This document shows positions 1 to 64,000 of a DNA stretch of 64,000 bases, piece after piece. Position 1 is the stretch's first letter; the number at the start of each line of letters is the position of its first letter. The notes beneath the pieces are model-generated. The model was not told the DNA's origin, did not search any database, and saw only the letters and a list, made by a program, of their open reading frames with translations. Source of the DNA: Euryhalocaulis caribicus (GTDB taxonomy: Bacteria; Pseudomonadota; Alphaproteobacteria; Caulobacterales; Maricaulaceae); assembly GCF_000412185.1 (NCBI RefSeq), contig NZ_ASJA01000009.1, positions 62,001 to 126,000 of the forward strand, written 5' to 3'. The position numbers and the translations under genes are program-made.

Positions 1-15
1 GTTCAGCATTTTCAT
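1..15 (-). CDS. Start of a minus-strand gene cut by the window edge
   Basis: Reading leftwards, an ATG lies at 15-13 and opens the codons M-K-M-L-N before the window ends. A strong Shine-Dalgarno GGAGG lies at 27-23, about seven bases before the ATG. It lies just downstream of the dehydrogenase at 85-948 on the same strand. Only five codons are visible, so no function can be given. Confidence 0.5.
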
Positions 16-53
16 TGTTACGCCTCCTTCGCGTTCGTCCTGGAGGCATAAAC

Positions 54-67
54 GGGGCGCCCGCCCC
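54..67 (-). terminator. Short GC hairpin after the dehydrogenase gene
   Basis: The arms GGGGCG (54-59) and CGCCCC (62-67) form a compact stem. On the minus strand it is followed only by a short T-containing stretch (GTTTAT). It sits between the dehydrogenase stop at 85 and the next minus-strand start at 15. It is at best a weak terminator. Confidence 0.25.
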
Positions 68-84
68 CTTCGTTCCGGTCAGTA

Positions 85-948
85 TCAGGGCTTGCGCAGC
101 CGCGCGATCAGGCTGGACGTATCCCAGCGGGCCCCGCCCTGTAACTGCACCCCGGCATAGAACTGATCGACCAGCGCGGCGACCGGCAGGCTGGCGCCGT
201 TCTCGCGCGCTGCGTCCAGCGCGATACGGAGATCCTTGCGCATCCAGTCAACCGCGAAACCGAATTCGAATTCGTCCTTCACCATCGTTTCCCAGCGATT
301 TTCCATCTGCCAGCTTTGCGCCGCGCCCTTGGAAATCGCCCCGATCACTTTTGCCGGATCCAGTCCCGCTTCCTGCGCGAAGTTCAGCCCCTCGGACAGG
401 CCCTGGACGATCCCGGCGATGCAGATCTGATTGACGCATTTCGCCAGCTGCCCGGACCCGGCCGGGCCGATCAGCGAACACGCCTTGGCGTAGGCGTCCA
501 TAATGGGCTCCGCCGCGCGATAATGAGACTCTTCGCCGCCGCACATAACTGTCAGCTGGCCGTTCTCGGCGCCGGCCTGACCGCCTGAAATCGGCGCATC
601 AAGAAATCCCACGCCCTTGGCGCCGGCCGCTTCCGCCAGTTCCTGAGCCAGCGCGGGAGAGGCCGTGGTGTGGTCGACCATGATCGCGCCGGGCTCCATC
701 ACCTCCAGCGCCGGCTCCGCCACGGCCCTCACATCGGGATCATCGCCGACGCAGATAAAGACAAACTCAGCGTCCTTCGCCGCCTCTTTTGCCGTATCCG
801 CGGCCCGGCCCTTGTGTTTTTCGGCCCAGGCGGACGCCTTGGCGCCGGTGCGGTTCCACACCGTCACATCATGCCCGGCGGCGGACAGATGCCCCGCCAT
901 CGGAAAACCCATTACGCCGAGACCGAGAAACGCGACTTGCCGAGCCAT
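85..948 (-). CDS. NAD(P)-dependent beta-hydroxyacid dehydrogenase (3-hydroxyisobutyrate dehydrogenase family)
   Basis: The 287-residue protein has the family's usual length and layout. The N-terminal Rossmann fold opens with GLGVMG (9-14). The substrate loop DAPISGG lies near 118-123 and the family's catalytic lysine is K170 in GSGQLAK. The C-terminal half is the helical 6-phosphogluconate-dehydrogenase-like domain. Enzymes of this family oxidise 3-hydroxyisobutyrate, tartronate semialdehyde or related beta-hydroxyacids in the cytoplasm. The substrate cannot be read from sequence, and no valine-catabolic gene is visible beside it. It is transcribed away from the acylase at 1062, with a 113-base gap that could hold both promoters. 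Confidence 0.9.
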   Translation of the reverse strand: MARQVAFLGLGVMGFPMAGHLSAAGHDVTVWNRTGAKASAWAEKHKGRAADTAKEAAKDAEFVFICVGDDPDVRAVAEPALEVMEPGAIMVDHTTASPALAQELAEAAGAKGVGFLDAPISGGQAGAENGQLTVMCGGEESHYRAAEPIMDAYAKACSLIGPAGSGQLAKCVNQICIAGIVQGLSEGLNFAQEAGLDPAKVIGAISKGAAQSWQMENRWETMVKDEFEFGFAVDWMRKDLRIALDAARENGASLPVAALVDQFYAGVQLQGGARWDTSSLIARLRKP

Positions 949-1061
949 GGCCGAAACCCTCTAATGCTGTTCAACGAACCTTGCGCGACCATAGGCAAGG
1001 CGCGGCGGCCGTGAAACCGGCCTGACCGCAAAAGGGACGACAGGTCGGGGGACAGCTTCAA

Positions 1062-3392
1062 ATGGCGGCACTGGGTCGATGGATTCGTCGCATCATATTG
1101 ATTGCGATTGCGCTGGTGATCGTCGCGGCGGGATGGTTCGTGTGGCGTCTTTATGCCTCGCTGCCGATGACCGAGGGCGAGATCGCGCTGGAGGGCCTGT
1201 CAGAGCCCGCCTATATCGTGCGCGACGCCAACGCCGTGCCGCACATCTTTGCCAGCGACGCAAACGTCGCGGCCTATGCGCTGGGCGTCGCCCACGCGCA
1301 GGATCGCCTGTGGCAGATGCACTTCACGCGCGCCGCGGTTCGCGGACAGCTCGCCGCCATGCTGGGGCCGGACGCGGTCGCCAATGACGCCCGCATGCGC
1401 ATCTATGGCCTTGCCGCCGCGTCAGACGATCTGGCCGCGCGCCTGTCGGAAGATGACCGCGCCTATTTTCAGGCCTATGCCGACGGCGTGAACGCCTTCA
1501 TGGCGTCAGACGGCTTTTCCAGACCGCCGGAATTCCTGCTGCTTCAAACCAGGCCGCAGCCCTGGACGGTCGCCGACACGATCCTGATCTACAAGGCGAT
1601 CGCGCTCGACCTCGTCACGGGCGATGCCATGCGCGCCGCGCCGCGGGCCCGGCTGACCTCCGTCCTCGGCCAGGCCAGAACCCGCGCCTTCCTGCCGCCC
1701 TACCCGGAAGACGGCGTGCGCGCGCTTTCGGAAGACGAGGTGAACTATTCCGGCGAAGCCGCCGACACCGCGATAGAGGTCGAGGCCGGCCGCGATCCGA
1801 TGGGGGAAGAACCCGAAGGCTCCAATAACTGGGTTGTTTCGGGCCAGCACACCACGTCCGGCTCCCCGCTTCTGGCCAATGACCCGCATCTGGGCCACCG
1901 CACGCCCGGCGTCTGGTATCTGGCGCGCATGACCACGCCGCAAGGCTCGCAGGTCGGCGCCACCCTGCCCGGCGCGCCCAATATCGTGCTGGGCCATAAT
2001 GGCCGCATCGCCTGGGGCTTCACCAATACCGGCACGGACGTGATGGACCTTGTCACGGCGGAAGAGGCCGGTCTCGACCTCGTTTCGGAAGACACCGAGA
2101 CCATCCGCGTGAAAGGCGGGGAGCCGGTCGAGCTGAAGATTCGCAAAACTGCGGACGGCGTGGTCCTGCCCCGCGACTGGTTCGACGCCGCTCAGATCCA
2201 GCCGCTGGACACCGCCGCCATCCTTGTCTCCCCGCTGGACGATCCGGACGATTTCACCTCCACGGTGGGCCGGCGGATTTCCAGCGCCGAGAGCTGGGAC
2301 GACCTGAACGCCGCCCTGCGCAATTTCGTCGTGCCGATGCAGAATATCGTGTTCGCCGACACCGCCGGGAATATCGGTTTCATCACGCCCGGCCGAGCGC
2401 CGCTGCGCGGCGAATCCGGGGCATGGACCGGCCAGATCCCGTTCGAGGACCTGCCCCGCACCTATAATCCTGAAGACGGCATGGTGGTCACCGCCAATAA
2501 CCAGATCCCGCCCGACGGCTATCCCTATTTCCTGACAGAAAGCTGGTCGCCGCCCTTCCGCGCGGCGCGCATCACCGACCTGCTGACCGCCGACCGCCGG
2601 CTGGACAAGGCCGATTTCCGGGCCATCCAGACCGATGTCGTCTCCGGCTGGGCGACCGACGCCCTGCCCCATCTCTGGGAGGCCCGCCCCGAATCCGCCA
2701 ACGGACAGGAATCCCTGCGACGCCTGCGCGGCTGGAACGGCGAGATGCGCCGCGGCTGGCCGGAGCCGCTGATCTTCGCCGAATGGATGAAGGAGCTGTC
2801 GCGCGCCATCTATGAGGACGATCTGGGCGAGGCCTTCATCGTCTATCACCGCCCGCGCGAGCAGTTCATCGTCAATGTCCTGTCCGGCGAAGCGCCCGGC
2901 TGGTGCGACGATTCCCGGACCGAGCTGCGGGAATCCTGCACCGACATCGCCGGCCCGGCGCTGGACCGCGCCGTCGCCGTGCTGGCCGAACAATACGGCC
3001 CCGATCTGGAAAACTGGAGCTGGGGCGAGGCGCATCCCGCCTATTTCGCCCATTATCCGTTCGCGGCCTCCTCCTTCCTCGACCGCATCTTCTCCACCCG
3101 CGTTCCCGCGCCGGGCGATGGAACCACGGTCAATGTCGCTCACTATTCCTATTCCCGTGAAGACTTCCGCGCCTTCCACGGTGCCAGCTATCGCGCGATC
3201 TACGACCTCGCCGACCTCAACGAGTCGCAATTCATCTCGCCCGTCGGGCAGTCCGGCCATTTCCTCTCGAAGCATTACCGCGACCTGGCCGAACCCTGGG
3301 CCGACGGCGAATATTTCGAGATCCGTTATGACTGGACGCCGCAGAATGCCCCGGAATCCACCGAAACCCTGGTCCTGCGCCCGGCGCGATAG
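1062..3392 (+). CDS. Penicillin acylase family protein, membrane-anchored
   Basis: This is a 776-residue Ntn-hydrolase precursor. An N-terminal hydrophobic segment at about 10-30 acts as signal or anchor, and HAQDRLWQM (about 78-86) is typical of the alpha chain. The autoprocessing site is a Gly-Ser pair: S254 in EGSNNWVVSG would become the N-terminal nucleophile of the beta chain. LLANDPHLG follows, as in penicillin and acyl-homoserine-lactone acylases. Known members hydrolyse amide bonds of beta-lactams, N-acyl-homoserine lactones or other acyl amides in the periplasm. The substrate here is unknown. A second, shorter family member lies at 56831-58894. The DUF2959 lipoprotein gene follows 43 bases downstream and may be co-transcribed. 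Confidence 0.92.
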   Translation: MAALGRWIRRIILIAIALVIVAAGWFVWRLYASLPMTEGEIALEGLSEPAYIVRDANAVPHIFASDANVAAYALGVAHAQDRLWQMHFTRAAVRGQLAAMLGPDAVANDARMRIYGLAAASDDLAARLSEDDRAYFQAYADGVNAFMASDGFSRPPEFLLLQTRPQPWTVADTILIYKAIALDLVTGDAMRAAPRARLTSVLGQARTRAFLPPYPEDGVRALSEDEVNYSGEAADTAIEVEAGRDPMGEEPEGSNNWVVSGQHTTSGSPLLANDPHLGHRTPGVWYLARMTTPQGSQVGATLPGAPNIVLGHNGRIAWGFTNTGTDVMDLVTAEEAGLDLVSEDTETIRVKGGEPVELKIRKTADGVVLPRDWFDAAQIQPLDTAAILVSPLDDPDDFTSTVGRRISSAESWDDLNAALRNFVVPMQNIVFADTAGNIGFITPGRAPLRGESGAWTGQIPFEDLPRTYNPEDGMVVTANNQIPPDGYPYFLTESWSPPFRAARITDLLTADRRLDKADFRAIQTDVVSGWATDALPHLWEARPESANGQESLRRLRGWNGEMRRGWPEPLIFAEWMKELSRAIYEDDLGEAFIVYHRPREQFIVNVLSGEAPGWCDDSRTELRESCTDIAGPALDRAVAVLAEQYGPDLENWSWGEAHPAYFAHYPFAASSFLDRIFSTRVPAPGDGTTVNVAHYSYSREDFRAFHGASYRAIYDLADLNESQFISPVGQSGHFLSKHYRDLAEPWADGEYFEIRYDWTPQNAPESTETLVLRPAR

Positions 3393-3435
3393 CCGGTCAT
3401 TTCACATTCATCGGAGACCGGCATAGTCTGAGACC

Positions 3436-4089
3436 ATGATGAAGCGACTGACATTCGCGCTGACCGCGCTCGCCCTCGTGTCCAGCCTTGGCGCCTGCTC
3501 CAACGCCTATTACGGCGCGATGGAGGAGCTGGGTTACGAGAAGCGCGACATCCTTGTCGGCCGCGTCGAGACGGCGCGCGACAGCCAGGAAGAGGCGAAA
3601 GAACAGTTCGAGAGCGCGCTGGAGGCGTTCCGTTCGGTCGTGGACATCAATGGCGGCGAACTGGAATCCGCCTATGACCGCCTCAGCGCCGAATATAACC
3701 GCGCCGAGGCGGACGCCCAGCGGGTCCGCGACCGCATCAACTCGGTCGAGAATGTCTCCGAAGACCTGTTCCGCGAATGGCGGGCCGAGCTGGACGCCTA
3801 TCAGGACCCGTCCTTGCGCGAGACCAGCGCCCGGCGCCTGCGCGAGACCGAGGCCCGCTACGCCAGCCTGATCTCTCAGATGCGCGCGGCCGCGGCCCGC
3901 ATGGACCCGGTGCTGGAAATCTTCGAGGACCGCGTCCTGTTCCTCAAGCACAACCTGAACGCCCGCGCCATCGCCTCGCTGAGCGCCGAAACCGGCCAGC
4001 TGGAGGCCGACGTCGCCCGCCTGATCGCGGAAATGGAGCGCGCCATCGCCGAGGCCGACGCCTTCATCGCCGCCAATCGCGGCGCCTAG
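3436..4089 (+). CDS. DUF2959 family lipoprotein
   Basis: The 217-residue protein has a lipoprotein signal peptide with lipobox SLGAC and a predicted acylated Cys at about residue 22. The rest is almost entirely charged alpha-helix, rich in Glu, Arg and Ala, and probably forms a coiled coil. The YGAMEELGYEKRDIL segment just after the lipobox is what I recognise as typical of DUF2959. No enzymatic motif is visible, and the family has no established function to my knowledge. It is presumably tethered to a membrane facing the periplasm. Its TAG stop overlaps the stop of the convergent S9 peptidase on a shared CTAG at 4086-4089. Confidence 0.85.
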   Translation: MMKRLTFALTALALVSSLGACSNAYYGAMEELGYEKRDILVGRVETARDSQEEAKEQFESALEAFRSVVDINGGELESAYDRLSAEYNRAEADAQRVRDRINSVENVSEDLFREWRAELDAYQDPSLRETSARRLRETEARYASLISQMRAAAARMDPVLEIFEDRVLFLKHNLNARAIASLSAETGQLEADVARLIAEMERAIAEADAFIAANRGA

Positions 4090-6053
4090 CGCAGGTTTTC
4101 CGCCAGGAAGTTCTCCATCAGCGCCGCAAATTCCTCCCGGCTGCGCTCGCTGGCGAAATAATGGTCGTCGCCCTTGAGGGTGACGAAGTCGAAATCCGCC
4201 CCCGCATCTTCAAGCGCCGCCCGCATCACCCCGGCATGGTCATAGGACACGGTCGTGTCGTCCTCCGCATGGACCAGCAGCACAGGCTCGTCATAGGCCG
4301 CGGCGTTCAGCGCCGGCGACCAGGCGCGCAGACGCGCATCGTCGGTAATCCGGTCGCCCATATAGAGCTTGAGATAGTTGGTGCCCTCGGTGGGGTTTCC
4401 GCCGGCAAGGGTCTCGCTGGCCAGCATCGGCAAATGCGTCACGCCATTGGCGCTGATCACGCAGTCCAGCGCCAGATCGTCCCGCATCCCCAGAGACAGC
4501 GCCGCGAACCCGCCATAACTGGCCCCCAGCGCGCACATGCGCTGCGGATCGGCGATGCCCTGCGCCGCCATCGCTTTCGCGCTGTCCACGATATCGTCGA
4601 TCATCGCGGCGCCCCACTGGCCATAGCCCGCATCGCGGAAATCGGCGCCATAGCCGGACGATCCCCGGAAATTGGGTTGCAGCACGGCATAGCCGCGGCT
4701 CGCCAGAAATTGCGCGATCCAGTCAAACCCCGCCGTGTCCCGCGACTCCGGTCCGCCATGCGGCAGGATCACGGTCGGGAACGGTCCGGATGCCGGGTCG
4801 GCGTTCAGCGGATAGGTCACATAGGCGGGAATCGTCATCCCGTCCCGCGCCTCGAACTCGAACGCCTCGACCTGCGCCATTTTCTCCGGCGGCAGCATCG
4901 GCCGGTTGAACCCGATTACCTCCAGCTGTCCCGTTTCCGTGTCGAACAGGCTGTAGGACCCGGAGAAACGCGGCCCCTCCGCATAGACCAGGAAACGCTT
5001 GCGGTCCCGCGTCCATGAGGTCAGCGAGACATGCTCGTCCGGCAGCGCCTTGTCGAGCGCGGCGCGGTATTTCTCCAGTTCCTCGTCAAAATAATGCTGG
5101 CGCGAAAAGTCGTCGCGATAGGCATAGCCGGCGATCTCGTTCCGGAACGGGTCGACGATCGCGTAATCCACGTCATGCCCGTCGGGGGCGGTCGCGATCC
5201 GCTCGATCATTCCCTCGTCCATATTCAGCTCGAACAGGCCGCTGAATCCGTCTTCTCCATAGGCGTCGACCACCAGGCTGGAATCATCCAGCGCCCCGAC
5301 AACGGTGAACGGCCGGATCGGGGTGTCTTCCTTGCGATAGACGCTGTCGAACCCGCTCGATCCCCGGAAAATTTCATAGACCCGCGTCTCCGGGTCATAG
5401 TTCACCCGCGCGATCACGCTGCCGTCCGGATGGGTCACCAGGTCGATCGTGTTGTCGCTTCCGGTGTCCAGACGCCGGCCGCCGCTATTGCCCAGATTGG
5501 CGCGGAACACGGCCAGTTCGAAATGCCCGCCGCTGGCGTTGACCCGCGTGAAACTGCGCGCCGATGACGCGTCATAACGCAGGCCCAGCATGATGATGTG
5601 CTCGGGGTCGTCCGGCAGATAGCTGAGAATATTGCCGAGGCTGCCGCTGAACACCCGCTCCCCGCTCAGCAGCACGTTTGCCTTGCCGCGCTCCACGTCC
5701 ACGGAAACAACGACCGACTCGGTGAAGGTGAACATGCCCTCCATCGTCTGGATCTTGCGCGTCTCCCGCGCCTGCATCAGCACGTAATTGTCGCTGGCCC
5801 AGGTCAGGCCGGACAGGAACATGTCCTCCGGCGCCTTGATCACCCGCACCGGCTCGGTCATCTCGCCGGTATTATAGATGAACAGCGCCTGCGTGCCTTC
5901 ATGGGGCCGATAGGCGGCGATCATCCGGCCATTGGGCGAAATTTCCGCGGCCGCCATGTCCGGCAGATGCGTATAGGCATCGCGTGGCGGCGTCTGGGCG
6001 TGCGCGGCGGCGGCCGCGAGAACCGCGCAAGCGGCGACAAGCGTTCTGATCAT
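4086..6053 (-). CDS. S9 family prolyl-oligopeptidase-type peptidase, exported
   Basis: The 655-residue protein has a Sec signal peptide ending AHAQ (about residue 20). A long beta-propeller-like N-terminal region precedes a C-terminal alpha/beta-hydrolase domain. The catalytic triad is visible: S512 in GASYGG, an Asp near 599 in HAEDDTTV and H631 in KGDDHYF. The oxyanion region LPHGGPESRD is also present. These are hallmarks of acylaminoacyl- or dipeptidyl-peptidase-like S9 enzymes that trim peptides in the periplasm or envelope. It is divergent from the carboxylase gene at 6224, with 170 bases between them, and its tail overlaps the DUF2959 gene by four bases. Confidence 0.93.
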   Translation of the reverse strand: MIRTLVAACAVLAAAAAHAQTPPRDAYTHLPDMAAAEISPNGRMIAAYRPHEGTQALFIYNTGEMTEPVRVIKAPEDMFLSGLTWASDNYVLMQARETRKIQTMEGMFTFTESVVVSVDVERGKANVLLSGERVFSGSLGNILSYLPDDPEHIIMLGLRYDASSARSFTRVNASGGHFELAVFRANLGNSGGRRLDTGSDNTIDLVTHPDGSVIARVNYDPETRVYEIFRGSSGFDSVYRKEDTPIRPFTVVGALDDSSLVVDAYGEDGFSGLFELNMDEGMIERIATAPDGHDVDYAIVDPFRNEIAGYAYRDDFSRQHYFDEELEKYRAALDKALPDEHVSLTSWTRDRKRFLVYAEGPRFSGSYSLFDTETGQLEVIGFNRPMLPPEKMAQVEAFEFEARDGMTIPAYVTYPLNADPASGPFPTVILPHGGPESRDTAGFDWIAQFLASRGYAVLQPNFRGSSGYGADFRDAGYGQWGAAMIDDIVDSAKAMAAQGIADPQRMCALGASYGGFAALSLGMRDDLALDCVISANGVTHLPMLASETLAGGNPTEGTNYLKLYMGDRITDDARLRAWSPALNAAAYDEPVLLVHAEDDTTVSYDHAGVMRAALEDAGADFDFVTLKGDDHYFASERSREEFAALMENFLAENLR

Positions 6054-6223
6054 GATGATGGGCTCCCCTCCCCGGTACAGTCTTCCTGACTAGCCCTGAA
6101 GGCGGCGTCCGGTCAAACCGCGATTTAGGGTTGAGCGCACTCCCGCGTTGCCCCGCCCGCGCCTTTCGCGCTAACCCTTTGCCCGAGCGAAAAGAACACA
6201 GTCGAGCCGGGGGCCGTACATAG

Positions 6224-7756
6224 ATGAAAGAGATCCTGGAGGCCCTTGAGGCCAAGCGTGAAGCAGCGCGTCAGGGCGGCGGAGAGCGCCGCATCGAAGC
6301 CCAGCACGAAAAGGGCAAGCTGACCGCGCGCGAACGTCTGGAGATCCTTCTCGATGAAGGCTCGTTCGAGGAAATCGGCATGTTCGTCGAACATCGCTGC
6401 AGCGATTTCGGCATGGAGGACAAGAAGATCCCCGGCGACGGCGTGGTCACCGGCTCCGGCACCATCAATGGCCGCCTCGTCTATATCTTCTCCAAGGATT
6501 TCACCGTTTTCGGCGGCTCGCTGTCGCTGGCCCACGCCGAGAAGATCACGAAGATTCAGGACATGGCGCTGCGCAACGGCGCGCCGATCATCGGGCTGTT
6601 CGACGCCGGCGGCGCCCGCATCCAGGAAGGCGTGGACGCGCTGGGCGGCTATGCGGAGATTTTCCAGCGCAACGTGCTGTCCTCCGGCGTTGTGCCGCAG
6701 ATCAGCGTGATCATGGGCCCGTGCGCGGGCGGGGACGTCTATTCCCCCGCCATGACCGATTTCATCTTCATGGTGCGCGGCACCTCCCACATGTACGTCA
6801 CCGGCCCGGACGTGGTGAAGACCGTCACCAACGAAGTCGTGACGCATGAGGAGCTGGGCGGCGCCAAGGTCCACGCCGCCAAGTCGGGCGTGGCCGAAGG
6901 CGCCTATGACAATGATTTTGAGGCGCTGACCCAGATGCGCCGCCTGATCGACTTTCTGCCGCTGAACAACCGCGAAAAACCGCCCAAGCGCGAATCCTAC
7001 GACGACCCCGACCGGATCGAGGACAGCCTCGACACCCTCGTCCCCGACAATCCGAACAAGCCCTATGATATTCGCGAACTGATCCAGAAGACCGCCGACG
7101 AAGGCGACTTCATGGAAATCGCCCCCGAATACGCCAAGAACATCGTGGTCGGCTTCGGTCGGGTCGAGGGCTCCACGGTCGGCTTCGTGGCGAACCAGCC
7201 CATGGTGCTGGCCGGCGTGCTGGATATCGACGCCTCCAAGAAGGCCGCCCGCTTCGTGCGCTTCTGCGACGCCTTCAATATCCCGATCGTGACCTTCGTG
7301 GACGTCCCGGGCTTCCTGCCCGGCACCCGCCAGGAATATGGCGGCCTCATCAAGCACGGCGCCAAGCTCCTGTTCGCCTATGCCGAATGCACCGTCCCGA
7401 AAGTCACCATCATCACGCGCAAGGCCTATGGCGGCGCCTATGACGTCATGGCCTCCAAACATCTGCGCGGCGACATCAACTATGCTTGGCCCACCGCCGA
7501 GATCGCCGTGATGGGCCCGAAAGGCGCCGCCGAGATCATCTTCCGCAAGGACGCCGACGATCCCGACAAGATGGCCGAGCACGTCAAGGACTACGAAGAC
7601 CGCTTCGCCAACCCGTTTGTGGCGGCGTCCAGAGGCTATCTCGACGACGTCATCATGCCCCACTCCACCCGCAAGCGCGTGGCCAAGGCGCTACGGACGC
7701 TCGCCAACAAGAAGCTCGAAAATCCCTGGAAGAAGCACGACAATATTCCGCTCTAG
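6224..7756 (+). CDS. pccB: Acyl-CoA carboxylase beta subunit (propionyl-CoA carboxylase beta chain)
   Basis: The 510-residue protein is the standard length for PccB. Both halves of the carboxyltransferase fold are present: N-terminal ([31 protein letters not shown]) and C-terminal ([42 protein letters not shown]). It transfers the carboxyl group from biotin to propionyl-CoA, giving methylmalonyl-CoA. It needs a biotinylated alpha subunit, which is not in this window. The ATG at 6224 is preceded by a G-rich stretch. The gene-free repeat region starts right after its stop. Confidence 0.95.
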
Positions 7757-7808
7757 GCGCGGATATTCGTCCAGATTTCCCGGGGAGATTTGCGCCCTCC
7801 AGACGCCG

Positions 7809-7929
7809 CCTTCGAGACGCCCTCACGGGCTCCTCAGGCTAAGGGATGGGGTTGGAAGGCGTTGTTCTAACCCACGCTTCCATCACCCTCACCCTGAGGA
7901 GCCGCGCCAAGGGCGCGGCGTCTCGAAGG
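7809..7929. repeat. Bipartite inverted repeat, copy 1
   Basis: The outer arms CCTTCGAGACGC (7809-7820) and GCGTCTCGAAGG (7918-7929) are perfect reverse complements. The inner arms GGCTCCTCAGG (7828-7838) and CCTGAGGAGCC (7893-7903) are too. A related element with the same order and spacing lies at 63152-63249. This matches the style of alphaproteobacterial REP or BIME elements. Its function is unknown. Confidence 0.8.
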
Positions 7930-7970
7930 GCCGTCACAGAACAAAACGCGCCCTCCCTATCATCCACCAT

Positions 7971-8062
7971 TGTCATCCCGGACTTGATCCGGGATCCCGG
8001 CGAACAAGCGCGCAAGCTTCGCCGAGATCCCGCATCTCCGCTTCGCTCCGTGCGGGATGACA
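7971..8062. repeat. Palindromic repeat with TGTCATCCCG ends
   Basis: The ends TGTCATCCCG (7971-7980) and CGGGATGACA (8053-8062) are perfect 10-base inverted repeats. Inside the left half, CCCGGACTTGATCCGGG makes a further hairpin. I recognise TCATCCCGGACTTGATCCGGGAT as resembling a repeat common in alphaproteobacterial intergenic DNA. Confidence 0.8.
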
Positions 8063-8120
8063 ATTTAGGGGGATGAATCAAAAACAATCCGCCCGGCCTC
8101 CGGGACGGCGTAAGCTCGTC

Positions 8121-8180
8121 CCCGTTCACCGTCATGCGAGGGGCTTCGGATCCGGTCGCCCGAGGGACGGAGTGAACGCG
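8121..8180. repeat. Probable palindromic repeat with CGTTCAC / GTGAACG arms
   Basis: CGTTCAC (8123-8129) and GTGAACG (8172-8178) are inverted, and the stretch between them holds further short complementary segments. It lies between two clearer repeat units. No second copy was seen in the window, so calling it a repeat family member is inference. Confidence 0.4.
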
Positions 8181-8225
8181 GTTCCCGGGATACGGCATGG
8201 CTCGACCGAGTCCGTGCGCGTCCCG

Positions 8226-8446
8226 GCGCACCGCCAGGCGCCAGTCTGAGGCTGAAATGCCCTGGCTATTAAGACTCTGGCGGCAGCGGATGGAGAGGCC
8301 GGTCGAGGCGACTCCCGCCCTCCGCAAAAGAACCGCGCGGCGCGTCTTTCGAAGACGCGAAACATACAAACACACGGTAACCGGCGTCCCGAAAGACGCG
8401 CCGCAACACCCTTGCCCTCTGACTCGATCAGAGGGGTCGTGTTTCT
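8226..8446 (+). ncRNA. Candidate structured RNA: consecutive stem-loops ending in a hairpin and pyrimidine tract
   Basis: Four consecutive structures can be drawn. (1) CCGCCAG (8231-8237) plus AGTCT (8243-8247) pair with the uninterrupted arm 8272-8283. (2) GCGGA (8286-8290) pairs with TCCGC (8321-8325). (3) The 15-base arms 8337-8351 and 8390-8404 are perfectly complementary, with an alternative inner hairpin at 8341-8359. (4) AACAC (8405-8409) with CCCTCTGA (8416-8423), and TCAGAGGG (8429-8436) with GTGTT (8439-8443), form a terminal stem followed by TTTCTTCTTCTC. No known RNA family was recognised, and neither tmRNA, SRP RNA nor RNase P signatures are present. The strand is inferred from the T-rich tail. 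It may instead be degenerate repeat DNA. Confidence 0.25.
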
Positions 8447-8505
8447 TCTTCTCTCACCTCTGCGGCCTGCGGGCCGTGGAGGCGAAGGCGCTTACCCCAA
8501 CGAGT

Positions 8506-8597
8506 CCCCGGAAATCGCATAGCGATTATCCGGGGTCCAGAGATAGCGGCCACGTTGCAAACTGGATCCCGGACAATGGCTGCGGCCATTTCCGGGA
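8506..8597. repeat. Two adjacent related hairpins (CCCCGGA / TCCGGGG and TCCCGGA / TCCGGGA)
   Basis: Hairpin A has arms CCCCGGA-AATCGC (8506-8518) and GCGATT-A-TCCGGGG (8522-8535) with a three-base loop. Hairpin B has arms TCCCGGA-C-AATGGC (8567-8580) and GCCATT-TCCGGGA (8585-8597) with loop TGCG. Both have a 7+6 base-pair stem with a one-base bulge at the same level, suggesting two members of one repeat family about 60 bases apart. Confidence 0.65.
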
Positions 8598-8625
8598 GCT
8601 GAAAGAGAGAAAAGCAAAAAAAGAA

Positions 8626-8735
8626 CGTCATCCTCCGACGGACCCCGGCCTTGAGCCGGGGGGAGATCGGAGGACCCAGTTGAAGTCTTTACGCTCCAAG
8701 CTCCCTGGGTCCTCCGGTCAAGCCGGAGGATGACG
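8626..8735. repeat. Nested palindromic repeat with CGTCATCCTCCG ends
   Basis: The outer arms CGTCATCCTCCG (8626-8637) and CGGAGGATGACG (8724-8735) are perfectly complementary. The inner arms GGAGGACCCAG (8669-8679) and CTGGGTCCTCC (8705-8715) are too. The left half also holds an inner CCGGCCTTGAGCCGG hairpin. On the minus strand the element is followed within three bases by seven T residues (8620-8614), so it could terminate transcription leftwards. Confidence 0.75.
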
Positions 8736-8821
8736 GTGAAGAGAGGCAGAGGGCGAAAAACCGCTCCCGCAGCGCGGCTGATCCGCTAGTCTGGCGTTCC
8801 GCCAGATCAGGAGACGCGCCG

Positions 8822-9271
8822 ATGAAACCGTTCGTACTCTGCCTCGTCTTTCTCGCCGCCTGCTCGCAGAACGCCGGCGCGTCCGGTTTCCGCGAAACGC
8901 TGGACGCGCATCTGCAAGCCATACAGACGCGCGACCTCGCCGCCTATGAGGCAACGATCACCGGCGGCGACACCCTTACCCTGATCTTCCCGGACGGACG
9001 CCTGATCGAGACCCGCGCTGAAGTGATGGATTTTCACCGCGACTGGTTCGCGGACGAGACATGGAGCATGAGCTTCACCCCTGTCCGCGTCATCGAAGGC
9101 GCGGAGCTTTCCACCGCGCTTTACCGCACGCGGTTTGAAACCACGCTTGAAAACGGCGACCCTTACTGGTCGGAGAGCTATCTCGCCCTCACCTTCGCGC
9201 TGGAGGACGGGCAATGGCGCCTGACTCATGACCAGAATACCCGCATCCGCACCAGCCAGGACGACACCTAA
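8822..9271 (+). CDS. Small lipoprotein with SnoaL/NTF2-like (DUF4440-type) fold
   Basis: The 149-residue protein has a short signal peptide and lipobox LAAC (Cys at about 15). The remainder reads like an NTF2/SnoaL cone fold: an opening helix (HLQAIQTRDLAAYEATI), the DTLTLIFPDGRLIETRAEVMDFHRDWF segment split over two strands, and a closing DGQWRLTHDQNT strand. Proteins of this fold bind small molecules or act as simple enzymes. Nothing specifies a substrate here. The stop TAA is directly followed by the ATG of the next gene (TAAATG), so the two genes are almost certainly co-translated. Confidence 0.75.
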   Translation: MKPFVLCLVFLAACSQNAGASGFRETLDAHLQAIQTRDLAAYEATITGGDTLTLIFPDGRLIETRAEVMDFHRDWFADETWSMSFTPVRVIEGAELSTALYRTRFETTLENGDPYWSESYLALTFALEDGQWRLTHDQNTRIRTSQDDT

Positions 9272-10237
9272 ATGACCAGAACCCTTCTTGCCCTCCTTGC
9301 CGCAACCACCCTCTCCGCCCCCGCGTTCGCCGACCAGATCGCGGTCGTGAACAAGGGAGAGGACACGCTCGCCCTCGTCGATCCCGAAACGCTGACGGTC
9401 ACGGCCACCGTCCCGACCGGCTCCAACCCGCATGAGGCCTGGACCGCGCCGGACGGCTCTGCGGTCTATGTCACCGATTACGGATCCGCCGAAGGCTCGA
9501 CCGTCACCGTCATCAATCCGGCCAGCGCCGAAGTCGCCGCCACATGGAGCCTCGGCCCCAATCGCGGCCCGCATGGCGTGTGGTCCTCCGCCGACGGCTC
9601 GAAGCTCTGGGTGACGACGGAGGGCACGGGAACGGTGGTGGAGCTGGACGCCGCCAGCGGCGCGCTCCTGAACACCTGGGAAACCGGGCAGGATGTCAGC
9701 CACATGATCGTGCCCCTGCCGGGCGGCGAGAAGCTCTATGTCACCAATATCGGGTCGGGCACCGTCACCGTCATCAACCGCGCCGATGACAGCGTCGCCA
9801 CCATCACCGCCGGCGCCGGGGCGGAAGGCATCGACGTCTCGCCCGACGGCTCCGAAGTCTGGGTGACCAGCCGCGACCAGGGCGAAATAGCCATCATCGA
9901 CCCTGCAGCGGACGAGGTGATCGAGACGATTTCCTCGCAAGGCGAAGTGCCGATCCGCGCCAAGTTCACCCCGGACGGCTCGCAGGTCTGGGTCTCCAAT
10001 GCCGGCTCCAACGCGGTCGCCGTATTCGATGCGGCCAGCCGCGCGCATCTGGGCTCCATCGATGTCGGCGCGGTCCCGGTCGGCGTGTTGATGTCGCCGG
10101 ACGGCAAACGCGCCTTCGTCGCCAATACGCAGGACGACAGGATCACCATTATCGATGTCGCCAGCCGCGAGGTAACGGGAGAGCTGGTCACCGGCGACGA
10201 ACCGGACGGCATGGCCTGGGTCAGCAGCGCGGAATAA
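9272..10237 (+). CDS. YncE-type beta-propeller protein, periplasmic
   Basis: The 321-residue protein has a signal peptide ending APAFA (about residue 20). It is followed by about seven repeats of roughly 40 residues, each containing a YVTN-like strand (VYVTDYGS, LWVTTEGTG, LYVTNIGSG, VWVTSRDQG, VWVSNAGSN, AFVANTQDD) and a VINPA- or IIDPA-type strand. This is the 40-residue YVTN beta-propeller of the YncE/lactonase-like group. Such proteins act as binding platforms or lactonases, and no catalytic residue can be assigned. It directly follows the NTF2-like lipoprotein gene. Confidence 0.88.
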   Translation: MTRTLLALLAATTLSAPAFADQIAVVNKGEDTLALVDPETLTVTATVPTGSNPHEAWTAPDGSAVYVTDYGSAEGSTVTVINPASAEVAATWSLGPNRGPHGVWSSADGSKLWVTTEGTGTVVELDAASGALLNTWETGQDVSHMIVPLPGGEKLYVTNIGSGTVTVINRADDSVATITAGAGAEGIDVSPDGSEVWVTSRDQGEIAIIDPAADEVIETISSQGEVPIRAKFTPDGSQVWVSNAGSNAVAVFDAASRAHLGSIDVGAVPVGVLMSPDGKRAFVANTQDDRITIIDVASREVTGELVTGDEPDGMAWVSSAE

Positions 10238-10242
10238 CCATG

Positions 10243-10270
10243 AAAAAGGGCGGCCGCGATGGCCGCCCTT
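10243..10270 (-). terminator. Intrinsic terminator of the 10295-10927 gene
   Basis: The arms AAGGGCGGCC (10246-10255) and GGCCGCCCTT (10261-10270) form a perfect 10-base-pair stem with a five-base loop. On the minus strand it ends in TTTTT. It lies 25 bases after the stop of the charged repeat protein. It may also act less strongly for the convergent YncE-type gene. Confidence 0.85.
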
Positions 10271-10294
10271 CAAAGGTTTCAAATCTGGCCGCCT

Positions 10295-10927
10295 TTAACG
10301 CGCGACAACGCGTCCATTGGCGTCCAGCCGCGCATTGCTGGGAACCCAGACCCAGCCCTGTCCGTCGACAAGCACCTGCGCGCCGTGATCGAAATTGCGG
10401 TAATCGCGCACCATCAGCGAGGAATCGATATCCGCATTGACCGCCGAATTGGCGTTGGCGCGAACGCGGGCGCGATCATTGGCGTTAACCGCCGCGCGCG
10501 AATTCACGCCCGCTCGGGCGCGAGCGTCGCCGTCATAACGGGCATTGGCGCGGGCCCGGCGTTCACGGGCCGCTTCGATGCGCGCTTCTGCGCCCACGCG
10601 CGCGTCAGCGCCCGCATCCTGAAGACGGTCGGCGCGATCCTCCGCGCGGTCTTCCAGCTCGTCAGCCCGGCGTTCGGCGCGATCTTCCAGATCGTCCATC
10701 CGCTCTTCCCGAAGGTCTTCGGCGTCATCAAGACGCTCCTTGAGCTCGCCGCGCTGAAATTCGCCTTCCAGTTCGGTCTGGCCGCGAACCGCGCCATTGA
10801 CGGGGCCGTTCACCTGACCGGTGGTCTCGTTCACGACGCTGCCGCCAACAACCTGCGCCTGGGCCGGAACGGCCAGCGCGAACAGGGCCGCCGCGGCGGC
10901 GCTCGAAATCAGATATTTATTACGCAT
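10295..10927 (-). CDS. Exported hypothetical protein, highly charged and repetitive
   Basis: The 210-residue protein has a clear signal peptide (MRNKYLIS... ending AQAQ, about residue 25). Residues about 50-110 are a D/E/R-rich tract with heptad-like repeats (RLDDAEDLREERMDDLEDR, RADELEDRAEDRADRLQD), predicted as a long charged helix or coiled coil. Residues about 110-170 are Ala/Arg/Asn-rich (RARANARYDGDARARAGVN, NANDRARVRANANSAVN). A more ordered tail contains VLVDGQGWVWVPSNARLDA. I do not recognise a family. It has its own intrinsic terminator at 10243-10270 and is divergent from the gene at 11101. Confidence 0.7.
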   Translation of the reverse strand: MRNKYLISSAAAAALFALAVPAQAQVVGGSVVNETTGQVNGPVNGAVRGQTELEGEFQRGELKERLDDAEDLREERMDDLEDRAERRADELEDRAEDRADRLQDAGADARVGAEARIEAARERRARANARYDGDARARAGVNSRAAVNANDRARVRANANSAVNADIDSSLMVRDYRNFDHGAQVLVDGQGWVWVPSNARLDANGRVVAR

Positions 10928-11100
10928 GGGTTCGATCTCCTTTTGCGTGATCGATTGACCCGTGAAACGCGCCCCCGCGCCGCCATGTTCCTTTATAATT
11001 CAGTCGGCACATCAAATTTGGATCGCTATTTTCACGCTCCCCTAACGCATTTCGTTTATGGCTCGACCACCATCCGGATATTTCAAGGGAGGTCCGCGCC

Positions 11101-12090
11101 ATGGGTCCGATGAGCGATATACTCGCACGCGTCCGTCAATCAGGCCGCGTTTCGGCGGAGGACACGCAGGCCGTGCGCCGCATCGTCTATCCCGACATGT
11201 ATGTCGACAAGGACGAGGTCGAGGCCCTGTTCGCCATCGACGAGACCGCCCATCGCCGCGACCCGCAATGGGTCAGCTTCTTCCTTGAAGCGCTCAGCGA
11301 TTTCCTGGTCCGCCAGAAAAAGCCGATCGGCTATATCAGCGAGGCCAATGCCCGCTGGCTCATGAAGCACATCGACCGCGACGGCGAGGTGAAGACAGAG
11401 ACCGAGCTGATGCTGCTCGTAAAGATCCTCGAAGAAGCCGACCACGCGCCGGAACCGCTTTTCCTGTTCGCTATGGACCAGATCCGGATGGCCGTGCTGG
11501 AAGGCCGCGGACCGCTGGCGCGCGACAGCCGGCTTGAACCGGGCCGCGTCAACGCCGCCGAAGCCGCCCTCCTCCGCCGTGTCATCTATGCCTATGGCAG
11601 CGACGGCGGCGCGGCGATCACCCGCGCCGAGGCGGAAATCCTGTTCGACATCAATGACGCCGTCGCGGACGCCGATAACGATCCGGACTGGACCGACCTA
11701 TTCGCCAAGGCGCTCGCCAATTTCCTGATGGCCGCGTCGGGTTATTCCGCGCCGTCACGCGAAGTTGCGCTGGCGCGCGACGAGTGGCTGGGCTCCGGCT
11801 CCACCGATGTCGCCGGCTTTGTCGGCCGCATGGCGTCTTCGGGGTTCTCCGGCATCCTGAACGCCTATCGCCAGCCTTCCGCGCGTCAGGTCATGGAAAA
11901 ACACAATGACCGCATGGCCGCCGATATCGCCGCCTCCGAAACGGTGACGCGGATGGAGGCCGAATGGCTGGCCGCCCGCCTGCGCCGCGACGGCGAGCTG
12001 AGCGAGTCCGAGAAGGCGCTCTTGCGCTTCATCAAGGAAAACTCGCCGGACATTCACCCCGCCCTCAAACCCCTTATCGACGCCGCCTGA
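11101..12090 (+). CDS. Hypothetical cytoplasmic protein with an internally duplicated helical unit
   Basis: The 329-residue protein has no signal peptide or membrane segment. Residues about 18-70 (EDTQAVRRIVY... DPQWVSFFLEALSDFLV) and 151-211 (AEAALLRRVIYA... DPDWTDLFAKALANFLM) are clearly the same unit. A second unit at about 80-112 (ISEANARWLMKHIDRDGEV) reappears near 290-320 (MEAEWLAARLRRDGELSES). The architecture is therefore A1-B1-A2-insert-B2. The acidic loops (DRDGEVKTE, RRDGELSES) look EF-hand or TerB-like, but I cannot assign the family. The start at 11101 has GGGAGGT upstream; the ATG at 11110 is an alternative. Confidence 0.75.
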   Translation: MGPMSDILARVRQSGRVSAEDTQAVRRIVYPDMYVDKDEVEALFAIDETAHRRDPQWVSFFLEALSDFLVRQKKPIGYISEANARWLMKHIDRDGEVKTETELMLLVKILEEADHAPEPLFLFAMDQIRMAVLEGRGPLARDSRLEPGRVNAAEAALLRRVIYAYGSDGGAAITRAEAEILFDINDAVADADNDPDWTDLFAKALANFLMAASGYSAPSREVALARDEWLGSGSTDVAGFVGRMASSGFSGILNAYRQPSARQVMEKHNDRMAADIAASETVTRMEAEWLAARLRRDGELSESEKALLRFIKENSPDIHPALKPLIDAA

Positions 12091-12126
12091 CCCGGCCGCT
12101 TCGGGACTGAAGCCGAAATTAGCGAA

Positions 12127-12188
12127 GTTACCTTGACGTTACATCATGTAACGTATACGTATCACACACCATGTAACCCACAGGTAAC
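12127..12188 (+). promoter_or_regulatory. Promoter overlapped by a GTTACAT-C-ATGTAAC operator
   Basis: TTGACG (12133-12138) followed after 17 bases by TACGTA (12156-12161), or after 15 by TATACG (12154-12159), gives a plausible sigma-70 promoter. The perfect palindrome GTTACATCATGTAAC (12138-12152) fills the spacer. Additional GTTAC/GTAAC half-sites lie at 12127-12131, 12173-12177 and 12184-12188, and the palindrome ACGTATACGT lies at 12151-12160. The second gene of the transcript is an XRE repressor, so autoregulation is the natural reading. Confidence 0.6.
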
Positions 12189-12201
12189 TCGGAGACCCGA
12201 T

Positions 12202-12624
12202 ATGGAAAAGATCGAACGTCTGGCGCAGCGGCGCCGCATTCTTCTGATGGTCAGCGCTGGCGCATTCCTCGCCTGGCAGATTCCGCTCATGGACAGTTTC
12301 AGCCAGTGGCAGGCCGGCGGCGCAAGCCTGATCAGCCTCGCCGGTTTCCTGATCTGGGCCGCCGCCCTGATCGCCGTGTTCGTGTGGGGCCGCGCAGCGG
12401 GCGTCCGGGACCCGGAAGCGCGCGCTGCGCTTGAGGACGAACTGACAGAGGCCAATCGCGCCCGCGCTTTCAGCTTCGCCTACTGGATCATGCTGATCGG
12501 CGCCGCGGGCCTGCTGGCCCTGTCGCAATTCCAGCCTGTCACCGCTACGGAAGTTGCGCACATCATCGTGGTTCTGGGCGTCGCCGCCCCGCTATTCCGT
12601 TTCGCCTTGCTGGAGCGCGGCTGA
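12202..12624 (+). CDS. Small four-helix membrane protein, partner of the XRE regulator
   Basis: The protein has 140 residues from the ATG at 12202, which has GGAGA upstream. A longer reading starting at 12133 would run through the promoter and operator and is rejected. Four hydrophobic segments are visible, near 17-35, 43-65, 92-112 and 117-135. A charged loop (EARAALEDELTEANRARAF) lies between the second and third. No family was recognised. Small membrane proteins paired with a tiny HTH regulator are common and sometimes modulate it. The stop overlaps the XRE start (TGATG), so the two are translationally coupled. Confidence 0.75.
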   Translation: MEKIERLAQRRRILLMVSAGAFLAWQIPLMDSFSQWQAGGASLISLAGFLIWAAALIAVFVWGRAAGVRDPEARAALEDELTEANRARAFSFAYWIMLIGAAGLLALSQFQPVTATEVAHIIVVLGVAAPLFRFALLERG

Positions 12625-12836
12625 TGGCGGCGCCCGTGCGATTGCTCAATCGCCTGAAGGAGCACAGAACCGCCGCCGACCTGACCCAGGCCGAACTGGC
12701 GGCCAAGGTCCGGGTCAGCCGCAAGACCATAAACACGGTCGAGAATGGCGTCTTCGTCCCCTCGACCGAGCTGGCCCTGAAACTCGGCCGCGCGCTGGGT
12801 GTCAGCGTGGAGACCCTGTTCCAGCTGCCGGACTAG
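12624..12836 (+). CDS. XRE-family helix-turn-helix regulator, minimal
   Basis: The 70-residue protein consists almost only of a Cro/C1-type HTH (about 8-62). Characteristic segments are LTQAELAAKVRVSRKTINTVENG and a closing LALKLGRALGVSVETLFQL. It has no effector domain, like the YozG group of small repressors. It probably binds the GTTACAT-C-ATGTAAC palindrome upstream of the operon. Its TAG stop is shared with the convergent membrane-protein gene through a CTAG at 12833-12836. Confidence 0.92.
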   Translation: MAAPVRLLNRLKEHRTAADLTQAELAAKVRVSRKTINTVENGVFVPSTELALKLGRALGVSVETLFQLPD

Positions 12837-13678
12837 ACTTTACGCTTGGGCATGATGCGGCCTTCAACGGCGGCCGCCAACGCCGCCCAGATCGGAATGC
12901 CCGCGACCAGCCCGGTCTGTCCCGCCAGCGCCAGGGCCCAGGCGGACACAAGAACGACGAGGATCGAATAGGAGAGCCGCGCCCGGTTCAACGGCTCTCC
13001 AGTCGCGTCACAGACTGAAACCGGCGCGGGCTGGGTCATCGCAATCAACAGGACCCCCAATGTCAGGGCCACGGCGAGTCCCAGATACTCATAAGGCGCG
13101 GCGGCGATGTTCACCGCATCCGCCCCGCCAAACAGCACAAACCCCGCCACGGTCATCACCAGAGAGGCCAGAACGAATAACCAGCGGCGCGGCTGCGGCC
13201 GGAACAGGGTCGCGTCCAGCGCGAAAGCCAGCATCGCCGCCACGCCCAGCGCCCAAGCCCCGTCCCGCCACATGGCCAGCGCCAGCAGGATCAGGGTCAG
13301 GACGCAATCAGCGCCTGTCGCCGCGGGGCCTACCGTCCGGTTTACAATCCGCGCAAGAAAAAGCGCGACGGCGGCGCTGAGGATCGCCGCCGGTCCCAAT
13401 AAAAGGCCGAACGGCGCGGCAACCAGCGCCAGGAACGCCGCGCTTTCATGGTCCGGCGCCAGCTCCCGCGCCAGCGCCCAGGACAGAAAAGCGACCAGAA
13501 GACCAAGGATCGCGGTCAGCAGCGCCGCGAGCGGTCCGGCGTCGAACCAGACAATGTCCGCGGCCGCCACCGCAATCCCGGCCAGCGGCGCCAGGAACAG
13601 GACGGCGCGGTTCGTGGGGTAGTTGGCTTCAAGCGGCCGGGCGATGCTGGAATATTTATGGACCCGATGCGTGGTCAT
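12833..13678 (-). CDS. Polytopic membrane protein of unknown function
   Basis: The 281-residue protein has about eight to nine hydrophobic segments from residue 24 onward. A short cytoplasmic-looking head (MTTHRVHKYSSIARPLEAN) and a basic tail (RIMPKRKV) frame them. No transporter or enzyme signature was recognised. It is convergent with the XRE gene (four-base overlap) and divergent from the sulfotransferase-like gene, with 57 bases between. Confidence 0.65.
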   Translation of the reverse strand: MTTHRVHKYSSIARPLEANYPTNRAVLFLAPLAGIAVAAADIVWFDAGPLAALLTAILGLLVAFLSWALARELAPDHESAAFLALVAAPFGLLLGPAAILSAAVALFLARIVNRTVGPAATGADCVLTLILLALAMWRDGAWALGVAAMLAFALDATLFRPQPRRWLFVLASLVMTVAGFVLFGGADAVNIAAAPYEYLGLAVALTLGVLLIAMTQPAPVSVCDATGEPLNRARLSYSILVVLVSAWALALAGQTGLVAGIPIWAALAAAVEGRIMPKRKV

Positions 13679-13735
13679 GGCCGCGCCCCTTCCCTAATCT
13701 GCCCCGGCCCCTGCGGCGGAGACTCGCAAACCAGC

Positions 13736-14533
13736 ATGCTGATTTCCCTCCACATATCCAAGACCGCCGGGACCGCTTTCCGGATTTTCCTGGAATCCAA
13801 TCTCGGACGCGCCGCCGCCTTCGCCTATGCGGGAGAGCGCGGCGCCCGGCCGGAGATCCGTCAGGCGATGGAGCTTTTGAAACACGGAGAAGCCGCACAG
13901 GCAAAAGAGACAATCCAGCAAGGCGGCATCGAAGCGATCCACGGCCACGTCGCCTATGAATTTCTGCAGGCTTTTCCTGACGCCGCGACAATGACATGGC
14001 TGCGCGACCCCGTGCAGCGCGCGGTCAGCGAATGGCTGACCATGAAACGATCCCCCGACCCGGAGAATCCCGAAAGCGTGGCGGTTGCGAACGGCGAAGC
14101 GAAATTCGAGGCTTTTCTTGAAAAGCGCCGGGGTTTTTTGAGCCATTGCGTCGGCCTGCTGCAGGACAATGACCGTCCGCTGGCCCTCTTCGCGGCTGAG
14201 CGCGCCGCAGAAGCGGCGGAGGTGATGAGGCGCGAACTTGGATGGCGCGGCGCCGCGCCCAACCGCAACCGCACGCCCGCTTCGGCGCAGGATGAAGCCG
14301 TGGCGCTCACAAAGACCCACGCGGACTCCGCGCGGGAGATACTTGGCGCGGACATCGCCCTGCACCGCCAGCTCCTGGCCGACTGGGATTCAGGCGCTGC
14401 GGCGGAGCGCGCCGCCTTGGCGCTTAGCAACGCCCCGCACAGGCGCGCCGCATCTCCTCTCCGGCGGGCGCGGCGGGCGGCGGGGGTCGCGCGTGAGCGC
14501 GCGGGCCGGTTTCTGAGACGGGATTGGGCCTGA
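13736..14533 (+). CDS. Sulfotransferase family 2-like protein
   Basis: The 265-residue protein starts at the ATG at 13736. The upstream in-frame extension lies antisense to the membrane protein and is rejected. HISKTAGTAFR (about 5-15) is the 5'-phosphosulfate-binding loop pattern of the Sulfotransfer_2 group. TWLRDPVQRAVSEW (about 85-98) matches the 3'-phosphate-binding RDPxxRxxS motif. Such enzymes transfer sulfate from PAPS to carbohydrates or lipids. The spacing to an upstream GGAG is long, so the start is not certain. The tail (about 235-265) is Arg/Ala-rich and looks disordered. Confidence 0.72.
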   Translation: MLISLHISKTAGTAFRIFLESNLGRAAAFAYAGERGARPEIRQAMELLKHGEAAQAKETIQQGGIEAIHGHVAYEFLQAFPDAATMTWLRDPVQRAVSEWLTMKRSPDPENPESVAVANGEAKFEAFLEKRRGFLSHCVGLLQDNDRPLALFAAERAAEAAEVMRRELGWRGAAPNRNRTPASAQDEAVALTKTHADSAREILGADIALHRQLLADWDSGAAAERAALALSNAPHRRAASPLRRARRAAGVARERAGRFLRRDWA

Positions 14534-14611
14534 ACGCGACGGACGGCATTGGTAACGCCGCCGCTTCGGGCTAAACCTTTGAACCAAGACCAATTCATGG
14601 GGAGAACCAAC

Positions 14612-15601
14612 ATGACACGCTGGATGACCGCCGCCGCCGCCATCGCCTTGCTGACCGCCTGCTCGCAGGAACCGGCCGCTGACGATGCCGCAATGACTGA
14701 CGCCGCCCCGGCCGATGACGCCGCCGAGACCGGCGCCATGGACGAGCCAATGGACGATGCAGGCGATGACATGTCCGACATGGATGCGGATATGGACGCC
14801 GACAGCCAGATGGCGGACTCCGCCCTAAACGCCGAGGCGCAGGAAAAACTGGACAGCGTGCTCTCTGACGCCCGCCGCGACGACGACCGCGCGCGTGACG
14901 AATTCCGCCACCCGGGCGAGACGCTGGCTTTCTTCGGCATCGAACCTGACATGACCGTGGCCGAGGCCCTGCCGGGTGGCGGCTGGTATACGCGCGTCCT
15001 CCTGCCCTACCTGACGCCCGAGGGCCGTTATATTGCCCTGAATTACCAGACCGGCGTCTGGGAAGGCATGTATGGCGACAACTGGAACGATGACGCCGCG
15101 GCGGAAATCGCCGGCTGGACGGAAACCGCGCCAGCCAAGCTGATGGAGAACGGTCCGGACGGCGCCGAGGTCGAGGCCTATGTCATCGGCGAAACGCCGG
15201 CCTCTCTGGACGGGCAGGTCGACGCCGTCCTGTTCGTGCGCGCCCTACATCATCTCAACCGCTTCGATGTTGCCTATATGGACGAAGCCGTCGCGGACTC
15301 CTTTGAAATGCTGAAGCCGGGCGGCGTTGTCGGGGTGGTTCAGCATCGCGCGAACGCCACGGCCTCCGATGACTACGCCAGCGGCGATAATGGCTATCTG
15401 CGCGAAGCCGATGTCATCGCCGCTTTCGAGCGCGGCGGGTTCAAGCTGGACTCTCAATCCGGCATTAACGCCAATCCGGCCGACACCGCTGATTATGAAG
15501 ACGGCGTCTGGACGCTTCCGCCCTCTGGCGGCGGCGGAGAGGAATACGCCGATATCGGCGAGTCCGACCGTATGACCCTGAAATTCCGCAAGCCTGAATA
15601 A
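14612..15601 (+). CDS. Lipoprotein with SAM-dependent methyltransferase-like domain (COG4798-type)
   Basis: The 329-residue protein starts at the ATG at 14612, preceded by GGGGAG. The signal peptide has lipobox LLTAC (Cys17). Residues about 18-70 are an Asp/Ala/Met/Glu-rich linker almost devoid of positive charge (DEPMDDAGDDMSDMDADMD). A Rossmann-like methyltransferase domain follows: MTVAEALPGGGWYTRVL in the motif I position, then VDAVLFVRALHHLNR and MLKPGGVVGVVQHRAN. These resemble the predicted methyltransferases of COG4798, which often carry signal peptides. It probably faces the periplasm, where SAM is not expected, so activity is doubtful. Confidence 0.82.
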   Translation: MTRWMTAAAAIALLTACSQEPAADDAAMTDAAPADDAAETGAMDEPMDDAGDDMSDMDADMDADSQMADSALNAEAQEKLDSVLSDARRDDDRARDEFRHPGETLAFFGIEPDMTVAEALPGGGWYTRVLLPYLTPEGRYIALNYQTGVWEGMYGDNWNDDAAAEIAGWTETAPAKLMENGPDGAEVEAYVIGETPASLDGQVDAVLFVRALHHLNRFDVAYMDEAVADSFEMLKPGGVVGVVQHRANATASDDYASGDNGYLREADVIAAFERGGFKLDSQSGINANPADTADYEDGVWTLPPSGGGGEEYADIGESDRMTLKFRKPE

Positions 15602-15636
15602 AGCCTCTTTTTTACGGGCGTCTTGCCGGACAATAC

Positions 15637-15666
15637 GGGGCGGACGGCGCGAAAGCCGTTCGCCCC
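15637..15666 (+). other. Strong hairpin in the leader of the 15686 gene
   Basis: The arms 15637-15648 and 15655-15666 pair over 12 positions (GGGGCGGACGGC with GCCGTTCGCCCC, one G-T wobble) around the loop GCGAAA. It lies 35 bases after the methyltransferase stop and ends eight bases before the GGAG that serves the next gene. No T-run follows, so it is a poor intrinsic terminator. It may stabilise the RNA or modulate translation. Confidence 0.6.
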
Positions 15667-15685
15667 GATCCGTTGGAGTTTCAGC

Positions 15686-16738
15686 GTGAAAATCATTCGA
15701 GATTTCCTGCTTTGCCTGACATTTTTATGGCCAGCAGGGGCCGCTTTCAGCCAATCTTCGGGCGATGCCGGGCAAGCTCTGGAGCCCTATGCCGCCGCGT
15801 TCTATGGCGTCGTTCGCATTGAACGCGGCGGAAACAGCATTTTCGAACAGGCCTACGGGCGCGCCAATTATCAATTGGATGTCGCGAATGCGCCGGATAC
15901 GCGCTTTGCGCTGCAGGCGCTGACCCGTCCGCTTGTCGCCGCCGTATTTCACAGCGCGGCCGATCAGGGCGTGATCGATCTGGAAGCCTCGATCTGCGCT
16001 TATCTGTCGGCCTGCCCGGAGAGCTGGAACGGCGTGAAGATACGTCACCTGCTCAACCAGACTTCCGGCCTGCCCGACCTCTCGGCGGCGCTGGAAGCAA
16101 GCCCGCAGGGCGGGCCGCGCGAGCGTCTGTCCGCCATTCTGCAGGCTGATGAGCCGTCAGCTCCGCTCTATACGCCCGGCTCCCGCTATCGCGATTCCCG
16201 GTTCGACTACGCCCTTGCGGCGGCTGTTCTTGAAGCCGCTTATGGAGAGTCCTTTGAAACCATCATGGACGCCCAGCTTTTCAATCGGGCGGGCATGAGC
16301 AATGCCGGCATCGCCGCGCCGAACGCCGCCATCGCAAACATGGCGGCCGGCTACGCCATTTCAGACGGCGCGCCCGAGATTGTCTGCGCCGGAGAAACCT
16401 ATCTGCCCGGCGCGGAAGGCGCCTATGCCACGGCGCGCGATCTGGCGGCCTTTGCAAACGCCTTGTTCGGGGAACGCCTCACCACGGCGAAAATGCTGGA
16501 CGCCATGGTGACCCCGGATTACGCGCTTTCATCCAGCCACGCCTATGGATTGATGACGGCGGAGCGCGGCGGCCTGCTCAGTCATTTCTATGGCGCGCGC
16601 GGCGACGGCTATGCCGCCTGGCTTTCGCGCTATCCCGACCATGATGTGACCATTGTCATCCTGTCCAACCAGAATGGCGCGCCGGTGAACGATATGCGCA
16701 AGGCGCTGGAAGCTGCATTGTTCGGGAACGGAGCCTGA
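15686..16738 (+). CDS. Beta-lactamase-fold (class C / DD-peptidase-like) protein lacking catalytic residues
   Basis: The protein has 350 residues from a GTG at 15686, with GGAG seven bases upstream and a signal peptide ending AAFSQ. The fold is recognisable: YGVVRIERGGNSIFEQAYG, IRHLLNQTSGLPDL, TARDLAAFANALF, DHDVTIVILSNQNG. The active-site SxxK, expected in the segment RFALQALTRPLVAAV, is replaced by A78 and R81. The YxN position reads RDSRFDY and the HxG position reads SHFYG. It is therefore most likely a non-catalytic binding or regulatory protein in the periplasm. Confidence 0.83.
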   Translation: MKIIRDFLLCLTFLWPAGAAFSQSSGDAGQALEPYAAAFYGVVRIERGGNSIFEQAYGRANYQLDVANAPDTRFALQALTRPLVAAVFHSAADQGVIDLEASICAYLSACPESWNGVKIRHLLNQTSGLPDLSAALEASPQGGPRERLSAILQADEPSAPLYTPGSRYRDSRFDYALAAAVLEAAYGESFETIMDAQLFNRAGMSNAGIAAPNAAIANMAAGYAISDGAPEIVCAGETYLPGAEGAYATARDLAAFANALFGERLTTAKMLDAMVTPDYALSSSHAYGLMTAERGGLLSHFYGARGDGYAAWLSRYPDHDVTIVILSNQNGAPVNDMRKALEAALFGNGA

Positions 16739-16800
16739 TCGCCCCCGAATTTCAGGGCCATGACCTTGCAGCGACTCGATTCAGCGGGTTTGCTCAACTC

Positions 16801-17595
16801 ATGCCACTGGGCCGCGCCACGCCAATCGACAGAGTCCGCCAGACGGTGAACGTCATCGCGGCGCTGGCGAATTTCGCGTTGCCGCAAATCCCCCTGATCT
16901 TCGGCGTCGGCAAGGAGATCGGGCAAAACCCCGGATCGGACGCCAACGCAGTGCCGCCGGGCTGGGCGTTTTCCATCTGGGGTCTGATTTTCGCCTGGAC
17001 CATTCTATTTGCGTTCTGGCAGGCGCTGCCCGGCAAGGGCCGGTCCTCCTATCTGCGCAGCGAAGGCTGGGGCACGGCGCTGGCCATGGGGCTGGCCGCG
17101 CTCTGGTCAGTTTTGTCGATGTTCGCCCCCTTCTGGACCACCCTGCCCGTCATGGCCGCGCTCTATGTGACGCTGGCCTGGCTGGCGCTGAGCCTGCTAA
17201 GCCGGCCGGAGTCCGATACCGAGGCGGTGCGGTGGCTGGCCATCTATCCGTTCCAGCTTTTCTTCGGCTGGATCACTTTGGCGCTGATGGCGAATTTGGC
17301 CGCGGTACGGCTGGAATACGGGATCAATCCCATCGGGGGCACGGAAGATACCTATACGCTGATCATCATGGCGTTCGGCGGCGTTCTGGCCTTGATCGGA
17401 CTGAACCTGACCCGCGGCGCCGCGGCCTATGCCCTGCCCGTGGCGTGGGGCGTCGGCGCGCTGTTGCTGCAACACGCATGGGCTGACTGGAATCCGGCCC
17501 CGGCGGCGGGCAGCGCAACGCTGTTCCTGTTTCTGCTGGCCGCGGAGCGTTGGGTCGCCCTGCGCACCCGTCCGCGGCCCCGGTTCTCGCGATAA
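16801..17595 (+). CDS. TspO/MBR-related membrane protein (tryptophan-rich sensory protein-like)
   Basis: The 264-residue protein has about seven hydrophobic segments. The motif VPPGWAFSIWGLIFAW (about 52-67) matches the P-x-x-x-F-x-x-W segment of TspO-like proteins. Trp and aromatic residues are abundant in the later helices (LFFGWITLALMANLAAVRLEYG). Canonical TspO has about 160 residues and five helices, so this is a longer relative rather than a classical TspO. The ligand is unknown; tetrapyrroles are the known ligands of classical members. The fluC-like gene follows after 47 bases. Confidence 0.65.
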   Translation: MPLGRATPIDRVRQTVNVIAALANFALPQIPLIFGVGKEIGQNPGSDANAVPPGWAFSIWGLIFAWTILFAFWQALPGKGRSSYLRSEGWGTALAMGLAALWSVLSMFAPFWTTLPVMAALYVTLAWLALSLLSRPESDTEAVRWLAIYPFQLFFGWITLALMANLAAVRLEYGINPIGGTEDTYTLIIMAFGGVLALIGLNLTRGAAAYALPVAWGVGALLLQHAWADWNPAPAAGSATLFLFLLAAERWVALRTRPRPRFSR

Positions 17596-17642
17596 GCCTT
17601 GTCGGCTTGCCTTGGCGGGCGCGCTTGCTTACCGCTTCGCCC

Positions 17643-18023
17643 ATGAAATCGCTTCTACTGGTCGCCACGGGCGGCGCCGCGGGCGCGGCGGCCCGTCACC
17701 TTCTGTCACAGGCTTCCATGCGCTGGCTGGGGCCGGCGTGGCCATACGGCACGATGGCGGCGAATATTCTGGGCTCGCTTCTGATGGGGGCGCTGGCCGG
17801 ATGGCTGGCCTACAAGGTCGATGGCGGGCGCGATCTGCGCCTGTTTCTTGGCGTCGGCCTGCTGGGCGGCTTCACGACATTTTCCGCGTTTTCGCTGGAG
17901 ACCGCGCTGATGATTGAACGCAAGCAATTCGCCAACGCCGGCTTCTATGCGGCGGGCTCCGTCATCCTTTGCCTGATGGCGTTGTTTGCAGGGCTGTATC
18001 TGGCGCGAAAGGCGTTCGCATGA
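17643..18023 (+). CDS. crcB: Fluoride channel FluC (CrcB)
   Basis: The protein has 126 residues from the ATG at 17643, with four transmembrane segments as in the Fluc family. Diagnostic segments are GGAAGAAARHLLS, the Asn-containing MAANILGSLLMG and GLLGGFTTFSAFSLE, which supplies the aromatic, Thr and Ser residues lining the pore. Dimers export fluoride across the inner membrane. No fluoride riboswitch is visible in the 47 bases upstream. The stop overlaps the next start as ATGA, giving tight coupling to the pseudouridine synthase. Confidence 0.92.
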   Translation: MKSLLLVATGGAAGAAARHLLSQASMRWLGPAWPYGTMAANILGSLLMGALAGWLAYKVDGGRDLRLFLGVGLLGGFTTFSAFSLETALMIERKQFANAGFYAAGSVILCLMALFAGLYLARKAFA

Positions 18024-18997
18024 GCGAGGTGAAGCACCTGCCTGTGGATCCGTCCGAGGACGGCGTGCGTCTGGACCGCTGGTTCAAGCGGCGCTTCCCG
18101 CACATCAAGCACGGCCAGCTGGAGAAGATGCTGCGCAAGGGCGAGATTCGCGTCGATAGCGGCCGTGTCAAATCAAACACGCGGCTGGAGGCGGGGCAGG
18201 AAGTGCGCGTGCCGCCCCTGCCGGCGCCGGAGGAAACGCCGGACCAGCCGGGCGTTCCGGCCAGGGATGCGAAGCTGATCCGCTCGCTCATCCTCTATGA
18301 GGACGAGACGATGATCGCCCTCAACAAGCCGTCCGGGCTGGCGGTCCAGGGCGGCTCCAAGACCACGCGCCATATCGACGGCATGTTGCCCGCGCTGGAG
18401 CGAAACGGCGAAACGCCGCGCCTTGTGCACCGGCTGGACCGCGACACGAGCGGCGTCCTGATCGTCGCCAAAACGACGCAGGAAGCCGCGAGGCTGGCCA
18501 AGCTGTTCAAGGGGCGCGACCTGCAAAAGATTTACTGGGCGATTGCGCTGGGCGCGCCCCGGCCGCGCGAGGGCGTGATCAAGGGCCATGTCAGGAAGGC
18601 CGCGGGCATGGGCGACAATCCCGACCGCGAGCAGATGGTGTTCGCCGAACATGGCGATGAAGGCGCGCGCTATTCCCTGACCGATTACGCCGTCGTCGCG
18701 GAAGCCGGACGGCGGGCCAGCTGGGTGGCGCTGAAACCCATGACGGGGCGCACGCATCAGCTTCGCGTTCACATGGCCGCGGCCGGTCACGCCATACTGG
18801 GCGACGGAAAATATGTTTGCGACATCCCGACCCCCGAAGGGCTCGACAAGCGCCTGCACCTGCATGCGCGCAGCCTGACCCTTCCGACAGCGCGCGGCGG
18901 GACAATCGAGATCACGGCCCCCCTGCCCGATCACATGGCGAACACGTTCAACACTTTCGGATTCGATCCGGCCGCCTATATGGACCCGTTCGCCTAG
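18020..18997 (+). CDS. rluC: RluA-family 23S rRNA pseudouridine synthase (RluC-like)
   Basis: The protein has 325 residues from the ATG at 18020. An N-terminal S4 RNA-binding domain (about 14-65: VRLDRWFKRRFP, LEKMLRKGEIRVDSGRV) precedes the catalytic domain. The motif HRLDRDTSGVLIVAKT (about 138-153) carries the catalytic Asp of the RluA family, and GRTHQLRVHMAAAGH is the usual second signature. It isomerises specific uridines of 23S rRNA. Position specificity (955/2504/2580 for RluC) is inferred from resemblance only. It is the first gene of the rluC-HAD-ATP12 cluster seen in many alphaproteobacteria. Confidence 0.92.
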   Translation: MSEVKHLPVDPSEDGVRLDRWFKRRFPHIKHGQLEKMLRKGEIRVDSGRVKSNTRLEAGQEVRVPPLPAPEETPDQPGVPARDAKLIRSLILYEDETMIALNKPSGLAVQGGSKTTRHIDGMLPALERNGETPRLVHRLDRDTSGVLIVAKTTQEAARLAKLFKGRDLQKIYWAIALGAPRPREGVIKGHVRKAAGMGDNPDREQMVFAEHGDEGARYSLTDYAVVAEAGRRASWVALKPMTGRTHQLRVHMAAAGHAILGDGKYVCDIPTPEGLDKRLHLHARSLTLPTARGGTIEITAPLPDHMANTFNTFGFDPAAYMDPFA

Positions 18998-19047
18998 GGC
19001 CTGACACACTGGTCCTTTCAAACGATTCGGACGCGCCGGAGGGGGCC

Positions 19048-19731
19048 ATGCCGGGATTGAAACTCGCCATTTTCGATATGGACGGAACGCTGATCGACTC
19101 CCGTCAGTCGATCGCCCACGCCATGAGCCAGGCGTTTCAGGGCGAAGGCCTGACCACGCCGCACCATGACGACGCGCGCAAGGTTGTCGGCCTGTCGCTG
19201 GACGAGGCGCTGCGCCGTCTTGCGCCGCCCGATATCGGGCAGGAGCGCGCCGCCGCCCTGTCCCGCCGTTACAAGGCGGCGTTCGTGGCGCACCGCAACA
19301 GTCCGGATTTCCACGAGCCGATGTATGACGGAGCCCTGGAAACGCTGACGCGGCTGAAGGATGAAGGCTGGCTGATGGCGATCGCCACGGGAAAATCCAG
19401 GCGCGGCGTGCGCGCGGCGGTTCAGGCGCACAATCTGTCCCGGTTCTTCGATACGATCGTCTGCGCCGATGACGGGCCGGGAAAACCGCACCCGTTCATG
19501 GTGCGCGAATGCATGGCCGGCGTCGGGCTGGAGCCCGCCGGAACCCTGATGATTGGCGATTCAGAGCACGATATCGGCATGGGCCGGGCCGCCGGCGTTC
19601 ATTGTATCGGCGTCAGCTGGGGCTTTCAGACCCGGGATGAACTGGAAGCGGCGGGCGCGCACGCGGTGTTCGACAAATTTCCCGATCTGGATGTTCACCT
19701 GGAAGGTTTTCCGCACGGGCTGGCGGCATGA
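19048..19731 (+). CDS. HAD-IA family phosphatase (phosphoglycolate phosphatase-like)
   Basis: The protein has 227 residues from the ATG at 19048, preceded by GGAGGGG. Motif I is FDMDGTLIDS (about 9-18) with the nucleophile Asp and acid/base Asp. Motif II is the Thr in IATGKSRRG, motif III the Lys in GKPHPF and motif IV MIGDSEHDIGM. The helical cap lies between motifs I and II. The likely role is metabolite phosphate hydrolysis in the cytoplasm, with unknown substrate. Its last four bases overlap the ATP12 gene (ATGA). Confidence 0.9.
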   Translation: MPGLKLAIFDMDGTLIDSRQSIAHAMSQAFQGEGLTTPHHDDARKVVGLSLDEALRRLAPPDIGQERAAALSRRYKAAFVAHRNSPDFHEPMYDGALETLTRLKDEGWLMAIATGKSRRGVRAAVQAHNLSRFFDTIVCADDGPGKPHPFMVRECMAGVGLEPAGTLMIGDSEHDIGMGRAAGVHCIGVSWGFQTRDELEAAGAHAVFDKFPDLDVHLEGFPHGLAA

Positions 19732-20429
19732 GCAAAGGGTTCAAACGCTTCTATAAACACGCCGAGGCCTCCGACGCCGAGGGCGGGTATAACGTGCTGC
19801 TCGACGGCAAGCCGATGATGACGCCCGACGGCGCGAAACTGACCCTGCCCACGCGCGCCGCGGCGGCGCAGATCGCCGATGAGTGGAATGCGCAGGGCGA
19901 GCAGATCAAGGCCAATGACCTGCCCCTGACCCGCCTGGCCAATCTGGCGCAGGACCGGATGGGCGCAGCGCGGGAAGCCACCGCGGACTGGCTGACCCAG
20001 TACGCCCAGACGGACGTGCTGTGCCATCGCGCGGAGCATCCGCAAAACCTGACGCAGAGGCAGGCGGAGCAATGGGACGCCGCGCTTGAATGGGCAAATC
20101 AGGAACTCGGCGTAAGCCTTTCAACTGTTTGCGGCATTCAGACAGCCAATCATCCGCCGGAGTCTCTTGAACGGGTTCGCGATCTGGCCCTCGAGCTGGA
20201 TGATTTGCGGCTTACCGGCCTGGCCCACGCAGCCGGGATGATGACCTCCGCCGTGCTGGCCTTCGCCCTGATCCGCAACCGTTATTCGGCGGAGGAAGCC
20301 TATGCGCTGGCGACGCTGGAAGAAAAATTCCAGCAGGAGCAATGGGGCGTGGATGAAGCCGCGGCCAAGCGGGACGCGGAAATCCTGAGCGAGCTGAAAA
20401 CACTGCAGGACTTCATGAATTCGCTTTGA
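19728..20429 (+). CDS. ATP12-family F1 ATPase assembly chaperone
   Basis: The 233-residue protein opens with KRFYKHAEA and continues GGYNVLLDGKPMMTPDGAKLTLPT, split here as in the ATP12 N-terminal domain. The conserved block LTRLANLAQDRMG and a helical C-terminus (LALELDDLRLTGLAHAAGMMTS) follow. Mitochondrial Atp12 binds the F1 alpha subunit during ATP synthase assembly; alphaproteobacterial homologues are its relatives. No ATP synthase gene is in the window. It overlaps the HAD gene by four bases and ends five bases before the convergent flavin reductase. Confidence 0.9.
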   Translation: MSKGFKRFYKHAEASDAEGGYNVLLDGKPMMTPDGAKLTLPTRAAAAQIADEWNAQGEQIKANDLPLTRLANLAQDRMGAAREATADWLTQYAQTDVLCHRAEHPQNLTQRQAEQWDAALEWANQELGVSLSTVCGIQTANHPPESLERVRDLALELDDLRLTGLAHAAGMMTSAVLAFALIRNRYSAEEAYALATLEEKFQQEQWGVDEAAAKRDAEILSELKTLQDFMNSL

Positions 20430-20433
20430 CCCC

Positions 20434-20910
20434 CTAGTGACTCTCCGCCCGGCCGTAATTTGAGCGGTAATAGGTCAGGGCCGGTTTGTCCCTGTGATCA
20501 TAATCCACGACCTGTCCGATAATGATCACGTGGTCCCCTGCCTCGACCCGCTTGTAAGTCTTACAGGCCAGCCGCGTGACCGCGCCAAGGATCCAGGGCG
20601 CGCCGTTCTTCGCCGGCTCCCACGGGGCCGCGGAATCCAGGCTGGTGGTTTCAGCCATTGTTTTCGCCAGCACTTCCTGTTCGTGCGCCAGCACGTTCAC
20701 GGCAAAATTATCCGCCTTGCCGAAAAGCTCGAACCGCTTGCTGTCCCGGCCCAGCGACCAGGAAACAAGCGGCGGGTCGAGCGAGATCGAGCTGAAGGAA
20801 TTGACGGTGATCCCCGCCCCGCCGCCATCTTCGCCCGCCGCGGTTACGACCGTAACGCCCGTGGTGTAGCGCGCCAGCGCGTCGCGATAGTCGCGATCCG
20901 TGAAGTCCAT
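20434..20910 (-). CDS. Flavin reductase-like FMN-binding protein
   Basis: The 158-residue protein is the typical length for the flavin_reduct domain. Conserved features are DYRDALARYTTGVTVVTA at the N-terminus, GITVNSFSSISLDPPLVSWSL and a C-terminal DHVIIIGQVVDY. Members reduce free FMN or FAD with NAD(P)H, often feeding a two-component monooxygenase, but no monooxygenase is adjacent. An intrinsic-terminator-like hairpin sits in its leader at 20931-20954. Confidence 0.9.
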   Translation of the reverse strand: MDFTDRDYRDALARYTTGVTVVTAAGEDGGGAGITVNSFSSISLDPPLVSWSLGRDSKRFELFGKADNFAVNVLAHEQEVLAKTMAETTSLDSAAPWEPAKNGAPWILGAVTRLACKTYKRVEAGDHVIIIGQVVDYDHRDKPALTYYRSNYGRAESH

Positions 20911-20930
20911 TCAGCGATCCTCAAAACCGT

Positions 20931-20954
20931 AAAAAAGAGCGGCAACGCGCTCTT
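20931..20954 (-). terminator. Terminator-like hairpin in the flavin reductase leader
   Basis: On the minus strand, AAGAGCG (20954-20948) pairs with CGCTCTT (20941-20935) around a six-base loop. The T-run (20936-20931) follows directly. It ends 20 bases before the flavin reductase ATG. It could be an attenuator for that gene or a block against transcripts coming from the motB side. Confidence 0.5.
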
Positions 20955-21009
20955 AACCTCGTTGGCGGCATATAGACCGCTGAAAACAAGGGCAAGCGCG
21001 GCGATTCAC

Positions 21010-21924
21010 ATGGCGGGCGATCAGGCAATCATAATCAAGAAGGTCAAGAAAGGCGGCGGCCATGGTCATCATGGCGGCGCCTGGAAGGTCGCCTATGCGG
21101 ACTTCGTGACGGCCATGATGGCGTTCTTCCTGCTGATGTGGCTGATCAATACCACGACGCCTGAGCAGAAGCGCGGCATCGCCGACTATTTCGCCCCCGC
21201 CAGCGTCAGCCCCTCTCAATCAGGTTCCGGCGGCGTGCTGGGCGGCACGTCCATCGGCGAAGACGGCGCAAAAGGCAGCGGCGCGTCTTCCGTGATCGAA
21301 CAACTGGCGCCCAAAGCTCGCCAGCGCACCAATGAGGAACAGCGTCAGGCCGGGGTGGGCGACAATCAGGGCGCGGACGCGCCGGAAGTTTCCCAGAGCG
21401 CCGAAGACCGCGCCCGCGCCATTCGTGAAGCCGCCGCGTTCGAAAGCGCCGAAATGTCGCTGCGTCAGGCGATGCAGGACATGCCCGAACTGGCCGAGCT
21501 TTCCAAACACCTGATCATCGACGAGACCCCGGAAGGCCTTCGCATTCAGATCGTGGACCAGGAGGGCCGCCCGATGTTCGAGCCGGGCTCCGCCGAGCCG
21601 CATGAGCGCGCACGCACCCTTCTGCGCGCCGTCGGCGAAATCGCCGCGCGCCTGCCCAACCGGGTCAGCGTATCCGGTCACACGGACTCCAGCGTTTCCC
21701 CCAACCCGGCCTATACGAACTGGGAACTCTCATCCGACCGGGCCAATGCGTCCCGCCGGATGCTGCAATCGGCCGGCCTTCCCGGCGACCGGGTTTATCA
21801 GGTCACAGGCAAGGCGGGTTCGGAGCCGCTTTTCCCCGACGATCCCTATCAGGCGGGCAATCGGCGCATCTCCATCACCTTGCTGCGGGAGGCGCCGGTC
21901 CTTCCCCCCGGCTACCAGCCCTAG
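21010..21924 (+). CDS. motB: Flagellar motor stator protein MotB
   Basis: The protein has 304 residues from the ATG at 21010. A basic N-terminus (KKVKKGGGHGHHGG) precedes the single membrane helix. The proton-accepting Asp is D31 in AYADFVTAMMAFFLL. After an Ala/Ser/Gly-rich linker, the OmpA-like peptidoglycan-binding domain occupies about 170-295 (SVSGHTDSS, NWELSSDRANASRRML, NRRISITLL). It anchors the stator to the cell wall so that MotA/MotB can drive the flagellum. motA is not in the window. Confidence 0.95.
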   Translation: MAGDQAIIIKKVKKGGGHGHHGGAWKVAYADFVTAMMAFFLLMWLINTTTPEQKRGIADYFAPASVSPSQSGSGGVLGGTSIGEDGAKGSGASSVIEQLAPKARQRTNEEQRQAGVGDNQGADAPEVSQSAEDRARAIREAAAFESAEMSLRQAMQDMPELAELSKHLIIDETPEGLRIQIVDQEGRPMFEPGSAEPHERARTLLRAVGEIAARLPNRVSVSGHTDSSVSPNPAYTNWELSSDRANASRRMLQSAGLPGDRVYQVTGKAGSEPLFPDDPYQAGNRRISITLLREAPVLPPGYQP

Positions 21925-22022
21925 GCGCCGCCGCGCTGTATTTGAGGGCAAGAAGCGCTTGCCGGACGCCGGGCATTTGCTAGCGTCGGCATGGCGATGG
22001 GAAATGAGGGGCTTGTAATTTG

Positions 22023-23861
22023 ATGGATCTGGCCGCTGGCGGCGGCGCCCTGATGTGGGCTGTTATGGCCTCCATCGGCGTGATCGTCGTCCTGTACGCG
22101 ACCGAACGCTTCTCGATCGAGCTTATCTCGGCCGGGGTGATCGCTTTCTTCCTGCTGCTGTTCCAGATCTTCCCGGCGCCGGTTCCGGAGGGTCAGAGCT
22201 TCGGCCCGGCGGAATTGCTGTCAGGCTTTGCGAACCCGGCGCTTATCACCATCATGGCGCTTCTGGTCATCGGCCAGGGCATGTTCCAGACCGGCGCGAT
22301 GGACGGCCCCACGCGGCGCCTGACGGCCAGTTATGAGCGGCATCCGCGCCTGACCCTGCTGACCGTCTTCGGCTTCATGTTCGTGGTGTCGGCCTTCATC
22401 AACAACACCCCCGTCGTGGTGATGTTCATCCCGATCATGGCCGCGATTGCCCAGCGCATGGGCGGCACGCCGTCCGGGCTGATGATGCCGCTGAGCTTCG
22501 TGGCGATTTTCGCCGGCGCGACCACGCTGATCGGTTCGTCCACCAACCTGCTGGTTTCCGACGTTCTGCGTCAGACGCGGGGCTTCGGGCTGGAATTCTT
22601 CCAGCCGACATTGCCCGGTCTGGTGCTGGCGGGCGCGGGCATCATTTATCTTCTGGTGGCGGGCCGTTTCCTGATGCCCCGCCGCGTGACCATGGAGGGT
22701 GAATTGAAAGGCGCCACGGGGCGCCAGTTCATCGCCCAGATCGAGGTCACGCCCGGTCATCCGCTGGTCGGCAAGAAGCCGGTCATGGGCATGTTCCAGG
22801 ATCTGCCGAACATGACCGTGCGCATGATCCAGCGCCGCGAACACGCCATCCTGCCGCCCTTTGACGACGCCGAGCTTCAGGAAGGCGATCTGGTGATCGT
22901 CGCGACCACGCGGAAGAATTTGACGGAATTGCTGTCTTCGCGCGCCGAGTTCCTGCGCGGCATGATGCAGCTTGGCGACTTCAAGATCGAGGAAGGCCGC
23001 GACGAAACCCTGATGATGTCGGAGGCGGTTATCGCCCCCGCCTCCCGCTTCATCGGGCGCACGATCGAACAGGTCGGCTTCCGCTACCAGACCGGCTGTA
23101 TCGTGCTGGGCGTGCAGCGCCGCAGCCGCATGATCCGCACACGCATGGGCGAAATCCGGCTGGAAGCCGGCGACACGCTGCTGATCTTCGGCCCCGAGTC
23201 CGCAATCAAGTCCCTGCGCAACAACAAGGACGTGCTGATCCTGGAATGGGCGACACAGGACGTGCCCGATATTCGCCGCGCCGCGCTGGCGCGGCTGACA
23301 TTCGGCGGCATCATTGTCGCCTCGGCGCTGGGGCTCGTGCCCATTGTCGTGGCGTCTGTCGTGGGGGCGACGATCATGGTGGCCGGCGGCTGTCTGAACG
23401 GCCGTCAGGCCATACGGTCGCTCGACATGCGGGTCTTCATGCTGATCGGGGCCGCGTTCGCCATGGGCGGCTCGCTGCAGGCGACAGGCGGGGCGGGATA
23501 TCTGGCCAATGTCGTGGTCGACATTTTTGCGCCTTATGGATCGGCGGTGCTGATTTCCGCCCTGTTCCTGCTGGTCGCCATCCTGACCAATATTCTTTCC
23601 AACAGCGCCACGGCGATCCTGTTCGCCCCCATTGCGATACAAGCCGCGCAACTGGTCGATGCGCCGCCGGAGGCGTTTGTCCTGACCGTGCTGTTCGGCG
23701 CCAATTGCTGTTTCGCCACGCCCATCGCTTATCAGACCAATCTCCTGGTCATGGGGCCGGGCCATTATCGCTTCATGGATTTCCTGCGGGTCGGCGGGCC
23801 GCTGGTGCTGGTTTTCTGGATTGTCTACAGCCTGTTTGCGCCGTGGTATTTCGGGCTGTAG
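22023..23861 (+). CDS. SLC13 / DASS-family permease with central RCK_C (TrkA-C) domains
   Basis: The protein has 612 residues from the ATG at 22023; an in-frame TTG at 22020 is the alternative. Membrane segments fill about 1-225 and 410-612. The central part (about 230-400) contains two RCK_C-like domains (FIAQIEVTPGHPLVGKKP, LQEGDLVIVATTR, LEAGDTLLIFGPES). The substrate-site signatures of this superfamily are present: IGSSTNLLV in the first half and CFATPIAYQTNLLVMGPG in the second. Relatives move dicarboxylates, sulfate or other anions with sodium. The substrate here is not determinable. Confidence 0.9.
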   Translation: MDLAAGGGALMWAVMASIGVIVVLYATERFSIELISAGVIAFFLLLFQIFPAPVPEGQSFGPAELLSGFANPALITIMALLVIGQGMFQTGAMDGPTRRLTASYERHPRLTLLTVFGFMFVVSAFINNTPVVVMFIPIMAAIAQRMGGTPSGLMMPLSFVAIFAGATTLIGSSTNLLVSDVLRQTRGFGLEFFQPTLPGLVLAGAGIIYLLVAGRFLMPRRVTMEGELKGATGRQFIAQIEVTPGHPLVGKKPVMGMFQDLPNMTVRMIQRREHAILPPFDDAELQEGDLVIVATTRKNLTELLSSRAEFLRGMMQLGDFKIEEGRDETLMMSEAVIAPASRFIGRTIEQVGFRYQTGCIVLGVQRRSRMIRTRMGEIRLEAGDTLLIFGPESAIKSLRNNKDVLILEWATQDVPDIRRAALARLTFGGIIVASALGLVPIVVASVVGATIMVAGGCLNGRQAIRSLDMRVFMLIGAAFAMGGSLQATGGAGYLANVVVDIFAPYGSAVLISALFLLVAILTNILSNSATAILFAPIAIQAAQLVDAPPEAFVLTVLFGANCCFATPIAYQTNLLVMGPGHYRFMDFLRVGGPLVLVFWIVYSLFAPWYFGL

Positions 23862-23928
23862 CCGTATCTCCTAGACTTGGCGCGGAGAACGCGATTCCGC
23901 GCGAGACGACAGACCGAGGCCAGCCGAG

Positions 23929-24687
23929 TTGAGCCACCCATTTCAGAGCCAGCAGCTGCAGTTCTACATGACGCGGCCCGCGCCCTGTCCTTATCTGGAC
24001 GGGCTGCAGGAACGGAAGGTCTTCGCCCATCTCGACCCTCTGGCCGGCCCCGGCATGCACGACGCGATGATCCGCGCCGGCTTTCGCCGTTCCCAGAACG
24101 TGGTCTACCGCCCGGCCTGCGAGGGCTGTGACGCCTGCATTTCCGCCCGTGTTCTGGCCGGCCGCTTCGAACCGTCGCGTTCGCAACGACGCACATGGCG
24201 GCGCAATCGCGACCTGCGCGTCGAGGAAAAACCGGCCGAAGCCACGCGCGAACAGTTCCAGCTTCTCAAGCGCTACCTCGATCATCGTCATCCCGGCGGG
24301 GGCATGACGGAAATGACGTTCGGGGATTACGCCGCAATGACCGAGGAAGTCTGGGCCCGCACCCGTGTTTTCGAATATCGCCTGCCGGACGAGAACGGTC
24401 AGCGCGGACGCCTGATCGCCGCGGCCTTGTCGGACTGGATGTCGGACGGGATATCCATGGTTTATTCCTATTTCGATCCGGATTTGCCCGCGCGGAGCCT
24501 GGGCGGTTTCATGATCCAGCATCACATCGAAATGACGCGGCGGCGCGGCCTGCCGCATGTCTATTTGGGCTATTGGGTGCCGGGCAGTCCGAAGATGCGC
24601 TACAAACAGGATTACCAGCCGCTAGAGCTGCTTCGCCCCGGGGGATGGGCGGAAATCGATGAAAACGAGTTTTCGGGGGAGACATAG
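23929..24687 (+). CDS. bpt: Aspartate/glutamate leucyltransferase (Bpt)
   Basis: The 252-residue protein starts at a TTG (23929), chosen because homologues begin a dozen residues before the FYMTRPAPCPYL block. The signatures are the N-end rule transferase motif CPYL (about 22-25) and the Cys pair in CEGCDACISARV. GGFMIQHHIEM and a C-terminal VYLGYWVPGSPKMRYK complete the GNAT-like domain. It transfers Leu from Leu-tRNA to N-terminal Asp or Glu, marking proteins for ClpS/ClpAP. The stop is immediately followed by the ATG of the TRAP receptor gene. Confidence 0.93.
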   Translation: MSHPFQSQQLQFYMTRPAPCPYLDGLQERKVFAHLDPLAGPGMHDAMIRAGFRRSQNVVYRPACEGCDACISARVLAGRFEPSRSQRRTWRRNRDLRVEEKPAEATREQFQLLKRYLDHRHPGGGMTEMTFGDYAAMTEEVWARTRVFEYRLPDENGQRGRLIAAALSDWMSDGISMVYSYFDPDLPARSLGGFMIQHHIEMTRRRGLPHVYLGYWVPGSPKMRYKQDYQPLELLRPGGWAEIDENEFSGET

Positions 24688-25911
24688 ATGGACCGCAGGA
24701 AATTCCTGAAATTCGGAGCCGCGGGCGCCGCAGCGGCGACGACGGGCGCCTGCGCGGATAGTTCGAACGCCGACAGAGAGGCGGAGAGCGCCGCCGAATC
24801 CGCCCCCGCGCCACGCCGCGGCGCCAAGGAATTGTCCATGGTCACGACGTGGCCAAAGAATTTCCCGGGCCTGGGCGACATGGCGACGCGCACCGCGGAC
24901 CTGATCGGACGCCTCACAGAAGGTTCGGTGACCGTGAAGGTGTTCGCCGCTGGCGAGCTGGTGCCCCCCTTCGAATCCTTTGATGCGGTCTCGACCGGCG
25001 CGGCGGACATGTATCACGGCGCGGAATATTACTGGCAGGGCAAGGCCAAGGGCTTTCCCTTCTTCGCAGCCGTTCCGATGGGCCTGACCGCCGACGAAAT
25101 GCTGGGCTGGATCAAGTATGGCGGCGGACAGGAGTTGTGGGACGGCCTGTCGGCGCAATTCAACATCAAGCCTTTCCCGGCCGGCAATACCGGCCAGCAA
25201 ATGGGCGGTTGGTTCAAGCGCGAGATCAAGACGCTTGAAGATTTCCGCGGCTTGAACATGCGCATTCCCGGCCTTGGCGGCGATGTATTGCGGCGGCTTG
25301 GCGGCGCGGCCGTGGCCATACCCGGCGGCGAAATTTTCCAGTCCCTGCAATCGGGCGCGATCGACGCGACCGAATGGGTGGGGCCGTGGAACGATCTGGC
25401 GTTCGGCTTCTACCGCGTTGCGCCGTTCTATTACGGCCCCGGCTTCCATGAACCCGGGCCGATGCTGTCCTGCGGCATGAATCTGGATGTCTGGAACAGC
25501 CTGACCGCGCACGAACAGCTGGCCGTCAGTACGGCCTGTGACTGGGCGACCAACCAGTCCATCGCGGAATACCAGCATCAGAACGCCCTGGCGCTGAACA
25601 CGCTGGTCAATGACCACAAGGTGCAACTGAGAAGCTTCAGCGACGATATCTGGCGGGAAATCCAGCGGGTTTCCGCCGAGGTGATCAGCGAAATCGGCCA
25701 GTCGGACGCCACCACAAAGGCGATCTATGAAAGCTACATCGCCGCCCGCGGCCGCGCGATGCGTTGGAGTTCGGTTTCCGATGGCCCGTACTTGCGCGCC
25801 CGTACGCTGGGCACCGAATATGAGCGCAAGCCCGCCGAGACGCCCCGGCAACCCGCCTCCCCCGCCCAGAACGCGCCCGGCAACGAGCCCCCGGCTGACA
25901 ACGAGCAATGA
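24688..25911 (+). CDS. TRAP transporter solute receptor, Tat-exported
   Basis: The 407-residue protein begins DRRKFLKFGAAGAAAAT, a twin-arginine signal, followed by TTGAC, a possible lipobox. The mature domain has the DctP/TakP fold: WPKNFPGLGDMATR, ERLTEGS-like strand, the linker helix GLNMRIPGLGGDVLRRLGG with the family's substrate-carboxylate Arg, and ATEWVGPWNDLAFGFY. It resembles receptors annotated for mannitol or chloroaromatic 2-oxo acids. The Pro/Ala-rich tail (about 380-407) looks disordered. It is the first gene of a receptor-small-large permease operon and overlaps the next gene as ATGA. Confidence 0.92.
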   Translation: MDRRKFLKFGAAGAAAATTGACADSSNADREAESAAESAPAPRRGAKELSMVTTWPKNFPGLGDMATRTADLIGRLTEGSVTVKVFAAGELVPPFESFDAVSTGAADMYHGAEYYWQGKAKGFPFFAAVPMGLTADEMLGWIKYGGGQELWDGLSAQFNIKPFPAGNTGQQMGGWFKREIKTLEDFRGLNMRIPGLGGDVLRRLGGAAVAIPGGEIFQSLQSGAIDATEWVGPWNDLAFGFYRVAPFYYGPGFHEPGPMLSCGMNLDVWNSLTAHEQLAVSTACDWATNQSIAEYQHQNALALNTLVNDHKVQLRSFSDDIWREIQRVSAEVISEIGQSDATTKAIYESYIAARGRAMRWSSVSDGPYLRARTLGTEYERKPAETPRQPASPAQNAPGNEPPADNEQ

Positions 25912-26594
25912 GCTATGACGCCTGGACGATGGTTGGCGCCGCGCTGGGCTGGCTCGGCTGGCTGACCAGCTGGATTCTGTTGCTGCCGCTTGTCGCCGTC
26001 ATGTTTGGACTGGGCGGCGCATTCGGGAACAGCCTGCGGAGCTTGCTGGCGCGCCTGATCCGGGTTTCTGAGCGCATCAATGACGGGCTGGGCTGGCTCG
26101 CCAAGTGGCTGGCCGTGGCTCTGGTCGCCGTCGTCGCGATTGTCGTCGTGCAGCGCTATGTCTTCGGCGTATCCCTGACCCGCATGCAGGAGGGCGCGAC
26201 CTATCTCCATGCCGGCCTGTTCATGCTTGCAGCGGGATCGACGCTGCTGGCGGACGGGCATGTGCGCGTCGATCTTTTCTACAGCAAGCTGTCGGCGCGC
26301 GGGAAAGCCCTTACCGATTTCATCGGGGTCTATCTGTTCCTCTACCCGATGTGCTGGCTGATGCTGAACATGTCGCGGGATTATGTGGCGCGCGCCTGGC
26401 GCGTGTGGGAGGGTTCGCCCGAAACTGACGGCCTGCCGCTGGTCTTTGCGCTGAAGACGCTGGTTCCGGTGACGGCCCTCCTTCTGGCGATGGCGGGATT
26501 CAGCCTGTCCGCCCGGGCGGCCCTGACACTGCGCGGGCGGCCGATCGAAGATCATGAACATCACGAGGCGCTGACCGGGACGAGGACCGCCTGA
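25908..26594 (+). CDS. TRAP transporter small permease (DctQ type)
   Basis: The 228-residue protein has membrane helices at about 10-45, 68-90, 95-120, 132-155 and 180-205. This is one or two more than the four of minimal DctQ, as usual for the mannitol/chloroaromatic subgroup. VQRYVFGVSLTRMQEGATYLHAGLFMLAAG matches the DctQ core, split here. It overlaps both neighbours (ATGA on each side), so the three subunits are translated together. Confidence 0.9.
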   Translation: MSYDAWTMVGAALGWLGWLTSWILLLPLVAVMFGLGGAFGNSLRSLLARLIRVSERINDGLGWLAKWLAVALVAVVAIVVVQRYVFGVSLTRMQEGATYLHAGLFMLAAGSTLLADGHVRVDLFYSKLSARGKALTDFIGVYLFLYPMCWLMLNMSRDYVARAWRVWEGSPETDGLPLVFALKTLVPVTALLLAMAGFSLSARAALTLRGRPIEDHEHHEALTGTRTA

Positions 26595-28186
26595 TGCTCC
26601 TCGCCGAGATCTTCGCCATCACCATGATCGTCGTGACCATCGCCGCCCTGCTACGCGGATTTCCGGTTGCTTTCACCCTGGCCGGGGTGGCGTTAATTTT
26701 TGCCGGCGCGGGGGTGCTGACCGGGGCGTTCGAACCCGCCTTCCTGCGCGCATTTCCACAGCGCATCTATGGCGCGGTGATGACGAACGAGCTGCTGATC
26801 GCCGTGCCGCTGTTCGTGTTCATGGGCGTGATGCTGGAGAAATCCCGCATCGCCGAGGAATTGCTGGAGGCGATGGGCAAGCTGTTCGGTCCGATGCCGG
26901 GCGGGCTTGGCGTATCCGTTATTCTGGTCGGCGCATTGCTGGCGGCGTCCACCGGCATTGTCGGCGCGACCGTGGTGACCATGGGGCTGCTCTCCCTGCC
27001 CACCATGCTCAAGCGCGGCTATGCCCCGGAACTCGCCACGGGGTCGATCACCGCATCCGGAACGCTGGGCCAGATCATACCGCCTTCTATCGTGCTCATC
27101 CTGCTGGGCGACCAGATTTCCAACGCCTACCAGAACGCCCAGCGCCAGCTTGGCAATTTCGCGCCGGAGCCTGTCTCGGTCGGCGACCTGTTCGCCGGCG
27201 CGCTCATTCCAGGCCTGATGATGGTCGGGCTGTATATTCTCTATGTCATGTTCGTAGCCTTTACCCGGCCCTCCAAAGCGCCGCCCGTCCCACGCGAGCG
27301 CGGCCAGAGCGGCCCGGCTTTCGTCGCCGAAATCCTCAAGGCGCTCGCCCCGCCCCTGATTCTCATCGTTGCGGTTCTTGGCTCCATTCTGGCGGGCCTG
27401 GCCACGGCGACGGAAGCGGCGGCGCTGGGCGCGCTCGGCGCGACCCTTCTGGCCGGTTTCCGTAATGCCGGGGAGGCTGACAATCCGGCTTTCGGCCGCT
27501 GGGCGATCGGCCTGGGCGCGCTGGCGTTGATCCTGCTGATCCTCATGGGTGCCTTCCTGGATTTGCGGCTGGGACGCGCCGATGTCAGCGCCGGGGAAGC
27601 CGCGGCCACGACACTGGCCTATGTCCTGTCCGCCCTCGCCGTTCTCAGCGCGCTCTGGTCCGGCATGCGGCTGCTGTCGGGCGGCAAGCTGGGCGAGGTC
27701 TCGCGCTCCACGGCGGAAATCAGCGCCATGGTGTTCATCATCCTGATCGGCGCGACCCTGTTCAGCCTGGTCTTCCGCGGCTTTGGCGGCGACGAGATGG
27801 TTTCGCAGTTCCTCACCGGCATTCCGGGCGGCCAGTGGGGCGCGCTGATCGCCGTGATGGCAATGATGTTCGTGCTCGGCTTTTTCCTCGACTTTATCGA
27901 GATCACCTTTGTGGTGGTGCCCATCGTCGCGCCCTCACTGTTCATGATGGGCGTCGATCCGGTGTGGCTGGGCGTATTGATGGCGCTGAACCTTCAAACT
28001 TCGTTCCTGACGCCGCCCTTCGGCTTCGCGCTGTTTTATCTGCGCGGCGTCGCGCCGCCCGAAGTGACGACGGCGCAAATCTATCGCGGGGCGATTCCGT
28101 TCGTGATCCTGCAGCTTCTGGCGCTGGCGCTGGTTGCCGCCGTGCCCGCGACTGCGACATGGCTGCCGAACCTGATGGCCGGCTAG
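26594..28186 (+). CDS. TRAP transporter large permease (DctM type)
   Basis: The protein has 530 residues, longer than the approximately 425 of canonical DctM. The extra length is an inserted hydrophobic region at about 295-370 typical of this subgroup. Core signatures are the ASTGIVGATVVTMGLLSLP and TGSITASGTLGQIIPPSIVLI segments and the C-terminal NLQTSFLTPPFGFALFYLRG. It forms the sodium-coupled channel for the receptor's ligand. Its stop shares a CTAG with the convergent M48 gene. Confidence 0.92.
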   Translation: MLLAEIFAITMIVVTIAALLRGFPVAFTLAGVALIFAGAGVLTGAFEPAFLRAFPQRIYGAVMTNELLIAVPLFVFMGVMLEKSRIAEELLEAMGKLFGPMPGGLGVSVILVGALLAASTGIVGATVVTMGLLSLPTMLKRGYAPELATGSITASGTLGQIIPPSIVLILLGDQISNAYQNAQRQLGNFAPEPVSVGDLFAGALIPGLMMVGLYILYVMFVAFTRPSKAPPVPRERGQSGPAFVAEILKALAPPLILIVAVLGSILAGLATATEAAALGALGATLLAGFRNAGEADNPAFGRWAIGLGALALILLILMGAFLDLRLGRADVSAGEAAATTLAYVLSALAVLSALWSGMRLLSGGKLGEVSRSTAEISAMVFIILIGATLFSLVFRGFGGDEMVSQFLTGIPGGQWGALIAVMAMMFVLGFFLDFIEITFVVVPIVAPSLFMMGVDPVWLGVLMALNLQTSFLTPPFGFALFYLRGVAPPEVTTAQIYRGAIPFVILQLLALALVAAVPATATWLPNLMAG

Positions 28187-29190
28187 CCCCAGGGGCCGGC
28201 GGGCTGTTCCGCCGTTTCCGGCTCCAGCGCCGAAACCTGGCCGCCGGCAAATTTCACCAACGCATCTATCCGCTTCTCAATCGGCGGGTGCGTCGTGAAC
28301 ATCCCGGAAAAACCCTTGTGCGGGTTATAGAGAAACATCTCCCGCACCTCTCCGGGCGCGCCCTTGATATCCGCCTTGCCGGAGATTTTCTGGAGCGCGC
28401 GGATCATCGCATCCGGGTTCTTGGTCAGTTCAACCGACCCGGCATCGGCCAGATACTCGCGTTTCCGCGACAGGGAAAACCGGATCAGGATGGCGAGGAT
28501 ATAAGCCACGGCGAGTATGCCGATGGCGATCAGGATCAGGACGCCCGCCTGTCCGCCGCCCGACCGCCGGCTGCGGTCCGTCCGCCCCATATGCCCCCAA
28601 AAGAAGCTGCGGGCGACGATCTCCGCCACGAAAGAGATAATGCCGACAAATATGACCGAGATGATCAGCAGCCGCACATCCCGGTTACGGATATGCGTCA
28701 GCTCATGCGCCATGACGGCCTCGACTTCGTCTTCGTCCAGCGCGTCCAGCAGGCCGCGGGTGAAGGTGATCGTGTAGTCCTTTTCCTTCAGTCCGCTGGC
28801 AAAGGCGTTCATCGCGCCGGTTTCGATGATCTTGAGCTTCGGCATGGTCATCCCGCGCGAAATGCACAGGTTTTCCAGCATGTTGTAGAGTTCGGGCTCA
28901 TCGGACCGCGTGAGCGATTTTGAGCCCATCGCCATGGAGATCATGGCGTCATGCCCTACCCAGGCAATGCCGAACCAACCCGCGGCCGCGATCAGCGCAA
29001 AGGGGGCGACGAAGGGCAGCCGGGAGAGCGCGATGGCCGCACCCTCCCCCACGCCGTAACCGTTCATGCCGGCCCAGACGAGCGTGCCGGCATAGGCCAG
29101 CGCGATCAGAAGCACCGGGAACATCGCCAGAAGGAAGATGCTGGCCCGGTTATTCTTCCAGATATGGGTTTTCAGGCCGAAGGCCTGCAT
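28183..29190 (-). CDS. M48-family membrane metalloprotease (HtpX-like)
   Basis: The 335-residue protein has hydrophobic segments near 15-45 and 50-75, then the zinc motif AHELTH (HExxH). Two more membrane segments lie at about 165-215, followed by the downstream Glu region REYLADAGSVELT and the THPPIEKRIDAL motif. This layout is that of HtpX-type proteases that degrade damaged membrane proteins, although classical HtpX is shorter. It lies 13 bases downstream of lemA on the same strand, a pairing seen in many bacteria. Confidence 0.92.
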   Translation of the reverse strand: MQAFGLKTHIWKNNRASIFLLAMFPVLLIALAYAGTLVWAGMNGYGVGEGAAIALSRLPFVAPFALIAAAGWFGIAWVGHDAMISMAMGSKSLTRSDEPELYNMLENLCISRGMTMPKLKIIETGAMNAFASGLKEKDYTITFTRGLLDALDEDEVEAVMAHELTHIRNRDVRLLIISVIFVGIISFVAEIVARSFFWGHMGRTDRSRRSGGGQAGVLILIAIGILAVAYILAILIRFSLSRKREYLADAGSVELTKNPDAMIRALQKISGKADIKGAPGEVREMFLYNPHKGFSGMFTTHPPIEKRIDALVKFAGGQVSALEPETAEQPAGPWG

Positions 29191-29203
29191 GGCTCAGCCG
29201 TCC

Positions 29204-29767
29204 CTAGAAGCTGACGTCCGGCGCGGCCTCGACCTTGGCGCGGTCGTCCACGTCGACCTCGAAATATTCCTTCTTCGAGAAGCCGAGCGGCGCGGCGAAC
29301 AGCACGGCCGGGAATTGCTCGACCGCGGTGTTCAGTTCCGCCACGGAATTGTTGAAGAAGCGGCGGGCCGCCGCGATCTTGTTTTCCACGTCCGACAGCT
29401 CGCGCTGCAGCTCCAGAAAGTTCTGGTTGGCCTTCAGGTCCGGATAGGCCTCGGCCACGGCAAACAGCTGGCGCAGCGCGCCGGTCAGCAGGTTTTCGGC
29501 CTGTTGCTGGTCCTGCAGAGAGCTGGCGTCAATCGCCTGCTGGCGCGCTTGCGTGACCGCTTCCAGCGTTTCCCGCTCATGGCTGGCATAGCCTTTCACG
29601 GTCTCGACGAGGTTCGGAATGAGGTCGTAGCGCTGCTTAAGCTGGACGTCGATATCGCCCCATGCCTGGTTGACCGCCTGGCGCAGAGCCACAAGGCGGT
29701 TGTAAATCGTGATGCCGAAAATCGCGACGACAACAACGATCGCGAGCAAGATCCAGATAAAGGTCAC
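29204..29767 (-). CDS. lemA: LemA family protein
   Basis: The 187-residue protein starts at a GTG (29767). It has one N-terminal membrane helix (about 3-22), then a coiled helical domain with the hallmark RLVALRQAVNQAWGDIDVQLKQRYDLIPNLVETVKGYA, split here. ENKIAAARRFFNNSVAELNT lies near the C-terminus. LemA proteins are membrane-tethered, with the helical domain outside the cytoplasm. Their function is poorly defined, but they recur next to M48 proteases, as here. Confidence 0.93.
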   Translation of the reverse strand: MTFIWILLAIVVVVAIFGITIYNRLVALRQAVNQAWGDIDVQLKQRYDLIPNLVETVKGYASHERETLEAVTQARQQAIDASSLQDQQQAENLLTGALRQLFAVAEAYPDLKANQNFLELQRELSDVENKIAAARRFFNNSVAELNTAVEQFPAVLFAAPLGFSKKEYFEVDVDDRAKVEAAPDVSF

Positions 29768-29824
29768 GGTGTCTCTCCCGGTGAAATGGCGTTGCGTCTA
29801 GGAATACCGCCCGCGGCCCCGAGC

Positions 29825-32065
29825 TTAAAGGCGGAAATCGGGGCCGAATTTCCCGGTCCGCGGGAATCCTTTCGGCGCAAGGCGTCCCGCCTGGGCGCGC
29901 TTGCCTTCATATTCCTTCCATTCGGCAATCTCGCGCCGCCGGCCGGATGTGTCGATCACGGTAAAGCCATCCTCGGCGTTGAATACCGCCACGTCGGCCA
30001 ATCCGCCGTCGCGGAAGGTCTGTAGCTTCACGCCCTTGCCGCGCGACAGCTCGCTCACCTCTTCCAGCGGATAGATCAGCAGCTTGCGGTTATCGCCAAT
30101 CACCGCCACGCGGTCACCGGTGACTTCGCGGGCCGCCGCCGCTTCCACGTCGCCGCTGACCGTCATGACCTGCTTGCCGGACTTGGTCTGTGCGACCAGG
30201 TCCTTCTCCGAGGTCACGAAGCCATAACCCGCTGACGAGGCCAGCAGCAGCTTCCGCTCGGGATCGTGCCGGAACAGGGCAATCGGCTCGTGGTCTTCTT
30301 CCAGGTCCAGCATCAGGCGCAACGGCTCTCCCGCGCCGCGGCCGCCCGGCAACTTGTCGCCCGCCAGCGTATAGAAACGGCCATTGGAGGCGAACAGCAT
30401 GATCTTGTCGGTCGTTTCCGCCTGCACCACGAACTTCGCGCGGTCGCCTTCCTTGAATTTCAGGTCGCTGACGTCATCGACCTTGCCTTTCAGCGCACGG
30501 ATCCAGCCTTTTTCCGACAACACGACGGTGATCGGTTCGCGGACAACCAGCGCCTCGCTGACCATTTCGGCCGCACCTTCCGGGGCTTCGCCAAACTGCG
30601 TGCGGCGGGGATCGTCCTTGAAGGCGTCGCGCGCTTCGCGGATCTGATCTGTGATCCGCGCCCACTGCTTGTCCTCGCTGCCCATCAGGGCTTCCAGCTC
30701 GCCCTTCTTCCCGGACAGCGAGTCGTGCTCCTTCTTCAGCTCCATCTCTTCCAGCTTGCGGAGAGACCGGAGGCGCATGTTCAGGATCGCCTCGGCCTGC
30801 CGGTCGCTCAGCTTGAACGCGGCGATCAATTCCTTCTTGGGCTCGTCCTCTTCCCGGATGATTCGGATCACCTCGTCCAGGTTCAGATAGACGATCAGAT
30901 AGCCTTCCAGCACCTCCAGCCGGTCGGCGATGGCGGCGAGGCGGTGACGCGTGGCCCGCTGCAGAACCTCACGGCGGTGATCCAGCCAGTATTGCAGCAC
31001 ATCGCGCAGGCCCATGACGCGCGGCGCGCCATGCGGGTCCAGCACATTCATGTTCAGGCTGACCCGGCTTTCCAGATCGGTCAGCTTGAACACCGACTCC
31101 ATCAAGATTGCCGCCTCGACCGTCCGGCTGCGCGGCTCCAGGATCAGGCGCACGTCCTCGGCGGACTCGTCGCTGACCCCGCCCAGCAGCGGCAGCTTCT
31201 TGGAATCCACCAGTTCGGCGATGCGCTCGACCAGCTTGGATTTCTGGATCTGGTACGGAATTTCCGTAATCACGATCTGGTACTGACCGCGCCCCAGATC
31301 CTCGGTCTCCCATTTCGCACGCAGGCGGAAAGAGCCGCGCCCGGTGGCGTAGGCCTCGGCAATGCCGGCCGGATCATCGACCAGAATGCCGCCCGTCGGG
31401 AAATCAGGCCCCTTCACATGCTCGATCAGCGTGTCGGTGCGGGCATTGGGATGCTTGATCAGGTGCAGCGCCGCGTTGCACAGCTCGCCCGCATTGTGGG
31501 GCGGAATGGACGTCGCCATGCCCACCGCGATCCCCGCCGCGCCATTGGCCAGCAGGTTCGGGAAACCGGCGGGCAGTACGACGGGCTCTTCATCCTCGCC
31601 AGAATAGGTCTCGCGGAAATCAACCGTATCCGCGTCCAGCCCCTCAAGCAGAAGCTTGGCGGCCTGAGTCAGGCGGGCCTCGGTATATCGCATGGCGGCG
31701 GCGTTATCGCCGTCCAGATTACCGAAATTCCCCTGCCCCTCGACCAGCGGGTACCGCGCCGCGAAGGTCTGCGCCAGACGAACCATGGCGTCATAGACCG
31801 CCTGATCGCCATGTGGATGATACTTACCGATGACGTCGCCCACCACGCGGGCGCACTTCTTGAAGCCGGATTTCGGATCCAGCTTCAATTCCCGCATCGC
31901 GAACAGCAGGCGGCGGTGAACCGGCTTCAGGCCGTCGCGGACATCAGGCAGCGCACGCTGCGTAATGGTGGACAGCGCATAGGCCAGATAACGGGTGGAG
32001 AGAGCCTCGGTAAGCGGCTCGTCCTGTATGCGCCCGGCGTCGGGCGGAGGCGTCAATTCGGTCAT
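29825..32065 (-). CDS. parC: DNA topoisomerase IV subunit A
   Basis: The 746-residue protein has the catalytic tyrosine Y127 in [11 protein letters not shown] and the [14 protein letters not shown] segment. The GyrA/ParC core (about 20-490) is followed by a shorter beta-pinwheel tail (about 500-735) lacking a clear GyrA box. This and the N-terminal VHRRLLFAM favour ParC over GyrA. With ParE it decatenates replicated chromosomes. The target region for quinolones (residues about 70-90) reads [19 protein letters not shown]. It is followed by the lemA operon after 57 bases. Confidence 0.95.
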
Positions 32066-32128
32066 GACGGCATTGTCTCTGATTCGAGCGAAATCGGTAC
32101 GCCGGGGAGCGGCGTTTTATACGGCGGG

Positions 32129-33001
32129 TCAGGCTGTCTTGCGCATCCAGAACGATCCGCCGCCATATTCGATCATGCCCGTGCGCCGCATGAAATGCAC
32201 CGGCAGCAGCACGTCCCAATGATCGGAGAATTGCAGCATCGCCGCCAGGGCGTGCTGCTCATTGAACTGCTTCACGCGGATCGCCGCCGGATATTCAAAA
32301 GGCAGATAGATGTCGTGAACGTGCACCAGAACGCCCGGCTTGAGCACCGGGAAAACGTTCAGCAACGCATGGGTCACGTCCGTCCCCTGCAGCATGACGT
32401 GCGACCCGTCGAGGAAGAACACATCCCCGGCTTCAAGCGCCGCGAAGGCATCCAGCGGCACGTCCAGCAGGTTCTGCTCGATATGCTCATCGGTCTTGCC
32501 CTCGATCTCCGCGCGGGGCGACGGGTCGATCGAGGTGATCCGGGTCTGTAGCCCGTGTTCCTCTATGGCCTTTCGCAAAAACCGGGTGGAATGGCCAACC
32601 CCCACCTCGACCCAGCGTCTGGGATCATGAACCGCGGCGATGGCATAGAGCGCGCGGGCGTCGGCGCGGGAGAAATAACCGTTCTTCCAATAGACCGCCT
32701 GCGGATCGTCGTCCGGGGCGTTCTCCGGAACCGCGTTCAGCGCCTCGGAATAGAAATGAGGCTTCAGTTCTTCGAAAAACGCCTCGAAATGGGCGCGGTC
32801 GCGTTCCAGGCGCGCTTCGACAGCCTCGAAACGGTAATTTTCGGGCAATTCCTTCTGGATTTCGCCATAGGGCGCGGCGGGAATGAAAGCGCCGTGTTTC
32901 GAGAGAAACTCCGACAGCGCGCCGGACATGGCGTCCTGCAAATCGCGCCGGACTGCGGGGCGTTGCGCCAGAAAATCGATGATATCACGTGATTTGCTCA
33001 C
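32129..33001 (-). CDS. Class I SAM-dependent methyltransferase (Methyltransf_24-like)
   Basis: The 290-residue protein starts at a GTG (33001) with GAGGGA upstream. A helical N-terminal extension (about 1-120) precedes the Rossmann domain. The domain shows WVEVGVGHSTRFLRKA (motif I), ITSIDPSPRAEI (acidic end of strand 2), AGDVFFLDGSHVMLQGTD (motif IV) and a VLKPGVLVHVHDI strand. The FLDGSH and HVHDIYLPFEYP motifs resemble sugar or secondary-metabolite O-methyltransferases of this group. The substrate is unknown. It is read in the same direction as parC and recO. Confidence 0.85.
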   Translation of the reverse strand: MSKSRDIIDFLAQRPAVRRDLQDAMSGALSEFLSKHGAFIPAAPYGEIQKELPENYRFEAVEARLERDRAHFEAFFEELKPHFYSEALNAVPENAPDDDPQAVYWKNGYFSRADARALYAIAAVHDPRRWVEVGVGHSTRFLRKAIEEHGLQTRITSIDPSPRAEIEGKTDEHIEQNLLDVPLDAFAALEAGDVFFLDGSHVMLQGTDVTHALLNVFPVLKPGVLVHVHDIYLPFEYPAAIRVKQFNEQHALAAMLQFSDHWDVLLPVHFMRRTGMIEYGGGSFWMRKTA

Positions 33002-33071
33002 CTACCCGTCCCTCGCGAAGAATAGAAAGCGCGGCATATCAGGGCCCCGCGCGACGGCCAAGCTTTCGCCT

Positions 33072-33803
33072 CTACAGGCGTCCGGCTTTCTCCAGCCGCT
33101 CCAGCATCTCGGCGCGCGCCTCCGGCAATTGCTTGTCAGAGGGCCAAAGCACCCAGCGCTCCAGAAAATGCCCGGTCAGGGCGAACGCCGCCGCCACGTC
33201 GCCCTCCTTCAGATTCGGCGCGCCGCCGCGCATATATTCGGGTAGCAGGAACAGCTTGTCCTTATAGGGCTCGCCAGCCGCCTCGCTGACCGCCCGGCCC
33301 GATTTCGGGCTGACATAGATCAGGTCTTCCTCGACTCCGGTCGCCGCGCACCGCCGCAAATCCAGCCCGAATCCCAGCTCCGCCAGCAACCCGGCTTCGA
33401 ACCGCGTCATCAGGGCCGGCCAGATGTCGGGCTGATCCATATTGGCGATCAGCGTGGAAAAGGCGTCGAACAGTTTGGGATGCGCTTCGCGCTCAGGCGC
33501 CACCTGGGAAAGCAGCGTGCAGGAGGCATTAAGGCCGGAAATGGCCAGCCGGTCATCCAGCAATTCCGCCGGAAACGGATCCGCCGCATCGATTTCAAAA
33601 TAGCCCAGATGGTCTTCCAGCCGCGCCCGCCAGGTTGCCCGCACCTGATTGCCGGGCTGCAAAACACCGCGCAGACGCTTGGATCGCCCGCCGCGGACCA
33701 GCCCGGCATGACGGCCCTTTTCCGGGGTCAGCAATTCTATAATGGCGCTGGATTCGCCATGGGGACGGACCCGGATGACGATACCCTGATCGGTCCATTC
33801 CAT
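33072..33803 (-). CDS. recO: DNA repair protein RecO
   Basis: The 243-residue protein has an N-terminal OB fold (MEWTDQGIVIRVRPHGESSAIIELLT, split here) and a helical C-terminus. The characteristic alphaproteobacterial block LDLRRCAATGVEEDLIYVSPKSG (about 160-180) is present. RecO loads RecA with RecF and RecR during gap repair. It is the last gene of the folK-to-recO block, four bases downstream of era. Confidence 0.95.
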   Translation of the reverse strand: MEWTDQGIVIRVRPHGESSAIIELLTPEKGRHAGLVRGGRSKRLRGVLQPGNQVRATWRARLEDHLGYFEIDAADPFPAELLDDRLAISGLNASCTLLSQVAPEREAHPKLFDAFSTLIANMDQPDIWPALMTRFEAGLLAELGFGLDLRRCAATGVEEDLIYVSPKSGRAVSEAAGEPYKDKLFLLPEYMRGGAPNLKEGDVAAAFALTGHFLERWVLWPSDKQLPEARAEMLERLEKAGRL

Positions 33804-33807
33804 GGCG

Positions 33808-34752
33808 TCAGACGTCGAACTCCAGTCCCAGCGGCGTGTAGAGACTGCGCTGTTCGGACCAGTTTTCCTTCACTTTCACATGCAGGAACAAATGCACGCG
33901 GCGGCCGAGGATTTCTTCCAGCTCTTCCCGCGCACGCTGCCCGATTTCACGGATGGCGCGGCCCTGCTTGCCCAGAACGATGGCGCGCTGACTTTCCCGC
34001 TCCACGAATATCGTCTGCTCGATCCTGACCGAGCCGTCGCGCTTTTCCTCCCAACTCGCTGTTTCCACGGCGGTGGCGTAGGGAAGCTCCGCGTGCAGGC
34101 GCAGGAACAGTTTTTCGCGCGTGATCTCGGCGGCCAGCAGACTTTGCGGCAGGTCCGCCGCCTGATCGGGTGGATAGAGATACGGGCCTTCCGGCATCGT
34201 TTCCGAAACAGCTTTCAACAGATCGCCTACACCGTCGCCCTTGGTCGCTGACAACATGAATATCTGGCTATAAACACCTGTATCATTGAGTGTTTGCGCT
34301 AACTCAAGCAGCGGTTCCCGCTTCATCGCGTCAATTTTGTTCAGCGCCAGAAACGCCGTCCGCCCCGCCTCCTTGAGGCCGTCAATAACCCGCGCGACAT
34401 CATCTCCGGAGCGGTGGTCGGAGCCGGTTTCATCAGGCGTGCCGATCCGCGTCTGGGCGGCGGCGTCGACCACATGGATGATCGCGTCGGCCTCCTCCGC
34501 GCCCGTCCAGGCCGCGCGCACCATGGCGCGGTCCAGCCGGCGGCGCGGGGCAAAAATGCCGGGCGTGTCGACAAACACGATCTGGGAGTCGTCATGCATG
34601 GCGACGCCGCGCACCGGAAAGCGTGTCGTCTGCACCTTGTGCGTCACGATCGAGACCTTCGTCCCGACCATCTGGTTTACCAGCGTCGACTTGCCGGCGT
34701 TCGGCGCGCCAATAACGGCGGCAAATCCGGAACGTGTGCTTGGGTCAGCCAT
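33808..34752 (-). CDS. era: GTPase Era
   Basis: The 314-residue protein has G1 GAPNAGKST (15-23), G3 VDTPGIF and G4 NKID, then a C-terminal KH domain (GKQGRAIREIGQRAREELEE). The effector region contains a small insertion (about 95-115, TRIGTPDETGSDHRSGDD) relative to E. coli Era. It binds 16S rRNA near the 3' end and assists 30S assembly. It overlaps the end of rnc by eight bases and is followed by recO. Confidence 0.96.
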   Translation of the reverse strand: MADPSTRSGFAAVIGAPNAGKSTLVNQMVGTKVSIVTHKVQTTRFPVRGVAMHDDSQIVFVDTPGIFAPRRRLDRAMVRAAWTGAEEADAIIHVVDAAAQTRIGTPDETGSDHRSGDDVARVIDGLKEAGRTAFLALNKIDAMKREPLLELAQTLNDTGVYSQIFMLSATKGDGVGDLLKAVSETMPEGPYLYPPDQAADLPQSLLAAEITREKLFLRLHAELPYATAVETASWEEKRDGSVRIEQTIFVERESQRAIVLGKQGRAIREIGQRAREELEEILGRRVHLFLHVKVKENWSEQRSLYTPLGLEFDV

Positions 34753-35437
34753 TATCGGTTTCTCGCTTGAACAGGGCTTCGGCAGCGTTGCGTTCGGCGG
34801 CCTGTTTTGAACTCCCCTTCCCCCGCTCGGGTTTCACGCCCTCCAGGCTGACTTCCACCTTGAATTTCGGCGCGTGATCGGGGCCCGACCGGCCCACGAT
34901 CGTATAGCGGGGAACGTCGTAACCCTGCGCCAGCGCCCATTCCTGCAGGGCGGTCTTGGGGTCGCGCGGTTTATCGATGACCTTCTTCAGTTCTTTCTTC
35001 CAGAAGGAATCATAGAAGTGACGGGCCACCTTCAGCCCGCCATCCAGATACAGCGCGCCGATCATGGCCTCGCAGGCGTCGCCCAGGATGGAATCCTTTT
35101 CCCGGCCGCCGCCCCGCTCCTCCGATTTGCTGAGCCGCAGCGCCTTGTCGATACCGGCGTCCAGCGCCACCCGGGCGCAGGTTTCCCGCCGCACCAGCGC
35201 GTTCAGGCGCGGCGCCAGTCCGCCTTCGGCGACGTCGGCAAATGTCTCATAGAGCTTTTCGGCGGTCAGAAGGCCCAGTATCCGGTCGCCCAGAAATTCC
35301 AGACGTTCATTATTGCTGCGGTCGCCCGCGCCATCGCCAAAGCTGGAATGAGTCAGGGCGCGGATCAGCAGCTCGCGATCCTTGAACCGGTGTCCGATCC
35401 GGTCCTGCAGTTCGGCGAGAGCCGGGTCCTTGCTCAC
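34745..35437 (-). CDS. rnc: Ribonuclease III
   Basis: The 230-residue protein starts at a GTG. The signature NERLEFLGD (43-51) contains the catalytic carboxylates, with a second set in DACEAMIGALYLDGG. The C-terminal double-stranded RNA-binding domain is at about 160-226. It processes rRNA precursors and regulates mRNA decay. Its start overlaps the lepB stop (GTGA), and the lepB-rnc-era order is the classical one. Confidence 0.96.
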   Translation of the reverse strand: MSKDPALAELQDRIGHRFKDRELLIRALTHSSFGDGAGDRSNNERLEFLGDRILGLLTAEKLYETFADVAEGGLAPRLNALVRRETCARVALDAGIDKALRLSKSEERGGGREKDSILGDACEAMIGALYLDGGLKVARHFYDSFWKKELKKVIDKPRDPKTALQEWALAQGYDVPRYTIVGRSGPDHAPKFKVEVSLEGVKPERGKGSSKQAAERNAAEALFKRETDNG

Positions 35438-36198
35438 AATTCTTCGGCGTTGGCCCTGACGCCGTGGAAGAAGCGGCCCAGCCGGAAATTGAACCAGGTC
35501 CAGGGCCGCAGCAGGCGGAAATTCTCATTGACGGAGAAGAAGATGATCTGCGCCTTGCCGACCAAATTCTCCGCCGGAACCGCATCGAAATAGCGGCTGT
35601 CGCGGCTGTCGTCCCGGTTGTCGCCCATCATGAAATAATGGTTCTCGGGCACGAAGAAGACTCGCGTATTATCGGCCGGGCCGCCTTTGCGCTGATCGAA
35701 AATGATGTGCGTATCGCCGTTCGGGAAGGTTTCCCGATAGACCTGAGTGGCGCGGCGGTTTCCGAAATCGTCCGTCGTATTGAGGCTTTTCACGAATTCA
35801 TGGCCGACCGGCTGACCGTTGATGTTCAGCACGCCGTCGATCATCTGGATCCGGTCGCCGGGCAGGCCCACAACCCGCTTGATATAATCGGTGCGGTTGT
35901 CGCGCGGATATTTGAACACCACGACATCGCCGCGATCTGGCTGCCCGCCCAGAATCCGTCCGTCAAAAATGGGCGGCGACAAAGGCAGGGAATGGCGGCT
36001 GTAGCCATAGGAAAACTTGGACGCAAAGATGTAGTCGCCGGTCGCCAGCGTCGGCACCATGGACTCAGATGGAATATGGAAAGGCTGGAACAGCAGGGTG
36101 CGCAGGATCAGCGCAATGCCGAGCGCATAGACGATCGTGCGGACATTCTCGCCCAGCGCGCTTTTCGAGCCCTTCATATTCAAAACACGATCCATCAT
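35434..36198 (-). CDS. lepB: Signal peptidase I
   Basis: The protein has 254 residues from the ATG at 36198. A longer frame to 36246 would overlap acpS by 44 bases and is less likely. One membrane helix precedes the nucleophile motif HIPSESMVPTL (Ser), and the general base Lys lies in DYIKRVVGLPGD. MMGDNRDDSRDSRY is the usual box E. It removes signal peptides of exported proteins at the inner membrane. It lies between acpS and rnc with very short junctions. Confidence 0.95.
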   Translation of the reverse strand: MMDRVLNMKGSKSALGENVRTIVYALGIALILRTLLFQPFHIPSESMVPTLATGDYIFASKFSYGYSRHSLPLSPPIFDGRILGGQPDRGDVVVFKYPRDNRTDYIKRVVGLPGDRIQMIDGVLNINGQPVGHEFVKSLNTTDDFGNRRATQVYRETFPNGDTHIIFDQRKGGPADNTRVFFVPENHYFMMGDNRDDSRDSRYFDAVPAENLVGKAQIIFFSVNENFRLLRPWTWFNFRLGRFFHGVRANAEEL

Positions 36199-36202
36199 TG
36201 TC

Positions 36203-36628
36203 TTATCCGCGCGGCGCCGGTTGAGCAGGCGCGATGGCGGCTTCAATAATCACAAAAGCCTGCGCCAGCGGGAAGTCGTCCGTGATCGTCAGGTGAACCT
36301 GCACCGTATGCCCGTCCGGGGTCATCGCCGCAAGCCGTTCCGCCGCGCCGCCCGTCAGGGCCAGCGTCGGTTTTCCGCTCGGCAAATTCACCACGCCCAT
36401 GTCTCGCCAGTGCACGCCGCGCCGCGGCACGCCGGTTCCCAGCGCCTTGGCGCAGGCCTCTTTGGCCGCAAAACGCTTGGCGTAACTCGCCGCACGCTCC
36501 CGGCGCTTGTCGGATTTGGCCTGTTCGATCTCGGTAAAGATGCGCTGCACGAAACGGTCGCCGAACCGGTCCAGCGAATGTTCGACCCGGCGGATATCAA
36601 TCAGGTCGTTGCCCATGCCAAGGATCAT
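36203..36628 (-). CDS. acpS: Holo-[acyl-carrier-protein] synthase
   Basis: The 141-residue protein has [11 protein letters not shown] at the N-terminus (metal-binding Asp) and [14 protein letters not shown] in the middle (Glu and Lys of the active site), as in trimeric AcpS. It attaches 4'-phosphopantetheine from CoA to acyl carrier protein. The ATG overlaps the pdxJ stop (ATGA). Confidence 0.95.
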
Positions 36629-37371
36629 GCGCGCGCCTCCGCAATCAGCGCCTTCATGCGCCTGATCGCCTCTTCCAGCCCGATGAAGATCGCCTCCCCC
36701 ATCAGGAAATGCCCGATATTCAGCTCACGCATCTCCGCGATGGCTGCGACCGGCTTGACCGTGTCGAACGTCAGGCCGTGTCCGGCGTGGATTTCAAGCC
36801 CGCGCCCCGCCCCGTCAGTGGCGGCGTCGCGGATCCGCTCCAGCTCGGCTTCCGAGTCTTTCGTTTCACCTGCGAAAACGTGCTCGACATAGCGGCCGGT
36901 ATGAAATTCCACGACCTCCGCGCCCAGCGCCGAAGCCACGGCGACCTGTACCGGGTCCGGCTCGATGAACAGCGACACGCGAATGCCGCCTTCCTCGCGC
37001 AGCCGACGCACGACGGGGGCAAGCTGGTTGTGATGCCGCGCGGCGTCCAGCCCGCCCTCTGTCGTCCGCTCCTCGCGCTTTTCAGGCACGATGCAGCAAT
37101 GGGGCGGGCGGTGGCGAAGCGCGATCTCCACCATCTCGTCCGTGGCGGCCATTTCCAGGTTCAGGGGCAGGTCGATCTCGTCCACCAGCCGCTGGATATC
37201 ATTGTCCCCGATATGGCGGCGGTCTTCCCGCAGATGGGCCGTGATGCCCTCGGCGCCCGCCTCCGCGGCCAGCCGCGCCGCGCGCACGGGATCGGGATGG
37301 TCTCCGCCGCGCGCGTTCCGGATGGTCGCGACATGGTCGATATTGACCCCGAGGCGCGGCAGGTCGCTCAC
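36625..37371 (-). CDS. pdxJ: Pyridoxine 5'-phosphate synthase
   Basis: The 248-residue protein starts at a GTG. The N-terminal [16 protein letters not shown] is diagnostic. [13 protein letters not shown] and the C-terminal [20 protein letters not shown] complete the TIM barrel. It condenses 1-deoxy-xylulose 5-phosphate with aminoacetone 3-phosphate, the last ring-forming step of vitamin B6 synthesis. It is located between pyrE and acpS with four-base overlaps on both sides. Confidence 0.96.
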
Positions 37372-37952
37372 GCAAGGCCCCGGCTGCCCGGTTTCACCGG
37401 CGGAATGGCTTTCAGTTCTTCAGGAAGTTCGTCTTCCTTATAGGCCGGGAAATCGACCTGGGCGAGCGAGATGAGTGGCGCGCCAATATCCGCCTTGCCG
37501 CCCGACCGGTCGATCAGGCACGCGCCGGCAAGGATTTCCGCGCCCGTCTTGCGCAGCGCGTCCAGACATTCGCGGGAAGACAGCCCCGTGGTCACGATGT
37601 CCTCCACCATCACCACGCGCTCGCCCGGCTGCAGCGCGAAACCTCGACGCAGCTGGAATTCACCGTCCTCGCGCTCCACGAACAGGGCGTCGCAGCCCAG
37701 ATGCCGCGCTGTTTCATACCCCGGGATAATTCCGCCCACGGCGGGCGAAACAACGGCGTCGACCGGACCGCCCACGGCGTCGCGTATCTTCTTCGCCAGC
37801 GCCTTGCAGAGCTTCTCTGTCCGGTTGGGATCCTTGAAGACCTGCGCCTTCTGCAGGAAGACCGGGCTGCGCAGCCCGGAAGACAGAATGAAATGGCCTT
37901 CAAGCAGGCCGCCGGCCGCCTTGAATTCGTCGAGTACGTCCTGGGTATTCAC
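37368..37952 (-). CDS. pyrE: Orotate phosphoribosyltransferase
   Basis: The 194-residue protein starts at a [24 protein letters not shown], split here, is the N-terminal substrate segment. The PRPP-binding motif is [14 protein letters not shown] (about 111-124) and the flexible loop lies near ERE. It converts orotate and PRPP to OMP in pyrimidine synthesis. The rsh stop overlaps its start (GTGA). Confidence 0.95.
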
Positions 37953-40198
37953 CGTCGCTTGGTCTCCTGTGCGCGTTTGGCCTTCACCACGCTGCGGCTG
38001 GCGCGCAGGGCGGCGATGATGTGCGACAGGTGTTTGGCGTCCAGAACCTCGATATCCAAGCGCATGTCGAAGAAATCTGTGGACCGATTGAGGGTGGAAA
38101 CATCGGTAATGTTACCGTTGTTCTCGCCCACGATCTGCGCGATCTCGGCCAGCACCCCGGCCTCGTGCACCACGGTCACCAGAACCCGGCTCATGGCCGT
38201 CGCTTTCTCGGCCTCCGGCGTCCAGTCCAGGTCGACCCAGCGGTCCTTGTCCTCGTCAAAATCGGCCAGCGTGTCGCAATCTATGGTGTGGACCTCCACG
38301 CCGATTTCCGGCTGCAATATGCCCACGATGCGGTCGCCCGGCAGCGGCGTGCAGCACTTTGCGAAATGCAGCGTCACGCCAGGCGTCAAATCCTTGTCCT
38401 TGCCGCGCACGAAAAGCTGCGCCTTCTCCTCGCGGATCAGCCAGCGCGGTCGTCCCCGCAGGCGCTTGGCGTCCTTGCGGCCGGGGAATACGGCGTCCAG
38501 CAGGTCCGCCCCGGTAATGCGATTGCGGCCCAGCTCTTCATAGAGGCGGTTCTCGTCATCCACTTCCAGCCGGCGCAGCGCATCGTTGAGATTGGACTTG
38601 CGCAGTTCCTTGCCCTCGCGCCGGAACGCGGATTCGGCAATTACCCGGCCCAGCTTGACGAATTCGTCCTTCTCGCTGGTCCTCACCAGACGCCGGATGG
38701 CGGACCGCGCGCGCCCGGTGATGACCAGGTCTTCCCAGCCGGAAATCGGCGCCGGCGACCCGGCGCGCAGGATTTCCACCACGTCGCCGTTATTCAGCGT
38801 GGTGGTCAGCGGCCGCTCGCGGCCATTGATACGGGCGCCGACCGTGGTGTCGCCCAGATCGGTATGGATCGCATAGGCGAAATCCAGAGGCATCGCGCCC
38901 GCCGGTAGCGGAATAAGCTGGCCGCGCGGAGTGAAGGTGAACACCTGGTCGGTGAACATCTCCAGCTTGGCGTGCTCCAGGAATTCGTCCGGGTCGCCGC
39001 CATGCTCCAGGATTTCCACGAAGGGCCGCAGCCGCGCCAGCGGGTCGCCGCCCGCGCGCTTGGCCGCATCGGCGTCGAACCGGTAGGCGTCATCCTTGTA
39101 GCGCCAGTGCGCGGCGACGCCGTGTTCGGCGACCGTATCCATTTCCTCGGTGCGGATCTGCAGCTCGACCCGCATCTGGTCCGGGCCGATAATCGTGGTG
39201 TGCAGGGAGCGGTAATTGTTCGGCTTGGGGACAGAGATGAAGTCCCGGAAACGGTCCGGCACGCAACGCCAGCGCTGATGGATGATGCCCAGCGTTCGGT
39301 AGCAGGTATTCTCCTCGTCCACGACCACGCGAAAGCCGTAGATATCGGCCAGCTCCTCGAAGCTCAGCGACTTGCGCTCCAGCTTGCGCCAGATCGAATA
39401 GGCGCTCTTTTCACGGCCATAGACCCGCGCGGACACGCCTTCCTTCTCCAGCATGTCGACAAGGTCGGCCGTGATCTGGGCGATCTTGTCGCCAACCTGC
39501 TCGCGCAACACCGCCAAACGCCTGGAGATCGTCTCGAACGCCGCCGGGTTGAGATGCTTGAAGGACAGCTCCTCCAGCTCGGTACAGATGCGGTTCACGC
39601 CAATACGCCGCGCAAGCGGAGCATAGATTTCCAGCGTCTCGCGGGCGATACGTTCGCGCTTCTCCGGCTTGGAGATGAAATGCAGCGTCCGCATATTGTG
39701 CAGCCGGTCCGCCAGCTTCACCAGCAGGACCCGGACGTCGTTGGAAATCGCCAGAATGAACTTCTGCAGGTTTTCGGCCTGTTTCGTCCGCTCCGAATTC
39801 AGCTCCACCTGGCCCAGCTTGGTGACCCCGTCGACCAGCTTGGCGACCTCCACGCCGAACATCTCGGCAACCGTGTCGAAACTGGCGTCGGTGTCCTCGA
39901 TTACGTCATGCAGCAGCGCCGTCGCGATAGAGGCGGAGTCGAGCCGCAGGTCTGTAAGAATTTCCGAAACCGCGACCGGGTGGGCAAAATACGGATCGCC
40001 CGAAGCGCGCATCTGGTCACCGTGCATTTTGACGGCGTACACATAGGCGCGGCTGATCAGATCTTCATCGACATTCGGGTCATAGGCCCGGACCCGGTCG
40101 ACAAGCTCATATTGACGCAAAAAACCGCGCCGGTCCGCCGGCGCGGTTTGCTGCGTCGTTGCTGCTGTGTCTGCGTGCTCGCGAACAGCTTCGGCCAA
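37949..40198 (-). CDS. rsh: Bifunctional (p)ppGpp synthetase/hydrolase (RelA/SpoT homologue)
   Basis: The 749-residue protein has the full long-RSH architecture. The HD hydrolase comes first ([26 protein letters not shown]). The synthetase domain follows ([17 protein letters not shown]), then a TGS domain ([27 protein letters not shown], split), a helical/zinc-finger region with [15 protein letters not shown], and a C-terminal ACT domain. It sets the stringent alarmone level. The start is a TTG at 40198 with AAGGAG overlapping the rpoZ stop. The first 26 residues are an extension relative to homologues, which I recall beginning near LRQYELV, and this extension contains a terminator-like hairpin. 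A second TTG at codon 27 is an alternative start but lacks a ribosome site. Confidence 0.95.
40119..40149 (-). terminator. Intrinsic terminator inside the 5' end of rsh, directly after rpoZ
   Basis: On the minus strand, AAACCGCGCCGG (40149-40138), loop CGGA and CCGGCGCGGTTT (40133-40122) form a perfect 12-base-pair stem. The T-run totals six (40124-40119, half of it in the stem). This is a textbook intrinsic terminator. It spans rsh codons 17 to 27 and begins 59 bases after the rpoZ stop codon. Confidence 0.75.
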
Positions 40199-40207
40199 GG
40201 CGGCTCC

Positions 40208-40567
40208 TTAGAACCGGTTATCCGGCCCGGCGTCGCGGTCGGTCTGCAGAGCGCGAAGCATGTCTTCCTCGCTGATGCCCTCGTCACCGCCGCGGCTGGC
40301 GATGGCCGCGCGTTCTTCTTCGTCCTCGACATCCTCCAGCGGAATAACGCGCTGCAGGCTGGAGACGAGGCTTTCTTCCAGATCGGACGGCTTGACCGCC
40401 TTCTCGGCGATTTCGCGCAGCGCCACGACCGGATTCTTGTCGTTGTCGCGGTCCAGCTTCAGTTCAGCGCCGGCGGAAACATTCCGGGCGCGATGTGCGG
40501 ACAGCAGAACAAGCTCAAAACGGTTCGGAACCTGTTCGATGCAATCTTCAACGGTGACGCGGGCCAT
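40208..40567 (-). CDS. rpoZ: RNA polymerase omega subunit
   Basis: The 119-residue protein opens [19 protein letters not shown], followed by [14 protein letters not shown] and [11 protein letters not shown], the conserved core of omega. The C-terminal half is an acidic tail. It supports RNA polymerase assembly, and in many proteobacteria it forms the ppGpp site at the interface with beta'. It is adjacent to rsh, as is usual, with the rsh ribosome site overlapping its stop. Confidence 0.95.
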
Positions 40568-40605
40568 GCGCCCTCCTGGAAAACGAAAAACCTAGACGAA
40601 ACTTC

Positions 40606-40634
40606 TGTTTAGGGGCCCCTGCCCTTGTATTCAA
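40606..40634 (-). promoter_or_regulatory. Possible sigma-70-type promoter for rpoZ-rsh
   Basis: On the minus strand TTGAAT (40634-40629) is followed after 17 bases by TAAACA (40611-40606), 39 bases before the rpoZ ATG. The -35 overlaps the end of folK. The -10 is a poor match, so this is tentative. Confidence 0.3.
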
Positions 40635-41161
40635 GACCGCTTGTGCGTCTGCGAAGGGCTCAAGCGCAGTCGCGACAGGCCTTCACGCGCCTCGCCGGGC
40701 AGGCTTTCCAGCACGCTCCGCGCCCGTCCATGCGCCGGATGCGACCATTCCGGCGCGATGTCCATAACCGGCGCCAGCACAAAGGCGCGCTCATGGGCGC
40801 GCGGGTGCGGCAGAGTCAGGTGTTCGCCCCCTGCCGTCCGCCCGTCATAATCAATCAGGTCCAGATCCAGTGTACGGGAGCACCATCGCGGCTCGCCCGC
40901 GCGGTCCCGCCCGAACGCCTTTTCCACCTCCAGCAAGCGCGTCATCAGCGCCTCCGGCGCCAGGCTTGTCTCGATACGCGCCGCGGCATTGGCGTAGGGG
41001 GGATCAGCCGGATCGGGCCAGGCCGGGCTGCGCCACAGCCCCGACCGCGCAACAACCGCAACATCCCCCTTCTCGGGTAACGCCCGTATGGCCTTCAGCA
41101 AGGTGATTTCCGGCGGACGTCCTTGAAAAGGACGGTTGCCGCCAAGGGCTATGATGATCAT
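40631..41161 (-). CDS. folK: 2-amino-4-hydroxy-6-hydroxymethyldihydropteridine diphosphokinase
   Basis: The 176-residue protein has IALGGNRPF at the N-terminus and the family signature SRTLDLDLIDYDG, with metal-binding Asp residues, near 100. LPHPRAHERAFVLAPVMDIAPEW is the usual C-terminal block. It pyrophosphorylates the pterin precursor of folate. It is divergent from the NYN-domain gene at 41209, with 47 bases between, and upstream of rpoZ. Confidence 0.94.
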   Translation of the reverse strand: MIIIALGGNRPFQGRPPEITLLKAIRALPEKGDVAVVARSGLWRSPAWPDPADPPYANAAARIETSLAPEALMTRLLEVEKAFGRDRAGEPRWCSRTLDLDLIDYDGRTAGGEHLTLPHPRAHERAFVLAPVMDIAPEWSHPAHGRARSVLESLPGEAREGLSRLRLSPSQTHKRS

Positions 41162-41208
41162 GCTACGCGCTTAGTCTTCTATATTGATTGCAATTACGGG
41201 ATTTGATC

Positions 41209-41772
41209 ATGGCATTCTATCCGAATGAACGTCTGGCGCTGATGATTGATGGCGCGAATTTCTACTCCGCCGCCAAATCTCTCGATTTCGACATCGACTA
41301 TCGCAAGCTTCTGGAAGAATTCCGCAAGCGCGGCCGCCTGATCCGCGCCATCTATTACACCGCGCTGGTGGAGGATCAGGAATATTCCCCGATCCGTCCC
41401 CTGATCGACTGGCTGGATTATAATGGCTTCAGCGTCGTCACGAAGCCCGCCAAGAGCTATACCGACCACCAGGGCAATCGCCGGATCAAGGGCGATATGG
41501 ATGTCGAGATTGCAGTCGACGCCCTGCAGCTGTCAGACAATCTGGACCACATCGTCCTGTTCTCCGGCGACGGCGATTTCCGCAAGCTGGTCGAGGCGGT
41601 GCAGGCCAAGGGCGTGCGGGTCTCCGTCGTGTCCAGCCTGAAGACCGATCCGCCGATGATCTCCGACGATCTGCGCCGTCAGGCAGATTCCTTTATTGAC
41701 TTGGCGGATCTGGAAGGCCTGATCGGCCGCGCGGGGGGCTCCAACAACCACGATGACGACGACGATTCGTGA
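41209..41772 (+). CDS. NYN-domain (LabA/DUF88) putative nuclease
   Basis: The protein has 187 residues from the ATG at 41209, with ACGGGA upstream. The PIN-like NYN fold shows its acidic residues in LALMIDGANFYSAAK, KGDMDVEIAVDAL and LFSGDGDFRKLVEA. RRQADSFIDLADLEGLI closes the domain, and the tail is poly-Asp (HDDDDDS). Such proteins are thought to cleave RNA. Sitting beside folK-rpoZ is a conserved alphaproteobacterial arrangement. It overlaps the glycosylase gene by four bases. Confidence 0.92.
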   Translation: MAFYPNERLALMIDGANFYSAAKSLDFDIDYRKLLEEFRKRGRLIRAIYYTALVEDQEYSPIRPLIDWLDYNGFSVVTKPAKSYTDHQGNRRIKGDMDVEIAVDALQLSDNLDHIVLFSGDGDFRKLVEAVQAKGVRVSVVSSLKTDPPMISDDLRRQADSFIDLADLEGLIGRAGGSNNHDDDDDS

Positions 41773-42431
41773 GCGCGGGAACCTTCGCGCCTGAAGCGCC
41801 TCGCGACTGTCCGCTCTGTCCGCGCCTTGTCGAATTCCGCGAGGAATGGCGGGCGAAAGAACCTGACTGGTTCAACGCCCCGGTCCCGTCTTTCGGAGCG
41901 GAAGACTGCCGCCTGCTGGTCCTCGGTCTGGCGCCCGGCCTGCGCGGGGCGAACCGGACGGGGCGGCCTTTCACCGGCGACTGGGCGGGCGACCTCCTCT
42001 ATCCCACGCTGCAGAAATACGGCTTTGCGAAAGGCGAATATGACGCGCGGCCGGATGACGGCCTGAGCCTCACTGACTGCATGATCACCAATGCGGTGCG
42101 GTGCGTGCCGCCCCAGAACAAGCCGACGGGGCCGGAAGCCAAAACCTGCCGCAACTATCTGGGCGCCCGGCTTGAGGCCCTGCCCCGGCTTCAGATCATC
42201 GTCGCGCTCGGCAAGATTGCCCACGACAACGCTTTGGCGACTCTCGGCTACAAGCTGTCCGCAAAGAAATTCGCGCACGCCGCTGAACATGAACTGGAGG
42301 GCCCCAACGGCCCGCTTCTCATGATCGATAGCTATCACTGCAGCCGCTACAACACGAACACCGGCCGCCTCACCGAGGCGATGTTCCACGACGTGTTCGA
42401 GAAGGCGAAAAAACGTATGGAGTCGGCTTAA
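41769..42431 (+). CDS. Family 5 (UdgB-type) uracil-DNA glycosylase
   Basis: The 220-residue protein starts at a GTG (41769). Iron-sulfur cluster cysteines are visible in CPLCPRL (N-terminus), AVRCVPP and KTCRNY. The motif GLAPGLRGANRTGRPFTGD is that of family 5, which lacks the polar catalytic Asp of family 1. The motif near SYHCSRYN closes the active site. It excises uracil and related lesions from DNA. Its TAA stop shares a TTAA with the convergent SRPBCC gene. Confidence 0.92.
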   Translation: MSAGTFAPEAPRDCPLCPRLVEFREEWRAKEPDWFNAPVPSFGAEDCRLLVLGLAPGLRGANRTGRPFTGDWAGDLLYPTLQKYGFAKGEYDARPDDGLSLTDCMITNAVRCVPPQNKPTGPEAKTCRNYLGARLEALPRLQIIVALGKIAHDNALATLGYKLSAKKFAHAAEHELEGPNGPLLMIDSYHCSRYNTNTGRLTEAMFHDVFEKAKKRMESA

Positions 42432-42862
42432 CGCCGGGCCAGCATCGCTTTGCGGCGTCCATGTCGCCAGCGATACATGAAGCCCGCCCATGCCGCGTAA
42501 AGCGGCGTCATGGCCCCTGCATCAACCTCAATAGTCTCTGACAAACGCACGCCGTCCTCATAGGGAAACACGTGCAGGCTATGCCGCCATGCCTTTACCG
42601 GACCGCCATGCTCGAAACTGCGCAAAACGCGACGTCCCGGATCGTATTCCAGAACCTCCATTACCCATGGCGAACGCGGAAAAAATCCAAACAGCGAAAA
42701 TTCGCTCTTGATGACTTGTCCGGTCTTTAAAGGCGCATCCGGGAGGCCATGAAATCTGACCAGCCCTCTCATCGCCGCTTGGACACTCGCCCAGTCTGTA
42801 GCCGTTTCCCATAACGCGTCCGGTGAAGCTGCGTAATCATGGTTTAGCTCCACGGTCTGCAT
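42428..42862 (-). CDS. SRPBCC (START-like) family protein
   Basis: The 144-residue protein opens VELNHDYAASPDALWETATDWASV, split here, the usual helix-grip start (polyketide cyclase or CoxG-like). Alternating strands follow (PWVMEVLEYDPGRRVLRSFEHGG, VRLSETIEVDAG) and a long C-terminal helix ends in basic residues. The cavity ligand is unknown. It is downstream of smpB on the same strand, with six bases between them. Confidence 0.82.
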   Translation of the reverse strand: MQTVELNHDYAASPDALWETATDWASVQAAMRGLVRFHGLPDAPLKTGQVIKSEFSLFGFFPRSPWVMEVLEYDPGRRVLRSFEHGGPVKAWRHSLHVFPYEDGVRLSETIEVDAGAMTPLYAAWAGFMYRWRHGRRKAMLARR

Positions 42863-42868
42863 GGCGCG

Positions 42869-43321
42869 TCAGTTATGTTCGCGCAGGATGCGGGCTTTCT
42901 GGCGTTCCCAGTCCCGCTTCTTGACCGTCTGGCGCTTGTCGATGGTCTTCTTGCCCTTCGCCAGCCCCAGCTTCAGCTTGGCGATGCCGCGATCGTTGAA
43001 ATACAGCGTCAGCGGGACCAGCGTCATGCCCTCGCGCTGGGTGGCGGCCGATAGCCGGGCCACCTCGCGTGCGTGGAGAAGCAGTTTGCGGTGCCGCTTG
43101 GGCTCATGATTGTGCCGGTTCGCGGCGGCGTACTCGGGAATATAGGAATTGATCAGGAATATCTCGCCGCCCTCGTCGCTGGCATAGGATTCGGCAATAT
43201 TCGCCTTGCCTTCGCGCAGCGATTTCACCTCGGACCCGGTCAGCGCCAGTCCGGCCTCGATCTCGTCCTCGATCTCGTAGTCGAACCGCGCGCGGCGGTT
43301 CTTGGCGATCGTCTTGCCCAT
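42869..43321 (-). CDS. smpB: SsrA-binding protein SmpB
   Basis: The 150-residue protein shows [30 protein letters not shown], split here, then the oligonucleotide-binding barrel and a basic C-terminal tail ([23 protein letters not shown]) that inserts into the ribosome. It partners tmRNA in trans-translation. The tmRNA gene itself was not found in the window. It lies five bases downstream of dapA. Confidence 0.96.
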
Positions 43322-43326
43322 GCGTC

Positions 43327-44205
43327 CTATCCGTCCAGCAATCCTGCGCGGCTCATCGCCGCGCGCACCGCGTCCTTTGCGGCCTCGCCCGGCTCCGTGA
43401 TCGGCAGGCGCACATCCACGCCCGACCGGCCCAGCAGGGAGAGCGCGTATTTGGCGGGTCCGGGGCTGGGATCAAGGAACAGCGCCTTATGAAGCTCAGC
43501 CAGACCGGAATCGATGCTGCGCGCTTCGGCCAGTTCACCGGCCGCCGCGGCGTCCCAGATCTGCGCGCACAGGCCCGGCGCGACATTGGACGTGACGGAG
43601 ATCGCGCCGTCGCCGCCATTCGCCGCGAACTCGACCGCGGTCGAATCGTCACCGGACAGCAAGGTGAAATCCTCGCCGCAGGCTTCGCGCTGATCGCGCG
43701 CCCGCGCCATGTCGCCTGTGGCGTCTTTGACCCCGACGATCCGTTCCAGCCTGGAAAGCGCTGACATCGTTTTCACTGACATGTCGATTACAGAACGGCC
43801 CGGGATATTGTAGATAAGTATCGGCAGGGAGACCGCATCATGAATGGCCTCGAAATGGCGATACAGCCCCTCCTGGTTGGGCTTGTTGTAATAGGGCGTG
43901 ACAATCAGCAGGCCGTCCGCGCCCGCCGCTTCCGCTTGCCGGGAGAGCGCGATGCCTTTTGACGTATCGTTAGACCCGGCGCCGGCGATGACCGGCGCGC
44001 GGCCCGCCGCGGCTTCCACGGTCAATTCGATGACCCGGCGTTGCTCGTCCGCCGACAGAGTCGGCGACTCGCCGGTGGTGCCGCACGGCACCAGGCCGTC
44101 CGTGCCTTCGTCGAGCTGCCATTGCACCAAACCTTGCAACGCGGCCTCATCGACCGCGTTGTTCTTGAAGGGCGTTATCAAAGCAGTCAGGGATCCAGTG
44201 AACAT
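43327..44205 (-). CDS. dapA: 4-hydroxy-tetrahydrodipicolinate synthase
   Basis: The protein has 292 residues from the ATG at 44205, with GGAAGG upstream. The longer open frame to 44631 is antisense to the transglycosylase and is rejected. [10 protein letters not shown] (about 43-52), the Tyr in [10 protein letters not shown] and the Schiff-base Lys in [10 protein letters not shown] identify DHDPS. It condenses pyruvate with aspartate semialdehyde on the lysine/diaminopimelate route. Its start codon overlaps the divergent slt start on CATG 44203-44206. Confidence 0.95.
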
Positions 44206-46321
44206 GAACCTTCCTTCGGGCGCAGATCTGACTTTCGCGGCGGACCTTAAGCGGGCCGCCCTTGGCGCGAAAGGGCGCATGCTCATGCTGGCCGCGACAA
44301 CGGGCCTGATCGCCGGCCCGGCGCTGGCCCAGAGCGTTCCGGTTCCCCGGCCCAAGCCCGAACCTGCGCCTTTCACACAGACCCTGCCGCCACAGGAATT
44401 CAACCGGCTGGAGGCCGCGTTCGAGGCTTCCCGCGACGGCGACTGGGGCGCGGTGCGCGCGGCGATTCCCTCGATCAACGACCCGGTCGCCCGCAAGCTT
44501 CTGCTCTGGCGCATCGCGACCTCGGACGAACAGACCAGCTTCCGCGATCTGGCGAACCATATTGAACAGCTGGACGGCTGGCCGAACACCAACGCGATGA
44601 AGCGGGACGCCGAATATGCGCTCAGCGACAAGAACAGCGCCTATATCCCGCCGTCCGAAATCGCCGCCTATTTTTCCGAAAACCCGCCGATCACCGGCGA
44701 AGGTCACGCCATCTACGCGTTCGCGCTGTTCGACCTGAATCTGCCGGACGACGCGGAACTGGAGCTGAAGAAAGCCTGGCGCGGCCAGACGCTGAAACTG
44801 GAAACACAGCGCCGCATTCTGAACGAACACGCGCAGCGCCTGTCGGCGGACGATCACTGGTCGCGCGTGGATTTCCTGCTCTGGGCGGATCAGCGCACCG
44901 CCGCGCGGGATGTCATCCCCTATCTGTCGGCGGAGAAAAAAGCGGTCGCCCAGGCGCGTCTCGGCCTGACCGAAGGCACGTTGTCGGCCGCCAATGTCCC
45001 GTCCAGCATGGCCGGCGACCCCGGCATCCTGCACCAGCGCGCCCGCGCGGCGCGCCGCCGCGGCGACGATACCGGCGCCATCGCCAATCTCCGCGCCATT
45101 ACCGAAAATCCGTCGGTGGAAACCGGCCGGGGCGAGCTGTGGAACATGCGCCACCTGATGGCGCGCGAGGCGCTCGAGCTGAAGGACTATCGCGCCGCCT
45201 ACGACCTCACCAAAGCAACCGATCTGGAAGACGCCGGCGACCGGTCAGAGGCGGAATTCCTCGCCGGCTGGGTCGCGCTGCGCTTCCTCGACATGCCTGA
45301 GGCTGCAGGCGAGCACTTCAAGATCATCACGGAAATCGTCTCGACCCCGGTATCGCTCTCGCGGGGACAATACTGGCAGGGCCGCGCCGCACAGGCCGCG
45401 GGCGACACGGAGGCCGCGCAGACCTATTACACACAGGCCGCCGAACACATCACCACCTATTACGGCCTGCTGGCCGCCGAACGGCTGGAAAGCCTGACCG
45501 GCGAACCCGCGATGATTGTCATTCCGGCGGATCCTGAAATCACCCAGGCCGATATCGACGCCTTCGAATCCCGCGAGCTGGTGCAGGCCGCCCGGATGCT
45601 GGGCGAGCTGGGCGAGGACTGGTGGTTCACCGTGTTCGCCTATCACATCGAGGACACGATGCAGGACGCGGCGCAATTCGCGCTGCTGTCCGACATGGCC
45701 AAGGATTACGGCATGATGCGCCCCGCCCTGCGCGTGGCGAAATCGGCCCGCAACCGGCACATCCCCGTGATGGAGCGCGCCTATCCGCTGGCCTTCACCC
45801 CGCCGGAAGGCCCGCAATATGTCGAACCGGCGCTGGCGCTCGCCATTTCGCGTCAGGAAACCGAGTTCGATCCGCGCGCCGTCAGTCACGCCAACGCGCA
45901 CGGGCTGATGCAGCTATTGCCCACAACCGCGCAATCCACGGCGCGATCCCTGGGGCGGCCCTATCGTTATTCCTGGCTGTTGGACGATCCCGATTACAAT
46001 GCGGAGCTGGGCAGCTCACACCTCAAACAGCTGGTGGGCGATTTCAACGGCTCCTACATCGTGTCGATGGCGGGCTATAACGCGGGCGCGTCACGCGGGC
46101 GCCGCTGGATCGCGACCTATGGCGATCCCCGGGCCGGCGCCATCGATCCGGTCGACTGGGTGGAGCTGGTGCCGTTCGGCGAAACGCGGAACTATATCCA
46201 GCGCGTGATCGAGAACTTGCAGGTCTATCGCGCGCGCCAGAACGGCAATACCGCGCCCGTGACGATCACCGAAGATCTCAATAAGGGCTCGATCCCGAAA
46301 GCCAGCCTGTCTCCGACCTAA
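44204..46321 (+). CDS. slt: Soluble lytic murein transglycosylase (Slt70-type), exported
   Basis: The protein has 705 residues from the ATG at 44204. The hydrophobic core of the signal peptide (LMLAATTGLIAGPALAQ) lies at about 27-42, preceded by basic residues (KRAALGAKGR), which favours this start over the ATG at 44279. A long superhelical domain (about 60-520) leads to the transglycosylase domain with the catalytic Glu in AISRQETEFDPRAVSHANAHGLMQLLP, split here, and GYNAGASRGRRW. It cleaves peptidoglycan glycan strands in the periplasm. It is divergent from dapA and convergent with the dehydratase. Confidence 0.92.
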   Translation: MNLPSGADLTFAADLKRAALGAKGRMLMLAATTGLIAGPALAQSVPVPRPKPEPAPFTQTLPPQEFNRLEAAFEASRDGDWGAVRAAIPSINDPVARKLLLWRIATSDEQTSFRDLANHIEQLDGWPNTNAMKRDAEYALSDKNSAYIPPSEIAAYFSENPPITGEGHAIYAFALFDLNLPDDAELELKKAWRGQTLKLETQRRILNEHAQRLSADDHWSRVDFLLWADQRTAARDVIPYLSAEKKAVAQARLGLTEGTLSAANVPSSMAGDPGILHQRARAARRRGDDTGAIANLRAITENPSVETGRGELWNMRHLMAREALELKDYRAAYDLTKATDLEDAGDRSEAEFLAGWVALRFLDMPEAAGEHFKIITEIVSTPVSLSRGQYWQGRAAQAAGDTEAAQTYYTQAAEHITTYYGLLAAERLESLTGEPAMIVIPADPEITQADIDAFESRELVQAARMLGELGEDWWFTVFAYHIEDTMQDAAQFALLSDMAKDYGMMRPALRVAKSARNRHIPVMERAYPLAFTPPEGPQYVEPALALAISRQETEFDPRAVSHANAHGLMQLLPTTAQSTARSLGRPYRYSWLLDDPDYNAELGSSHLKQLVGDFNGSYIVSMAGYNAGASRGRRWIATYGDPRAGAIDPVDWVELVPFGETRNYIQRVIENLQVYRARQNGNTAPVTITEDLNKGSIPKASLSPT

Positions 46322-47343
46322 AGCCGGGCCAGCGCCCGCTGGTAAATATCCGAATCGACATTGCCGCCGGTCAGCACCACGCCGACGCGGCTGCGCCGCG
46401 CGAACGGCTTGCGCGACAACAGCGCCGCCAGCGCCGCCGCGCCGCCGGGCTCGACCACCAGCTTCATGCGGCGGAAGGCGAACGCCATGGCGTCCAGCGC
46501 CTCGTCATCGCTGACGGCGAAGCCGCCGGCGACCCGCTCCTTGTTGATCGCGAACGTGATCTCCCCCGGCGCTGGCGACAGCAACGCATCACAGATCGAT
46601 CCGCCGCGCCGCTCATTCCCGACAATCTTTCCGGCGTCGAACGATTTCATATGATCGTCGAAGCCTTCGGGCTCCGCCGTGTAGATTTTCGTGGACGGGC
46701 TCAGGCCCTCCATGGCCAGCGCGATGCCGGCCGTCAGCCCGCCGCCGCCCGCGCAAACGATCAGCGCGTCCAGCGGCCCGCCCGCCGCCTGCGCCTGCCG
46801 GGCGATTTCCAGCCCCGCCGTGCCCTGCCCTGAAATCACGTCCGGATCATCGAAGGACGGCACCAGTGTCGCGCCGGTTTCCGCCGCTATCCGCGCGGAA
46901 ATTTCCTCCCGGCTTTCAGTTTCCCGGTCATAGGTGACGATTTCGCCGCCCAGGCGGCGGACGCCCTCCATTTTCACTTTCGGGCTGTCTTCCGGCATCA
47001 CGATGGTCGCCGGCGCGCCGAACGCCTTCGCCGCCGCCGCAACGCCTTGCGCATGATTGCCGGAGGAAAACGCCACCACCCCGCGCATGCGCTCTTCGGT
47101 GCCCAGCCGCGCAATACGGTTGGTCGCGCCGCGAATCTTGAAGGATCCCGTGCGCTGCACGTTCTCGCATTTCACGAAGACAGTCGCGCCCGCGGCTTCG
47201 TCCAGCGCCTCGAAACGCAGGAAGGGCGTCACGCGGGCCAGCGGGCGCACGCGCTCCTCGGCGGCGCAAACATCGTCAAAGCCGGGCGGCGTGGAATCCA
47301 TGGGGGATTTAAAGAGACCGCGGATCGTATTCGTCAAACTCAT
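46318..47343 (-). CDS. Threonine/serine dehydratase, PLP-dependent (catabolic type)
   Basis: The 341-residue protein has the PLP lysine in RTGSFKIRGA (about 68-77), FSSGNHAQGVA as the substrate loop and VCAGGGGLTAGIA as the phosphate-binding Gly loop. It lacks the C-terminal ACT domains of biosynthetic IlvA, so it resembles catabolic threonine dehydratase or serine racemase-like enzymes. It deaminates Thr to 2-oxobutyrate, or Ser to pyruvate. The start could also be the Met at residue 15 (MDSTPPG). The stop overlaps the slt stop on CTAA. Confidence 0.9.
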   Translation of the reverse strand: MSLTNTIRGLFKSPMDSTPPGFDDVCAAEERVRPLARVTPFLRFEALDEAAGATVFVKCENVQRTGSFKIRGATNRIARLGTEERMRGVVAFSSGNHAQGVAAAAKAFGAPATIVMPEDSPKVKMEGVRRLGGEIVTYDRETESREEISARIAAETGATLVPSFDDPDVISGQGTAGLEIARQAQAAGGPLDALIVCAGGGGLTAGIALAMEGLSPSTKIYTAEPEGFDDHMKSFDAGKIVGNERRGGSICDALLSPAPGEITFAINKERVAGGFAVSDDEALDAMAFAFRRMKLVVEPGGAAALAALLSRKPFARRSRVGVVLTGGNVDSDIYQRALARL

Positions 47344-47494
47344 TTCAAAATCACCTTCTGGACGGCGGGACAGGTAAAAACTGCGAATTACCTATAATTC
47401 AAGCCGGATTGCGCTTCACGAGCGCTTGTCAGGCCGCGCCACGCCCGCTTAACTCGGCTCAACTAAAGGAAAAGCCTGTTTGGGAGGAGCCGCC

Positions 47495-49213
47495 ATGATG
47501 CGCGGATTAATGATGGACGCCCCGCTGATGATCAGCGGAATTCTGAGACACGCCGCGCTTAATCACGGGGGCCGGGAAATTGTCACCCGCCTGCCGGAGT
47601 CGGGTGAAATCCACCGTTATGGCTATCGCGACGCCTGGAAACGCTCTCAGCAGGCAGCCCACGCCCTGACAAAGCTCGGCGTGGCGCCGGGCGAGCGCGT
47701 GGGCACGATCGCGTGGAACACGCACCGGCATTTCGAACTCTATTATGCGGTGTCCGGCATCGAGAGCGTGATCCACACGATAAATCCGCGCCTGAAGCCC
47801 GAGCAGATCGCCTGGATCATCAATCACGCCGAAGACAAGATCGTCTTCTTCGACACCACATTCGCCCCGATCGTTGACGGGATCGCGCAGCACTGCCCCG
47901 GCGTTGAAAAATGGGTGCTGATGGCGGGCGCCGAACACAAGCCCGAAATGAAGACCGAAATCCTCACCTATGAGGAACTGATCGCCGACGAGCCCGATGA
48001 GTTCGACTGGCCGGTCTTCGACGAACACGCCGCCGCCTGCCTCTGCTACACGTCCGGCACCACGGGCGATCCCAAGGGCGTTCTCTATTCCCATCGCTCC
48101 ACCGTCCTGCACGCGATGAGCTCCATCGCGCCGGACGTGATCGGCGGCGGCGCCGAAGCCTCGATCCTGGCCGTGGTTCCGATGTTCCACGTCTCCGCCT
48201 GGGGTCTGCCCTATGGCGCGCCGATGGCGGGCGCGAAACTGGTCATGCCGGGCGCGCAACTGGACGGCGCCAGCCTGTACGAGCTGATCGACGGCGAGGA
48301 CGTCACCTACATGGTGGGCGTGCCCACCGTCTGGCTCGGCGTGCTGGACTATCTGCGCAAGAACGAAAAACGCCTCGACAAGGTCGAAAAAATCTTGTCC
48401 GGCGGCTCCGCCCTGCCCGAGGCGCTGCTGCGCGCCTATGAGGAAGGCTATGGCGTCACCATGCAGCAGGGCTGGGGCATGACGGAAATGTCGCCCATCG
48501 GCACGATCGGCACGCTGAAACCCAATCATGACGGGCTGCCGCAGGACGAGAAGGTCAAGATCAAGCTGAAACAAGGTCTGGGCGTTTATGGCGTGGAGCT
48601 GCGCGTGGTTTCCGAAGACGGCAAGATTCTGCCGCGCGACGGCAAATCGTCCGGCCACCTTCAGGTGCGCGGGCCGTGGATCGCCAGCCAGTATTTCAAG
48701 CGCGACAGCGACGATCAGTTCACCGATGACGGATGGTTCGACACCGGCGACATCGCGCACCTGGACGATGATGGCTACATGACCATTACCGACCGCGCCA
48801 AGGACGTGATCAAGACCGGCGGCGAATGGATTTCCTCCATTGATCTGGAAAACGCCGCTATGGGCCATCCCGACGTGGCGCAGGCCGCCGCCATCGGCCT
48901 GCCCCATCCAAAGTGGCAGGAGCGCCCGCTACTGGTCGTTGTGCCGAAAGAGGGGTGTTCTCCCACAGAGCAGCAGATACAGGATTACATCGCGGAAAAA
49001 TGCGCCAAGTGGTGGGTGCCGGACGCGGTCGAATTCGTCGAGGAACTGCCGCTCGGCGCCACAGGCAAAGTTCTGAAGACCGATCTGCGCGAACGCTTCA
49101 AGGACTACAAGCTCGGCGAGGACAAGCCGAAGAAAGCCAGGCCGGAAACCTCGGCCGCGCCGGAAACCGATAATGGCGGTGAAAAGCGGAAAAAATTCCT
49201 GGGAATTTTCTAG
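47495..49213 (+). CDS. Acyl-CoA ligase of the DmdB / long-chain type
   Basis: The protein has 572 residues from the ATG at 47495, with GGGAGGAG just upstream. The AMP-binding signature [19 protein letters not shown] (about 188-206) is clear, then [22 protein letters not shown] and the C-terminal catalytic Lys in [13 protein letters not shown]. The N-terminus [16 protein letters not shown] resembles 3-methylmercaptopropionyl-CoA ligase DmdB and medium/long-chain ligases. The exact acyl substrate cannot be fixed. An AT-rich palindrome (AAAATTCC/GGAATTTT) lies at the 3' end. Confidence 0.92.
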
Positions 49214-49240
49214 GGGTTTGAGCGCAGACGCTGAAGGTGA

Positions 49241-49603
49241 TCAGTCCGGAAGGACGGTCACCTTCAGGCGCATCTTGGGGTGGATGTCACAGCGGACGAC
49301 ATATTCGCCCGGTTGATCGAAAACGATATCGGTTCGCGATCCGATCGGCTGTGACCCGGAATCGAAGCTCAACGCGTCAGATTCCACATAGGCATGATGC
49401 AGGAACTGATCATCATTGACGATGGTCAGCGTTCCCCCTTCTGTGAGCGTCGTTTCCTCGGGGTCGAAAGCCCGTCCCCGCTGGGACACCGTCACCGTGG
49501 CCTCGCCCTGCCCGGCCGATTCACCCGGCAACACCGTGGCGGGCTGCGCTGCTGTAAAAACGGGAAAAGCGGCCACAGCCGCGACACATGAAATCAGGCG
49601 CAT
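49241..49603 (-). CDS. Exported cupredoxin (plastocyanin-like, 'methylamine utilisation protein' type)
   Basis: The protein has 120 residues from the ATG at 49603. It has a signal peptide to about residue 19 and then one cupredoxin domain. Type I copper ligands are in place: H69 or H70 in QFLHHAY, then C105, H108 and M111 in RCDIHPKM. It probably carries electrons or senses copper/redox state in the periplasm. It is the last of four minus-strand genes. The gap from the kinase stop is eight bases, so it belongs to the globin operon. Confidence 0.88.
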   Translation of the reverse strand: MRLISCVAAVAAFPVFTAAQPATVLPGESAGQGEATVTVSQRGRAFDPEETTLTEGGTLTIVNDDQFLHHAYVESDALSFDSGSQPIGSRTDIVFDQPGEYVVRCDIHPKMRLKVTVLPD

Positions 49604-49611
49604 CTTCACTC

Positions 49612-51498
49612 TCACGCTACCGCAGCATCGGGATTTAGGGCTTTTGCCGGCGGCAACCAGATCGTCACGCATGTCCCCGCGCCCGGCTCCGACTCCACGC
49701 GCAGCTTTCCGCCTGACCTTTCGATCAGCTGGTTGGCCACCGCCAGCCCAAGGCCGCAGCCCTCATAGTGGCGCGTAACGCCTGATTCCAGCTGCCGGAA
49801 AGGCTCCAGCGCCATCGGGATCTTGTCGGCGCTCATACCGATGCCCGTGTCGCGTATGCGTATTTCCACGCCGCGGGGCAGAGCGGATATCTCGGCTGAC
49901 ACCGCCCCGCCCTCATCGGTGAACTTCACGGCGTTGGATATGATCTCTCCGGCCGCGCGCTTGACCGCGTTCGGATCGGCGTGCGCGCAGACCCCTTCTC
50001 CGCCGGAGACGGAAAGCCGGATGGACTTGGCGGCAATCTGCGTCTCGTGCAGTGCGACGGCCTCTTCAACAAGCTCGCTGACAGGCAAGGTTTCGGGCCA
50101 GAGTTCTGATTCCTGCGCGCCGGACACTTCCAGAATATTCTCGATAATCGTCAGCAGGTTCATCCCGCTTTCGTGGATCAGGGTCGCATAGCTCTTTTGC
50201 TGCTCCGCGTTGGCCGCGCCATGGCCTTTTAGAATACCGGCAAACCCGATGACGGCGTTCAGCGGGGTGCGCAATTCGTGCGTCATCGCCGTCATGAAGT
50301 CTGTTTTCGCCCGGCTGGCCATTTCGGCCCGGTCCCTGGCGTCCAGATAGTCCGACTCGCGCTGCTTGGCGTCGCTGATATCGGCCCAGGTGATCAGTGC
50401 CCCGCCTTCGCTGGTGGCGCTCCGGTCCATCCTCAACCAGCGCCCGTCCGGCAAACGCATTTCTCCAGCGTGAGCCTCTTCGGAAAACAGCGTGTCGCGC
50501 GACACGGAAACCGGCGATCCGTCCTGCCGGAAAAGTTCAGGATAGAAGGCTCCGTGAATATTTTCCTCGCGAAGGTCGGGGAAAAAGTCCTTCACCTTCA
50601 CATTGGCATGAATAATCCGCTGGTCCGCATCGACCAGAACGATCGCCTCATGCGCGTTCTGAAGCGCGTCGATCAGGCGGATCTGCGCGGTTGTCCGCAG
50701 GGCTTTTTCCCGGGCCATCATCTCCCGGATATTGTCCTGCATGACCGACATGGAGCGCAGCAGAGCCCCGGTCTCATCCTGTCCCCCGGCCGGGATTTCC
50801 GCCTCGAAATCACCATCGGCGATCCGGTTCGCCGCGCCGGAGGCCGCATCCAGGGGCCGCACGATGGAGCGAGTCAGCAATGCAATAATCAGGATCGACA
50901 CGGCAATCGCGGCCAGCGCCGCCGCTGTGTTCAGCCGCTGGCTTCTATCCACCGCCGCCACCGCGCTCTCCCGCGACAGATAGGCGGCATTGGCCTGTAG
51001 TTCGACGATGATATCGAGCGTTTCGACAATCTGGTCCGCCTGCGCCTGAAGCGTCCGCTCCGGCAAGGCCTCGCCGCCGGACGCCATGACCGCCGCACCC
51101 CATTCCTGCGCCTGCAGGCGCACCTCATGCGTCATCTCCCGCGAGCGGGCAGTCAGCGCGCGTTCCTCGACAATCTCCAGATCGCTCAGGAAATCGTCCA
51201 TGCGCTCTTCAAATTCGGAAAAGTCGGCGCCGTCGGCGCCCTCATACACGCCCTGCCGCAACAGCGCGGCGTCCGCGCGGGAGAAGGACAGGCTCGCGGC
51301 CCGGGCAAAATTGATCGCCATCATGGGACGGTCATAGGTTTCCTCGACCACCGCCCCGGCCCGTGTAATCGACATCACGGCGTAAGCGCCCACCGCGGCC
51401 ACCAGCAGGCACATCGCCAGACAGCCCAGAACCAGCCGGCTGCGAATCGTCGTCAGCAGGCGCGTCTGTTTCAGGGGTTGCGGCATATCCTGTGACAC
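49612..51498 (-). CDS. Membrane sensor histidine kinase with HAMP and PAS-like domains
   Basis: The 628-residue protein has TM1 at about 21-43, a helical periplasmic sensor (about 45-190) of four-helix-bundle type, TM2 at about 192-209 and a HAMP domain at about 210-262. A PAS-like domain follows at about 275-375, then HisKA with H407 in MTHELRTPLN, and an HATPase domain with N522, DTGIGM (551-556) and GCGLGLAVANQL. No receiver domain is present and no response regulator is nearby, so its target is unknown. It lies in one tight operon with the exported globin and cupredoxin, so it may report their redox or ligand state. Confidence 0.93.
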   Translation of the reverse strand: MSQDMPQPLKQTRLLTTIRSRLVLGCLAMCLLVAAVGAYAVMSITRAGAVVEETYDRPMMAINFARAASLSFSRADAALLRQGVYEGADGADFSEFEERMDDFLSDLEIVEERALTARSREMTHEVRLQAQEWGAAVMASGGEALPERTLQAQADQIVETLDIIVELQANAAYLSRESAVAAVDRSQRLNTAAALAAIAVSILIIALLTRSIVRPLDAASGAANRIADGDFEAEIPAGGQDETGALLRSMSVMQDNIREMMAREKALRTTAQIRLIDALQNAHEAIVLVDADQRIIHANVKVKDFFPDLREENIHGAFYPELFRQDGSPVSVSRDTLFSEEAHAGEMRLPDGRWLRMDRSATSEGGALITWADISDAKQRESDYLDARDRAEMASRAKTDFMTAMTHELRTPLNAVIGFAGILKGHGAANAEQQKSYATLIHESGMNLLTIIENILEVSGAQESELWPETLPVSELVEEAVALHETQIAAKSIRLSVSGGEGVCAHADPNAVKRAAGEIISNAVKFTDEGGAVSAEISALPRGVEIRIRDTGIGMSADKIPMALEPFRQLESGVTRHYEGCGLGLAVANQLIERSGGKLRVESEPGAGTCVTIWLPPAKALNPDAAVA

Positions 51499-51517
51499 GG
51501 CGGTCCTGAAAGTCCTT

Positions 51518-51940
51518 CTACTCGGTCACCACGTCCCGGTGCATCGGCGCCAGAATCGCCAGCAGGCGGTTCTGGGTGCGGAACCCCACGCCCTCTTCGT
51601 CCATCGCGTCCTGAAGGTTCTCGACCAGCGCGTTGAAATCCGCCGTATCCAGCGCCAGCCCCTTGTGCGAGGCCTCCATCGTCTGCCCGGAATATTCGCA
51701 AGGCCCGCCCGTCAGATCGCAAATCTGTTCGGTCAGCAGGCGCTTGACCCGGTCGACATTGGAATTTTCGAAGGTATGGCCGATGCGCGGATCAGCGACC
51801 GAACGGTCAATCGCGCCATGCGCAATGCGCTCCACCGCGTCCGCCCCGCCAAGGTCTTCATACAGAGTCGCATCCGCCGCCTGCGCCGCGCCGGCGGCCA
51901 GCAGCAACGCGGCGAGCGCCGTCATCACCGGTCTCATCAT
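51518..51940 (-). CDS. Group I truncated haemoglobin with signal peptide
   Basis: The 140-residue protein has a signal peptide ending AAQAA (about residue 22), unusual for a globin. The truncated globin core follows: TLYEDLGGADAVERIAHGAI, split here, then LTEQICDLTGGPCEYSG and the proximal-His segment MEASHKGLAL (H92). Two Cys (C74, C81) could form a periplasmic disulfide. Known trHbI proteins bind O2 or NO. Here the signal peptide predicts periplasmic location. It starts one base after the DUF3034 stop and ends 19 bases before the kinase start. Confidence 0.92.
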   Translation of the reverse strand: MMRPVMTALAALLLAAGAAQAADATLYEDLGGADAVERIAHGAIDRSVADPRIGHTFENSNVDRVKRLLTEQICDLTGGPCEYSGQTMEASHKGLALDTADFNALVENLQDAMDEEGVGFRTQNRLLAILAPMHRDVVTE

Positions 51941-51941
51941 C

Positions 51942-52802
51942 CTAAAACCCCACTTGCAGAGAAAAATACACGCCGGCCTGACCGCCCTGATTGGCCACCT
52001 CGCCCAGATCGACGCCGGCCAGCGTCAGAGACACGCCCTTGTTCGGGAAGAAGACCAGATAGGCCGCCGCGGCGTCCTCTTCGTCCGCGAAAGCCAGGTT
52101 GTCCGGCTTGGTCCGATAGTCCGCGCCCACGGCCCAGCGCCGGGACAGCAGCATCACGGCCGATCCGTCGAACTGCGCGGAATAATCCTCGTCAAAGCCC
52201 AGCAGGCCGAACTGGTTGGCCTGGGTGGCGCGCACGGTCCCGCTCAGAAGCAGGCTGTGCCGCAGATAGAGCTTCGTGGCGGACAGATAGTAATCCACCC
52301 CGGAATCGTCGTCCGCGCCAACGGCCGCCAGAACGGCTTCCTGTTCGGCGTCCTTGTACTGGATGCCGGCGGCCACCTGCGGATACCAGCGGTCCTGGTC
52401 ATAGACCGCGTCCCCGAACAGCCGCACCTTGGCGCCGAAAACGTCCTGACCGAATTCAAACCCCTCGCCCAGTCCCAGCACGACGCCGGTCTCGCCCGTA
52501 TCGAAATACTGGCGCGCATAGCTGAGCTCCACGCGGTCGAACAGGCCCGCGGCAAAGCCCACAGTCTCGAACGTGAAATCCGGCAGGTCCAGATAGCTGT
52601 AATGCGCATTGGCCCCGACGCCGTTGCGCGAGCCATAGCCCGTGATAACCGACCATGTGGAAAGCCCGGCCCCGCCCGCGCCCTCGATCTGGCTCACGCC
52701 GCCCGTGGCCAGAAGCTTGCCGCTGTCAAAGACCGTATCGGCCGCGGCGGGCGATGCGGCCGCGCAAACAGCCGTCATCACGCTGACAAGGTAATTTTTC
52801 AT
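51942..52802 (-). CDS. DUF3034 family outer-membrane beta-barrel-like protein
   Basis: The 286-residue protein has a signal peptide ending PAAA (about residue 20). The mature part consists of amphipathic strands with alternating aromatic residues (FTFETVGFAAGLFDRVELSYARQYF, split here) and ends in QVGF, a C-terminal aromatic typical of outer-membrane barrels. GGVSQIEGAGGAGLSTWSVI near the N-terminus is characteristic of DUF3034. The function is unknown. It is the first gene of the four-gene operon with globin, kinase and cupredoxin. Confidence 0.87.
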   Translation of the reverse strand: MKNYLVSVMTAVCAAASPAAADTVFDSGKLLATGGVSQIEGAGGAGLSTWSVITGYGSRNGVGANAHYSYLDLPDFTFETVGFAAGLFDRVELSYARQYFDTGETGVVLGLGEGFEFGQDVFGAKVRLFGDAVYDQDRWYPQVAAGIQYKDAEQEAVLAAVGADDDSGVDYYLSATKLYLRHSLLLSGTVRATQANQFGLLGFDEDYSAQFDGSAVMLLSRRWAVGADYRTKPDNLAFADEEDAAAAYLVFFPNKGVSLTLAGVDLGEVANQGGQAGVYFSLQVGF

Positions 52803-52806
52803 GTTC

Positions 52807-52828
52807 CTGGCCCTTATTTCCGGGCCAG
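52807..52828 (-). promoter_or_regulatory. Inverted repeat in the DUF3034-operon leader
   Basis: CTGGCCC (52807-52813) and GGGCCAG (52822-52828) are perfect inverted repeats around eight bases. They end four bases before the DUF3034 start codon and overlap the AGG of its ribosome site on the minus strand. The element could be an operator or an RNA hairpin controlling translation of the operon's first gene. Confidence 0.4.
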
Positions 52829-52862
52829 AACACCAGATTTGGCTTAAAATCTCATTACTTGT

Positions 52863-54566
52863 CTATTCGGACCCGGCATAGAGCTTCTTCACGGTCAGCT
52901 TGTCGATTTTCGCCGTCCCGCCGCGCGGCAGGGGTTCGTCGCGGAACCAGAACCGTTCCGGAATCTTGAAGCCGGCCAACCGCTCTGCGGCAAAGGCCCT
53001 CAAGGCGTCCTCATCCGCCGCTTCGCCTTCATGGAGATAGACAACCGCGCCCACGGCCTCGCCCAGCCGCTCGTCCGGCAACCCGATTACCGCGATCTCC
53101 GCCACGCCGGGATGTTCGTAGAACGCCTCCTCCACCTCCAGCGCGGCAATGTTCTCGCCGCCGCGCAGGATCATGTCCTTCACGCGTCCCTGCACGTACA
53201 GGAAGCCGTCCTCGTCAAGCCGGCCCAGATCGCCGCTTCTCAGATAGCCTTCCTCATCGAACACCGCCTTCGTGTCCTCCGGGCGGTTCCAGTACTCGAT
53301 CATATTGGCGGGCGAGCGGATGCAGATCTCCCCGATCTCGCCCACCGGAAGCGCCTTGCCGTCTTCCCCCGCGATCTTCACCTCCGTAACCGGCGGCACA
53401 ACCTTGCCGGCCGCGTCGGGACGCGCCTCGTAATCGGCCCGGTTGATGATCGCGCCGATCGCGTTGGTCTCGGTCAGGCCATATCCCGACGCCGCGGCGG
53501 CGTTTGGCGTCAGCTTGCGCTGCCGGGCCACATGCTCGGGCGGCCGTTTCGCGCCGCCGGAACTGATATCGATCAGGCTGGCCATGTTCCGGTCGGTTTC
53601 CGAACAGGCCTGCGCCAGCTCCGCGGTCATCGTCGGCACGCCGACAAAATGCGTGATCTCCTCCGCCTCGATCAGACGCAGGGTTTCCTCCACGTCCCAT
53701 TTGCGGATCATCACAATCTTCCGCCCGACAAACAGGGACATCAGGTACAGGCTGTGCGTCGCCGTGACATGGAACAGCGGCAGCGCCAGCAGCACCCCCA
53801 TCTGCTTGCCCTCGGGCACGGCCGGATATCGCGGGTCGGGGACGGCCAGCCCGCCCGCCAGGATCAGCAGCCAGCTTTTAAGCGTCGTCATGACACCGCG
53901 ATGGGAAGACAGAACTCCCTTCGGATATCCCGTGGAGCCGGACGTATACATCAGCGTCGCCGGATCATCCCGGCCCACCCCGGTCTGCGGCGGCGCGGTT
54001 TCCGCCTCGCCCTCGATCAAAGCGTCCAGCGTTGCCTCGCCGGCCTCGTGATCGCCCCGGACAGAAATGATTTTCACGCCCAGATCGCCTGCAAACGGCG
54101 TGATCCGGTCCAGCCGCCGCTTGTCCCCGATCACCAGCTTCGCGCCGGAATCCTCGAACGCGTATTGCAGCTCGCGCGTCGTCCACCAGGCATTCAGCGG
54201 CGTGGCGACGGCGCCCGCCAGAATGATCGCCTGGTAGGCCAGAATGAATTCGGGATAGTTGCGCATGGCGATAGCCACGCGATCGCCCGGCTTCACGCCC
54301 ATCTTCGCGACCAGCGCATTGGCCAGACGGCAGGACAGCGCATAGGTTTCGGCAAAGGATAGCCGCTGGTCCTCATAGACCAGAAACGGCGCGTCGCCAT
54401 GCATGGCGCCGAACGCAAACACCTCGCCCAGATTGGCCGACAGTTCCGCAAAGGCGCGGTGTTTCACGCCGCGTATCTCTTCCTGAGTCACCGCCCAGGC
54501 GGGATCGTTCTCCACCATGTAGCGGATCGCCTGCTCGACGGTTTCGAATTGCGGCGCGTTGGCCAT
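52863..54566 (-). CDS. Acyl-CoA synthetase (class I adenylate-forming)
   Basis: The protein has 567 residues from the ATG at 54566, with GGGAGGAG upstream; the frame extends ten codons further without a ribosome site. The signature is LMYTSGSTGYPKGVLSSHRG, followed by SGYGLTETNAIG, YLRSGDLGRLDEDGF and the catalytic Lys in LPRGGTAKIDKLTVK. Such enzymes activate fatty or aromatic acids as acyl-AMP, then acyl-CoA. It lies 60 bases upstream of the DUF3034 operon on the same strand, so read-through is possible. A second ligase sits on the other side at 47495. Confidence 0.92.
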   Translation of the reverse strand: MANAPQFETVEQAIRYMVENDPAWAVTQEEIRGVKHRAFAELSANLGEVFAFGAMHGDAPFLVYEDQRLSFAETYALSCRLANALVAKMGVKPGDRVAIAMRNYPEFILAYQAIILAGAVATPLNAWWTTRELQYAFEDSGAKLVIGDKRRLDRITPFAGDLGVKIISVRGDHEAGEATLDALIEGEAETAPPQTGVGRDDPATLMYTSGSTGYPKGVLSSHRGVMTTLKSWLLILAGGLAVPDPRYPAVPEGKQMGVLLALPLFHVTATHSLYLMSLFVGRKIVMIRKWDVEETLRLIEAEEITHFVGVPTMTAELAQACSETDRNMASLIDISSGGAKRPPEHVARQRKLTPNAAAASGYGLTETNAIGAIINRADYEARPDAAGKVVPPVTEVKIAGEDGKALPVGEIGEICIRSPANMIEYWNRPEDTKAVFDEEGYLRSGDLGRLDEDGFLYVQGRVKDMILRGGENIAALEVEEAFYEHPGVAEIAVIGLPDERLGEAVGAVVYLHEGEAADEDALRAFAAERLAGFKIPERFWFRDEPLPRGGTAKIDKLTVKKLYAGSE

Positions 54567-54732
54567 TTCAGCTCCTCCCAAAGCCTGTTTTTGCAATGAC
54601 TATAGAGGCTGCGCGCCATGAATCGAGAGCCTGAATTGCGTCATATTGCGCCCGGGCCGCGCATTAAACTTGTGTCATCTGGCCCCCTCCTGCTTGCCGC
54701 CTTCACACAACCGGCGGTAAATTTCAGGTCAT

Positions 54733-55728
54733 ATGAAACACCAATGGTCGATTACACGGGTCTGTCGGGGCGGAACGCTCTGTCTGGCCCTGTTTCTGGC
54801 CGGCGCGGGACTTTCGCTGGCCCAGCGAACCGGCGAACTCCCTCTCACCCCCACGACGGACGGTCTCTATCTGGCCCATGCCCGCGTCGCCGGGCAGGAG
54901 GGCGCTTTCGTGCTGGACACCGGCGCGGAAGTAACGGCCCTGGAGCCGGCCTTCGCCGCGCGCGCCCGGCTTGAGACCTCAACCAGTTCCCGCCGCATCA
55001 TCGGCCTCACTCAGGTAGAAGACGCCGGCGTCGCCTCGGTTGATATCGATGCCGGGCCGATACGCCGGACAGCCAGCGACGCCGCCATTCTCAGGGAGGC
55101 CCTGCCTTACCCGGCCGAAGCCGACGGCTTGCTGGGCCTCAGCGCCCTGCTGCCGGACGACGCGGCCATCGTGGAGATCGATTTCCGCGACCACGCCTTT
55201 CGTTTCCATACGGCGGAAACTGCGCCCGAGCCCAATTTTGAATCGGCCTGGCTGGACCTTCAGCCCTCGCCCAACAACCTCTCTGTCTGGCTTGCGCCGG
55301 TGGAGCTGGACCGCGTTTCCGGCGCGGCCCTGATCGATACCGGCGTCCCTTTCCTCGTGATGAACGAGGCCTATGAGAGAGTCCTGAAGGCCAAGGGGCG
55401 GCTTGAACCGATCGAGATTACCGGCTTCGACGAAAATGCCGACCGGCCGGAGGTCGTGCGGATCGAACGCCTGAAACTCGGCTCGGTCGTATGGAAAAAC
55501 GTCCCCGTCTATGTGCTGGAATCGCCCGCCTTCGCCGCGCTGGGGCGAAAGGACGAACCGACGCTGATCCTTGGCGCTTCGGCGTTCAAGGACATGAAAA
55601 TGGTCATAGACATCAAGGAGGGCCGCTTTGTCGCGGCGCCGCCGGAATATTTCGATGAGGATCGCCGCGCCTGCACCGGCAGCCGGATTTCCTGCGCCGG
55701 CAATGTCACGCGCATGACGCGCAGCTAG
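54733..55728 (+). CDS. Exported retropepsin-like aspartyl protease, two domains
   Basis: The 331-residue protein has a signal peptide ending LSLAQ (about residue 30). It has two retropepsin-type halves: FVLDTGAEVTALE in the first and ALIDTGVPFLVMN in the second, each with DTG. A hydrophobic flap-side segment (ADGLLGLSALL, LILGASAFKDMKMVID) follows each half. The duplicated single-chain arrangement could act without dimerisation. The target is unknown, probably periplasmic. It is convergent with tdh, six bases apart. Confidence 0.85.
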   Translation: MKHQWSITRVCRGGTLCLALFLAGAGLSLAQRTGELPLTPTTDGLYLAHARVAGQEGAFVLDTGAEVTALEPAFAARARLETSTSSRRIIGLTQVEDAGVASVDIDAGPIRRTASDAAILREALPYPAEADGLLGLSALLPDDAAIVEIDFRDHAFRFHTAETAPEPNFESAWLDLQPSPNNLSVWLAPVELDRVSGAALIDTGVPFLVMNEAYERVLKAKGRLEPIEITGFDENADRPEVVRIERLKLGSVVWKNVPVYVLESPAFAALGRKDEPTLILGASAFKDMKMVIDIKEGRFVAAPPEYFDEDRRACTGSRISCAGNVTRMTRS

Positions 55729-55734
55729 CGCGCC

Positions 55735-56769
55735 CTATTCCCAGTCGATAATCACCTTGCCGCTCTGGCCGGACACCATGGCGTCAAACGCCGTCTGGTA
55801 ATCGTCCACCTTGTAGCGGTGAGTGATAATCTTCGAGACGTCGAGGCCCGATTCCAGCATGGCCAGCATCTTGTACCAGGTCTCGAACATGCGGCGGCCA
55901 TAGACCCCCTTGATGGTCAGCGCCTTCAGGATGATCTTGGAATAATCGGTGGTCAGCGGTTTGGCCGGCAGACCCAGGAACGCGATCTTTCCGCCCATGA
56001 TCATATTGTCCAGCATCTGGTCGAAGGCCGGCCCCGCGCCCGACATTTCCATGCCGATATCGAAGCCTTCGGTCATGCCGAGATCGGAAACGGTTTGCTT
56101 CAATGCGCCTTGTTCGCCGGCGTTCACGGTCACCACGCTCGGAACCACGGTCTTGGCCAGCTCCAGCCGGTAATCGTTCAGGTCGGTGATCACGATATGC
56201 CTCGCGCCGACGTGCCGCGCCACGGCCGCCGCCATGATGCCGATGGGGCCGGCCCCGGTGATCAGCACGTCCTCGCCCACCAGGTCGAAGGACAGCGCCG
56301 TGTGAACCGCATTGCCCAGCGGATCCAGGATCGCCGCGATTTCAGTCGGAACCGCATCGGGCAGCGGCACCACATTGAACGCCGGCAATTTCATATATTC
56401 GGCGAAAGCGCCGGGCATGTTCACGCCGACGCCTTTGGTTTCAGGGTCGAGGTGAAAGCGCCCGGCCCGCGCCGCGCGGCTGCGATTGCCGACGATATGA
56501 CCCTCGCCGGAAACGCGCTGCCCCGGCTTCACGCGGGTTACGTCCTCACCGACCGCTTCGATCACGCCGCCATATTCATGGCCGACGATCATCGGGGTGG
56601 GGATCGTATTCGCCGCCCAGTCGTCCCAGTTATAGATATGAACGTCCGTGCCGCAGATCGCGGTTTTCTGGATACGGATCAGAACGTCATCCGGCCCGAT
56701 TTCCGGCTTCGGCTCGTCATCATGCAGCCAGATGCCGGTTTCCGGCTTTTCCTTGACCAGGGCTTTCAT
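55735..56769 (-). CDS. tdh: L-threonine 3-dehydrogenase
   Basis: The 344-residue protein is a medium-chain dehydrogenase. The catalytic zinc ligands are C39 in [15 protein letters not shown] and H64/E65 in [11 protein letters not shown] binds at [15 protein letters not shown] (about 172-186). The structural zinc lobe, normally four Cys just after SGEGH, reads here [16 protein letters not shown] (93-108) without any Cys, so the second zinc is absent. It oxidises Thr to 2-amino-3-ketobutyrate, the substrate of kbl at 58921-60108. An acylase gene lies between the two. Confidence 0.94.
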
Positions 56770-56830
56770 AATCGACCTCGTGACCCTTCCGACTTGAAGG
56801 GATTAGAATTGGTGCGTCAGGCGTACGAAC

Positions 56831-58894
56831 TCAGCGTCTGGGCGCTTGGTTCCGCTCCAGAATGGGCGTGACCCCGGACATATCCATTCCGCAGAGCCTG
56901 TCCAGATGGACCGGCTTCAATTCCATGTTCGCGAACAGTTCGGCCTGATCATTGTAGTGCGGCGAGTCGGGCCGGGATATGGCGGCCCCGAACGGTTGCG
57001 CGGTTTGCGAGGCGACATTCCCCGCCTCATCCCATTCCACGAACATCACGAAGGAATCGCCAACATCGGCGATCAGCTTCCCGTCTTCGCGATCCGACCA
57101 GCCGATGGCGCGCAGGGCGTCAGGCCCGCCCGTCAGCGGGAAATCCGCCTCGCCGCGCTTCAGCCGCAGCACGTCGCCCAGCGGCGGATCCAGCCGCCCG
57201 TGATGCTTTTCCAGAAACTCCGCGGAGTCCCGCAGCAGTGTTTCGTAATCCGGCGGCTCCTCGCCGAAATAAGTCGAGACCATGAGCGGCCCCATGATCA
57301 GCACGGCCAGAGCGTCCGACATGCCCTCGCCGTCCAGAGACCAGTCCCAGTTCTTCAAGGTCTCCGTTGCCGCCTTCAGGTCCGCCGCGGTCTCGCCCGC
57401 CGCGATGACTTTCTGGAACTCCAGCCCTTCCGGCGAGTCCGGCTCATAGCCGCGGTCATACTTGATCGTCTCAAGCTCCGCCCGCGTGATGCTGTCATCG
57501 GCGTCCAGCAGCTTCACAGCCCGCATGATCCGGTTGGTCATGCGCTTTTCGATGCCCAGCCGCTCTGGATAATCCGCGCGGTCCAGATTGTACGCCACGC
57601 GGGTGGCGACGAACGGCGTGTTGTTGGAATTGACCACATAACCCGACGCCGGATTGGCCAGCAGCGGAATTTGCGCAAAATCCACCGGCCCGTCCCAGAG
57701 CGCCGCCGCCTCATCGCCGGGAAGAACGTCCCGCCAGTCATAGCCCTCCGCCCGGTCCGGGAACTGGGCGTTATAGAGCATGGCGATATTTCCATCCCGG
57801 TCGGCATAGATGAAATTGGTCGCAGGGATGGCCTGCATCCGCATCACGTCCAGCCATTCGGTCCAGTCGCCCGCCTTGGTCAGCTCGTAATATTGCTGAA
57901 CATGACGCGTTTCGTCCTGCGTGGCGTAGCGCACCGCATAGGCGCCATGATCGTTCTCGATCACGGGGCCGTGGATCGACCGCTTGATGGTTTTCGGGAT
58001 GGGCACCGCCACCGGCCCGAACTTCACGCGCAACCAGACCCGCTCTCGCTCCAGCTCCCGCCATTCGCCGTCATAGCGATAGCGCTTGCCGGACCGGTCC
58101 AGCTCCAGCTCATAGATATCAACCAGGTCCGGCCGGTTGACCGTGTTGGTCCAGCCCAGATTGCGGTTATGCCCCAGCAGAATCACGGGCGAACCCGGGA
58201 ACAGCGCCCCGGCGAAACACATCCCCTCGCCGCTCGCCATGCGCGCCTCATACCACGCCACCGGGCCTTCCCAGGGCTGGTGGGAATTGGCGATCAGACG
58301 CGTCGCGCCATCGGCGGAACGGGACGGCGCAATGGCGAACCCGTTGGACCCGCCCGCCTCCAGCGGTTCGAACCGCGCCGGCTTCTCGCCGTCAAAGATC
58401 GGCCCCACCGCCCGGTCCAGCCCGAAAAAGAAGGGCGAACGCAGGATGAATCCGGCGACAATATCCTCCCCCGTCGCCGGAAACAGGCCGCGCCGGATCA
58501 CCTCGTCCGGGTGCGCTTCGGCATAGGCGTTCAGCCCGGCCGCGTAGCCGTCGACCAACGCCTGCGTCTCATCTGAAATCTCGCTGGCATACCCGCGCGC
58601 CGCCTTCTCGCGGACATTGAGGAAATGCGCCATGAAGTCGATCTGCGCGCCTTCGCGCCCGTGCACCGTCCCCATCTCGGCGCGCGTCATCAGCAGGACG
58701 TCCTGCATGGTCGAAAAATCGTCCTCGGCCTCGGCATAGGCCAGCGCGAAGGCCGCGTCCGCGTCCGTCTCCCCATAGACGAACGGCACGCCCCATTCGT
58801 CCCGGACAATGCGCGCGGTTTCGCCATAGGTTTGCGCGGCCGCTCCGCCGGTGAGCATCAGCCCTGCCGCGACAGCCCAGAGAACCAGCTTCAT
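56831..58894 (-). CDS. Penicillin acylase / acyl-homoserine-lactone acylase family protein, exported
   Basis: The 687-residue protein has a signal peptide ending GAAAQ (about residue 21). The processing site is S183 in EAGGSNGFAIAP, giving an alpha chain of about 160 residues and a larger beta chain, followed by IANSHQPWEGP. The short alpha chain and the segment VNSNNTPFVATRVAYN are more like AHL acylases and aculeacin acylases than penicillin G acylase. It lies between kbl (26 bases upstream) and tdh (61 bases downstream) on the same strand, so it is probably part of their operon. The substrate is unknown. Confidence 0.9.
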   Translation of the reverse strand: MKLVLWAVAAGLMLTGGAAAQTYGETARIVRDEWGVPFVYGETDADAAFALAYAEAEDDFSTMQDVLLMTRAEMGTVHGREGAQIDFMAHFLNVREKAARGYASEISDETQALVDGYAAGLNAYAEAHPDEVIRRGLFPATGEDIVAGFILRSPFFFGLDRAVGPIFDGEKPARFEPLEAGGSNGFAIAPSRSADGATRLIANSHQPWEGPVAWYEARMASGEGMCFAGALFPGSPVILLGHNRNLGWTNTVNRPDLVDIYELELDRSGKRYRYDGEWRELERERVWLRVKFGPVAVPIPKTIKRSIHGPVIENDHGAYAVRYATQDETRHVQQYYELTKAGDWTEWLDVMRMQAIPATNFIYADRDGNIAMLYNAQFPDRAEGYDWRDVLPGDEAAALWDGPVDFAQIPLLANPASGYVVNSNNTPFVATRVAYNLDRADYPERLGIEKRMTNRIMRAVKLLDADDSITRAELETIKYDRGYEPDSPEGLEFQKVIAAGETAADLKAATETLKNWDWSLDGEGMSDALAVLIMGPLMVSTYFGEEPPDYETLLRDSAEFLEKHHGRLDPPLGDVLRLKRGEADFPLTGGPDALRAIGWSDREDGKLIADVGDSFVMFVEWDEAGNVASQTAQPFGAAISRPDSPHYNDQAELFANMELKPVHLDRLCGMDMSGVTPILERNQAPRR

Positions 58895-58920
58895 TATCCC
58901 TCCCCCGAAGACAGCTTTTG

Positions 58921-60108
58921 TCAGATGACGCCCAGCTCCTTGCCGACTTTGGTGAAGGCGGCCACGGCCTGGTCAATCTGTTCGGACGTGTGCGCGGCCG
59001 ACATCTGTGTGCGGATGCGCGCCTGTCCCTTCGGCACGACCGGATAGAAGAAGCCGATCACATAGACATGCTCGTCCATCAGCTTGTCGGCCATTTTCTG
59101 ACTCAGCGCGGCATCGCCCAGCATCACCGGAATAATCGGGTGCTCGCCCGGCAGCAGGTCGAACCCGGCCTCGGTCATGCCGGCGCGGAAGCGTTTGGCG
59201 TTGTCGAACAGGCGCGCGCGCAGGTCGTCGCCCTCTTCCACGATATCCAGCGCCGTCAGGCTCGCCCCCACAATCCCCGGCGCCAGCGAGTTGGAGAACA
59301 GATAGGGCCGCGAGCGCTGGCGCAGCATGTCCACCACCTGCTGGCTTGCGCAGGTGAATCCGCCCATCGCCCCGCCCAGCGCCTTGCCCAGCGTGCCGGT
59401 CACGATGTCGGCCTTCACGCCGCAATGAGAAGGCGTCCCTCGCCCCTTCTCGCCCATGAAGCCGTGGCTGTGGCAGTCATCGACCATCACCAGCGCGCCG
59501 AAATCGTCGGCCAGCGCGCGGATCTGGTCCAGCTTGGCGATATAGCCGTCCATGGAGAACACGCCGTCCGTGGCGATGATGATGTCCCGCGCCCCGGCCT
59601 CGCGCGCCTCGTTCAGCTTGGCGCGCAGATCGTCCATGTCGGAATTGGCGTAGCGGAACCGCTTGGCCTTGCACAGCCGCACCCCGTCAATAATCGAGGC
59701 ATGGTTCAGCGAGTCCGAGATAATCGCGTCTTCCGGCCCCAGCAGCGGCTCGAACAGGCCGCCATTGGCGTCGAACGCGGCGGCGTAGAGGATGGCGTCG
59801 TCAAAACCCAGCCATTGCGCCAGCCGTTTTTCCAGCTCCCTGTGCAAATCCTGCGTGCCGCAGATGAAGCGCACGCTGGCCATGCCGTAGCCGTGATCGT
59901 CGATGGCCCGTTTCGCCGCGTCGATCAGGCGCTCGTCGTCCGCCAGCCCCAGATAGTTATTGGCGCAGAAATTCAGGACATTGCCTCGCCCCGCCACCTC
60001 GATGTCGGAATCCTGCGGCGTGGTGATGATGCGCTCGCGCTTGTACATCCCGCCGGCCTCGATCTCGCGAAGCTCTTCGTCCAGGCGGTCATAAAAGGAC
60101 TCGCTCAT
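58921..60108 (-). CDS. kbl: Glycine C-acetyltransferase (2-amino-3-ketobutyrate CoA ligase)
   Basis: The protein has 395 residues from the ATG at 60108, with GGAG upstream. It belongs to the alpha-oxoamine synthase family: [15 protein letters not shown] at the N-terminus, [16 protein letters not shown] and the PLP Lys in [15 protein letters not shown]. It splits 2-amino-3-ketobutyrate with CoA into glycine and acetyl-CoA, completing the Tdh route of threonine degradation. tdh lies two genes downstream. Confidence 0.95.
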
Positions 60109-60121
60109 GTGAGGGTCTCCT

Positions 60122-61771
60122 TCAGCTTTCCATCTCGGACAGCCGCTTTCCGGGCGCGATGTCCTCAAGCGACTGGATAATGTGGATCAGCGCCGGCTTG
60201 CCGCAGCCCAGCGCCTTGTCGAACGCAGCCTCGAAATCCTTGGTCGTTCGCACGCGGAAACCCGCCGCGCCGAAGGATTCGGCCATCGCCTTGAAGTCCG
60301 GATTGGTCAGCTCTGTGCCGCTGACACGGCCCGGATAAGTCTTCGCCTGGTGCATGCGAATTGTGCCGTAAGTCCCGTTATCAAATACAAGAAATACAAC
60401 ATTGACGCCATAACGAACCGCCGTGGCCAGCTCCGCCACCGCCATCATGAAATCGCCGTCCCCGGCCACGCCAATGACCGGCCGGTCTGGATATTCCAGC
60501 TTCGCCGCAATCGCCGCCGGCACGCCATAGCCCATCGCGCCGGAGGTCGGCGCCAGTTGCGAAGGGAAGCAGCGATGCTGGTAGAAGCGATGCAGCCAGG
60601 CGGCGAAATTCCCCGCCCCGTTGGTCAGCACGGCCTCATGCCCCAGCTTCTCGGACAGCATGGCGTAAATCTCTGACGGGTTCAGATCCCCCGTCACCGG
60701 CACCGGCGCGATCCATTTTTCATAGTCCGCCCGCGCCGCTGTGCGCCATTCGCTCTCGTCCGAAGGCTGCGGCGCAAAATTGCCCAGCGCAGCGATGAAA
60801 GCGGACGGGCGCGCCGTAATCGCCAGTTTCGGGCGATACACCCGGCCCAGCTCCTCGCCGCCCGGATGTACGTGGATCAGCTTGTCCGCCGCCCCGCCGG
60901 GCGTCTCGAACAAATCATAGGACTGGGTAGTCATCTCCCCCAGCCGCGCCCCGATGACCAGCAGCAAATCGCATTCCCGCATCCGCGCGATCAGCTCGGG
61001 ATTACAGCCGATCCCGGCCTCGCCGACATAATGGCTATGCGTGTTGTCCATGATCTGCTTGGCCCGGAAGGCGGATATCACCGGAACGTCGAACGCTTCG
61101 GCCAGCCCGTGCAGCGCCTTCGCCGACTCATGGCTCCAGCCCGGTCCGCCGACCATGACCAGCGGTTTTTCCGCTGCGCTCAACGCCTCCGCCACCTCGC
61201 GCGCCGTCTCGTCGGAAACCTCGGACCGCGCCTCAACCAGCGCCGCCGCCGGTTCCGCATCGACTTCATCGCGCAGCATGTCCTCGGGGAACGCCACCAC
61301 GACCGGGCCGGGCCGCCCGTTCGTCGCCGCCGCATAGGCCCGCATCATCTGCTCGGGCACCCGCGCCGCGTCGCGGATCTCGAAGCCCAGCTTGGCGATG
61401 CCGTCGAACGCCTTGTTGTAGTCCAGCTCCTGAAACGCCTCGCGCCCCTCGTCCTCGCGCCGGACCTGCCCGACCAGCAGCAGCATCGGCGTCGAATCCT
61501 GTTGCGCCGTATGAACGCCCACCGCCGCCTGCGTCGCGCCGGGGCCGCGCGTGACAAAGCACACGCCCGGCCGCCCGGTCAGCTTGCCGTGAGCTTCGGC
61601 CATGTTCGCCGCGCTGGCCTCGTGCCGGCAGACGATCAGCTCGATCGCATCCTTCCGGTCGGCCAGCGCGTCGAGCGCCGCCAGGTAGGATTCGCCGGGA
61701 ACACAGAAAATTCGATTACATCCCTGCGCGATGAGCGCATCGATGAGATGGCGGGCGCCTGTCTGTTTCAT
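60122..61771 (-). CDS. Thiamine-diphosphate-dependent enzyme (acetolactate synthase large subunit-like)
   Basis: The protein has 549 residues from the ATG at 61771; the open frame continues upstream antisense to the antiporter, which is not coding. The ThDP glutamate is in [15 protein letters not shown], and the central domain begins near residue 190. The ThDP/Mg motif is [32 protein letters not shown], split here. It resembles IlvB-type enzymes, benzoylformate decarboxylase and oxalyl-CoA decarboxylase relatives. No ilvN small subunit is adjacent, so true acetolactate synthase is doubtful. It is located 13 bases upstream of kbl. Confidence 0.9.
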
Positions 61772-61861
61772 GCCAGCGGACTTAACACGCCCCGCGCCCC
61801 GCGCAAGCGGCCCGTTCGATTTCGCGTTGACCCCCTCGCAGGGGCGGGCCAGCTTGGCGCC

Positions 61862-63133
61862 ATGCTGCACGTCTCCGTCCTCATAGATTTCGCCGCCCTT
61901 CTCTTCCTCGCCACCGCCCTTTTCGGCTGGCTGAACGTGAAGATTTTCAAGCTGCCGCACACGATCGGTCTGGTCGTGGTGTCGCTGCTGGCCTCCATCC
62001 TGATCATAGCGGTCAGCCATGTCGCGCCCGGCCTTGGCCTCACGGAGACCGCCCGCGCCTTCCTGGAAAACCTCGAACTTTCGGAGGTGATTCTCGAAGG
62101 CATGCTGGTCTTCCTGTTGTTTGCCGGCGCGCTGACGGTGAACCTGCCGGACCTGATGAGCCGCAAATGGTCCGTCCTGATCCTCGCCACGGTTGGCGTC
62201 GTCATCTCCACCGCTCTCATCGGCTTTGGCATGTATGGCGTCTTTATGCTGGCGGGCGCGGCGATCCCGTTGAAATGGTGCCTGGTGTTCGGGGCCTTGA
62301 TCTCGCCCACGGACCCCATCGCGGTCCTCGCCATCCTCAAGCGCCTCGGCCTCCCGGAATCGCTCACAACCGAGATCACGGGCGAAAGTCTGTTCAATGA
62401 CGGCGTCGCCATCGTCGTGTTCAGCCTCGCCGTGCTGGTCGCCACGGGCGGCGGCGGAGATCACGGCGCGGGCGATGTCACCGTGCAGAGCGCCGCGCTC
62501 TTCTTCCTTCAGGAGGCCGGCGGCGGCATCGTTCTGGGAATTCTGGCCGGTCTCGCTTCCTACGGACTGATGCGCCATGTCGATCATTACGAGACGGAGA
62601 TCCTGATCACGCTGGCGCTGGTCACCGGCATCGCCTCGCTCGGCCATATCCTGCACGTCTCCGCGCCGCTGGCCGTGGTGCTGGCGGGCCTGTTCCTTGG
62701 CAATCAGGGCCGCATGTTCGCCATGAGCTCGAAGACCGAGGAACATCTTTTTCAGTTCTGGACGCTGGTGGACGAGGTCATGAACTCCATCCTCTTCGTC
62801 CTCATCGGGTTCGAGATCGTGGCCCTGACCTTTCAGGGCTCCTGGTTCATCGCCGCCCTGCTGGCCATCCCGCTGGCGCTGGCCGTGCGCTTCGTCTCGC
62901 TCGCCGCGCCGCTCTTCACCTTCAATTTGATGAAGGATCGCCCCAAAGGCGCCCTCCCCATCATGACCTGGGGCGGCCTGCATGGCGGCATCTCGGTGGC
63001 GCTGGCGCTCTCTCTCCCGCCCTCGCCCTACAAGGAGCCGCTTCTGCTGGCCTGCTACGCCGTCGTCCTGTTCTCGATCATCGTACAGGGCCTGACGCTG
63101 GAACGCGTCGCCAAGCGGTTTCACGGGGAATAA
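61862..63133 (+). CDS. NhaP-type cation:proton antiporter
   Basis: The protein has 423 residues from the ATG at 61862, with about twelve membrane segments. Characteristic CPA1 motifs are FGALISPTDPIAVLAILK with the paired acidic residues region, GESLFNDGVAIVVF with the transport Asp, and TWGGLHGGISVALALSL near the C-terminus. It exchanges Na+ or K+ for protons. The start lacks a strong ribosome site. It is divergent from the ThDP enzyme, 90 bases apart. Confidence 0.9.
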   Translation: MLHVSVLIDFAALLFLATALFGWLNVKIFKLPHTIGLVVVSLLASILIIAVSHVAPGLGLTETARAFLENLELSEVILEGMLVFLLFAGALTVNLPDLMSRKWSVLILATVGVVISTALIGFGMYGVFMLAGAAIPLKWCLVFGALISPTDPIAVLAILKRLGLPESLTTEITGESLFNDGVAIVVFSLAVLVATGGGGDHGAGDVTVQSAALFFLQEAGGGIVLGILAGLASYGLMRHVDHYETEILITLALVTGIASLGHILHVSAPLAVVLAGLFLGNQGRMFAMSSKTEEHLFQFWTLVDEVMNSILFVLIGFEIVALTFQGSWFIAALLAIPLALAVRFVSLAAPLFTFNLMKDRPKGALPIMTWGGLHGGISVALALSLPPSPYKEPLLLACYAVVLFSIIVQGLTLERVAKRFHGE

Positions 63134-63151
63134 TCAGGCTGGACACCTGCT

Positions 63152-63249
63152 TCGGGACGCGGGCTTCACCCGCTCCTCAGCATAAGAGATCGGATTGTTA
63201 GTTCTGAAATCCTCACCCTAAGGAGCTGCGAAGCGGCGTCTCGAAGGGT
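63152..63249. repeat. Bipartite inverted repeat, copy 2
   Basis: The outer arms CTTCGGGACGC (63152-63162) and GCGTCTCGAAG (63238-63248), and the inner arms GCTCCTCAG (63174-63182) and CTAAGGAGC (63220-63228), each have one mismatch. The order, spacing and flanking TCCTCACCCT match copy 1 at 7809-7929. It fills the gap between two convergent genes, where it might help end both transcripts. Confidence 0.75.
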
Positions 63250-63266
63250 CGGCGCAAAATAAAGCG

Positions 63267-64000
63267 CTACCCCAGCCCCCACCGCTCCATCGCCGCGTCC
63301 GCGCTCCCGCCCTCGCGGATTTCCCCCGGCGTCCGTGAAAACCGCGGCGCGGGCGCGGGCTGGGTCTGGCCGTCCCGCTCCACCACGCTGCCTCGCGCTT
63401 TCATATGCGGATGTTCCGGAACCTCTTCCAGCGACAGCACCGGCGCAAAGCACGCATCCGATCCTTCCAGCAATTGCGTCCATTCCGCCCGCGTCTTCGT
63501 GGCGAAAATTTCCGCCAGGCGCGCCTTCACATCGCCCCACGCCGCCGGATCGTCGCGGCGCGCCAGAACCGGGTCGTCTTCCAGCCCCATGATCTCCAGC
63601 ATCTTCGCGTAGAAATGCGGCTCCAGCCCGGCGACGGAGACGAACTTCCCGTCCGAGCACTTGTAAACGTCATAGAAGGGCGCGCCGCCATCCAGCAGGG
63701 TCCGACCCCGCGCTGCGCCCCACAGCCCCTCCGCCTTCAGCCAGTGGAAAATCCCCATCAGGCTGGACGCCCCGTCCACGATGGCCGCGTCCACCACCTG
63801 CCCCTCGCCGGTCGTCCGCGCATGGGTCAGCGCCGCCAGCACGCCCATGATCAGGTACAGCGACCCGCCCCCGAAATCCCCGACCAGGTTCAGCGGGGGC
63901 ATGGGCCGCTCCGGCGTGCCGATGGCGTCCAGCGCCCCGGTCAGCGCGATATAGTTGAGATCATGACCGGCGGCGTGCGCCAGCGGCCCGTCCTGCCCCC
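63267..64000 (-). CDS. CaiB/BaiF family CoA transferase (alpha-methylacyl-CoA racemase-like), 5' end cut off
   Basis: At least 243 C-terminal residues are visible; the frame stays open to the window edge, where it reads [20 protein letters not shown], a family hallmark. Downstream are [20 protein letters not shown] and the catalytic-region [19 protein letters not shown]. The GHDLNY segment favours the racemase (Amacr/Mcr) subgroup, which epimerises 2-methylacyl-CoA esters, over formyl-CoA transferases. This could serve branched-chain lipid degradation along with pccB, but that link is inferred. Confidence 0.92.

Follow-up and report, generated by a model that had tools for sequence, protein, structure and literature searches.

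A putative outer-membrane barrel of the DUF3034 family, an exported truncated globin, a type-1 cupredoxin and a membrane sensor are encoded together at many proteobacterial loci, and we estimate at roughly 0.55 the probability that they form a modular signalling system of the cell envelope, one that combines haem and copper components with an output that can be exchanged and that resembles YfiBNR in organisation while consisting of unrelated proteins. The window, a 64,000-nucleotide stretch of the Euryhalocaulis caribicus genome, carries one such cluster: ORF calling placed four genes head to tail on the minus strand from 52802 to 49241, reproducing the run described in the first-pass annotation, with gaps of 1, 19 and 8 nt in the order DUF3034, globin, kinase, cupredoxin (Table 1). 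We treat the four as an operon solely because of this spacing; a promoter scan of 49000-55000 returned a single sigma-70-like site, on the opposite strand, with 0.9 expected. The genes are mechanical ORF calls, so that their N-termini are uncertain, and signal peptides were assessed by eye and with a simple pattern. The length given for the cupredoxin is counted from the start closest to the kinase stop, the longest ORF beginning at 49672 and overlapping the kinase.

Table 1. The four genes of the cluster, with coordinates in the window.
Product	Coordinates	Strand	Details
DUF3034 (PF11231), putative outer-membrane barrel	51942..52802	-	286 aa; Pfam 302 bits
Exported group-I-type truncated globin	51518..51940	-	140 aa; PF01152 Bac_globin 46 bits
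Two-TM histidine kinase	49612..51498	-	GTG start, 628 aa; HAMP, PAS_7, HisKA, HATPase_c (Pfam)
Exported cupredoxin	49241..49603	-	120 aa; PF13473 Cupredoxin_1 31.5 bits

A survey of DUF3034 neighbourhoods, set beforehand as a test of whether these genes belong together, revealed that the linkage is conserved. DUF3034 is present in 39 of the 398 Pseudomonadota genomes searched, and a matching two-Cys globin accompanies it in all 39, as compared to 2 of the 359 genomes without DUF3034. The globin gene directly follows DUF3034 on the same strand in 121 of 122 distinct loci (L081 and L091, duplicates of L040 and L050, being left out), at a median spacing of 4 nt and a maximum of 63 nt to the nearest in-frame start. 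These counts agree with the co-occurrence of DUF3034 and small globins suggested at first. Beside this pair, 83 of the 122 loci encode both a cupredoxin and a two-TM sensor, one has a sensor without a cupredoxin, six have a cupredoxin without a recognised sensor (two of them, L052 and L128, with a nearby, uncounted GGDEF-EAL-type ORF whose sensor part is unmatched by the profile) and 32 have neither (L142 among them with an uncounted ORF of the same kind). The cupredoxin is therefore found in 83/84 loci with a recognised sensor versus 6/38 without (Fisher p 3e-22, with loci treated regardless of relatedness). Of the 122 loci, 31 consist of DUF3034 and globin only, so that the pair must act there without a linked sensor, which counts against the signalling reading; some of these loci, like some other neighbour gene sets, are cut by contig ends. 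Named loci were drawn from the 531 relatives of a 7-sequence query by keeping the best 80, and are skewed towards alphaproteobacteria and Lysobacterales.

That unrelated genes came together here by chance, or in particular lineages only, can be dismissed almost entirely as an explanation. The exact order of the window does occur in only 4 distinct loci (the window, L039, L040 and L112), but genes of these families lie together in alpha-, beta- and gammaproteobacteria alike, and their order and orientation vary. Chance is refuted for DUF3034, globin and cupredoxin by the genome counts, the adjacency and the number of joint loci given above. ORF clusters found in at least 4 of the 44 first-set loci comprised only DUF3034 (and antisense ORFs over it), the globin, the cupredoxin, the GGDEF-EAL protein and the kinase.

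The globin has a hydrophobic N-terminus and two cysteines (Cys74 and Cys81), and its earlier placement in group I stands: in addition to the Pfam match, HbN variants are the best PDB match of the family profile (94 bits, PDB 1idr family), and the haem residues His F8 and Phe CD1 occur in 121/121 and 118/121 globins, respectively (His92 and Phe57 in the window). With HbN it shares the fold profile, these two residues and a Y-x-G-x-x-M-x-x-x-H motif; it differs in its putative export, its Cys pair and its distal side, which in the window is apolar (Ile44 at B10, Val65 at E7, Leu69 at E11). HbN chains in the PDB carry Tyr33 and Gln58 on this side. HbN-type NO dioxygenase function depends on distal Tyr B10 and Gln E11, which column counts place in 2/121 and 0/121 globins, and on that count the family does not class with HbN-type NO dioxygenases. 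Together with general knowledge of group-I globins, the residues of the distal pocket argue against stable O2 binding. The two cysteines occur together in 111 globins, are both missing in 10 and are never found singly, and therefore show the pattern expected of a disulphide; a lipobox pattern is present in about a quarter of relatives. Exported globins without DUF3034 also show the Cys pair and the apolar pocket, which counts against the signalling reading.

The cupredoxin carries an intact type-1 copper site, as first described, formed by His69, Cys105, His108 and Met111 (C-X2-H-X2-M loop), and all four ligands are present in 89/89 aligned homologues, the window included. Its nearest solved sequences lie within copper nitrite reductases, followed by plastocyanin and amicyanin. 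At E 0.001, NCBIfam gave no family for the DUF3034, globin or cupredoxin of the window. That the metal sites are kept throughout, His F8 as well as the H/C/H/M set, is one reason for favouring a signalling system.

DUF3034 is a predicted 12-stranded outer-membrane beta-barrel, in keeping with the outer-membrane character first attributed to it. The AlphaFold2 model (pLDDT 78.5, pTM 0.78) is a closed, even-stranded barrel, the protein ends in a C-terminal Phe, and the nearest solved folds are FapF (Z 19.6, rmsd 3.0, 220 aligned) and KdgM (Z 18.3), with NanC also near and the copper transport barrel PcoB on the same list at Z 13; a search against the sequences of solved structures gave no match at E 1. 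Conserved columns define an N-terminal segment (residues 28-50). So porin-like a model would suit haem or copper uptake and trafficking, with DUF3034 as a pore, the globin and the cupredoxin as periplasmic carriers and the sensor reporting metal status. We consider this unlikely: no transporter recurs among the ORF clusters of the first-set loci, and proteins with a complete type-1 ligand set more typically transfer electrons than transport metal.

Three types of sensor occupy the same role: firstly, a GGDEF-EAL protein, the commonest (55/122 loci), which the window cluster itself lacks; secondly, a histidine kinase (15/122, including the window); thirdly, a sensor without an output domain (14/122, nearly all Lysobacterales). 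Robiginitomaculum antarcticum (L040/L081) has the kinase type, and the GGDEF-EAL type is found in Caulobacter or Phenylobacterium, for instance at L156. A kinase as the usual partner is thus rejected, and the 14 output-less sensors, which have no visible signalling route, count against the signalling reading. The EAL catalytic residues, a set defined by reference to RocR, are intact in all 56 sensors aligned out of 58 (the other two had ORFs below 650 aa): E543, N601, E633, D663, D664, K684, E720 and Q740 (L049 numbering) in 56/56 and E723 in 55/56. Judged by these residues, the GGDEF-EAL partners qualify as candidate active c-di-GMP phosphodiesterases.

The window kinase comprises a four-helix periplasmic sensor, HAMP, PAS_7, HisKA (His407) and HATPase domains and no receiver domain; the presence of HisKA and HATPase in Pfam marks it as the histidine kinase of a candidate two-component system. 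NarQ is the closest solved fold to the sensor model (pLDDT 85.9, pTM 0.63; Foldseek E 2e-4), and each residue of H407-E-L-R-T-P recurs in at least 85% of the kinases in an alignment of 14 (L094, L128 and L160 being left out of the alignment, and L128 and L160 not being counted as kinase loci). None of the 48 response regulator (PF00072) matches in the genome lies on the kinase's 136-kb contig, consistent with the orphan status first proposed for it. In one genome, at locus L094, the cupredoxin is fused to the kinase C-terminus through a further hydrophobic stretch. Because the cupredoxin and the sensor travel together, and because of this fusion, we again favour a signalling system. The pairing and adjacency of DUF3034 and globin, the interchange of three sensor types, the intact EAL residues and the all-or-none Cys pair speak for it as well, although the fusion is known from this one genome.

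In such a system, the DUF3034 barrel would hold or admit something at the outer membrane, and the exported globin would be a periplasmic haem protein whose apolar distal pocket would suit NO, CO or a change in the redox state of the iron better than O2. Depending on the globin, the redox or metal state of the cupredoxin, a small type-1 copper protein that would touch the membrane sensor, would change and thereby set sensor activity; the output would be c-di-GMP breakdown in most sensor-bearing loci, through the GGDEF-EAL sensor, while in the window and 14 other loci the histidine kinase would act on a response regulator encoded elsewhere. A haem-plus-copper relay reporting through the kinase had been proposed from the window: an envelope system with a sensor fits the conserved linkage, whereas the kinase is its route in only a minority of loci. 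A passage of electrons along this relay would be speculative, and the suggestion of NO or O2 as the signal fared less well, as the distal pocket speaks against stable O2 binding and co-occurrence lends NO no support: with overlaps counted by hand from the matching genomes listed, H-NOX is found in 9/39 DUF3034 genomes versus 94/359 others, and copper nitrite reductase (NirK) above cut-off in 3/39 versus 52/359. Gene linkage, domain content, the conserved metal ligands and the interchange of outputs are observed; we infer where each protein resides, the haem and copper loading, the contact of cupredoxin and sensor, and NO, CO or redox as candidate signals. A module that substitutes for H-NOX or is linked to copper nitrite reductase is rejected, since neither shows an association across the 398 genomes. 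The window's own genome encodes an H-NOX.

A bolder version of the proposal is tentative: that the free periplasmic globin and the type-1 copper protein, held beneath an outer-membrane barrel, make up a kind of envelope sensor not yet described. Haem and copper would here act as a redox switch responding to NO, CO or the redox state of the envelope, with interchangeable outputs (c-di-GMP breakdown, a kinase or an output-less sensor). If the module works as proposed, DUF3034 would gain a function and the conserved exported haemoglobin family an explanation; many proteobacteria would have a haem-copper input into their c-di-GMP and kinase signalling; and a shared barrel-globin-cupredoxin input would govern a phosphodiesterase or a kinase depending on the species.

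Alternatively, the globin and the cupredoxin may themselves be effectors that, with the barrel, carry out electron transfer at the envelope or detoxify NO, peroxide or surplus O2 there; the EAL protein or kinase encoded alongside would then serve only to regulate them, or biofilm, in answer to a different ligand. Type-1 copper proteins are typically electron carriers, and the 31 pair-only loci have no recognised sensor. A cable bacterium study also proposes a periplasmic truncated haemoglobin as an O2 reductase (PMC12093952). The cupredoxin, however, tracks the sensor rather than the globin, is fused to a kinase in one case, and accompanies a globin family that lacks the polar B10/E11 pair of HbN. 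We therefore regard effectors as possible but improbable.

The signalling module looks undescribed as far as the open-licence literature shows. There, mentions of DUF3034 look like a misprint and another protein; PF11231, pfam11231 and IPR021393 returned no mention, and neither a periplasmic globin together with c-di-GMP nor experiments on any module member were found. In the same literature, two of cupredoxin, EAL domain and methylamine utilization protein coincide only in a Leptospira transcriptome study, and an exported globin appears only in cable bacteria (PMC12093952). Otherwise, only YfiBNR proved relevant.

The YfiBNR system of Pseudomonas aeruginosa has, like the window module, an outer-membrane part, a periplasmic regulator and an inner-membrane sensor encoded together, and its distant relatives swap the output for GGDEF-EAL, HPT or sensor histidine kinases (PMC3375315). 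YfiB has a PAL domain, whereas an unrelated barrel, globin and cupredoxin take the places of YfiB and YfiR in the window. We know of no haem or copper site in YfiR. The window cluster as a YfiBNR system is rejected, as the four proteins gave no YfiR or OmpA/PAL match in Pfam at E 0.001. The haem domains of globin-coupled sensors and H-NOX/NosP are cytoplasmic and either form one chain with enzymes of the cytoplasm or pair with them; unlike these, the window globin is a separate, putatively exported protein. What they have in common is a haem protein tied to c-di-GMP turnover or histidine kinases (PMC8846402). The sCache_heme domain places extracytoplasmic haem before signalling modules and is reported to bind NO rather than O2, but does so with a c-type haem, a CXXCH motif and a Cache fold instead of a globin fold and a C-X6-C pair on a separate polypeptide (PMC12889525). 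Finally, a hairpin lies 5' of DUF3034 in the window; its comparison, made by eye, covered six upstream stretches.

The first-pass annotation described four head-to-tail genes in the window, separated by 1, 19 and 8 nt, and a kinase without a nearby response regulator. Both descriptions were borne out: firstly, the coordinates hold, with the genes in the order DUF3034, globin, kinase, cupredoxin, and Pfam assigned families to all four proteins; secondly, no response-regulator match was found on contig C9, which carries the window and belongs to a 3.3-Mb genome.

Coordinates of the cluster and related features (unprefixed positions, window; L, locus; G, genome; C, contig)
Feature	Location	Strand	Remark
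DUF3034	52802-51942	minus	Pfam
Globin	51940-51518	minus	Pfam
Kinase	51498-49612	minus	Pfam
Cupredoxin	49603-49241	minus	Pfam
Hairpin	52803-52840	minus	
AMP-binding gene	52863-54596		Pfam
AMP-binding gene	47480-49213		Pfam
H-NOX protein	G000:C13:53541-54020		window's genome
Second, distant globin	G000:C6:90707-90964		window's genome
Kinase-cupredoxin fusion	L094:3615-5744	minus	adjoins DUF3034 and globin
Output-less sensor	L130:4699-5760		example
Output-less sensor	L153:4932-5858		example
Lone globin	L193:6558-7154		DUF3034-linked type
Lone globin	L194:6749-7195		DUF3034-linked type
Decaying DUF3034-globin pair	L195:6180-7410		G136, C3
Second exported globin type	L196:6048-6632		no DUF3034 nearby
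Second exported globin type	L197:6483-6956		no DUF3034 nearby
Second exported globin type	L199:6143-6724		no DUF3034 nearby

DUF3034 was present in 39 of 398 Pseudomonadota genomes searched. Against 398 genomes drawn the same way, a profile of the DUF3034-linked globins scored at least 138 bits in all 39 and in two others, G210 and G377, whose lone globins have no DUF3034 nearby; the next match scored 94 bits. Mapping of the window, 43 fetched regions and 80 named loci (the best 80 of 531 relatives) left 122 distinct loci after two repeats were dropped. In 121 of them (all but L127) the globin lies downstream of DUF3034 in the same orientation, and a cupredoxin gene lies no more than 5.5 kb away in 89. 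The neighbourhood survey proposed in the first-pass annotation thus revealed conserved linkage, and we regard the module's linkage and modularity as firm. One genome, G136, holds a decaying DUF3034-globin pair besides an intact one.

The proposed linkage of four families held for DUF3034, globin and cupredoxin, with the kinase as a variant partner found in 15/122 loci, the window included, compared with 55/122 for the commoner GGDEF-EAL proteins (54 of these 55 with cupredoxin). Behind the DUF3034-globin pair, kinase precedes cupredoxin in the window, L039, L040 and L112 and follows it in 10 loci, the remaining locus being a fusion. GGDEF-EAL partners combine a dCache-like sensor with GGDEF and EAL domains, and one of the two scanned also has HAMP. 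Every one of the 56 aligned sensors (of 58 found; the set includes the less certain partners L052, L128 and L142) keeps the EAL catalytic residues, and 13 of the 56 carry a canonical GGDEF motif. A third type, output-less membrane sensors adjoining the cupredoxin, occupies 14/122 loci (13 Lysobacterales, one unclassified gammaproteobacterium). Their periplasmic part is weakly Cache- or CHASE4-like; all 14 stop within about 100 residues of the second TM stretch, with at most a HAMP-like piece, and Pfam found no output domain in the 11 scanned. A profile built from the GGDEF-EAL periplasmic part picks up nine of the 14 at 19-44 bits, hinting weakly at kinship. Kinase (L039, L040) and GGDEF-EAL (L041, L043) layouts both occur within the window's own family; on a quick DUF3034 tree with many weak branches, 22 changes suffice for the four labels, compared with 57 after shuffling, and two for kinase versus GGDEF-EAL.

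Cupredoxin and sensor occur together in 83 of the 122 loci, cupredoxin alone in six (L052, L068, L073, L083, L092, L128), sensor alone in one (L065) and neither in 32 (Fisher p = 3e-22, relatedness of loci ignored). All four copper ligands are invariant in 89/89 cupredoxins. Among solved sequences, the best matches (E = 5e-7 and 1e-4) belong to copper nitrite reductases, followed by plastocyanin and amicyanin (E = 0.008 and above). At L094 (Rhodospirillales bacterium TMPK1), a 709-residue ORF joins a kinase (1-600), a hydrophobic stretch and a cupredoxin (624-708). This ORF, in which a sequencing error may have deleted a stop, is the sole two-family join among the ORFs that the DUF3034, globin, cupredoxin, GGDEF-EAL and kinase queries picked up, setting aside those matching both of the last two; as a natural fusion, it suggests that cupredoxin and kinase act in contact.

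In HbN, O2 is held by Tyr B10 and Gln E11. Because these are nearly absent from the 121 linked globins (B10: Val/Met/Leu/Ile 113, Thr 5, Tyr 2, Asn 1; E11: Leu 109, Phe 11, Ile 1, Gln 0), the pocket would be expected, judging from its residues, to be a poor site for O2 and a better one for NO or CO. His F8 is invariant, 118 retain Phe CD1 and 120 have an apolar residue at E7; 111 carry both Cys74 and Cys81, and the other 10 lack both. By a simple pattern, N-termini comprise 31 lipoboxes, 89 hydrophobic stretches and one with neither. The second exported globin type, with Arg aligned at CD1, shares the Cys pair and apolar distal pocket, and these traits are therefore not unique to the module.

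NO sensing, also raised in the first-pass annotation, drew no support from co-occurrence among 398 genomes, with overlaps counted by hand: H-NOX occurs in 9/39 DUF3034 genomes and 94/359 others, and copper nitrite reductase above cut-off in 3/39 and 52/359. The window kinase sensor was modelled as a four-helix bundle, a common fold, nearest NarQ; this likeness and the nitrite-reductase-like cupredoxin are weak leads towards nitrogen oxides that do not amount to evidence for any ligand. In at least 85% of rows, 14 kinase sensors share D56, P58, L59, M60, R66, D106, L107, R113 and W133.

DUF3034 was modelled as a 12-stranded barrel (pLDDT 78.5, pTM 0.78), with low confidence over the first 28 residues. 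FapF and KdgM are its closest structural matches, and this predicted fold, silent on function, points to the outer membrane. Nearest in organisation is YfiBNR, with outer-membrane, periplasmic and inner-membrane parts; in its distant relatives, the output domain is swapped for GGDEF-EAL or histidine kinases (PMC3375315). The module proteins lack Pfam matches to YfiBNR-type parts. Globin domains in cyclases and phosphodiesterases feature in a review of c-di-GMP inputs, in whose text neither copper nor cupredoxin came up on a word search (PMC8846402). The organisation is thus known in kind; the sensor chemistry was not found described in the literature searched. We favour, at a probability of roughly 0.55, an envelope signalling system with haem and copper parts and an exchangeable output; that haem and copper work as its switch is a tentative, rather doubtful extension.

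Immediately before the DUF3034 start, a strong hairpin (CTGGCCC...GGGCCAG, fold z-score -2.9) touches the likely ribosome-binding site; none was seen by eye in six relatives. Acyl-CoA synthetase-like genes flank the cluster on both sides, on opposite strands.
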